A DNA stretch of 32,338 nucleotides, from positions 1 through 32,338 of the forward strand of contig JAGOUM010000036.1 in the NCBI GenBank assembly GCA_018061265.1. Reading direction: 5' to 3'. Both the position numbers and the translations under genes were made by a program. Numbering within the stretch: the first letter of the stretch is position 1; every line of letters starts with the position of its first letter. The notes under the pieces were generated by a model. It was given only the letters and a program-made list of their open reading frames with translations. It had not been told where the DNA came from and did no database searches. Origin of the DNA: Rhodoferax sp. Its GTDB lineage: Bacteria > Pseudomonadota > Gammaproteobacteria > Burkholderiales > Burkholderiaceae_C. Shown in pieces: positions 1-32,338 of the stretch.

Positions 1-2
1 TC

Positions 3-401
3 AAGGGCCAGATGGCCACCGGTGTCTTCATGCTGGTGACGGCCAAGGACGGTGCCAAGCTGGTGGGTGGCTCGTCTCCCGTGGCGGGCGTCACCCAGGT
101 GCACGAGATGAAGATGGAAGGCAGCGTGATGAAGATGGCCGAAGTCAAGGGTGGACTGGACCTGCCCGCAGGCAAGACGGTCGAACTCAAGCCGGGCGGT
201 TACCACGTCATGCTGATGGACCTGAAAGAGCCATTGGCCAAGGACAGCACCTTGCCACTGACGCTGGTGTTCAAGGATGCGAAAGGCGTTGAGACCAAGC
301 AGGAACTCAAGGTTCCGGTGGCCATGACGGCACCGGGTGGCAAGGCAGCACCTGCCATGGACCATGCCATGCATGGCGCCAAACCTGCCGCCAGCCACTA
401 A
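3..401 (+). CDS. PCu(A)C-family periplasmic copper chaperone (5' truncated)
   Basis: The reading frame is open from the window edge, so the N-terminus and any signal peptide lie outside. The visible 133 residues match the PCu(A)C (DUF461) copper-chaperone fold: a VHEMKMEG segment followed by a Met-rich stretch and later YHVMLMDL, which together form the family's H(M)x10Mx21HxM copper site. The C-terminal tail (MDHAMHGAKP) adds extra His and Met residues that could bind copper. Members of this family carry Cu(I) in the periplasm and help load the CuA site of cytochrome oxidases, often together with SCO1, which is encoded about 5 kb downstream. Family assignment is confident; the specific partner is inferred. 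Confidence 0.88.
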   Translation, partial: KGQMATGVFMLVTAKDGAKLVGGSSPVAGVTQVHEMKMEGSVMKMAEVKGGLDLPAGKTVELKPGGYHVMLMDLKEPLAKDSTLPLTLVFKDAKGVETKQELKVPVAMTAPGGKAAPAMDHAMHGAKPAASH

Positions 402-630
402 GGCTGTGGTGGCGATGACGAAGCGAGCGACTCGTCAGCGCTGAATCGCCGCCTGCGGCACCTAATCCCACCCGGGGCGGGGTCCGACGGCGTGGAATTG
501 CCTGTCAGATTGGCGGATTCACGATTACTGCAACCATGTTGCGTTAGAATTTATTGCAATTCAGTTGCACTAATGCCTGGTTCTTGCATTGTGCGTTGAG
601 TCAACAACCCACTTCTGACAAGGATCTTCC
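402..630. other. Intergenic region upstream of znuA-like gene
   Basis: No coding sequence is seen here. The only clear structure is the pair of TGCAA-N5-TTGCR dyads at 529-569, annotated separately. A weak hairpin (TGACGA/TCGTCA, about 417-438) follows the PCu(A)C gene but has no T-run, so I do not call a terminator. Confidence 0.5.
529..569. promoter_or_regulatory. Tandem dyads, putative metalloregulator (Zur/Fur-type) operator
   Basis: Two inverted repeats of the same form sit 26 bp apart centre to centre: TGCAACCATGTTGCG (529-543) and TGCAATTCAGTTGCA (555-569). Both fit TGCAA-N5-TTGCR. They lie 62 to 102 bp before the start of a zinc-type solute-binding protein gene. The position and tandem dyad layout suit a Fur-family zinc repressor, but I cannot match the motif to a known consensus with certainty. 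Confidence 0.5.
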
Positions 631-1587
631 ATGAAGCGCTACACCCTGAAAATGCTCGCCCTGTTCGCCATGCTTGCCAGTGGCGTCCTGGCCCCAAGTG
701 CGCACGCGGCTGAGCCCATGCCGGTGCTGGCCTCGTTCAGCATTTTGGGTGACCTGGTCAAGGTGGTGGGGGGCGACCGGGTCGCGGTGACCACCCTGGT
801 CGGCCCTGACTCGGATGCGCACAGCTTTGAGCCCAGGCCGGCAGATGCCAAGACCCTTCTGGCCAGCAAAGTGATGGTGGTCAACGGTCTGCACTTTGAG
901 CCCTGGGCCGAAAAGCTGGCCAAGTCCGCCAACTTCAAGGGTGATACGGTGGTGGCGGCCAAAGGCGTCAAAGCGTTGGCCATGCCGGAAGAAGAGGGAC
1001 ATGAGGACAAAGCACACAAAGATGGCAAAGAGCCCGCAGCTGGTGGCCATCAGCATGAGATGGACCCCCATGCCTGGCAAAACCCCAACAATGTGGTTCT
1101 GTATGTGCGCAACATCGCCGCTGGCCTGGCCAAGGCCGACGCCAGTGGTGCCGCCACCTACAAGGCCAACGCTGAAGCCTATGTGAAGGAGCTGCAGGCG
1201 CTGGACGCCACCATCAAGGCCCAATTGGGTGCCATACCTATGGGCAAACGCAAGATCATCACCTCGCACGATGCCTTTGGCTACTTTGCCGCGCAGTACA
1301 AAGTGAAGTTCCTGGCACCCCAAGGGGTTAACACCGAGGCTGAGCCCAGCGCCAAAGAAGTGGCACAGTTGGTGCGGCAAATCAAGCGTGAAAAAGTTCG
1401 CGCGGTGTTCATTGAGAACATGAGTAATCCCAAAATGCTGGAGCAGCTCGGCAAGGACGCCGGCGCCAGTGTGGGCGGCACCTTGTATTCAGATGCCTTG
1501 TCGGGCAGCGATCAACCGGGTTCCACTTACCTCAAGATGATGAACCACAACCTGAGCCAGTTGGTCGCGGGGATGAAGTTGAACTGA
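631..1587 (+). CDS. znuA: Zinc ABC transporter periplasmic substrate-binding protein (ZnuA-like)
   Basis: This 318-residue protein belongs to the cluster 9 (SBP_bac_9) metal-binding proteins that capture Zn2+ or Mn2+ in the periplasm for an ABC importer. A Sec signal peptide ends near AHAA (residues 24-27). Candidate metal ligands are H64 (DAHSFEP), H147 (DPHAWQ), H213 (TSHDAFGYF) and D288. A histidine at the third position, where Mn-type proteins have glutamate, and a short His/acidic loop (residues 118-145, with H124, H129, H140, H142) favour zinc. No permease or ATPase gene follows, so the partner subunits must be encoded elsewhere or the protein acts alone. The ATG follows an AAGGATCTT Shine-Dalgarno region. 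Expression is probably controlled by the tandem dyads upstream. Confidence 0.88.
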   Translation: MKRYTLKMLALFAMLASGVLAPSAHAAEPMPVLASFSILGDLVKVVGGDRVAVTTLVGPDSDAHSFEPRPADAKTLLASKVMVVNGLHFEPWAEKLAKSANFKGDTVVAAKGVKALAMPEEEGHEDKAHKDGKEPAAGGHQHEMDPHAWQNPNNVVLYVRNIAAGLAKADASGAATYKANAEAYVKELQALDATIKAQLGAIPMGKRKIITSHDAFGYFAAQYKVKFLAPQGVNTEAEPSAKEVAQLVRQIKREKVRAVFIENMSNPKMLEQLGKDAGASVGGTLYSDALSGSDQPGSTYLKMMNHNLSQLVAGMKLN

Positions 1588-1643
1588 TGTGTAACTTTTG
1601 GGCGGCAAGTCGAAACCCGCCGAGCCGAAGTTGTGGCGCGTCT

Positions 1644-1665
1644 GCCAGTCAGTCTGGCTGGTTTT
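1644..1665 (+). terminator. Weak terminator-like hairpin after znuA-like gene
   Basis: GCCAG (1644-1648) and CTGGC (1654-1658) form a 5-bp stem with a 5-nt loop, followed by TGGTTTT. It lies between the convergent znuA-like and anti-sigma genes and overlaps the anti-sigma stop codon. The stem is short, so termination efficiency is doubtful. Confidence 0.3.
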
Positions 1666-2713
1666 GAATGGGCTCGGTCCAAGTGGCTGTGGCCAATTGA
1701 CGCAATTGCAGCCACTGTGCCTGCGTCAGCGCTTGGGTACGGGTCACACCGTTCTGGCTGATGTGTACCTGCTGTGCGCTGATGTCCCACCGTTCACCGG
1801 TCGCCGTTTCAACGGTGAAGCTGCCCTCAGGGTCATGCCGCTCGGACAGTGCCAGTTCACTGGACGGGCGCAGCGCGCTGGCTTCAGCGCGAACGTCCCG
1901 CCGGGCCGCCGTGTCGCCGGCCGCTGCCGCAGGCGCGGGCAGCGCACGTAGCGCCGCCAGCAGCGCGCTGGCCTGATCGGGGGTCAACTTGCGGGTTTGG
2001 CCGTTGACACTGACGCGCACTTCGTACTCCGTCAAGGATTGGGTCACCAGCGCCGGTGACGCCTTGGCAGCCGGTGCGGGTTGTGGCATCGCTGCGATGG
2101 CGCTGTCGTCTGCCCGAGTCGCGACGGCAGGTGCCGGTGACGCGATTTCTTGGGTCGCTGCGGCAACAGGTGCTGGCGGCGCAACGGATTTGGCCACCTG
2201 TTGTCCCGGTTGGGCCTGGGCCGACTGACGCAGCTGCCGCGCTGCCTCAGGCACCGGGGCGACGGCGGCTGGCGGTGGTGCTGCACCCGCTGGTAAAGGT
2301 CGGTTTGATTCAGCACGGTTGGCCTGACCGTCCGGGCCAACTTGAGGCGACATTGGATCGCCGTGCGGCTGCACTTCAGACAGGTCGCGGCCAGCCCACA
2401 TGACCGTGATCAGGCTGGCAATCAACACACTGGCCAGTGCACCGATCAAAGGAGTCCGTTCACCCGGCTGACCGAGCAACCAGCGCCACCAGGCGAGCCA
2501 AGGGTTAGTCGGGCGCTGGGTGAATGCCACATTGGCCGGTTTTTTCGAAGCCGTCGCCGTTTTCAGCAAGGCGTCTTCGGCCGCCTGCAGCACCCTGTTG
2601 CGCAGCGCGGCGTTGGGCATGTCGTGGGCATCGGGCATGTGTTGCAGCGCTTGTGCCAGACGAGCGTCGCGCAGCGCATCCGGGTGAAGTGACTCTTGGG
2701 ACGGTTTGCTCAT
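1649..2713 (-). CDS. Putative anti-sigma factor (membrane-anchored)
   Basis: The 354-residue product is encoded immediately after an ECF sigma factor and overlaps its stop codon by 4 nt (ATGA at 2710-2713), the usual arrangement for a sigma/anti-sigma pair. The N-terminal ~100 residues are charged and presumably cytoplasmic. One transmembrane segment (about residues 110-130, [16 protein letters not shown]) is followed by a long Ala/Pro-rich linker and a C-terminal periplasmic domain with a repeated VRVSVNGQ / VHISQNG pattern. There are no cysteines, so it is not a zinc-binding (ZAS) anti-sigma. The ATG is set by a GGAGG Shine-Dalgarno; a longer upstream frame would run into the sigma gene. 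Function is inferred from context, not from a recognised domain. Confidence 0.7.
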
Positions 2714-3348
2714 GTCCGACCTCCGGCCAATGGCCAGTCTTCCAGATAAGCCCCCATACAGCCGCGCAATTTGGTCATGGCGTAGCGCAGTCGGCTCTTG
2801 GCGGCTTCCAGTGCAATCTGCAAGGCGGCGGCCATTTCCTGAAGACTGCAATCGTCTTCGTGGTGCAGCAAAAACGCGGCGCGCTGGGTGTCGGGCAACT
2901 GCTGCAGGCAATGCATCAATTGCTGACCGGCGGCGCGCCAGTGTGCGCTGTCTTCACTGCTGGGGCTGTTGTCGCCCAAGCGGGTCTGCAGCCAGTCCAA
3001 CACAGTGTCATCGTTGTCGTCCTCGTTGTTGCCACCGGCCAGTTCGTGTTGTGACACCTCTCGTCCACTCTTGCGCAACTGGTCCAGACAGGTGTTGTGG
3101 GCAATGGCAAAGGCCCAGGTTGTCCAGCGGGCCTGGCCGGGCTCAAATCGCACCCGCGCCTGGATGATCTTCATCCAGGTGTCCTGAAACACCTCATCGG
3201 CCTGCGCCGCCAGCGCGGCTCCCAGCACCCGGCGCACAAAACGGAACAGCCTGCCTTCATGGCGGCGGTACAGGGCCTCAAATGCCGCACCCTCACCTTG
3301 GGCATAGGCCAGCATCAGTTCGTCGTCGGACAGGTCGTTCCAGTGCAT
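2710..3348 (-). CDS. ECF-type RNA polymerase sigma factor
   Basis: This 212-residue protein has sigma region 2 ([18 protein letters not shown] through [12 protein letters not shown], about residues 5-65, then the DNA-melting segment ending in [13 protein letters not shown]) and region 4 ([12 protein letters not shown] through [11 protein letters not shown], about residues 145-195). Region 3 is absent, as in ECF sigmas. I place the start at the ATG at 3348, giving the usual short N-terminus. A TTG start at 3417 is open but would lie upstream of the candidate promoter -10 element (3403-3409), so it is unlikely. It is co-transcribed with the anti-sigma gene and divergent from a VWA lipoprotein gene that carries the same promoter motif, suggesting autoregulation plus control of that gene. 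Confidence 0.9.
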
Positions 3349-3402
3349 TTCGGTATTGTGACTCTGGGCGGGTGGCGTTGGTTTGGCTTGCCAGGCGTGA
3401 AG

Positions 3403-3434
3403 TGATACGTCTGGCAACCCGATAGTGGGTCAAG
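3403..3434 (-). promoter_or_regulatory. Candidate ECF-dependent promoter of the sigma/anti-sigma operon
   Basis: On the minus strand CTTGACC (3434-3428) is followed after exactly 18 nt by CGTATCA (3409-3403). The same pattern with the same spacing occurs on the opposite strand in front of the VWA gene. AACC/GACC-type -35 and CGTA-type -10 elements are usual for ECF sigma factors. Confidence 0.55.
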
Positions 3435-3463
3435 TTTGGCGAAATAAAAAATTTTTTGAAATG

Positions 3464-3495
3464 TTTAACCCCATTGCGGCAGCTGGTGCGTATCA
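3464..3495 (+). promoter_or_regulatory. Candidate ECF-dependent promoter of the VWA lipoprotein gene
   Basis: TTTAACC (3464-3470), an 18-nt spacer, then CGTATCA (3489-3495). This mirrors the minus-strand motif of the divergent sigma operon. It would start transcription around 3502, about 35 nt before the ATG at 3537. Confidence 0.55.
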
Positions 3496-3536
3496 GTCCT
3501 GCACGAATCAATTTTTGTTCAAACCAGGAGAACACC

Positions 3537-5078
3537 ATGCGTCACCCTTTCTTCCAACGGCACCTGATCAGTCTGGTCATTGGCGCGCAGCTCGCGGGCT
3601 GCACCGGTGCGGCGGTGAATGCGGCCACATCCGACAGTGATTGGCCGAGCACTGCCCCATTAACACCACCTGTGGCCACCCGGCCCGCACAGGCCAAGCC
3701 ATGGGCCGGCACAGCGCCCATGCCGACCTTTGGCCCGCTGGCGGTTCGCCCCAACTTCCAGGCCCCCTCGGCCCAAAGCTGCACATCCAGCATTCCGACA
3801 CGAGAGGTGCCGGGGCGCCAGGCATCGCCAAGCTTTGGGCTATGGCACCGGGATATCTGGCCTGGCTCGGCCTCGCGGGGAGGTGACGCCAGGGCGGCGG
3901 GTGCACCGCCGCCCGCAGTGGCGTCGGCCAAAGCCATGAACGAAGTGGCCAGTGCAGACAGTGCCTCTGAGGTCGCACCCGCTGCACCGTTGCCGTTGCA
4001 GCAAGCCGAGCGGCGACGCCCGCAGCCAACGTCGGCCAACCCGGTGGTCACGGCCGGTGTGGTGGATGACAACGCCAATTTTGCCGAGTACCTGGCTTAT
4101 CGCCAGCGCACGCAGGTGGCGCACCGGCCGCTGGACATTGCCGAGCGCTACTTGCTGCAAGTGCGCGACGGCGCTGGGCGCAGTGTGCCCGACGCCGAGG
4201 TGCGGGTGCAGTCGCCCGGCGGACAGGCGATGTGGGCGCGCACTGACGCGGGCGGGCAGGTGTGGCTGTCGCCCGACGCCTTTGATGCCAGTCGCTCCAG
4301 CATCTATCAGGTCAGCGTGCGCAAGTCGGGCCGTTGGGGCATGACACAGGCCACAGCGTTTCTGCAGCGTGGCCAGAAAAGTGCGATGGACGTGACGCTG
4401 GACGCCGCCACGCCGCAACGCGCGCAGCTGGACCTGGTGTTCCTGATTGATGCCACTGGCTCCATGGGTGATGAGATCGACAAGCTTAAGAGCACCCTGC
4501 GTACCATCGCCCGCGAGGTAGCAAGCCTGCCGGCCCAGCCCGATCTGTGCTTTGGGCTGGTGGCCTACCGTGACAAGGGTGACCAGTTTGAGCTGCGCAG
4601 TCACGACCTCACCAATGACCTGAGCGCATTCCAGGGCGTGCTGAACCAGTTGCGGGCCGGGGGTGGTGGCGATTACCCCGAGGCCATGAACGAGGCCCTG
4701 CATGACACCATTCACCGCTTGAGCTGGCGCGGCAGCAACACCACCCGCATGGTGTTTCTGCTGGCCGATGCGCCGCCGCACCTGGACTACGGCGGCCCCC
4801 AGTACGACGATGACATGCAGGCCGCGCTGGGCAAGGGCATCAAGGTCTTCAGTGTCGGTGCCAGCGGGCTGGATGCTCAAGGCGAATATGTTCAGCGCCA
4901 GATCGCGCAGTACACCGGTGGCAAATTTGTGTTTCTCACCTATGCCCGGGCGCACAACCCTGCCAGTGGCCCGGGGCGGGAAACGGTTCACGATGTGCAG
5001 AACTACAGCGTCGACAGCCTGGACCGGTTGATCGTGCGTCTGGTGCGCGAGGATCTGGCACGTTTGGGCAAGGGCTGA
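3537..5078 (+). CDS. VWA-domain lipoprotein, probable ECF sigma target
   Basis: The 513-residue product starts at the ATG preceded by CCAGGAG; an upstream in-frame start at 3456 lies before the promoter. The signal peptide ends in a lipobox LAGC with C22 as the lipidated cysteine. A Pro/Ala-rich region (about 25-190) precedes a small beta-sandwich-like domain (about 200-295, ERYLLQVRDGAGRSVPDAEV onward) of the carboxypeptidase-regulatory type. Then comes a von Willebrand factor A domain (about 300-480) with MIDAS residues D305, T307 and S309 in DATGSMG and the conserved GGGDYPEA segment. VWA domains bind metal ions and partner proteins. Its divergent placement next to the sigma and anti-sigma genes, with a shared promoter motif, suggests a cell-envelope response; its actual ligand is unknown. 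Confidence 0.82.
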   Translation: MRHPFFQRHLISLVIGAQLAGCTGAAVNAATSDSDWPSTAPLTPPVATRPAQAKPWAGTAPMPTFGPLAVRPNFQAPSAQSCTSSIPTREVPGRQASPSFGLWHRDIWPGSASRGGDARAAGAPPPAVASAKAMNEVASADSASEVAPAAPLPLQQAERRRPQPTSANPVVTAGVVDDNANFAEYLAYRQRTQVAHRPLDIAERYLLQVRDGAGRSVPDAEVRVQSPGGQAMWARTDAGGQVWLSPDAFDASRSSIYQVSVRKSGRWGMTQATAFLQRGQKSAMDVTLDAATPQRAQLDLVFLIDATGSMGDEIDKLKSTLRTIAREVASLPAQPDLCFGLVAYRDKGDQFELRSHDLTNDLSAFQGVLNQLRAGGGGDYPEAMNEALHDTIHRLSWRGSNTTRMVFLLADAPPHLDYGGPQYDDDMQAALGKGIKVFSVGASGLDAQGEYVQRQIAQYTGGKFVFLTYARAHNPASGPGRETVHDVQNYSVDSLDRLIVRLVREDLARLGKG

Positions 5079-5146
5079 AGTCAGCGGTATCGGTGCCAAC
5101 CGGTTGGCCGTCTGGGTCCGTTTTTTGCTGAATTCCATACCCGAAG

Positions 5147-5160
5147 TTGATGCAGGTCAT
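5147..5160. promoter_or_regulatory. FNR-type box upstream of DUF2946 copy 1
   Basis: TTGATGCAGGTCAT has a perfect left FNR half-site (TTGAT), a 4-bp spacer and a right half GTCAT. Its centre is 43.5 bp before the ATG at 5197. An AACAAT hexamer (5183-5188) sits where the -10 would fall for an activator bound near -41.5. The equivalent box exists in copy 2 at the same distance. Confidence 0.6.
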
Positions 5161-5196
5161 GTTTATTTATCAGTGATGATGGAACAATCGCGTCCC

Positions 5197-5565
5197 ATGA
5201 CCCTCCTGCACACCTTGCGCAACACACCCTGGCTGGCCAAACTGGCGCTGCTGTGGTTTGCGCTGACGCTGGGTGCGGCAGTCGCCAGCCCGATGATCAA
5301 CCCTCAAGAAGAGTTGATCATCTGCACGTCGGCAGGCATGGTCAAGGTCAAGCTCCATGCCGATGGCTCGATCAGTACCGAGGCCAGCAGTGAACTGAGT
5401 TGCCCGCTGTGTGTGGTGGGTGGCGCAGCGCCGCCCGCGTTTGTCAGCCTGGAACCCGCACCCGTGCCAGCGCTGACCTATGTGCAACCGGGCATAACAA
5501 GCGTCCATGTGACTGCGTCCACCGCAGCGCCGCCGCCCCCGCGTGGCCCACCTGCCTCTCTTTAG
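5197..5565 (+). CDS. DUF2946 family protein, copy 1
   Basis: A 122-residue protein with an N-terminal hydrophobic segment (residues 14-31, LAKLALLWFALTLGAAVA) that serves as a signal or anchor, then a conserved part with C43 (IICTSAGM) and a CPLC motif (C69, C72), and a Pro-rich tail. DUF2946 proteins commonly occur beside copper-receptor and copper-handling genes; a metal-binding or chaperone role is inferred. I chose the ATG at 5197 because sequence conservation with copy 2 (13067-13435) begins exactly there and both proteins are then 122 residues. The first 82 residues differ at only about nine positions. There is no Shine-Dalgarno; the message may be leaderless. It heads the sco-nosL-ABC gene set. 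Confidence 0.8.
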   Translation: MTLLHTLRNTPWLAKLALLWFALTLGAAVASPMINPQEELIICTSAGMVKVKLHADGSISTEASSELSCPLCVVGGAAPPAFVSLEPAPVPALTYVQPGITSVHVTASTAAPPPPRGPPASL

Positions 5566-5566
5566 A

Positions 5567-5623
5567 ACTCAACTTAATAGCTGTCAGCGCACGTCCTGTA
5601 TGGGCTAGAGGCTGATTCTGTAT
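5567..5623 (+). repeat. Dispersed ~55-bp intergenic repeat, copy A
   Basis: The core is TAGCTGTCAGC followed by CCTGTATGGGCTAGAGG and GCTGATT. Related copies occur at 13434, 13557, 16012 and, inverted, near 31089. It fills the gap between the DUF2946 and SCO1 genes. Confidence 0.65.
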
Positions 5624-5685
5624 GTGGTTTTGCCTGAGCGCCAGTCCGCGCATCCGGTCGATGCACTTCACCCATTTTGCTAGTC

Positions 5686-6303
5686 ATGCGGTTCAATTCC
5701 TTTTCCTATGAGCGACCCAGCCGTCGTGGCTGGCTGGCTGGCCTGATGGTGGCGGCCCTGACATGGGGCTGCGCGCCCAACGACCAGCCGTCGCCCAACA
5801 GCCTGGACATCACGGGCGCCAACTATGGCAAGGATTTCAAATTGACCGATGCGCAGGGCCGTACACGCACGGTGGCCGACTTTCGGGGCAAGGTGGTGTT
5901 GCTGTTTTTTGGCTTCACTCAATGCCCGGATGTTTGCCCCACCGCGCTGGCCTCTGCCGTGGAGGTGTTGCAAACGCTGGGTGACGATGGCAGCAAGGTG
6001 CAAGTGCTGTTTGTCAGCCTGGACCCGGAGCGCGACACGCCTGACATCCTGCAGGCTTATGTGAGCAGCTTTCACCCCAGCTTTATCGGACTGCGCTCCG
6101 ACCTGGCCGGCACCGCGGAAACCGCAGCGTACTTCAAGGTGTTTTACCGCAAGGTTCCCATGGGCGGCAGCTACACCCTGGATCACAGCGCCATCACCTA
6201 TGTGTTTGACAAAACCGGTCAGTTGCGGCTGGCTTCACAGCCCGGGCAGTTGTCGGCCAGACTGGCGCAGGATGTCAAGCAGCTGCTGACCGCGCCGGGT
6301 TGA
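5686..6303 (+). CDS. SCO1/SenC family copper chaperone
   Basis: The 205-residue protein has an N-terminal membrane or lipoprotein signal (residues 15-30, ending near WGC) and a thioredoxin-like fold. Diagnostic features are the Cu-binding CPDVCP motif in FGFTQCPDVCPTA and the conserved histidine in LDHSAITYV. SCO proteins deliver copper to, or reduce the cysteines of, the CuA site of cytochrome c oxidase and in some bacteria of other cupro-enzymes, acting in the periplasm. The start is the ATG at 5686; a TTG nine bases upstream is an alternative. The genes that follow (two NosL, ABC transporter) suggest a broader copper-delivery unit than cytochrome oxidase assembly alone. Confidence 0.92.
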   Translation: MRFNSFSYERPSRRGWLAGLMVAALTWGCAPNDQPSPNSLDITGANYGKDFKLTDAQGRTRTVADFRGKVVLLFFGFTQCPDVCPTALASAVEVLQTLGDDGSKVQVLFVSLDPERDTPDILQAYVSSFHPSFIGLRSDLAGTAETAAYFKVFYRKVPMGGSYTLDHSAITYVFDKTGQLRLASQPGQLSARLAQDVKQLLTAPG

Positions 6304-6363
6304 CAGCGGCGCAGTGACCTACCTATTAATAATAGATCAATCGTTTTTTACCTGGAATAAATC

Positions 6364-7014
6364 ATGAACAAAACTCCTTTCAATCGCCGCGATTTGCTCA
6401 AAACCGCCTCGGTCAGCGCCTTGGCACTTGGCAGCACCAGCGCCGCCCTGGCCCAAGATCCTGGCAAGCCGGGTATGCCGCCCACCCAATGGTCTGACGC
6501 TTATGGCCCGGTGGCCAACCTGCCCAAGGACAAAGACCCGGTGACCAATGAGCTCGACAAATACCCACGCTGCCGCTACTGCGGCATGGAGCGCGCCAAG
6601 TTCAGCCACACCCGCCACTTGCTGGTGTATGAGGATGACAGCGTGGAAGGCACCTGCTCCATCCACTGCGCGGCGATCAGCCTGTCGCTCAACATGGACC
6701 GTGGCCCCAAAGCCATTTACGCCGGTGATGCCGGCGCTGCTGGCACGATCAAGCCGCTGGCGCTGGTGGACAAAATGCACTATGTGCTGGACCCGAGCAA
6801 GCCCGGCACCATGACCAAGGCCAGCAAATTTGCCTACGCCGACCGCGCCGCAGCCGATGTCGCCGCCAGCACCGAGGCTGCGCAAAAAGCCGGTGCCAAG
6901 GTGGTGGACTTCAACGCGGCCCTGACCAGCGCCTACCTGGGCATGGCCGAAGACACCGTCATGCTGCGCAAACGGCGCGGTGAAATGCGCAAGAAGATGG
7001 CAGCAGGCACCTGA
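6364..7014 (+). CDS. NosL-family copper chaperone, paralog 1 (Tat signal)
   Basis: This 216-residue protein begins with a twin-arginine signal (NRRDLLK, residues 7-13, then a hydrophobic run to ALAQ at 28-31), so it is probably exported folded. The mature part has CRYCGM (C70, C73, M75) and GTCSIHCA (C98, H101, C102), giving a Cys/His/Met-rich site of the kind NosL uses to bind Cu(I). NosL supplies copper for nitrous oxide reductase maturation in denitrifiers, but NosL-like proteins also occur away from nosZ. No nosZ is in this window. A second NosL starts 5 bp after the stop. The start ATG follows CTGGAATAA, a modest Shine-Dalgarno. Confidence 0.82.
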   Translation: MNKTPFNRRDLLKTASVSALALGSTSAALAQDPGKPGMPPTQWSDAYGPVANLPKDKDPVTNELDKYPRCRYCGMERAKFSHTRHLLVYEDDSVEGTCSIHCAAISLSLNMDRGPKAIYAGDAGAAGTIKPLALVDKMHYVLDPSKPGTMTKASKFAYADRAAADVAASTEAAQKAGAKVVDFNAALTSAYLGMAEDTVMLRKRRGEMRKKMAAGT

Positions 7015-7019
7015 TCGCC

Positions 7020-7595
7020 ATGTGCCACACCTGCAAAGCACTGGGTGCGGCACAGCCTTTGCCAGATCAGGCAGGGGCTGTGGCTGTGCGCCCTTGGAGT
7101 CGCCGTGTCGTGATGCAAACACTGGCGGTGGCTGCCGGAGCGCTCGCAACCGGTCAGGCCGCCCATGCCAAACCGGTGAAGCTACCGGCCCCCGGCCCGC
7201 GTGACACCTGCCCGGTGTGCGGCATGTTTGTGGCGCCCTACCCCTACTGGGTTGCCACCGTGCTGTGGCGCGATGGCAAGGCGGTGCATTTTGACGGGGC
7301 CAAAGACTTCTTTAAATACCTGCTGGATTTGAAGAAATACGAACCTGGCCGTGCGCTGGCCGAGATCACCGCCATGGGTGTCACCGACTACTACGCTACC
7401 GGGCGCATTGATGCCGCTCAGGCGTATTACGTCATCGGCTCGGACGTGCTGGGGCCGATGGGCCACGAACTGGTGCCGCACGACACCCAGGCCGAGGCCA
7501 AAGAGTTCATGGCCGACCACAAAGGCCAGCGCGTGCTGCGCTTTGCCGAAGTGACCCATGCCATGCTGCTGGGGCTGGACGGCGGCAAGTTCTGA
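7020..7595 (+). CDS. nosL: NosL-family copper chaperone, paralog 2
   Basis: The 191-residue product carries the hallmark NosL segment CPVCGMFVAPYPYW (C64, C67, M69) for Cu(I) binding. An SRRVVM motif (residues 27-32) and following hydrophobic stretch look like a Tat signal. Unusually, a CHTC motif lies at residues 2-5, in front of the signal and so on the cytoplasmic side if this start is right; a later start at M32 would remove it. The gene follows paralog 1 by 5 bp, and its stop overlaps the next start by 1 nt (TGATG), indicating one transcript. This paralog is closer to classical NosL than the first. Confidence 0.85.
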   Translation: MCHTCKALGAAQPLPDQAGAVAVRPWSRRVVMQTLAVAAGALATGQAAHAKPVKLPAPGPRDTCPVCGMFVAPYPYWVATVLWRDGKAVHFDGAKDFFKYLLDLKKYEPGRALAEITAMGVTDYYATGRIDAAQAYYVIGSDVLGPMGHELVPHDTQAEAKEFMADHKGQRVLRFAEVTHAMLLGLDGGKF

Positions 7596-7957
7596 TGATC
7601 CCTGCCAACGCACCCCCTGCCGGCCAAACCCTGCCCCGGCGCGGCTCCAGCCTGGCGCTGGGTTTTTTGGGCGTGCTGCTGCTGGCGTGTCTGGCGGCTT
7701 TGGCGCACACCGCCTGGGCGCAACGCCAAGCTGCCCTACGGCCCCATCTGTCGGTCGCCATGGTGCAGGCGCTGCGCCTGACCGACTTGGCGCTGTTCAC
7801 CGAGGCGCGCTACACCCGGCACTTGAGTCAGGCAGATGCCTTTTCAGCCTTTCAGGATGGCCCGGTGGCGCTGGAGCATTTTCCGGCGGGCTCGCTGGTG
7901 ATGCCAAGTCGAACGTTTCCGCCATCGGGCTTTTCCGATGCTGCCCCTTTGCGCTGA
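7595..7957 (+). CDS. Small membrane-anchored protein of the NosL-ABC cluster
   Basis: A 120-residue protein whose start overlaps the nosL stop by one base. It has one N-terminal transmembrane segment (about residues 20-41, SLALGFLGVLLLACLAALAH) and a short periplasmic part containing LFTEARYTRHLSQAD and LEHFPAGSLVMPS. I do not recognise a named domain. The tight coupling between nosL and the permease, and good coding character without disruption, support a real gene that may be an accessory subunit of the transporter. It has no cysteines; any copper role would use its His and Met residues. Confidence 0.72.
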   Translation: MIPANAPPAGQTLPRRGSSLALGFLGVLLLACLAALAHTAWAQRQAALRPHLSVAMVQALRLTDLALFTEARYTRHLSQADAFSAFQDGPVALEHFPAGSLVMPSRTFPPSGFSDAAPLR

Positions 7958-7976
7958 CCCGTCGCACACATCTCCT

Positions 7977-9122
7977 ATGCAACACTGGTTTAACCGTCAA
8001 CGCTACCTCATCGACTACACGGTGGCCGCGATGGCGCGCCAGCGCAGCAAAAACCTGGGGTTGTGGCTGATCTACACCGCACTGATTTTTGTGCTGGCCT
8101 CGGTAATCTTGCTGGGCAGCGCTTTGCGGCGCGAAGCCGCGCAGGTCTTTCAGGGCAGCCCCGACGTGGTGGCGCAAGGCTTGCGCATGGGCCGCCACGA
8201 CATGAGCCGCGCCGCTGACATTGAGAAGCTGCAGGCTTTGCGCGGCGCACCCAGGGTAGAGGGCAGGCTGTGGGGCTACCTCTATGACACCTCCACCGCC
8301 GCCAACTACACGCTGCAAGTGCCGTCACCCCAGGAGCCGCAGTACGCATTGCAAGACGGCGAGGCCATCATCGGCGAAGGCGTGGCTCGGCTGCGCAACG
8401 TGAGCGTGGGCCGATCCATTTACCTGGTATCACCCGCCGGGCCGTTTTTGAACCTCAAGGTCAAAGCCATACTGCCAGAAGCCACGGCGCTGGTCAGCAG
8501 CGACCTGGTGCTGGTGTCCGATGTCGACTTTCGTCGCTTTTTTCAGCTGCGGCCCGACGAGTTCACCGACATTGCCGTGTTTGTGCGCAACCCCAAAGAA
8601 ATCACCAAGGTGTCTGAGAAGGTCACCATTGCGCTGCGCCAGCACCGCGTGATCACCAAGGAAGATGTGCTGCGCACCTACGAGGCGGTGTTCAGCTGGC
8701 GTGAGGGGCTGCTGCTGGCGCTGTTGTCAGGCGCGGTGCTGGCCTTTGGCATTCTGGCGTTTGACAAGGCCAGCGGCTTGTCGGCACAAGAAAAGCGCGA
8801 CATCGGCATCCTCAAAGCCATCGGCTGGGACACCGGTGACATTGTGCGCATGAAGCTATGGGAGGCGATGCTGATCTCACTGACCGCTTTTCTGGCAGGG
8901 TTTGCGCTGGCCTATGCGCATGTGTTTTTCTTCTCGGCCCCGCTGCTGGAGGCGGTGCTCAAAGGTTGGTCCACGCTGTACCCGCGCGTGGCACTCACCC
9001 CCAGCATTGACGGTTTACAAATCGCCACGCTGGCGCTGCTGACCGTGCTGCCGTACCTGGCTGCGATTGTGGTGCCAGTGTGGCGCTCTGCCTCGGCCGA
9101 CCCCGATGCGGTGATGCGTTAA
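7977..9122 (+). CDS. ABC transporter permease, FtsX/MacB type
   Basis: The 381-residue protein has the FtsX-like layout: one transmembrane helix near the N-terminus (about 35-55), a large periplasmic domain (about 60-245), then three helices (about 255-275, 300-325 and 350-370). The cytoplasmic coupling segment SAQEKRDIGILKAIGW between helices 2 and 3 is the signature of MacB/LolC-type permeases, which use ATP hydrolysis for mechanical work in the envelope rather than channel transport. The ATG at 7977 is preferred over an earlier frame start because homology should begin with MQHWF. The partner ATPase starts 14 bp downstream. In this setting it probably serves copper delivery or apoprotein maturation; that is inferred. 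Confidence 0.85.
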   Translation: MQHWFNRQRYLIDYTVAAMARQRSKNLGLWLIYTALIFVLASVILLGSALRREAAQVFQGSPDVVAQGLRMGRHDMSRAADIEKLQALRGAPRVEGRLWGYLYDTSTAANYTLQVPSPQEPQYALQDGEAIIGEGVARLRNVSVGRSIYLVSPAGPFLNLKVKAILPEATALVSSDLVLVSDVDFRRFFQLRPDEFTDIAVFVRNPKEITKVSEKVTIALRQHRVITKEDVLRTYEAVFSWREGLLLALLSGAVLAFGILAFDKASGLSAQEKRDIGILKAIGWDTGDIVRMKLWEAMLISLTAFLAGFALAYAHVFFFSAPLLEAVLKGWSTLYPRVALTPSIDGLQIATLALLTVLPYLAAIVVPVWRSASADPDAVMR

Positions 9123-9136
9123 CCCTGGGCCTTGCC

Positions 9137-9814
9137 ATGCTCGAATTGACCCAAGTCACCAAGCTTTACCACGAAGGCCAGCCCAACCAGTTGGCCGCCG
9201 TGTCCGAGGTGGACCTGTGCCTGCAGATGGGCGCGGTCACCGTGTTGGAGGGCCCCAGCGGCTCGGGCAAAACCAGCCTGCTGACGCTGATCGGTTGTCT
9301 GGCGCGGCCCACCTCCGGGCGCGTGGTGCTGCACGGCGAAGCGCTGTCAGGCTTGCCGGAGCAGCACTTGGCGCAGGTGCGGCGCAAAACCTTTGGCTTT
9401 GCCTTTCAGCGCTTCAACCTGATTCCCGGCCTGAGCGTGCTCGATAACGTGATGTTGCCCGCTTACCCGCTGGGCTTGCCCTACGCCCAGCTGGTGGCAC
9501 GCGCGCAAGACGTGATGGCCCAGCTCAACATCGGGCACCGCGCGGCGTTCAAGGTGGAGCTGCTCTCGGGTGGCGAAATGCAGCGCACTGCAATTGCCCG
9601 CGCGCTTATCAACGACCCGGCCATCGTGATTGCCGATGAGCCCACCGCCAACCTCGATGCTGCGCTCACCAACCAGTTTCTCGACATCGTGGCCAGCCTC
9701 AAAGCCGGCGGCAAAACCATCATCCTGTCGAGCCACGACCCGCGCATCACCCGCTCTGCCGTGGTGGACCGGGTGGTAACGATGGCCGACGGACGCATTG
9801 TGGTGGCCGCATGA
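9137..9814 (+). CDS. ABC transporter ATP-binding protein, LolD/MacB type
   Basis: The 225-residue ATPase contains all nucleotide-binding motifs: Walker A GPSGSGKT (residues 39-46), a Q-loop in FGFAFQRFN, the signature LSGGEMQR, Walker B IVIADEPT and the H-loop SSHD. Its size and the QRFNLIPGLSVLDNV region fit the LolD/MacB/FtsE group that pairs with FtsX-type permeases, matching the gene just upstream. The start is the ATG at 9137; an earlier frame start overlaps the permease and adds unrelated residues. Its last codon and stop overlap the start of the next membrane protein (ATGA, 9811-9814), so translation of the two is probably coupled. Confidence 0.92.
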   Translation: MLELTQVTKLYHEGQPNQLAAVSEVDLCLQMGAVTVLEGPSGSGKTSLLTLIGCLARPTSGRVVLHGEALSGLPEQHLAQVRRKTFGFAFQRFNLIPGLSVLDNVMLPAYPLGLPYAQLVARAQDVMAQLNIGHRAAFKVELLSGGEMQRTAIARALINDPAIVIADEPTANLDAALTNQFLDIVASLKAGGKTIILSSHDPRITRSAVVDRVVTMADGRIVVAA

Positions 9815-10800
9815 TCCTGCACCCGCCGGTGATGGCCCTGAGCTTGGCGGCGCTGCTGAGTGCTGGCACGCTAAGTTGGGCCGGTATTTTCTCGGTGCAA
9901 CTGCTGCGCCACTGGAACCTGGCCAGCGGCGCACGCCGTCAGATCGAACTGGAACGCCGTACCTACCTGATCGCCACCACGCTCACTTTGGTGCTGGCCT
10001 TGCAGGGCTTTGCGTTGCTGTTGATGGTGTTCAACGCTGATGCCATGGCCCCGCTGCTGATTGGCGCGATGTGTGCGTTTGGCACCTTTAACGCCAGTGT
10101 GTTCGGTTTTCCTGCGCTGTTTGCCAAGATGGCGCTGTTTTTCGCGGCGATCGTCTGGCTGGCGATGAACCATGCCGACGTGCAGGCGCGTGACTATCCG
10201 CTGACCCGGCGCAAATACGCGCTGCTGTTGTTGATTGCCCCGCTGGGCTTGTTGGATGCGGCCTTAAGCCTGGCGTATTTTGCCGACCTCAAGACCGACA
10301 CCCTCACCTCCTGCTGCGGCACCGTGTTTAACCCCGAAAAAGCCGGGCTGGGCGGCGAAGCGGCTGCGCTGGACCCACGCACTGCACTTTTCCTGTTGGC
10401 TGGCAGTCTGGGGTTGACCACGGTGCTGGGCTGGCTGGCCGACCGCCGTCCCGCCATGGCCGTGGCTTACGGCGCGGTGAGCACGGTATTTTTTGGCGTG
10501 GCACTGGCTGCTGTGGTCTCAGCCGTGTCGATCTACATTTATGAAAACCCACACCACCATTGCCCGTTTTGCCTGCTCAAGCGCGAGTACAACTACATCG
10601 GCTTTGCGCTGTACGCGCCGCTGTTTGTGGGTGCTGCCTGCGGGCTGGCCTCGGGCGTGTTGAGCCTGCGCCCACCGCCCAGCCTGCAAACCCGGTTGGC
10701 CAACCTGACCCGGCAACTGCGCCGGGTATCGATGGTCGGGTTTCTGGTGTTTGGCGGGCTGTGTGCTTGGGCTGTGGTGAGTTCAGGCTTGCGGATTTAG
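9811..10800 (+). CDS. Polytopic membrane protein with CC and HHHCxxC motifs
   Basis: The 329-residue protein has about eight predicted transmembrane helices (for example 10-32, 52-74, 82-118, 137-158, 190-210, 217-243, 263-287, 307-325) and no domain I can name. Two Cys features stand out: SCCG at C168-C169 and ENPHHHCPFCLLKREY with H248-H250, C251 and C254. Paired cysteines facing the same membrane side could form a DsbB/VKOR-like redox relay or a Cu(I) site. It overlaps the ABC ATPase stop by 4 nt and ends the gene set, so it probably works with the NosL proteins and transporter. The function is unproven. Confidence 0.72.
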   Translation: MILHPPVMALSLAALLSAGTLSWAGIFSVQLLRHWNLASGARRQIELERRTYLIATTLTLVLALQGFALLLMVFNADAMAPLLIGAMCAFGTFNASVFGFPALFAKMALFFAAIVWLAMNHADVQARDYPLTRRKYALLLLIAPLGLLDAALSLAYFADLKTDTLTSCCGTVFNPEKAGLGGEAAALDPRTALFLLAGSLGLTTVLGWLADRRPAMAVAYGAVSTVFFGVALAAVVSAVSIYIYENPHHHCPFCLLKREYNYIGFALYAPLFVGAACGLASGVLSLRPPPSLQTRLANLTRQLRRVSMVGFLVFGGLCAWAVVSSGLRI

Positions 10801-10870
10801 CCGATTTTGCGGTGCGGGTTTGACGCGGACCAACGCCTGATTGTTCTGTCGTTGGGGACGCTGGCCGACG

Positions 10871-10938
10871 TGGCATTCAGCTTCGCGGCTGTCCCCTGCC
10901 CTTCGGGCTCCTCCTTGATGCCGCTGTGCTGAATGTCA
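10871..10938. repeat. Imperfect long-range inverted repeat
   Basis: TGGCATTCAGC (10871-10881) and GCTGAATGTCA (10928-10938) pair with one mismatch and can extend inward through GCGGC/GCCGC. The enclosed sequence contains CTGCCCTTCGGG. It could be a folded RNA, a terminator without a T-run or an element remnant. Confidence 0.4.
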
Positions 10939-11103
10939 CGCCGACTGTGCGTCTGTGCGCGATGTGCGAGTGCATCACAGGCATTCAATGCTATGAGTTG
11001 CCGATGACGGGTGCTGTTCAAAGTGATAGCTGGTTGAGCGCAGATGGCTAGCAGTTTTTTGGGGCCATTTTGGACTCTGACCCTAAGCCGAAATCGAGGA
11101 ACC

Positions 11104-11179
11104 TTCGTCGCGAGGGCGCGACTCCTACAGAACAGCCGGCGCACTTTTGAATTTGTAGGAGTCGCGCCCTCGCGACGAA
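11104..11179. repeat. REPIN: two inverted REP sequences
   Basis: A perfect 26-bp inverted repeat (11104-11129 and 11154-11179) flanks a 24-bp spacer. Each arm read outward from the spacer starts TGTAGGA and then has its own hairpin GTCGCG-CCCT-CGCGAC before GAA. A GTAG tetranucleotide next to a small palindrome is the form of REP sequences mobilised by RAYT (TnpA-REP) transposases, and two inverted REPs make a REPIN. No RAYT gene is in the window. Confidence 0.85.
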
Positions 11180-11250
11180 TAACTTTAAATGTTTGAATTC
11201 TTCGCATGATTTGCAAAGACTTGGCTTGTTAGTGACTAATAAGTAGCAGA

Positions 11251-12531
11251 CTATCGCAAAACCGAAGTTGCTGTTCCCAGCGAAGCGGCCAGGGTTTTTA
11301 ATTGCTGTGAAGCATCGGCGCTGTGAATTTGGCAGCCATAGGACCAAAGCTCCAGCATTCTTTGCGCGGTTGGGGTAAAACTACGGTGCACAGCGGTTTG
11401 CGCCACCACCTCTTGCCCCACGCTGAGCAAGGCGTCGACCAAACCGACGCTGGTGGCTGCCTGGAACTTGGGCGAGACATTGCACCGGTCGGCCAACTCG
11501 CGCAGATTGTTTGGCACAAACCAACGCTTGACACCGCCAAAGCTCAAGGCCGGTGCGTCAAGCGCATCGCCATCTTGCGCGCGTGGCGCATAAACCGACA
11601 TCGACAGCATGTCAAAAACCGGCGACAAGCGCACGTCTTGGGCGCTTGCGTAAATGAATCCAAAGTTTTTCAGATGGGCATCGCCATTTCTGATGGCCAT
11701 GCAGGTCACATAGTGTGCGTAAAACTGCTCCAGCGCCGCGCTTCTCTGTTCAATCGGACAAAACTCAGTGATCTTTTTGATGATTTTCTCAACCGAACCA
11801 GAAAACTTGTCGCCAGCGTTGAGGGCCAGCATGGCGCACATGTCTTCAAATGCCAGGTTGACACCGGCCTCAAGCACGTCAAAGCGGCGAATCGCCAGGC
11901 GATTGGCATCTTGCGAGAGTTGAAACTCCGGCACGGGCAGACCCATTTTTTTCGCCACGCTCAAGCCAAAATACTCGTTCAGAATCAGATGGAGGTGGTC
12001 GTCATCATTGGATTTGATGATCCAGTGGTCAAAAACCAGCGTACTCTTGCGCTGCCCTGGCGTGTCTGCCAGCGGGCTTTTGGCCAGAAATTTGGGGAAA
12101 CCGCCGGATACGCCCGAGGTGTCGGCGTGTTCTTCCAAAAACCGGGCCACGATTTCTTTGGAACTGCTTTGCAGCAGTCGCTGCAAGTCCTCGCACGGGC
12201 TCTCTGCCGACAAGGCTGACCCGTGCGGTGCCAGTTGGATGCGGCCAACCAAATGAGCGCCCACCACCGAAAGCAACTCCATGTCGCCGAAATAATCAAA
12301 ATGCTTGGCGAACTTTTTCGTCAACAACTGCCTGAGCGCACCCTCGGGCAGGCTGACCTGAAACACCGGATGCAGCGCGGCATGCGTCCAGATCTCGGTG
12401 CGAACCGGCATCAGCAGTGACACCATCTGGCTGGGTGCCACACCGGCGTGGTACGAAAAAACAAAGCGGTTGACCTCAACCTGTTCCAGCGTGCCGACCA
12501 AAGCATGGTTGACATACACGTCGAGCTTCAC
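11251..12531 (-). CDS. hipA: HipA-family serine/threonine kinase toxin
   Basis: The 426-residue protein has the HipA layout: an N-terminal Couple_hipA-type domain (about 1-100) and a C-terminal kinase domain. Key motifs are the phosphate-binding/regulatory loop TSGVSGGFPKFLA (about 138-150), the lysine in HWIIKSN (K173), the catalytic loop NGDAHLKN with D284, H286 and N289, and the metal-binding D307 in SPVFDMLS. HipA kinases phosphorylate aminoacyl-tRNA synthetases, causing growth arrest and persistence; the substrate here is unknown. Translation starts at a GTG that overlaps the hipB stop by 4 nt (GTGA), so hipB is first and the two are coupled. Confidence 0.92.
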   Translation of the reverse strand: MKLDVYVNHALVGTLEQVEVNRFVFSYHAGVAPSQMVSLLMPVRTEIWTHAALHPVFQVSLPEGALRQLLTKKFAKHFDYFGDMELLSVVGAHLVGRIQLAPHGSALSAESPCEDLQRLLQSSSKEIVARFLEEHADTSGVSGGFPKFLAKSPLADTPGQRKSTLVFDHWIIKSNDDDHLHLILNEYFGLSVAKKMGLPVPEFQLSQDANRLAIRRFDVLEAGVNLAFEDMCAMLALNAGDKFSGSVEKIIKKITEFCPIEQRSAALEQFYAHYVTCMAIRNGDAHLKNFGFIYASAQDVRLSPVFDMLSMSVYAPRAQDGDALDAPALSFGGVKRWFVPNNLRELADRCNVSPKFQAATSVGLVDALLSVGQEVVAQTAVHRSFTPTAQRMLELWSYGCQIHSADASQQLKTLAASLGTATSVLR

Positions 12532-12824
12532 CCTGCCACTCCAAAGCGTTCCAGTGCGTTTTGGGCGTTCATGTCGTCCAGCGTTGGGGTTTGGGTGCTA
12601 CTGGCCTGCATGACGATGTCCAGACAACTGTGCAGCCGACGCAAGGTGCTCAGGTTGCAGTCGCCGCCTTTTTCGATCATCAGCAGGGCGCGCCGACTGA
12701 TGCCTGCGGCCTGCGCCAGCCTGGCCTGGCTCCAGCGCAGTTGTCGGCGTTTGGTCACCACCACGCTCACCAGGGGGTCCAGATGATCCAGGCAGGGCAT
12801 GGGTAGGTTGGCTTGAGTTCGCAT
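12528..12824 (-). CDS. hipB: HipB-like XRE-family antitoxin/repressor
   Basis: The 98-residue protein contains an XRE helix-turn-helix (VVTKRRQLRWSQARLAQAAG followed by ISRRALLMIEKGG, about residues 22-55). It should neutralise HipA and repress the operon. I place the start at the ATG at 12824 rather than at 12869, because the longer frame would translate through an inverted repeat (12832-12847) that looks like its own operator. No Shine-Dalgarno is visible in front of 12824, so the message may be leaderless or weakly translated. The C-terminal tail after the HTH (about 60-98) is short and probably flexible. Confidence 0.85.
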   Translation of the reverse strand: MRTQANLPMPCLDHLDPLVSVVVTKRRQLRWSQARLAQAAGISRRALLMIEKGGDCNLSTLRRLHSCLDIVMQASSTQTPTLDDMNAQNALERFGVAG

Positions 12825-12831
12825 TGTGAGG

Positions 12832-12888
12832 GTGATCTTAGAATCACTATTTAACCATAATCGATACATTCCGTGATCTTTGAATTAC
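12832..12888. promoter_or_regulatory. Putative paired HipB operators in the hipBA promoter
   Basis: GTGATCTTAGAATCAC (12832-12847), with GTGAT/ATCAC arms, recurs as GTGATCTTTGAATTAC (12873-12888), identical at 14 of 16 positions. Start-to-start distance is 41 bp, close to four helical turns, so two dimers would sit on the same DNA face. The AT-rich stretch between them is the likely promoter. Confidence 0.6.
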
Positions 12889-13015
12889 ATTTTATTGCTT
12901 GTTTTCGACCCATATTCCGCCCAAAGGAAGCGTCGCTGGCATCTGAGTGCCAACTTGCGCGGGGATGCCGTCGCGCCGCCGTCTTTGGCGCCGTTGCCAA
13001 TCACCTGTCCCGCAG

Positions 13016-13029
13016 TTGATGTATGTCAT
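13016..13029. promoter_or_regulatory. FNR-type box upstream of DUF2946 copy 2
   Basis: TTGATGTATGTCAT matches the copy 1 box (TTGATGCAGGTCAT) at 12 of 14 positions. Its centre is 44.5 bp before the ATG. A good -10, CATAAT, is at 13053-13058. Conservation of box, spacing and -10 between the two copies supports a functional activator-dependent promoter. Confidence 0.62.
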
Positions 13030-13066
13030 TTTTTAACCCTGGCAGGCGATGCCATAATTGCCCCCC

Positions 13067-13435
13067 ATGACCCTCCTGCATACCCTGCGCAACACACCCT
13101 GGCTGGCCAAATTGGCGCTGCTGTGGTTTGCCCTGACGCTGGGTGTGGCGGTGGCCAGTCCCATGGTCAACCCACAGGAAGAGCTGATCATTTGCACCTC
13201 GGCGGGCATGGCCCGGGTCATGCTCCATGACGACGGATCGATCAGCACCGAGCCCAGTGGCGAATTAAGTTGCCCGCTGTGTGTGGTGGGCAGCGCAGCG
13301 CCACCGGCCTTCGTCATGGTGTTGCCCGAACCGGTGCACCCCTTGGGTTACGCACTTCAAAGCATACCGGCGGCGCACATCGCCGCCGCCACCGCCGCAC
13401 CGCCACCATCTCGTGGCCCTCCAGACTTTCTATAA
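13067..13435 (+). CDS. DUF2946 family protein, copy 2
   Basis: A 122-residue paralog of the protein at 5197-5565, with the same N-terminal hydrophobic segment, C43 in IICTSAGM and the CPLC motif (C69, C72). The Pro/Ala-rich C-terminal third has diverged, while the ending PPPxRGPP is kept. It immediately precedes a copper-type TonB receptor, a typical setting for DUF2946. The ATG lies 8 nt after CATAAT with no Shine-Dalgarno, so leaderless translation is likely. A TTG three codons upstream is inside the promoter and is rejected. Confidence 0.82.
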   Translation: MTLLHTLRNTPWLAKLALLWFALTLGVAVASPMVNPQEELIICTSAGMARVMLHDDGSISTEPSGELSCPLCVVGSAAPPAFVMVLPEPVHPLGYALQSIPAAHIAAATAAPPPSRGPPDFL

Positions 13436-13492
13436 GCTATCAAATTTCTAGCTGCTAGCCATTAGCCTGTGTGGGCTAACAGCTGATTTGAT
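13434..13492 (+). repeat. Dispersed ~55-bp intergenic repeat, copy B
   Basis: Core TAGCTGCTAGCC, CCTGTGTGGGCTA and GCTGATTTG, directly after the DUF2946 copy 2 stop. It is part of the larger duplicated segment. Confidence 0.65.
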
Positions 13493-13556
13493 CAGTATCT
13501 TTGGGCTATTGAGCCCGTCTTTCGGATGCACTTCGCCAGTGCCATTTCCTCTACTT

Positions 13557-13611
13557 TTAATTCAATAGCTGCCAGCGTAATCTGGATAAGGGCTACAGGG
13601 TTATTTGTCAT
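13557..13611 (+). repeat. Dispersed ~55-bp intergenic repeat, copy C
   Basis: AATAGCTGCCAGCGTAATC, then GGATAAGGGCTACAGGG and TTATTT. It lies between the duplicated segment and the receptor gene, about 65 bp behind copy B. Confidence 0.6.
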
Positions 13612-13650
13612 ATTTTTCGCAACGCTTTTTCACTCCACTCTAGGTTCATC

Positions 13651-15978
13651 ATGCCCACATTTCAATTCTCGAAACTACCCCGCGCCATCGCGTTGGCGCT
13701 GCCGGCGCTGTCGTTGCTGTGCAGCCAGGCACTGGCGCAAAGCACCAATACCCTGCCACCAGTGACCGTCAACGCCAGCAAGGTCAACACCGCCCCGGTG
13801 CCCACCGCTGAAGCGGTTGACCCGGCCAGCCTGACCGCCGGGCGACCTGCCACCAGCGACACCGCCAGCCTGTTGCGCGATATTCCCGGCTTGAGCTTGT
13901 ATGGCGCAGGTGGCGTGTCGAGCTTGCCCGCCATTCACGGCTTGGCCGATGACCGGCTGCGCATCAAGGTTGACGGCATGGACCTGATCGCGTCGTGTCC
14001 CAACCACATGAACCCGGCGCTGTCCTATATCGACCCGACCAGTGTCGGTGCGTTGCAGGTGTACGCCGGCATTGCGCCTGTCAGCACGGGCGGTGATTCG
14101 ATTGGCGGCACCATCGTGGCCGAGTCGCGCCCGCCCGTTTTTGCCGCACCTGGTGCGGGCAGCAGCACCCAGGGCGAAATTGGCGCCTTTTACCGCAGCA
14201 ACAACCAAGCCAGCGGGGCCAATGTAGCTGCCACCTACGCCACTGAAGCCTTCAGCATCAGCTACCGCGGCTCCACCAGCAAAGCGGATAACTACCATGC
14301 CGGTGCTGACTTTAAAAACTACGACTTCACCGGCCGCGTTGGCCACACCCTGGCGCGCGACGAGGTCGGTTCCACCGCCTATGACACCACCAACCACCTG
14401 CTGGCGCTGGCCTACCGCAACGACCGCCACCTGTTTGAGGCTAAGGTCGGCGTGCAAGACATGCCGTTCCAGCTCTACCCGAGCCAGCGCATGGACATGC
14501 TCGACAACCAGCAAAACAGCATCAACCTGCGCTACCTGGGCGAATTCGACTGGGGCCAGGTGGAAGCGCGCATCTATCACGAGAAGGTTGACCATTTCAT
14601 GGACTTTGGCGCTGACAAGCGCTACTGGTACGGCGGCTCCACCACCAATGGCGTGGTGGTTGGCTCGGGTGGCCCTACGGCCTTGAACGGCACGCCATGC
14701 AGTCCGATCAGCATGGCCTGTGCGGCCGGCATGCCGATGTACACCGAGGGCAAAACCACCGGTGCCAGTGTCAAAGCCGACATCCAGCTCAACCCGCAAG
14801 ACCTGCTGCGCGTGGGTGGCGAACTGCAGCAATACCGCATCAACGACTGGTGGACCCCGTCGGGCGGCGGCATGTGGCCCGGCACCTTCTGGAACATTGC
14901 CGATGGCCAGCGTGACCGCACGGCCGTTTATGCCGAGTGGGAAGCCCGCAAGAACGACCAGTGGATGACACTGATCGGTGGCCGAGTCGAACAGGTGAAG
15001 ATGGATGCCGGTGCGGTGCGGGGCTACAACACCGCAGCCACCGCCATGGGTTTCCAGGCGCGCGACGCAGCAGCCTTCAACGCGCTGGACCACAGCACCA
15101 CAGACAACAATTTTGACTTGACAGCGTTGGCGCGCTACACCGCCAGCCCCAGCTACGAGATCGAGTTTGGTTACGCCCACAAGGTGCGCTCACCCAACGT
15201 GTATGAACGCTTCCCCTGGTCCACCTGGCAGATGGCCGCGCTGATGAACAACTTTGTCGGCGACGGCAACGGCTACATTGGCAACCCCGACCTGAAACCC
15301 GAGTCAGCCAATACGCTGTCAGCCACCTTTGACTGGCACGCGGCTGACCGCAGCTGGCGGCTAAAGGCCACGCCATACCTCACGCAGGTCAGCAACTACA
15401 TTGATGCCCAGCAGTGGAATGCCACCACCAACGCACTGGCTGCCGTGCTGGTCACCAACAAGTTCAGCGTGCTGCGCTACGTCAACCAGTCGGCACGCCT
15501 TTACGGTGTGGATTTGTCGGGCTACCTGCCTCTGGCCAAAACGGCGGTGGGTGATTTTGGCCTGAAAGGCTTGCTGAATTACACCCATGGCACCAACCAG
15601 GACACCGGTGATGGCCTGTACAACGTCATGCCGCTCAACGCCAAACTCATCGTGACGCACAAAACTGGTCCCTGGGACAACAGCCTGGAGCTGGTTGGTG
15701 TGAAAGCCAAGACCGACGTGTCGGCGGTACGCAACGAGGTCAAGACCCCTGGTTACGGTTTGGTCAACCTGCGCACCAGCTACACCTGGAAACAGGTGCG
15801 GGTTGACTTTGGCATTGAAAACCTGTTTGACAAGTTCTACAACCTGCCCACGGGCGGGGCCTATACCGGCCAGGGCACCACCATGACCAACCCTGCCTTG
15901 CCCAACTACCCACAGTGGGGAACCGCTGTACCGGGCATGGGCCGCTCGGTGTACGTGGGCTTGAATGTGAAGTTCTAA
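13651..15978 (+). CDS. NosA/OprC-type TonB-dependent copper receptor
   Basis: This 775-residue outer-membrane protein has a signal peptide (cleavage near SQALAQ, residues 25-30), a plug domain (about 45-165) and a 22-strand barrel ending in VYVGLNVKF, with the C-terminal aromatic residue needed for outer-membrane insertion. The plug contains SCPNHMNPALSYIDP, giving the CxxxM pair C116/M120, and the barrel contains VDHFMDF, giving the HxM pair H315/M317. Such a CxxxM-HxM site is the copper site described for Pseudomonas OprC. NosA of denitrifiers is the same family and supports copper loading of nitrous oxide reductase. It lies between DUF2946 and a CRP/FNR regulator. Assignment as a copper receptor is well supported; the client enzyme is unknown. 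Confidence 0.92.
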   Translation: MPTFQFSKLPRAIALALPALSLLCSQALAQSTNTLPPVTVNASKVNTAPVPTAEAVDPASLTAGRPATSDTASLLRDIPGLSLYGAGGVSSLPAIHGLADDRLRIKVDGMDLIASCPNHMNPALSYIDPTSVGALQVYAGIAPVSTGGDSIGGTIVAESRPPVFAAPGAGSSTQGEIGAFYRSNNQASGANVAATYATEAFSISYRGSTSKADNYHAGADFKNYDFTGRVGHTLARDEVGSTAYDTTNHLLALAYRNDRHLFEAKVGVQDMPFQLYPSQRMDMLDNQQNSINLRYLGEFDWGQVEARIYHEKVDHFMDFGADKRYWYGGSTTNGVVVGSGGPTALNGTPCSPISMACAAGMPMYTEGKTTGASVKADIQLNPQDLLRVGGELQQYRINDWWTPSGGGMWPGTFWNIADGQRDRTAVYAEWEARKNDQWMTLIGGRVEQVKMDAGAVRGYNTAATAMGFQARDAAAFNALDHSTTDNNFDLTALARYTASPSYEIEFGYAHKVRSPNVYERFPWSTWQMAALMNNFVGDGNGYIGNPDLKPESANTLSATFDWHAADRSWRLKATPYLTQVSNYIDAQQWNATTNALAAVLVTNKFSVLRYVNQSARLYGVDLSGYLPLAKTAVGDFGLKGLLNYTHGTNQDTGDGLYNVMPLNAKLIVTHKTGPWDNSLELVGVKAKTDVSAVRNEVKTPGYGLVNLRTSYTWKQVRVDFGIENLFDKFYNLPTGGAYTGQGTTMTNPALPNYPQWGTAVPGMGRSVYVGLNVKF

Positions 15979-16011
15979 GCCTCAACTGTTCTTTGGCCCA
16001 AGTCGCAATAT

Positions 16012-16068
16012 GCTCCTCTATATCTAGCTAGTAGTGCATTTTGAATAAGGGCTAGAGGCCATTTTTCT
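16012..16068 (+). repeat. Dispersed ~55-bp intergenic repeat, copy D
   Basis: CTATATCTAGCTAGTAG, then GAATAAGGGCTAGAGGCC and ATTTTTCTT, between the receptor gene and the regulator gene. Confidence 0.62.
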
Positions 16069-16086
16069 TAAGAAACTGGAGTCACC

Positions 16087-16722
16087 ATGAGCACCGTCAC
16101 CCGCGACACCACCTGCCTGCACCTTGAGCCGCGCGAGGTGCTTGCACCCGATGCACCGCAACAGTTGTGGCGCGTGGCCACCGGTGCGCTGCGTATTGAC
16201 AGCGCCCCGCCCGATGAAGCCAGCCGCTTTGTGCGCCTGGCGCTGCCTGGTGATGTGATTGGCGTGGAGCAGTGGGCTGGTACCAACGACCACTTGAGCC
16301 TGCGCGCGCTGATCGATACCAGCCTGACTCCGGTGGAGGCCACCGGCCCGCAGATGATGCACATCCTGATGGAAACCGTGGTGGTGGCGCACCAGCGCTG
16401 CCGCGAGGTGGTCACACTGCGCTCGGGTCCGGTGGCGCAGCGTATCAAGGCCCTGCTGCTGATGTTTGCCCAAGGCCGACGCGCCGGCAACGGCTCGGTG
16501 GCCGATTGTCCGGTGCCGTACCTGGCGGATCTGAGCGATCTCGTCGATGCTGCGCCCGAAACCGTGTCGCGGGTGCTGGGCAGCATGCGCGAACACGATT
16601 TTTTGCAGGACCGCAAACCGCAAAAAGCGCGCTTCAGCAGCCAGGCACTCAAGGGCCTGGAGATGGTGGCGGGGATGTCGGCGGTGCGTCCAGCGCGCAA
16701 GTTGCGCTCCGTATTGGCCTGA
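16087..16722 (+). CDS. CRP/FNR-family transcriptional regulator
   Basis: The 211-residue protein has an N-terminal cyclic-nucleotide-binding-like beta-roll (about 12-95), a dimerisation helix (about 97-130) and a C-terminal winged helix (about 143-200). The recognition helix reads APETVSRVLG, with E158, S161 and R162 in the E--SR arrangement by which FNR contacts TTGAT half-sites. The N-terminal cysteine cluster of FNR is absent (only C10, C105 and C141), so it is not an FNR-type Fe-S oxygen sensor. The ATG follows CTGGAG. Its place downstream of the copper receptor, and the TTGAT boxes before both DUF2946 genes, make it the likely local activator. The signal sensed is unknown. Confidence 0.88.
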   Translation: MSTVTRDTTCLHLEPREVLAPDAPQQLWRVATGALRIDSAPPDEASRFVRLALPGDVIGVEQWAGTNDHLSLRALIDTSLTPVEATGPQMMHILMETVVVAHQRCREVVTLRSGPVAQRIKALLLMFAQGRRAGNGSVADCPVPYLADLSDLVDAAPETVSRVLGSMREHDFLQDRKPQKARFSSQALKGLEMVAGMSAVRPARKLRSVLA

Positions 16723-16828
16723 TTGCACACTTTGCGGGTGCTGACGGGGCCCAACTGTTGCGCAGTGAGGGTCGCATTGGGTTAAGCTGCAGCTTGTGCA
16801 GTCTGGATAACCTTTTACGGAGATCTTT

Positions 16829-17641
16829 ATGAGCGATTCGCAGAATTCCGGTTTTGGCAAATTTGTACCTGGTTTTGATTTTTTGCAAAATCTGGCCAAG
16901 AGTGCGTCACAAACGGTGCCCCAAATGCCCAATATGGCCAACTGGATTGCGCCAACGATGAGTGTCGAAGAGCTCGAGAAGCGCATTGATGACCTCAAGG
17001 CGGTGCATTTTTGGCTCGATCAGAATGCCAAGGCGCTCGCTGCCACCATCCAGGCGTTAGAGGTGCAGAAGATGACGCTGGCCACCTTGAAGGGCATGAA
17101 CTTCAATCTGGGTGACGTGGCCAATGCCTTCAAGCTCAAGGCGGCCGACTCGGTGTACTCTGGGGTGCAAAAAGTCACAGAGAAAGCCGCGTCGACCGCC
17201 AAGACCGTGGCAGACGTGGCTGAGCAGACCGAAGAAATTGCCAAAAAGGTGGGTGATGCAGCCAAACCAGCCGCAGCCGCGGCCATGGCAGGTCTGGTCG
17301 ACCCGATGCATTTGTGGTCTTCCCTGACACAGCAGTTTCAGACCATTGCTGCCAGTGCCATGAAGGAGGCCACACGTGCAACCGCCATGGACACGGCGAT
17401 GGACATGGGCAAAAACCTGGCGCGCGGTGTCGCCAAAGGTGTGGCCAAGGAAGCTGAAAAGGCGGGGAAAAAGGCCGCACAGGCGGCTGCAGTCAAGAAG
17501 CCAGCAGCCAAGACCGTAGCCAAAGCACAGACCAAGGCGACAGTCAAACCCGCTGCGAAGGCGGCTGCCAAAGCCACGGTCAGCGCAGCCGGCAAGGCAG
17601 TTACCAAGAGTCCAAGCCGAGGCGGACCACGCAGCCGTTGA
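16829..17641 (+). CDS. phaM: PHA granule-associated protein PhaM
   Basis: The 270-residue protein matches PhaM of polyhydroxybutyrate producers. The N-terminus has FGKFVPGFDFLQNLAK, then VEELEKRIDDLKAVHFWLDQ and ATIQALEVQKMTLATLKGM (about residues 45-95), the phasin-like region that binds PHB synthase PhaC and the granule. The C-terminal third (about 195-270) is Lys/Ala/Pro-rich, resembling histone H1 tails, and in PhaM binds DNA and links granules to the nucleoid. The central segment (about 105-150) looks like an amphipathic helix. The ATG follows ACGGAG. No other PHA gene is adjacent. Confidence 0.9.
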   Translation: MSDSQNSGFGKFVPGFDFLQNLAKSASQTVPQMPNMANWIAPTMSVEELEKRIDDLKAVHFWLDQNAKALAATIQALEVQKMTLATLKGMNFNLGDVANAFKLKAADSVYSGVQKVTEKAASTAKTVADVAEQTEEIAKKVGDAAKPAAAAAMAGLVDPMHLWSSLTQQFQTIAASAMKEATRATAMDTAMDMGKNLARGVAKGVAKEAEKAGKKAAQAAAVKKPAAKTVAKAQTKATVKPAAKAAAKATVSAAGKAVTKSPSRGGPRSR

Positions 17642-17687
17642 GCTGTCATCGAGCTTGCCGATCCGCACCAGATCGTTCGGGCAGATC

Positions 17688-18956
17688 ATGAAGCTGTTTC
17701 CCTACGCCCACGCGACGCACCCGCAGTGGGGTATGGCCGCCAATCTGGTGCTGGCGCAGTTACGTGCACAAATGGCATTGCACGGGTATGCCAGCAACCC
17801 GACCCTTGGGCTGCTCTACATCACTGATCACTATGCTGCTGATGCGGCCGCCATACTGGCGCATTTGAGTGCCGAGTTGCCGGAGCTGACCGATTGGGCC
17901 GGTACGGTGGGTGTTGGCATTGCCGCCAACAATGTGGAATACATGGACGAGCCAGCTCTTGCGGTGATGTTGTGCGAGTTGCCGTCGGACCAATACCGGG
18001 TCTTTTCTGGTGTGTCACCGCTGGGCATGGCGTTCGAGGCGCACACCGCGCTGGTGCATGCTGACGGCATGACACCCGACCTGCCGGAACTGGTGAGCGA
18101 ACTGTCCGAAAGAACCGGTTCGGGCTTTGTGTTTGGTGGACTGTCCTCCAGTCGAGGCGAGGCGGTGCAGTTTGCTGTCTCTGGCGATGGCACGGTCAAA
18201 GGGCAAGGTGCCAGCAGCGGGGTCTATAGCGGGGGCCTCAGTGGTGTGGCTTTTGGTGAGGGTGTGAATCTGATCTCCCGGGTGACGCAGGGTTGCCTGC
18301 CACTGGCAGTGGCTCACCGGGTGACCGCAGCGGACCAGAATGTGGTGTTGGCACTGGACCATGAGCCAGCACTCGAGGTGATGCTGCGCGAGCTGAAAGT
18401 GTCTTTGCAGCAGCCGCGTGAAGCCTTGCAGGCGGTGCGTGCCACACTGGTGGGTTTGACGGCGGAGCCGGATTCACCCGCGGGTCGTGATCTGCCAACC
18501 GTGACCCGCACCGGCAACTTTGGCAGCGATGTGATGGTACGGCACATCATTGGCCTTGACCCCGGGCGTGCCGGGGTGGCCGTTGCGGCCAGGGTCAACG
18601 AAGGCATGGAACTGGCCTTTTGCCAGCGCAACATGCAGGCGGCTCGTGCCGACCTGATGCGTATTTGTGCCGAAATCCGCGAGGAACTTGAGCCGCAGGA
18701 GCTCGCGCTGGAGTCAGCCACGGCACTGGCGGCATCGGAGGCCGAGGCTGCGCCCCATCCGGCGCGTGGAATTGCCGGCGCTATCTATGTCAGCTGTACC
18801 GGCCGTGGCGGTGCCCATTTTGGTGGCCCCAGCGCAGAGCTGCAGATCATCCGGCGCGCTTTGGGTGATGTGCCGCTGGTGGGCTTTTTCGCCGGTGGTG
18901 AAATTGCGCGCAGTCATGTTTACGGCTACACCGGGGTGTTGACGGTTTTCACCTGA
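17688..18956 (+). CDS. FIST N- and C-domain sensory protein
   Basis: A 422-residue soluble protein made of a FIST_N domain (about residues 25-220, with FVFGGLSSSRGEAVQF) followed by a FIST_C domain (about 225-405, ending PLVGFFAGGEIARSHVYGYTG). FIST domains are proposed to bind small ligands such as amino acids and are often found with signalling proteins. This gene is convergent with a large hybrid histidine kinase, and the stop codons are 27 bp apart, which may reflect a functional link, though convergent genes need not be related. The ATG at 17688 is preferred over a TTG at 17655. The Shine-Dalgarno is weak. Confidence 0.82.
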   Translation: MKLFPYAHATHPQWGMAANLVLAQLRAQMALHGYASNPTLGLLYITDHYAADAAAILAHLSAELPELTDWAGTVGVGIAANNVEYMDEPALAVMLCELPSDQYRVFSGVSPLGMAFEAHTALVHADGMTPDLPELVSELSERTGSGFVFGGLSSSRGEAVQFAVSGDGTVKGQGASSGVYSGGLSGVAFGEGVNLISRVTQGCLPLAVAHRVTAADQNVVLALDHEPALEVMLRELKVSLQQPREALQAVRATLVGLTAEPDSPAGRDLPTVTRTGNFGSDVMVRHIIGLDPGRAGVAVAARVNEGMELAFCQRNMQAARADLMRICAEIREELEPQELALESATALAASEAEAAPHPARGIAGAIYVSCTGRGGAHFGGPSAELQIIRRALGDVPLVGFFAGGEIARSHVYGYTGVLTVFT

Positions 18957-18988
18957 ACTGGCCGGGGACCAGCGGCCTGCACTCAGGT
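18951..18988. terminator. Shared hairpin between convergent FIST and kinase genes
   Basis: ACCTGA (18951-18956) pairs with TCAGGT (18983-18988), and inner GGCCG pairs with CGGCC. Each outer arm contains the stop codon of one of the two convergent genes. There is no T-run, so this may be a bidirectional RNA 3' end structure rather than a classical terminator. Confidence 0.35.
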
Positions 18989-21900
18989 TGCGTTCGTTTT
19001 GGGGTTGTGCCGCGCGGTCACACGCAGAAGCACCTGCACCAGATGCGCCATGTTGAAGGGTTTGCCAACATGGTCGTTCATGCCTGCGTCCAAGCATGCC
19101 TGGCGATCGGTGTCCATGGCGTTGGCGGTCATCGCCACCACGGGCAGTTCAGTGGCGCTCCAGCGTGCGCGGATGGCACGGGTAGCGGCCAGGCCGTCCA
19201 TCACCGGCATTTGCATGTCCATCAGCACCACGTCGAAGTGCTTGCCCTCGGACTGCAACAGGTCGAGCGCTTCCTGGCCATGGTTGGCAAGTTCAACAAC
19301 AGCGCCTTCACCGGTCAGCAATTCACTGGCGATTTGCTGGTTGACAAAATTGTCTTCCGCCACCAGCACCCTGAGGTCGGCCAAGGTACTTGGTGCATCG
19401 ACCGTCAGTGAAGGGTTGTCATTGGGCTCTGATTGCTTTGGCGCTGCCTCGGCCACCAGGTCAAATGCCAGGGTGAAGTAAAAAACACTGCCCTGTCCGA
19501 GAGTACTTTTCAGCTCGAGTTTGCCGCCCATCATGTCGATCAATTTCTGACTGATCGCCAGACCCAGCCCGGTGCCGCCATAACGTCGGCTGGTGGAGGC
19601 TTCTGCCTGAGTAAAACCACTGAAGATGCGGGCCTGGTTTTCCGGGGCGATGCCAATACCGTCGTCTTTCACCGCAAATTGCAGGCTTGCCTGCGAACCA
19701 TTGCTGGATACCTGTTGAACCGACAGACTGACGTTGCCACGCTCGGTGAACTTGACCGCGTTGCCACACAGGTTGACCAGAACCTGGCGCAGGCGCATGG
19801 CGTCACCCACCAGCCGAAGGGGCAGACCAGGTTCCAGATCGAGTCGTAAATCCACCGGTTTGGCACCGATATAGGCATGAACAATCACGCTCAGCTCGTC
19901 CATCAGCGTGCTTAAAGCAAATGGCTGCAGGTCCAGCGTCATTCGACCGGCTTCTGCCTTGGACAGATCCAGAATGTCGTCCAGCAGGCCCAAGAGCGAC
20001 CTGGCTGCCGACTCGCTCTTGGCGGCATAGTCGGCCTGTTTTGGGGTCAGCTCGGTTCGGCCCAAAAGTGTGAGCATGCCCAGCACCGCGTTCATGGGCG
20101 TTCGAATTTCATGGCTCATGTTGGCCAGGAAACGGCTCTTGGAATGGGACGCGTCCTGCGCGGCCTCTGTCGCCTGTACCAGCTCGGTGATGTCGACACG
20201 GAAACCCACTGTATAACCGTTAGGCATACGACGTTCGACAATGCGCAGGGTCCGCCCGTCACTGAGTTTCTGCGTCAGGTGGGACTGCGCCTGCCGGTGC
20301 AGTGCCAGTCGCTCATTGACCCATTGTTCGATGCTGGTGGCATTGTTGCTGTCAACCTGGGCAAACTGGTTGTGACGGGCGGCGAAGCGGATGATCTCCT
20401 CAAAGCTGTTGCCGACTTGCAGGATTTCCTGTGCCTGAGGGTACAGGTCTCGGTACGGTTGGTTAAACATCGCCAGCCTGTCCTCGTCGTCAAACAGCAC
20501 AAACGCATCGTCCACGGCATCAATCGAGCCTTGCAGCAACTCGGCGTTACGCTTGGCCAGATTTTCAATTCGGCGACGTTCGCTGATGTCCTCGAACAGG
20601 TAGAAGCGGCCAAAGTACTGGTCGTTCTCGTCCCGGATCTGCGTGGTGTAGCGCCGGATGATGCGTCCACTGAGCAATCTGACCTCGTCCTCCAGCAACA
20701 TACGGTTGTCGGCGTCCTGCAGTGGCACACACGAAGCAAGGTAAGCATCAGCGTCTTCAACGAGATCAAGATAGTGGGGTGTGGTGTCAGCGTTCTTGAG
20801 TTGACCGCTTCGCATACCTTCAGCAAGGTGGCTGATACCCCAGATCTCGCAGAAACGGTGGTTGAAATAGAGAATTCGGTCATCACGCGAATCAACCACC
20901 AGAAATCCCAGTGGCGATGAATTTGACATCTGCTGCAGCAGCGACTGGTTCCAGCGCAGCGCCTGTTCGGCCTGTTTTTTGTCGGTGATGTCGATGCGGA
21001 TCGCCACATATTTGACAATGGAGCCGTCGTCACCAACGAAGGGCGCAATAAAGGTGTCTGCCCAGAAGAGCCGCCCGTCCTTGGCGCGGTTGCAGATTTC
21101 ACCGCGCCAGGGCAGTCCCGACGAAATCTTGCGCCACATCTCGGCCCAGAACGCCTGATCGTGAACACCAGAACTCAACAGGCGATGGTTTTGGCCAACG
21201 AGTTCCTCCTTGTCGAATCCGCTGATCCAGCAGAACGCATCATTCACGTCGAGGATGCGACCACTGCTGTCGGCGGTTGATACGATGCCCAGCAGGTCCA
21301 GTGTGCTCAACAGTGCGTCGTTGTCGCGTTGGGCTGCTTCCAGCAGCGCCTGGGCGCGCAGGCTGTCAGTGATATCTGACTCAATGGCCATGAAGCCGGT
21401 CAACGTGCCGTCATCGTCGCGCATGGGTTGAATCTCGATGGCCAGCCAGTAATCCTGCCCATTTTTGCTGCGATTCAGTATCCGGCCAGTAAAACCTTTG
21501 GCGTTGTCGAGTGCACCTCGAATCTGTGCCAGCGTTGACGGGTCGGTTTGCTCGGTCTGAAACATCGCCGGTGATTTGCCGGTCACCTCCGCTAGGCGGT
21601 AACCTGATATTCGCTCAAACGCTGGATTTACCCAGGTGATGCGTCTGGCGACATCGGTGATCACAACCGCATTGGAGGTGTTCTGCGCTACCAGGGCGAG
21701 ACGTTTGAGGTCCGCGGTCATGTGTTGGGCCAAATGTTCGGCCTTACGTCGGGCACCGGTCTGCTGATGCAACAACATGGCCAGTAGAACACTGGTGAGG
21801 CAACCAAATAGAGCAGTCAGCCATGGCACATCGCTGCTGACCTCGGCTTCGAAAGCGGCACTGCTATGCGTCGTCAGCAGGAGTTGGCGTCCCAGCACAT

Positions 21901-22747
21901 TGAGGGTCTGGCTGGCCTGAAACCGGCGCGCACCCTCGAGCTGATTCTCATAGAGAAGTGCATCCTGTGGATTGGTGACACCTTTGTCGGCGAGTGACAG
22001 GTGCAGTGTGTGGCCGATGGCCTGATCGAGCCCGTTGAACAATTCGGTCACCACCATTGGCGCCGACAAAAGACCGCGCAGGGCGTCACGGCGTTCCAAG
22101 GCCGAATTGAGTCTGGTCACTTTGCGGTAGAGCGGCATGTAGATGATCACGCCAGCCGACGCCGATTTGTCCTGCACCAGTCGCAATGGCGCGGTCATAG
22201 CAGGCTCGGCACTGTCAATGGCGAACTCAAACGCAGCGCGACGCACCATTTCTGAACCAAGGTCCAAGCCAAGCACACCGGTGTTGTCAATCGCCGGTTC
22301 GATGAGCTTGACGACATAAAGGGTGGAGTGACTGTCGTCTCCCAGACTGCGCAACGCAAAGTCAGCATCATCGGTACGCTCGCCAGCAAGGAACGCATCC
22401 ATTTGCTCCCTTTGAACAGGCTCGACAAACCCAAAGCCGCGCACGCCGGGAAACTCTGTGGGCAGGTCGCGTGAAAAAACGTAATCGGTGAACTCGCTGC
22501 GGTTGACTTTTTCGCTGGCGACATAAAAGCCGCGCAGCCCTCCAAGGCCCGAAACCGGGTGGTTCAGCCGGCGCACAATCTCGTCGGCGAGTCGTTGATT
22601 TGCCCGTTGGAACTGGGTGCTGGCCTGGGCCTTGAATCGATGGTCGAGGTAGAACGCGGCGGCCAAAGACACCGCCAAGCCGACAATAAGCAGTCCCCAG
22701 GAAACCGCTGTTCCGGGTGACGGCTGGCGACCAGGCGATGGTTCCAT
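18983..22747 (-). CDS. CHASE-domain multi-PAS hybrid sensor histidine kinase
   Basis: Positions below are counted from a GTG at 22792; the chosen ATG (22747) is residue 16, because the GGAG near the GTG overlaps it. The protein has a transmembrane helix (31-48), an extracytoplasmic CHASE domain (about 75-300), a second helix (322-343), and four PAS modules (about 365-475, 490-605, 620-740, 750-870). These are followed by a HisKA domain with the phosphoacceptor H894 in [11 protein letters not shown], a HATPase domain (N-box near N1011, [19 protein letters not shown]), and a C-terminal receiver with D1192 in [11 protein letters not shown] and K1244. Such kinases sense an outside ligand plus internal redox or small-molecule signals and pass phosphate to an Hpt protein or regulator, neither of which is nearby. 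The ligand is unknown. Confidence 0.92.
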
Positions 22748-22854
22748 TTTTATTGGTGTCCAACGAGATAAAGGGATGATTTGATTATGCACTCCAGTTT
22801 ACGGAGCTTACATTCTCAGCGGTCGGCTGCAATCAGGCATGGAGTGGCGATCGC

Positions 22855-23313
22855 ATGATGGCGTTGCTGCAGCGCGTCAGCCAGGCGCGGGTCGAAATCG
22901 ACGCCAGGGTCTGTGGCAGTATCGGTGCTGGCCTGTTGGTCTTGCTGTGTGCCGAACGCGGGGACACTGCGCTTGAATGTGAACGCATGCTGGCAAAAAT
23001 CCTCAAGCTGCGTATCTTCAGTGACGCCAATGGCAAGATGAACCACCACATTCAGGACATGGATGGCCAGGGCACTGCCGGGGGACTGCTGATTGTCAGC
23101 CAGTTCACTCTCGCCGCAGACACCGCGCGTGGTAACCGCCCAGGGTTCGGTGGCGCTGCTGACTCGGTTCTTGGGCAGCAGCTCTATCAGTTGTTTGTGG
23201 AGCTGGCCCGTCAACAGCACACACTGGTGCAGACCGGTGAGTTTGGTGCCGACATGCAGGTGCATCTGGTCAATCAGGGGCCGGTGACCATTCCATTGCG
23301 CATCACGGCGTGA
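22855..23313 (+). CDS. dtd: D-aminoacyl-tRNA deacylase
   Basis: The 152-residue protein matches the DTD family, which removes D-amino acids (and glycine mischarged on tRNA-Ala) from tRNAs in the cytoplasm. Diagnostic motifs are SQFTL (in LIVSQFTLAAD, about residues 80-90), which forms the active site, and the Gly-cisPro motif in NQGPVTIPL near the C-terminus. Length is normal for the family (about 145-150). There are two adjacent ATG codons at 22855 and 22858; a GGAG lies about 10 nt upstream. It precedes rodA with a 35-bp gap. Confidence 0.95.
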   Translation: MMALLQRVSQARVEIDARVCGSIGAGLLVLLCAERGDTALECERMLAKILKLRIFSDANGKMNHHIQDMDGQGTAGGLLIVSQFTLAADTARGNRPGFGGAADSVLGQQLYQLFVELARQQHTLVQTGEFGADMQVHLVNQGPVTIPLRITA

Positions 23314-23348
23314 CCAGGCGACGCCTATCCTCGCGATAATCGCGCCCC

Positions 23349-24503
23349 ATGTCCCGGGTATTTGATCGTCCCTCTCTGTTGCGCCGTCTGTCGCCCTGGT
23401 TTTCGGGTTTTGACGGACCGCTGGCCTTTGCGGTTTTTGTGCTGGCATGTGCCGGGCTGCTGGTGATGTACTCCTCAGGCTTTGACCATGGCAGCCGGTT
23501 TGAAGATCACGGACGTAATATGCTGATCGCCGGTTTTATCCTGTTTGTGGTGGCGCAGATTCCACCGCAGCGTTTGATGACTCTGGCGGTTCCGTTGTAT
23601 GTCGTCGGCGTCACGCTGCTGATTGCTGTGGCCATTTTCGGTATCAGCAAGAAAGGGGCCCGCCGCTGGCTGAGTCTGGGTGTGACGATTCAGCCCAGCG
23701 AGATTCTCAAGATTGCCATGCCATTGATGCTGGCCTGGTGGTTCCAGAAGCGTGAAGGTCAGTTGCGGGTGCTGGATTTTCTGGTGGCGGGTGTGCTGCT
23801 GGCCGTGCCGGTGGGCTTGATCATGAAACAACCCGATCTGGGTACGGCCTTGCTGGTTCTGGCGGCTGGCCTGTCGGTGATTTTTTTTGCCGGGCTGAGC
23901 TGGAAGCTGGTCGCGCCTCCGCTGATTCTGGGTGTCATCGGCGTGGCACTGCTGGTGTTGAATGAGCCCGAATTGTGCGCCAAAGGGGTGGACTGGCCAC
24001 TACTGCATGATTACCAGCAACAGCGCATCTGCACCTTGCTGGATCCGACCCGTGACCCCTTGGGCAAAGGTTTTCACATTATTCAAGGCATGATTGCCAT
24101 TGGTTCCGGCGGTTTTTGGGGCAAAGGTTTTATGCAGGGCACACAAACCCACCTCGAGTTCATCCCCGAGCGAACCACGGATTTCATTTTTGCCGCCTTC
24201 TCGGAAGAGTTCGGGTTGTTTGGCAACCTGCTGCTGATTGCGACCTTTCTTTTTCTGGTGCTACGTGCGCTGGTTATTGCGCTGGAGGCGCCTACCGTAT
24301 TCACCCGCCTGCTGGCCGCTGCCATGGCGATGATTTTCTTTTGCTACGCTTTTGTCAACATGGGCATGGTCAGTGGGATCCTGCCGGTGGTGGGTGTGCC
24401 CTTGCCCTTTATCAGTTATGGCGGCACGGCCATGATCACACTGGGGCTGGGCCTGGGTATTCTGATGTCAGTCGCCAAGTCCAAGCGACTGGTGCAGTCA
24501 TGA
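23349..24503 (+). CDS. rodA: Rod-shape determining SEDS glycosyltransferase RodA
   Basis: The 384-residue protein is a SEDS-family peptidoglycan polymerase with about ten transmembrane helices. Conserved features include KKGARRWLSLG followed by IQPSEILK, the large extracytoplasmic loop with YQQQRICTLLDP and LGKGFHIIQ, and the catalytic-region ERTTDFIFAAFSEEFG with its essential aspartate. It works with PBP2 and MreBCD to build the lateral wall; those genes are not in the window. The C-terminal LPFISYGGTAM motif is typical of the family. The ATG lies 8 nt after a GATAAT hexamer with no Shine-Dalgarno, suggesting its own near-leaderless promoter in addition to read-through from dtd. Confidence 0.95.
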   Translation: MSRVFDRPSLLRRLSPWFSGFDGPLAFAVFVLACAGLLVMYSSGFDHGSRFEDHGRNMLIAGFILFVVAQIPPQRLMTLAVPLYVVGVTLLIAVAIFGISKKGARRWLSLGVTIQPSEILKIAMPLMLAWWFQKREGQLRVLDFLVAGVLLAVPVGLIMKQPDLGTALLVLAAGLSVIFFAGLSWKLVAPPLILGVIGVALLVLNEPELCAKGVDWPLLHDYQQQRICTLLDPTRDPLGKGFHIIQGMIAIGSGGFWGKGFMQGTQTHLEFIPERTTDFIFAAFSEEFGLFGNLLLIATFLFLVLRALVIALEAPTVFTRLLAAAMAMIFFCYAFVNMGMVSGILPVVGVPLPFISYGGTAMITLGLGLGILMSVAKSKRLVQS

Positions 24504-24534
24504 GTTTTTTGGTGCAGGTCCTAGAATCCGGTGC

Positions 24535-25995
24535 ATGATTTCACGTGAACCCACCATCGAACGCCTGGCCGTTGCCAAGTCCCTTTTGCTGACGCCTTTC
24601 GGGCTCGACGAAAACCATTTGCGGCGTGCGCTGACTGAAATCAAGGCGCACCGGGTTGACGAGGCTGACCTGTACTTTCAATACACCCGCAGCGAGGGCT
24701 GGAGTCTGGAGGAGGGTATTGTCAAAACCGGGTCTTTCTCGATCGATCAGGGTGTCGGGGTGCGGGCGGTGAGCGGGGAGAAAACCGCCTTCGCCTATTC
24801 AGATGACATTTCTGAGGCGTCGCTCATCGACGCAGCCAGAACTGTCAGAACAATATCGGCCTCAGCGCAATCCCGGCGTACCAAGCTTGCTTCTACCAAG
24901 ATAGCAAAGTCTCGCACCCTGTATGCTGGCCAGGACCCCATCACCAGTCTGGACAGTGCGGCCAAGGTCCGATTGCTTGAAAAAGTCGAGCAACGCGCCC
25001 GCAGCAAAGACCCACGCGTTGCGCAGGTGATGGCGGGACTGGCAGCAGAATACGATGTGGTGCTGATCGCGCGCGCAGACGGCGTGCTCGCGGCCGACAT
25101 CCGACCACTGGTGCGATTGAGTGTGACCGTCATCGTCGAGCAAAAAGGACGGCGGGAGACGGGTTCGGCCGGTGGCGGCGGGCGTTTTGGCTTTGCCTAT
25201 TTTGATGACACCTTGATTGATCAGTACGTGGATGAAGCGGTGGACGCGGCCCTCACCAATTTGGCGGCCCGACCTGCGCCCGCAGGTGAGATGAGTGTGG
25301 TGCTCGGGCCCGGATGGCCTGGCATTCTGTTACATGAGGCAATTGGCCATGGGCTGGAGGGGGACTTCAACCGCAAGGGGTCAAGCGCCTTCAGTGGTCG
25401 CATCGGTCAGCGGGTGGCGGCAAAAGGGGTCACGGTGCTGGACGATGGCACTATTTCGGACCGGCGTGGCTCGCTCAATGTGGATGATGAAGGCAATGCC
25501 AGCGGCCGCAACGTGCTGATTGAAGATGGCATTCTGACAGGGTATATGCAGGACGCGATGAACGCACGCCTGATGGGTGTCAAGCCCACGGGCAATGGTC
25601 GGCGCGAAAGTTATGCCCACGTGCCGCTGCCACGTATGACCAATACCTATATGCTGGGCGGTGACAAGAGCCCGCAGGAAATTGTTGCCAGTCTGAAGAA
25701 GGGCCTGTATGCTACCAATTTTGGTGGTGGCCAGGTTGACATCACCTCAGGCAAGTTTGTGTTTTCAGCCAGCGTGGCGTATTGGGTGGAAAACGGCAAG
25801 ATCCTTTACCCGGTCAAAGGTGCCACGCTGGTGGGCAGTGGCCCGGAGTGCCTCAAGCGTGTGCGCATGATTGGCAACGACATGAAACTCGACAGTGGTG
25901 TGGGCACTTGTGGCAAAGAGGGCCAGAGCGTACCGGTGGGTGTCGGGCAGCCCACGTTGCGGCTCGACGGGTTGACCGTGGGCGGCACAGCTTGA
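24535..25995 (+). CDS. tldD: Metalloprotease TldD
   Basis: The 486-residue protein is TldD, the catalytic subunit of the TldD/TldE zinc protease that degrades unfolded peptides and matures microcin B17 and the CcdA antitoxin in Escherichia coli. The zinc motif HEAIGHGLEGD (H267, E268, H272) is intact, and the conserved C-terminal part with CGKEGQSVPVGVGQP, including the third-ligand cysteine, is present. Length is normal. The partner tldE/pmbA gene is not adjacent, which is common. The ATG lies 7 nt after TAGAAT and has no clear Shine-Dalgarno, so a leaderless promoter is possible. It is the last core gene before the accessory patch. Confidence 0.95.
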   Translation: MISREPTIERLAVAKSLLLTPFGLDENHLRRALTEIKAHRVDEADLYFQYTRSEGWSLEEGIVKTGSFSIDQGVGVRAVSGEKTAFAYSDDISEASLIDAARTVRTISASAQSRRTKLASTKIAKSRTLYAGQDPITSLDSAAKVRLLEKVEQRARSKDPRVAQVMAGLAAEYDVVLIARADGVLAADIRPLVRLSVTVIVEQKGRRETGSAGGGGRFGFAYFDDTLIDQYVDEAVDAALTNLAARPAPAGEMSVVLGPGWPGILLHEAIGHGLEGDFNRKGSSAFSGRIGQRVAAKGVTVLDDGTISDRRGSLNVDDEGNASGRNVLIEDGILTGYMQDAMNARLMGVKPTGNGRRESYAHVPLPRMTNTYMLGGDKSPQEIVASLKKGLYATNFGGGQVDITSGKFVFSASVAYWVENGKILYPVKGATLVGSGPECLKRVRMIGNDMKLDSGVGTCGKEGQSVPVGVGQPTLRLDGLTVGGTA

Positions 25996-26594
25996 CTGGT
26001 GAAAGTAGCATCTTGCGATTTACCTCCTCCAGACCTGCCATAGGCTATGGCATATCACCGACACGCGGGCAGCCATTTTGGGACGACGGTGATGTGCCGG
26101 TGGGTGAGCGGACGCAAATCGAGCCAATAGACGGGGATCTGTTGGCACAACCCGCACCCGACTTTGAGGTCGATCAGCGCACCAGTTGGTGACGATACAA
26201 ATCGGCGACTTTGATGCTCTGCGGGGTAAGCCTCCCTGGTCCACCGCAAATGACCCTGTCGTCAGGCACATTTTGGTGGTGGCTCGCCATGAAATCACGC
26301 GGGTTTTTTTGTGAGTTGGTGGCTGCTCAAGGGTGCGTTACTGGCCTTGGGGCGGCTGAATGGCTTATTCGTATTTTTGAAAACGCGAGATCACAATCTG
26401 TCCCAGCGTCACCAGAGCGATCAGGAATGAGACGTTGTTGATCAGGGTGATGAGCATGTGTTGGCACCGGGTTTGAACAACATACATGCCGATGTTGAAA
26501 GGCGGTGTAGCTCAGGTGTTCAAGGATGTGGAACGTTTCCATCTGCACGTGGCGAGATCCTGATGAGAACTTTTGTGAGCGGGAGACACGGGCC
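25996..26594. other. Gene-poor decayed region after tldD
   Basis: About 600 bp with only short, interrupted frames on both strands. A 40-codon minus-strand frame (26365-26487) encodes a plausible membrane peptide and is listed separately. I recognise nothing else. The lack of long frames, unusual for this GC content, suggests degraded foreign DNA. Confidence 0.5.
26365..26487 (-). pseudogene. Short membrane-peptide frame, possible gene remnant
   Basis: The 40-residue frame encodes MLITLINNVSFLIALVTLGQ, one convincing transmembrane helix, ending in SRFQKYE. A neighbouring frame just upstream (QMETFHILEHLSYTAF) could join it through a single-base shift near 26498, as if a longer membrane-protein C-terminus had been frameshifted. 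The family is not recognised; it could equally be a chance frame. Confidence 0.3.
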
Positions 26595-27560
26595 TCAGTC
26601 GAGCAAACCCAGCCCCCGCAGGGCGCTGAGGTACCGTAGGCTGTCATCCGCGTAGACGGCATAGTGCGCCGCCGCGGTCATTCCGGCGAGGACGACGACG
26701 AAGAGCAGCGTGGCCACCAATTGCCTCGCGGCGGTCCGCTCGGCACCACCCAGTTGCAAGGCATGCTGCGAGGTGCTCGCGCTGCCGTTGATGTCGATGG
26801 ATGGCGGACTTGCCCGGTAAGTGCCAATTAGGGTGACTTCGGCATCAGGAGGTACGATGCGCTCACCAAAACGCCATTGATCCACGCCAAGGGCCTCAAG
26901 CAGTTCGGCTTCGCTGGACTCGCCGATGCGCATCTTCAAACGTTCTAGAGCGGCGCGGTTGATCAGATGCGGCGGCAAGTCGGACAAGCCCCCAGAGAAC
27001 ATCTGAACAGCCTTTGACGACATGACGCTTGCCAACTCGGGGGCGGGCTGCCAGTCGGTACGCGCAAGGTGGCGTGCCGCACTCGGGTAATGATCGTGAC
27101 CCTGATACAGGGTCTGGGGTACTTCGCGCAATGACGGCATGCCCAAGACGGTCAGCACCACCGAACTTGTCCGCAACGCGCAAGGGGCGGCCATCAAGCC
27201 GTGCCAGTGGGGCACTTCCCGACTGGTCGTGGCGTAGTCGACATGCCGGGCTTTGCCCATGTAATCGCAGAAGAGCGCCGGGCGATCACTAATCGGCGCA
27301 CGCAGGGCCTCGCCCGTGGCATGCAGTGCGCCCGCCGCACGCACCTGCTGGCCATCGTGCCACTGGCCGATGTCGGTCTCTGGCAAAGCGCGCAGCCGCA
27401 GGGCCTGGACCAGCCCCTGCAAGCTGCCCAGGACCAGGGTGATGCCCAGCGCAAGGATCGCCGCGACATACCCGGCAAACGGAAGCGAATTGAGCGACTG
27501 ATACTCCAGATAGACCGCCGCGATGTACATCAGGATCAGGATCAGACAGCCACGCAGCAT
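26595..27560 (-). CDS. GIDE-like membrane protein
   Basis: The 321-residue protein starts at an ATG preceded by a strong AGGAGG Shine-Dalgarno. It has two N-terminal transmembrane helices (about 2-20 and 28-55), a large soluble domain (about 60-285) and a C-terminal helix (about 285-310). The soluble part, with RAPISDRPALFCDYMGKARHV, resembles the GIDE domain, found in mitochondrial MUL1/MAPL E3 ligases and in many bacterial membrane proteins of unknown role. No RING finger is present, so no ligase activity is implied. It sits alone in the mosaic region, divergent from a two-gene unit. The domain call is by eye and moderate. Confidence 0.6.
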   Translation of the reverse strand: MLRGCLILILMYIAAVYLEYQSLNSLPFAGYVAAILALGITLVLGSLQGLVQALRLRALPETDIGQWHDGQQVRAAGALHATGEALRAPISDRPALFCDYMGKARHVDYATTSREVPHWHGLMAAPCALRTSSVVLTVLGMPSLREVPQTLYQGHDHYPSAARHLARTDWQPAPELASVMSSKAVQMFSGGLSDLPPHLINRAALERLKMRIGESSEAELLEALGVDQWRFGERIVPPDAEVTLIGTYRASPPSIDINGSASTSQHALQLGGAERTAARQLVATLLFVVVLAGMTAAAHYAVYADDSLRYLSALRGLGLLD

Positions 27561-27926
27561 ATCGAAGCACCTCCTGCAGGGCGCGCCTGGCAACTGCCGG
27601 GCGCAAGGGTGGAAGCCGTGGCCGGCACCGGTTGCCGATTAGCCATTCGAAAGACTGTCGCCGATTTTGCCACCGACGGGGGCAGCCTGTCTCGGCATAG
27701 CGCCGCAGACTGATCTTTGGACCGCGTCAACACGGCTGTGTCGATGTAATCGATACTTTGGCGGAGGTCTTGGGTAGCATGCGCGCAATCAATGCCGCAT
27801 GACGCAGCACTGCTCCCTCAAAGGTACTCCTGACCGCCAATCCATTGTGGTGAACTGGCTACAGGGGTGGCGAATCGAGTGTCTATGGCGGATTGAGGGC
27901 GCTTCCAAGGTGACATACTCAGCCCC
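27561..27926. other. Divergent intergenic region
   Basis: No convincing gene. It separates the minus-strand GIDE-like gene from the plus-strand small gene at 27927 and should contain both promoters. A CATACT hexamer (27914-27919) lies 7 nt before the 27927 start codon. Confidence 0.45.
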
Positions 27927-28115
27927 ATGTGGTTCAAACGCCTATCCGTCTCCAGCCAACCCATGATGCATTTGACCAGTTGGGTCGCCGAACGCCTGCG
28001 CGCGATGGCGCTCGACGGGTATGAGGCGGTGATCCAGGTGACCTTGACGGGCGACCACCCCTGGGCGCAGGCTTATGTCGTGATCGAAGCGAGGCCAATG
28101 GTGGCCGGAGGCTGA
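27927..28115 (+). CDS. Small hypothetical protein
   Basis: A 62-residue frame encoding an acidic/hydrophobic protein with [15 protein letters not shown] and [20 protein letters not shown], suggesting an alpha-beta fold. I do not recognise the family. Support comes from the tight arrangement: its stop is 3 nt before the next ATG, and its own end carries the GGAGG ribosome-binding site of that gene. No Shine-Dalgarno precedes it; CATACT 7 nt upstream of the ATG may give a leaderless message. Confidence 0.5.
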
Positions 28116-28118
28116 CGC

Positions 28119-28835
28119 ATGGCTGATTCTGAGCAGTTCTCGCCTGCCACCCGAGCAATCAGCGCGGTGGGGATTGCGGTCCTCTGTGCGGGCGGGGCGA
28201 TCTGGCTGGGCATGCAACTGGGCTGGCCCGCAAGCTTTGACGTGAACGATGTCGATTTTGTAAACCCGCTGTCGATCATGGTGCTGGCGCTGGTCTGCGG
28301 CAGCCTTTGGTTCGCGGGCAAGGCAGGGCTCTGGCTGATCCGGCACCGGGCCTTTGGACGGGTGGTGCTGGAGCTTGACCCCCCGGGGGGGCTCCGCCTT
28401 GGCCGGGCGTTCTCGGGCCGCCTGCGCGTGCAGAAACCGGTCGCGGCGAACGGCCCGTTCCGGCTGGTCCTGACCTGCATCGACGTGCATGAATTCGAGG
28501 ACAACGGCCGGTTCAAGACTTCGGACTTCCCGGTCTGGACAGCCGAGCAGACCGTCCCACCCCAGACGGATGCGACCCGGGGACTGCCTTTCCGCTTTGA
28601 TCTGCCCGCCTCGGTCGGGATGGATCCGGTGGCAAGCGGCATCCTGCCGGGGTCGGTTAACCGCCATCGGGCCACCGTGCATGTCCCCGGAATGCGCAAG
28701 GTGTTGGCCAGCAACATCCCGCCCGTGGGGCGCTACTGGAAGCTGGTCGCCACCGCCCCGACCCCCGGCCCCGACTTCCGGGCCGAGGTCATCGTTCCGC
28801 TGGACAGCCAGAAACGCAAAGGTCGGCTGCCTTGA
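28119..28835 (+). CDS. Hypothetical membrane protein with beta-rich domain
   Basis: The 238-residue protein starts 7 nt after GGAGG, a good ribosome-binding site. It has two transmembrane helices (about 12-34 and 50-75), then a soluble beta-rich domain (about 85-235) with LELDPPGGLRLGRAFSG, CIDVHEF and LPFRFDLPASVGMDP. The layout resembles DUF3592-like or arrestin-like envelope proteins, but I cannot assign a family with confidence. Codon use is more GC-extreme than neighbouring core genes, and the gene is followed by a lepB-like 5' fragment of alphaproteobacterial appearance, suggesting that the segment came from another lineage. Confidence 0.6.
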   Translation: MADSEQFSPATRAISAVGIAVLCAGGAIWLGMQLGWPASFDVNDVDFVNPLSIMVLALVCGSLWFAGKAGLWLIRHRAFGRVVLELDPPGGLRLGRAFSGRLRVQKPVAANGPFRLVLTCIDVHEFEDNGRFKTSDFPVWTAEQTVPPQTDATRGLPFRFDLPASVGMDPVASGILPGSVNRHRATVHVPGMRKVLASNIPPVGRYWKLVATAPTPGPDFRAEVIVPLDSQKRKGRLP

Positions 28836-28843
28836 CTCCTCCC

Positions 28844-28872
28844 TGCGCTTGCGCGCAAGAAGCGCAAGCGCA
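28844..28872 (+). terminator. Perfect 11-bp hairpin after the hypothetical membrane gene
   Basis: TGCGCTTGCGC (28844-28854) and GCGCAAGCGCA (28862-28872) form an 11-bp stem with a 7-nt loop. No T-run follows, so it may be a processing or stability hairpin rather than a classical terminator. Confidence 0.4.
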
Positions 28873-28892
28873 AGGACAGGGCAGGAAAGAAC

Positions 28893-28952
28893 ATGACGAA
28901 GGCCAAGGCCGAGGGCGGCATCGTCGAAACGATCAAAACCGTCTTCTGGGCA
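28893..28952 (+). pseudogene. lepB: lepB 5' fragment (signal peptidase I N-terminus)
   Basis: An ATG preceded by AGGAAAG opens a frame encoding EGGIVETIKTVFWAL, the typical N-terminal membrane segment of signal peptidase I, in the form common in Rhodobacter-like alphaproteobacteria. After about 20 codons the similarity stops and the sequence becomes IS91-type transposase in another frame. None of the catalytic domain is present. The taxonomic reading is from memory of the family, not a search. Confidence 0.55.
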
Positions 28953-29434
28953 TTGGTTGTCCCTCGTGCAATACACGGCGCATGGTGGAGACGGCGGCGC
29001 ACCTCACTGGTCATGTGTTCCCATGACTGCCGGTGCGTCAGTGGGTGCTGTCGGTTCCCAAGCGGTTGCGTTACTTCATGCAGCGCGACGGGGCGGTGCT
29101 CAACATGTTGCTGTGCATCTTCTTGCGGGTCATCGCGCAAACTCTGCAGACTCACAGCCCCAGCGCGGCAAATGTGGATGAGGCGACCCTGCACATCGAC
29201 GCAGTCGCTTTCATTCACTGGTTCGGCTCCAGCCTGAACGGCCATGTGCACTTTCATGTCTGTGTGGTGGATGGGGTGTTTGAGCAGGTAACTCTCTGCG
29301 AATGGACTACCCTGGAGCAGCCGCTGGTGGTCGACCGGTTACGCTGCGCACTTGACCTACGGAAAGACCAGATCAATGAACGGAATCAGCCTTTTGCCGT
29401 CGAAAAGATCGAATTTCTGCACGGCCACTCCTAG
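28950..29434 (+). pseudogene. Broken IS91-family transposase
   Basis: From GCPSCNTRRMVETAAHLTGHVFP the frame matches the zinc-binding part of IS91-type (HUH, rolling-circle) transposases. It is interrupted by a TGA at 29024-29026, where the family has Arg (CGA), and resumes in the same frame with LPVRQWVLSVPKRLRYFMQR and AVAFIHWFGSSLNGHVHFHVCVVDGVFE. After about 29290 the frame stays open but no longer resembles the family, so the 3' part is missing or replaced. Both ends are truncated, so this is a dead relic. Confidence 0.75.
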
Positions 29435-29700
29435 TCATTTGGTGTCGTCGAGCTCGATCAGCTCAACCTGAGGGGTGCGGTTGCGGCTCATAACCCCCAA
29501 ATCAACTTTTAGGCAGGGTGATTGGGTCATGCGACCGGGCTTTGGGGCGAAAGGCGCGCGCCAAAGGTAGGCACCAACCACAGACCGCTCCCGCGCGTGA
29601 TTTCGCCGCAAAACCGCATGCGCATGGCCCAGTCGCCATGCCGCACATGGCATCTGCCGCCGTGATCAAGCCCAGCTTCGAACTCTCCAGCTAGACCTCA
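29435..29700. other. Unassigned sequence downstream of IS91 relic
   Basis: No gene recognised. A short minus-strand frame ends in RTPQVELIELDDTK but has no supporting context. This stretch joins the mosaic patch to the DAHP synthase leader. Confidence 0.4.
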
Positions 29701-29717
29701 CGGTCCGACGACTGTGC

Positions 29718-29723
29718 TACATT
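29718..29723 (+). promoter_or_regulatory. Candidate -10 element of the DAHP synthase leader
   Basis: TACATT lies 8 nt before the leader-peptide ATG, which would make the leader transcript start at or just before that codon. No good -35 is seen at the expected spacing, so this is tentative. Confidence 0.35.
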
Positions 29724-29731
29724 TGCCGCCC

Positions 29732-29815
29732 ATGAAGATGGTCGGTTTCTTTTTTGCGTACTTTTGGTTCTCAAGCGCCTGTTGCGGCGGTAGAGAGTTT
29801 TTAAAGCGTTCATAA
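29732..29815 (+). CDS. Aromatic leader peptide of the DAHP synthase attenuator
   Basis: A 27-codon frame encodes a peptide with FFFAYFWF at residues 6-13 (six Phe/Tyr/Trp codons within eight, plus one more Phe), then SSACCGG and a TAA stop. Such a run of Phe, Tyr and Trp codons ahead of an intrinsic terminator is the signature of translation-coupled attenuation, as in Escherichia coli pheA. A ribosome stalled on the aromatic codons (29747-29770) would cover CGCC at 29776-29779 and free CGGCGGT at 29785-29791 to act as an antiterminator. The mixture of all three aromatic residues matches the product of the pathway's first enzyme, encoded downstream. Confidence 0.85.
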   Translation: MKMVGFFFAYFWFSSACCGGREFLKRS

Positions 29816-29845
29816 AGTAACGACCTGAATCCTCAAAAACCGCCG
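29776..29845 (+). promoter_or_regulatory. Antiterminator and pre-emptor pairing region
   Basis: CGGCGGT (29785-29791) is perfectly complementary to ACCGCCG (29839-29845), the left arm of the terminator, giving the antiterminator. The same CGGCG strand can instead pair with CGCC (29776-29779), an early hairpin that would sequester it. These are the mutually exclusive structures expected of a trp/phe-type attenuator. Confidence 0.7.
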
Positions 29846-29865
29846 GCCAACCCGGCGGTTTTTTT
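29835..29865 (+). terminator. Intrinsic terminator (attenuator) before DAHP synthase gene
   Basis: A stem of ACCGCCGG (29839-29846) with CCGGCGGT (29852-29859), a 5-nt loop CCAAC, flanking A-run/T-run pairing, and seven T residues (29859-29865). It is the strongest terminator in the window and lies between the leader peptide stop and the structural gene start. Confidence 0.92.
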
Positions 29866-29903
29866 ATGCGCTTTTGTTTCAACCCCACAACCAGGAAAAC
29901 ACC

Positions 29904-31049
29904 ATGAATGCCAAAGCCGTGACCTCCGACCACGACAACTGGAGCAGTTCTTTGTATCCCAACAGCACCGACAGAACCGGTGAGACGGACAACGAACGCA
30001 TCAAGGACATCACTGTGTTGCCACCACCCGAGCATTTGATACGGTTTTTTCCGATTCAGGGGACCCCGGTTGAAAAGATGATCAGCCAGACACGGCGCAG
30101 CATTCACCAGATCATGGCTGCAAAGGACGACCGCTTGCTGGTGGTAATAGGGCCGTGTTCGATCCATGATCCGGCCGCCGCCATGGACTACGCCCGCCAG
30201 TTAAAGGCACAGCGCACCAAATATGCTGATTCGCTCGAAATTGTCATGCGGGTCTATTTTGAAAAACCGCGCACCACTGTCGGCTGGAAAGGACTGATCA
30301 ACGACCCGTATCTGGATGAGAGTTTTCGTATCGATGAAGGTCTACGCATCGCGCGACAGTTACTGATTGAAATCAATCGCCTGGGCTTGCCAGCCGGCAG
30401 TGAGTTTCTGGATGTCATTTCGCCTCAATATCTGGGTGACCTGATTGCTTGGGGTGCGATCGGCGCACGCACCACAGAGAGCCAAGTGCATCGTGAACTG
30501 GCGTCCGGACTTTCCGCTCCGATCGGGTTCAAAAATGGTACTGACGGCAATATCCGGATTGCCAGTGATGCGATTCATGCTGCGGCAGGGGGGCATCACT
30601 TCCTGTCGGTGCACAAGAACGGGCAGGTTGCCATTGTGCAGACCAAAGGCAATCGAGACTGCCATGTGATTTTGCGCGGTGGCAAAACCCCGAATTACGA
30701 CGCGGCCAGTGTGACGGCCGCCTGTGCCGAGCTGGCAAAGTCCAAACTTCCGCAAACCCTGATGGTGGACTGCAGCCATGCCAACAGCAGCAAACAGCAC
30801 GAGAAACAACGCGACGTGGCAGCCGACATCAGTGCACAGATTTCCAGCGGGTCCAGGCAGGTTTTTGGGGTCATGGTTGAAAGCCACCTCAATGCAGGTG
30901 CACAAAAATTCACACCAGGGAAAGACACCACCGATCAGCTTGAATACGGCAAGAGCATCACTGACGCCTGTCTGGGTTGGGACGACTCACTGTCTGTGCT
31001 GGAGATGTTGTCCAAGGCGGTGCTGACGCGGCGAGCCGCCGCCCGGTAA
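29904..31049 (+). CDS. aroG: 3-deoxy-7-phosphoheptulonate (DAHP) synthase, class I
   Basis: The 381-residue enzyme condenses phosphoenolpyruvate and erythrose 4-phosphate, the first step of the shikimate pathway. Class I AroF/G/H motifs are present: VVIGPCSIHD (about 81-90), EKPRTTVGWKG (about 115-125), GFKNGTDG, GGHHFLSVHKNG, DCSHANSSKQ and MVESHLNAG, covering the substrate and metal ligands. It is about 25-30 residues longer at the N-terminus than the E. coli isozymes. The ATG at 29904 follows CAGGAAAA; an earlier in-frame ATG at 29874 lies next to the terminator. Which aromatic amino acid inhibits the enzyme cannot be read here, so the aroG symbol is by family. Expression is probably set by the upstream attenuator. 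Confidence 0.93.
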   Translation: MNAKAVTSDHDNWSSSLYPNSTDRTGETDNERIKDITVLPPPEHLIRFFPIQGTPVEKMISQTRRSIHQIMAAKDDRLLVVIGPCSIHDPAAAMDYARQLKAQRTKYADSLEIVMRVYFEKPRTTVGWKGLINDPYLDESFRIDEGLRIARQLLIEINRLGLPAGSEFLDVISPQYLGDLIAWGAIGARTTESQVHRELASGLSAPIGFKNGTDGNIRIASDAIHAAAGGHHFLSVHKNGQVAIVQTKGNRDCHVILRGGKTPNYDAASVTAACAELAKSKLPQTLMVDCSHANSSKQHEKQRDVAADISAQISSGSRQVFGVMVESHLNAGAQKFTPGKDTTDQLEYGKSITDACLGWDDSLSVLEMLSKAVLTRRAAAR

Positions 31050-31088
31050 CTGAAGGAGTGTGCCGGTACCCATCGACAAAATTTAAGG

Positions 31089-31142
31089 AAAACTGGCGTC
31101 TAGCGCAATACGGGTGGACTTTCTAAGCTATCTATTTTGAAT
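31089..31142 (-). repeat. Dispersed ~55-bp intergenic repeat, inverted copy overlapping the mpl end
   Basis: Read on the minus strand it runs CAAAATAGATAGCTTAGAA, then GCGCTAGACGCCAG and TTTTCC, matching the pattern of the other copies in reverse. The last codons and stop of mpl lie inside it, so the repeat supplies the gene's final residues. Confidence 0.5.
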
Positions 31143-32338
31143 AATATTGAGTAGTTTTTCCGGCATTCCAGCGAACCCGCCATTGCTCATACAGACAATG
31201 TGGTCGCCCGCACGGGCGCATTGTCTGACCTGCTGCGTGATGGTTTCAATCTGGTCATGGACCTGAACTTTGTCGCCCATCGGGGCCAATGCCGTCGCGA
31301 CGTCCCAGCCCAAGCCACCGCTGTGACAAAACGCCAGATCAGCGGATTCGAGGCTCCAGGGCAGCTGGGCCTTCATGGTGCCCAGTTTCATGGTGTTGGA
31401 GCGTGGCTCAAACACGGCCAGGATGCGTGGTTTGGGACCGATTTTTTGCCGCAGCCCATCCAGCGTGGTGCGGATGGCCGTCGGATGGTGGGCAAAATCA
31501 TCGTACACGGTGATTTCTCCGTCGCCAGTCCTGATGCTGCCACGTACTTCCATGCGTCGTTTGACGTTCTCAAACCTGGCCAAAGCCTTGATGGCATCCG
31601 CCGGGGTGACGCCCAGGTGATCGGACGCGGCAATGGCTGCCAGGGCGTTGAGCTGATTGTGGGCACCGGTGAGTGACCAGCTTAGCCGACCCGCCGGGTT
31701 TCCACGGTGAATGACCTCGAAGTCATCAGCACCGCCGTTGGCACTGAAGTCCGATACGGTGGTGCCAAAGCTGCGTAGTTCGCTCCAGCAGCCTTTGTTC
31801 ACGACCCGCGCGAGGCTTTCTTCCAGCCCGTTAACAATGACACGTCCGCTCGCCGGTACCGTGCGTAACAGGTGGTGGAACTGGCGCTCTATATCGGACA
31901 GGCTGTCAAAAATGTCCGCATGGTCGAACTCGAGGTTATTCAGGACGGCGGTGCGGGGTCGGTAATGGACAAACTTGCTGCGTTTGTCAAAAAAGGCGGT
32001 GTCGTACTCGTCAGCCTCGATCACAAAGACATGGTGTTGCCCCAGCCTCGCAGATACACCAAAGTTAAGGGGTACACCACCCACCAGAAATCCAGGAGCC
32101 AGGCCAGCGTAGTCAAGGATCCAGCTGATCATGGCGGTGGTTGTGGTCTTGCCGTGGGTGCCCGCAACTGCGATCACGTGGCGTCCCTGCAAAAGGTGCT
32201 CCTGCAGCCACTGCGGCCCGCTGGTGTAGGCAAGCCCCGCGTCGAGGATGGCTTCCATCAGCGGGTACTTGGCGCTTCCGTCAGCCAGTCGGGCACGGCT
32301 GACCACATTGCCCACCACAAACACGTCGGGCTTCAGAG
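31128..32338 (-). CDS. mpl: UDP-N-acetylmuramate:tripeptide ligase Mpl (5' end outside window)
   Basis: The visible 403 codons run off the window; the frame is still open at 32338 (LKPDVFVVGN), and the family is about 450-460 residues, so roughly 50-60 N-terminal residues are missing. Mpl joins the recycled murein tripeptide L-Ala-gamma-D-Glu-meso-DAP to UDP-MurNAc in the cytoplasm. Supporting motifs are the ATP-binding loop GTHGKTTTTAM, FVIEADEYDTAFFD, LEFDHADIFDS and YDDFAHHPTAIR, typical of Mur ligases and of Mpl specifically. It is convergent with the DAHP synthase gene. The internal GTG at 32324 is not the real start. Confidence 0.93.
   Translation of the reverse strand, partial: LKPDVFVVGNVVSRARLADGSAKYPLMEAILDAGLAYTSGPQWLQEHLLQGRHVIAVAGTHGKTTTTAMISWILDYAGLAPGFLVGGVPLNFGVSARLGQHHVFVIEADEYDTAFFDKRSKFVHYRPRTAVLNNLEFDHADIFDSLSDIERQFHHLLRTVPASGRVIVNGLEESLARVVNKGCWSELRSFGTTVSDFSANGGADDFEVIHRGNPAGRLSWSLTGAHNQLNALAAIAASDHLGVTPADAIKALARFENVKRRMEVRGSIRTGDGEITVYDDFAHHPTAIRTTLDGLRQKIGPKPRILAVFEPRSNTMKLGTMKAQLPWSLESADLAFCHSGGLGWDVATALAPMGDKVQVHDQIETITQQVRQCARAGDHIVCMSNGGFAGMPEKLLNIIQNR

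Follow-up and report, generated by a model that had tools for sequence, protein, structure and literature searches.

A DAHP synthase gene in the source genome is preceded by an element that is very likely a ribosome-mediated transcription attenuator. The element joins a leader peptide frame rich in aromatic codons to an RNA with three alternative pairings, one of which is an intrinsic terminator in front of the gene. Comparison with relatives shows that the leader is conserved and that the pairings are kept and partly covary. A model of the stalled ribosome predicts that the switch lies where the aromatic block ends.

Anatomy of the locus

We refer to the whole 32,338-nt stretch of DNA analysed as the window, and all features described here lie on its forward strand. 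An extended −10 box, TGCTACATT (29715–29723), without a clear −35 sequence, is the putative promoter of the leader. The leader peptide frame comprises 27 codons and TAA (29732–29815, with the stop codon at 29813–29815; translation MKMVGFFFAYFWFSSACCGGREFLKRS) and is predicted to be leaderless. Its putative aromatic sensor codons, FFFAYFWF, occupy 29747–29770. Segment 1, UUCUCAAGCGCC (29768–29779), has segment 2, GGCGGUAGAGAG (29786–29797), as its partner in an anti-antiterminator hairpin. Segment 2 can instead pair with segment 3, CCUCAAAAACCGCCGG (29831–29846), the arm common to the antiterminator and the terminator. Segments 3 and 4 with the T tract make up the intrinsic terminator (29835–29865, fold of −18.4 kcal/mol), which reads AAAAACCGCCGG-CCAAC-CCGGCGGTTTTT (29835–29863) with seven T from 29859. 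Beyond it lie AGGA, a Shine-Dalgarno-like site (29893–29896), and the predicted regulated gene, a class-I DAHP synthase of the aroFGH type (29904–31049), which scores 527.8 bits against TIGR00034 aroFGH (cut-off 173.2).

An earlier note on this DNA had claimed a 27-codon frame with FFFAYFWF, an early CGCC/GGCG hairpin, a CGGCGGT antiterminator strand complementary to the left arm of a strong intrinsic terminator, and a DAHP synthase start after that terminator. We recovered each of these: the frame base for base, the hairpin at 29776–29789, the CGGCGGT strand (29785–29791) complementary to ACCGCCG (29839–29845), the terminator at 29835–29865 and the ATG of the gene at 29904. The pairings extend beyond those of the earlier note, by UUCUC/GAGAG in the first hairpin and by GAG/CUC in the antiterminator. 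When folded, the RNA of 29732–29880 is more stable than its shuffles (z of −2.57).

Simple terminator and promoter scans of the locus missed the element; in our reading, the terminator scan missed the hairpin because A-T pairs swallow the T tract. A scan of 29400–31100 against Rfam 15 returned no family above its gathering score. The nearest of its kind was Phe_leader (RF01859), at 22.2 bits against a gathering score of 55 (E of 0.85). Just 5′ of the leader promoter lies a fragment of a Y2 transposase (29033–29434, forward strand; PF04986, 33.3 bits, 40 residues matched), which is the remnant of a mobile element. By eye, the sequence that precedes the promoter in several relatives resembles a gene end in VGGTA.

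The source genome has a second DAHP synthase (L002, contig C36), shortly 3′ of a gene that we take to encode a sensor-kinase, and no aromatic leader was found in the 330 bases preceding it. A third match to PF00793 (L003) is presumably KdsA, judging by its sequence and an enolase-like neighbour.

Conservation of the aromatic leader

A DAHP synthase match at an E value of 1e-20 or better was found in 149 of the 150 genomes of the source family, our own counted. From the 148 other family genomes with a match we compared 140, the 120 best-scoring and 20 lower-scoring. A leader was counted where a frame preceded by a start codon held at least five aromatic residues in nine codons. The earlier note had staked its interpretation on a leader frame conserved in close relatives with its aromatic codons unreplaced, and the interpretation survived this comparison. 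An aromatic leader lies 5′ of the gene in 137 of 140 family relatives (119/120 best-scoring and 18/20 lower-scoring), and at least six aromatics in nine codons are present in 113 of the 120 best-scoring. The reverse complements of the same regions, used as a control, gave 0/120 and 0/20. Two of the three misses (L099 and L328) have four aromatics in nine codons, and the third (L331) is cut by a contig end that leaves only 143 bases upstream. The 20 lower-scoring loci, 16 of which show the terminator pattern, were used for the leader count alone.

For a profile of the leader, 120 of 121 loci were called with an ATG start, with several ATGs possible in 10; the leader of L079 appears to start with GTG. 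Phe occurs in the nine-codon core of all 120 called leaders, Tyr in that of 115 and Trp in that of 111; 106 cores have all three. Counted from the last aromatic codon, an aromatic residue occurs at position −1 in 112 of 120, at −2 in 119, at −3 in 101 and at −5 in 111. The commonest residues of the last four core codons in these 120 leaders are Y-F-W-F, with Trp immediately 5′ of the last aromatic codon in 97 loci. Both synonymous codons are used for Phe (TTT 329, TTC 177) and Tyr (TAC 129, TAT 57); thus, it is the residue that is kept, not the codon. Segment 2 begins 8–30 bases after the start of the last aromatic codon (11–18 bases in 108/112 loci), and its frame relative to the aromatic codons differs between loci, so that the tail of the peptide follows the needs of the RNA.

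Alternative pairings and their covariation

Three pairings compete within the leader RNA. Segment 1 (UUCUC..CGCC) pairs with segment 2 (GGCGG..GAGAG), with a fold of −12.9 kcal/mol in the source sequence, and segment 2 pairs with segment 3 (CCUC..ACCGCC), with a duplex of −16.4 kcal/mol. Segment 3 also pairs with segment 4 (GGCGGU and the T tract). Parsing into segments succeeded for 114 of 121 family loci, each with an intrinsic terminator between leader and gene, and failed for L099, L100, L118, L126, L141, L146 and L149. One of the 114 (L137) was misparsed and was excluded from later analyses. The antiterminator and terminator pairings proposed in the earlier note are kept in nearly all parsed loci. 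The five core pairs of the antiterminator form in 111–114 of the 114 and the core pairs of the terminator in all 114, counts that are favoured by the parser's partial use of complementarity in choosing segment 2. In 104 of 112 loci, a UUCUC-like sequence lies at the last aromatic codon and a GAGAG-like one follows segment 2. The first hairpin is modestly more stable than its shuffles (mean z of −1.07, negative in 105/112), and its mean energy across loci is −10.6 kcal/mol, compared to −18.8 kcal/mol for the pairing of segments 2 and 3.

We examined covariation in 151 distinct blocks from 200 loci, using 500 shuffles that ignore relatedness. Eight blocks have A-U in place of G-C at one position of segments 2 and 3 (shuffle mean 0.5; no such count in any of the 500 shuffles). 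Segment 1 reads CGUC in the same eight loci, hence segments 1, 2 and 3 are altered together, while segment 4 retains its G and pairs by G-U. A further locus (L128) combines a changed segment 3 with an unchanged segment 2 and is a possible intermediate of this triple change. A second position has 28 cells in which both sides of the terminator pairing are altered (shuffle mean 5.9) and 15 in which both sides of the antiterminator pairing are (shuffle mean 5.6), each reached in 0/500 shuffles. These changes occur in Burkholderia-type and Oxalobacteraceae-type loci, for example CUGGCGG with CCGCCAG.

The evidence from covariation rests mainly on these two positions because the five core pairs are nearly invariant. 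Since the shuffles ignore relatedness, the covarying changes may represent few events, and the triple change may go back to a single event within one clade. From an alignment of 48 loci, RNAalifold retrieved no more than seven pairs, all in the terminator, and hardly any covariation, in our reading because a single structure cannot accommodate alternative pairings; segments anchored by script were used in place of its consensus. The compensatory changes for which the earlier note proposed a test are thus partly borne out: both pairings are kept, with covariation that is partial, confined mainly to two stem positions and uncorrected for kinship.

Predicted position of the switch

We modelled the stalled ribosome at 112 loci by the equilibrium fold of the RNA between ribosome and polymerase before segment 4 is made. 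The footprint was taken to extend 13 bases beyond the first base of the A-site codon, and footprints of 11 and 15 were also run. The mean pair probability of the antiterminator core is 0.97 while the A site stands one, two or three codons short of the last aromatic codon. It is 0.57 with the A site on the last aromatic codon, 0.09 on the next codon and 0.02 thereafter. At footprint 13 the last permissive codon lies at most one codon from the last aromatic in 107/112 loci, so the model predicts that the switch point coincides with the close of the aromatic block. In 98/112 loci (95 and 94 at footprints of 11 and 15), the permissive zone, where antitermination is favoured, includes codons for each of Phe, Tyr and Trp.

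The equilibrium fold likewise favours the antiterminator when the ribosome is far upstream (0.87 at codon −8), because the pairing of segments 2 and 3 is stronger than that of segments 1 and 2. Any role of the first hairpin must therefore be kinetic. The equilibrium model thus predicts termination only after passage of the ribosome; the untranslated state would be a matter of kinetics.

Start of the leader transcript

The sequence TGnTAnnnT occurs 5′ of the leader ATG in 115 of 120 family loci, at a distance of 6–9 nt in 112 of these (7 nt in 69 and 8 nt in 31). A Shine-Dalgarno-like site before the leader ATG was found in 0/120 family loci, compared to about 10% in shuffled upstream sequence. 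For the DAHP synthase gene, with its start placed by script, 90 of 116 loci have such a site 5′ of the ATG. Because the −10 box stands 6–9 nt from an ATG that has no Shine-Dalgarno-like site, the leader RNA is likely leaderless or nearly so, with the ATG at about +1 to +3. The suggestion in the earlier note that the leader may be leaderless thus gains support from promoter spacing, the start itself being a prediction.

Outside the source family, 22 of 23 named leaders also lack a Shine-Dalgarno-like site. In ten named loci of Burkholderia, Caballeronia and Paraburkholderia, TATAAA stands instead 36–39 bases before the ATG; for Oxalobacteraceae, five of the eight named loci show TATAGT at a distance of 25–27 bases. 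A −10 box near the ATG is again present at three loci of other families (L294, L297 and L306).

Distribution across the order and class

We built a covariance model from 48 loci and explored its matches. The source genome holds one convincing copy (E of 2.5e-21), followed by a match at 0.0046. Full-length matches at an E value of 5.5e-6 or better were found in 77 of 300 genomes of the order, our own counted, and come from 14 families. Of the 76 from other genomes, 49 were checked, including at least one from each of the 14 families, and a DAHP synthase adjoins all 49 (29/29 and 20/20). For three of the latter 20 (L304, L311 and L313), no leader of five aromatics consistent with the model was recovered by the script. 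Across 274 genomes of the class, two of the loci fetched from outside the order (L267 and L268) combine a full-length match with a DAHP synthase. Both belong to one family and have a similar aromatic leader (SFYFWYYFPKPLAEEG in L267), which suggests transfer or deep ancestry.

Weak matches to the covariance model were considered as further copies and rejected as due to chance, a DAHP synthase being found at 0/27 (L235, L237 and L269–L293), including none of the 25 weaker class matches among the loci fetched. Most of the weak matches cover only the 3′ part of the model. Five are full-length (L271, L272, L277, L281 and L285; E of 2e-5 to 6e-4) without a DAHP synthase, and full-length matches are therefore to be trusted only at an E value of about 5e-6 or better. 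A tblastn search of the leader against plasmids returned nothing.

Among 80 named DAHP synthase loci, 63 have both leader and terminator. One of the remaining 17 is cut by a contig end, two (L182 and L197) have only one of the two features, and the other 14 show neither pattern; thus, the element is not universal. The 14 comprise loci of Polynucleobacter (three), Cupriavidus (two), Thauera, Azoarcus, Rhodocyclus, Methylotenera and Thioalkalivibrio, together with one lower-identity locus of Ideonella and three from MAGs that carry the labels of other phyla. The DAHP synthases of the Polynucleobacter and Cupriavidus loci (L184, L186, L187, L191 and L192) have 71–74% identity and stand without the attenuator, which has been lost or replaced there, or else these genes are paralogues.

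The composition of the leader also varies between families. Several leaders of Massilia, Janthinobacterium and Rugamonas have a core without Trp. Phe and Tyr without a core Trp are seen at L218, L219, L221, L223, L226, L231–L233, L247, L249, L254, L256, L294 and L300, as if the Trp input of these other-family leaders had been lost or never gained. The earlier proposal that all three aromatic amino acids are read thus holds for the source family, with all three in 106 of 120 cores, and for Burkholderia-type leaders, and fails for Trp in several related families.

Proposed mechanism and alternative explanations

From the sequence we infer a course of events that runs from transcription start through stalling and read-through to a physiological response to amino acids. 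RNA polymerase would start at the leader ATG or within about two bases of it, and ribosomes would probably load on the leaderless end of the RNA. When charged tRNA-Phe, tRNA-Tyr and tRNA-Trp are all plentiful, the ribosome would clear the aromatic block and cover segment 2, allowing segments 3 and 4 to pair and transcription to terminate ahead of the DAHP synthase gene. Were any one of these tRNAs short, the ribosome would stall in FFFAYFWF and mask segment 1, leaving segment 2 free to capture segment 3; no terminator would form and the gene would be read. The element would thereby act as an OR gate, in which a shortage of any end product acts at the first enzyme of the pathway.

We weighed three other explanations of the locus. 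The hairpin could be a terminator of upstream transcription or a constitutive damper, with the aromatic frame a chance product of U-rich RNA. The aromatic block is indeed T-rich, and the transposase remnant upstream could bring read-through. However, F, Y and W interchange, with both members of a synonymous codon pair in use, the start of the frame keeps an almost constant distance to the conserved −10 box (112/120 loci), and no aromatic frame appears in the 140 reverse strands; we give this explanation scarcely any credence. A different sensor is conceivable: as in TnaC, the nascent leader peptide might stall in the exit tunnel in response to free aromatic amino acids. Its FYFxYFWF-like core is well conserved, and the conserved aromatics could contact the ribosome. 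Against this, aromatics interchange at several core positions, other families have different arrangements without Trp, and stalling on excess would be expected to give the opposite sign with the present RNA layout, all of which makes a nascent-peptide sensor very unlikely.

It is also conceivable that the element is a genuine attenuator whose effective input is Phe (and Tyr) only, Trp being a bystander. Phe codons are the most numerous, and the leaders without core Trp in Massilia, Janthinobacterium, Rugamonas and further families would agree with this. Yet Trp directly precedes the last aromatic codon in 97/120 loci, inside the predicted permissive zone, and we consider a mere bystander role improbable.

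We therefore retain the reading of a ribosome-mediated attenuator. The aromatic attenuator put forward in the earlier note stands as to the conserved leader and the pairings, which are kept and partly covary, with "all three" limited as to family. A broader reading, whose chances we judge to be even, is that of an ancestral betaproteobacterial RNA element. Such an element would combine leaderless initiation with a three-input attenuator, in which scarcity of any one of the three amino acids turns on the enzyme at the entry to the shikimate pathway, and would do the job of TyrR and TrpR in E. coli; some families would have dropped Trp or never gained it.

Relation to known attenuators

Attenuators of the ilvGMEDA type read codons of several end products in one leader. 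They thus share multiple inputs with the present element but respond to branched-chain rather than aromatic amino acids. The enteric pheA, pheST and trp attenuators share its leader, the pairings of segments 1 with 2, 2 with 3 and 3 with 4, and the terminator (PMC11802643), but they control other genes and sense one amino acid each. Closest in the regulated gene is aroR-aroF of C. glutamicum, where an aromatic leader peptide also lies 5′ of a DAHP synthase gene, whose transcription is reportedly raised by ribosome stalling (PMC11802643, PMC4046766, PMC3890552). Unlike the present element, that attenuator is actinobacterial, carries a Phe-Tyr-Phe leader and is reported to respond under Phe limitation; Trp is unmentioned in the available portions of these sources. 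The trpL attenuator of S. meliloti is likewise a proteobacterial attenuator leader, and its RNA is reported to have its 5′ end at the ATG, a possible leaderless mRNA, a start that is predicted in our case; it differs in sensing only Trp and controlling trpE(G) (PMC7298713). In a screen of Shewanella, aroF is entered with an "attenuator sensing tyr-tRNA" (PMC2659441), a hint from another lineage.

We found no description of the element in the available portions of the literature consulted (PMC2965389, PMC11802643, PMC4046766, PMC4833913, PMC2659441, PMC1262725, PMC5688073 and PMC10175445), and literature searches brought up no report of it by title or opening of the abstract. An earlier listing is possible, for example among the 82 short 5′ UTRs in PMC5688073. 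What distinguishes the element from known attenuators is its Trp input, together with a leaderless start, as predicted, and a wide occurrence in the order.

The element would make a new Rfam family, and its predicted leaderless start offers a test case for attenuation driven by leaderless initiation. The presence and absence of the Trp codon across families provides a natural series for change in the input of an attenuator. For the biology of these bacteria, it offers a concrete, testable and widely conserved account of the way in which many Betaproteobacteria may control entry into the shikimate pathway, through one attenuator that would respond to three end products.
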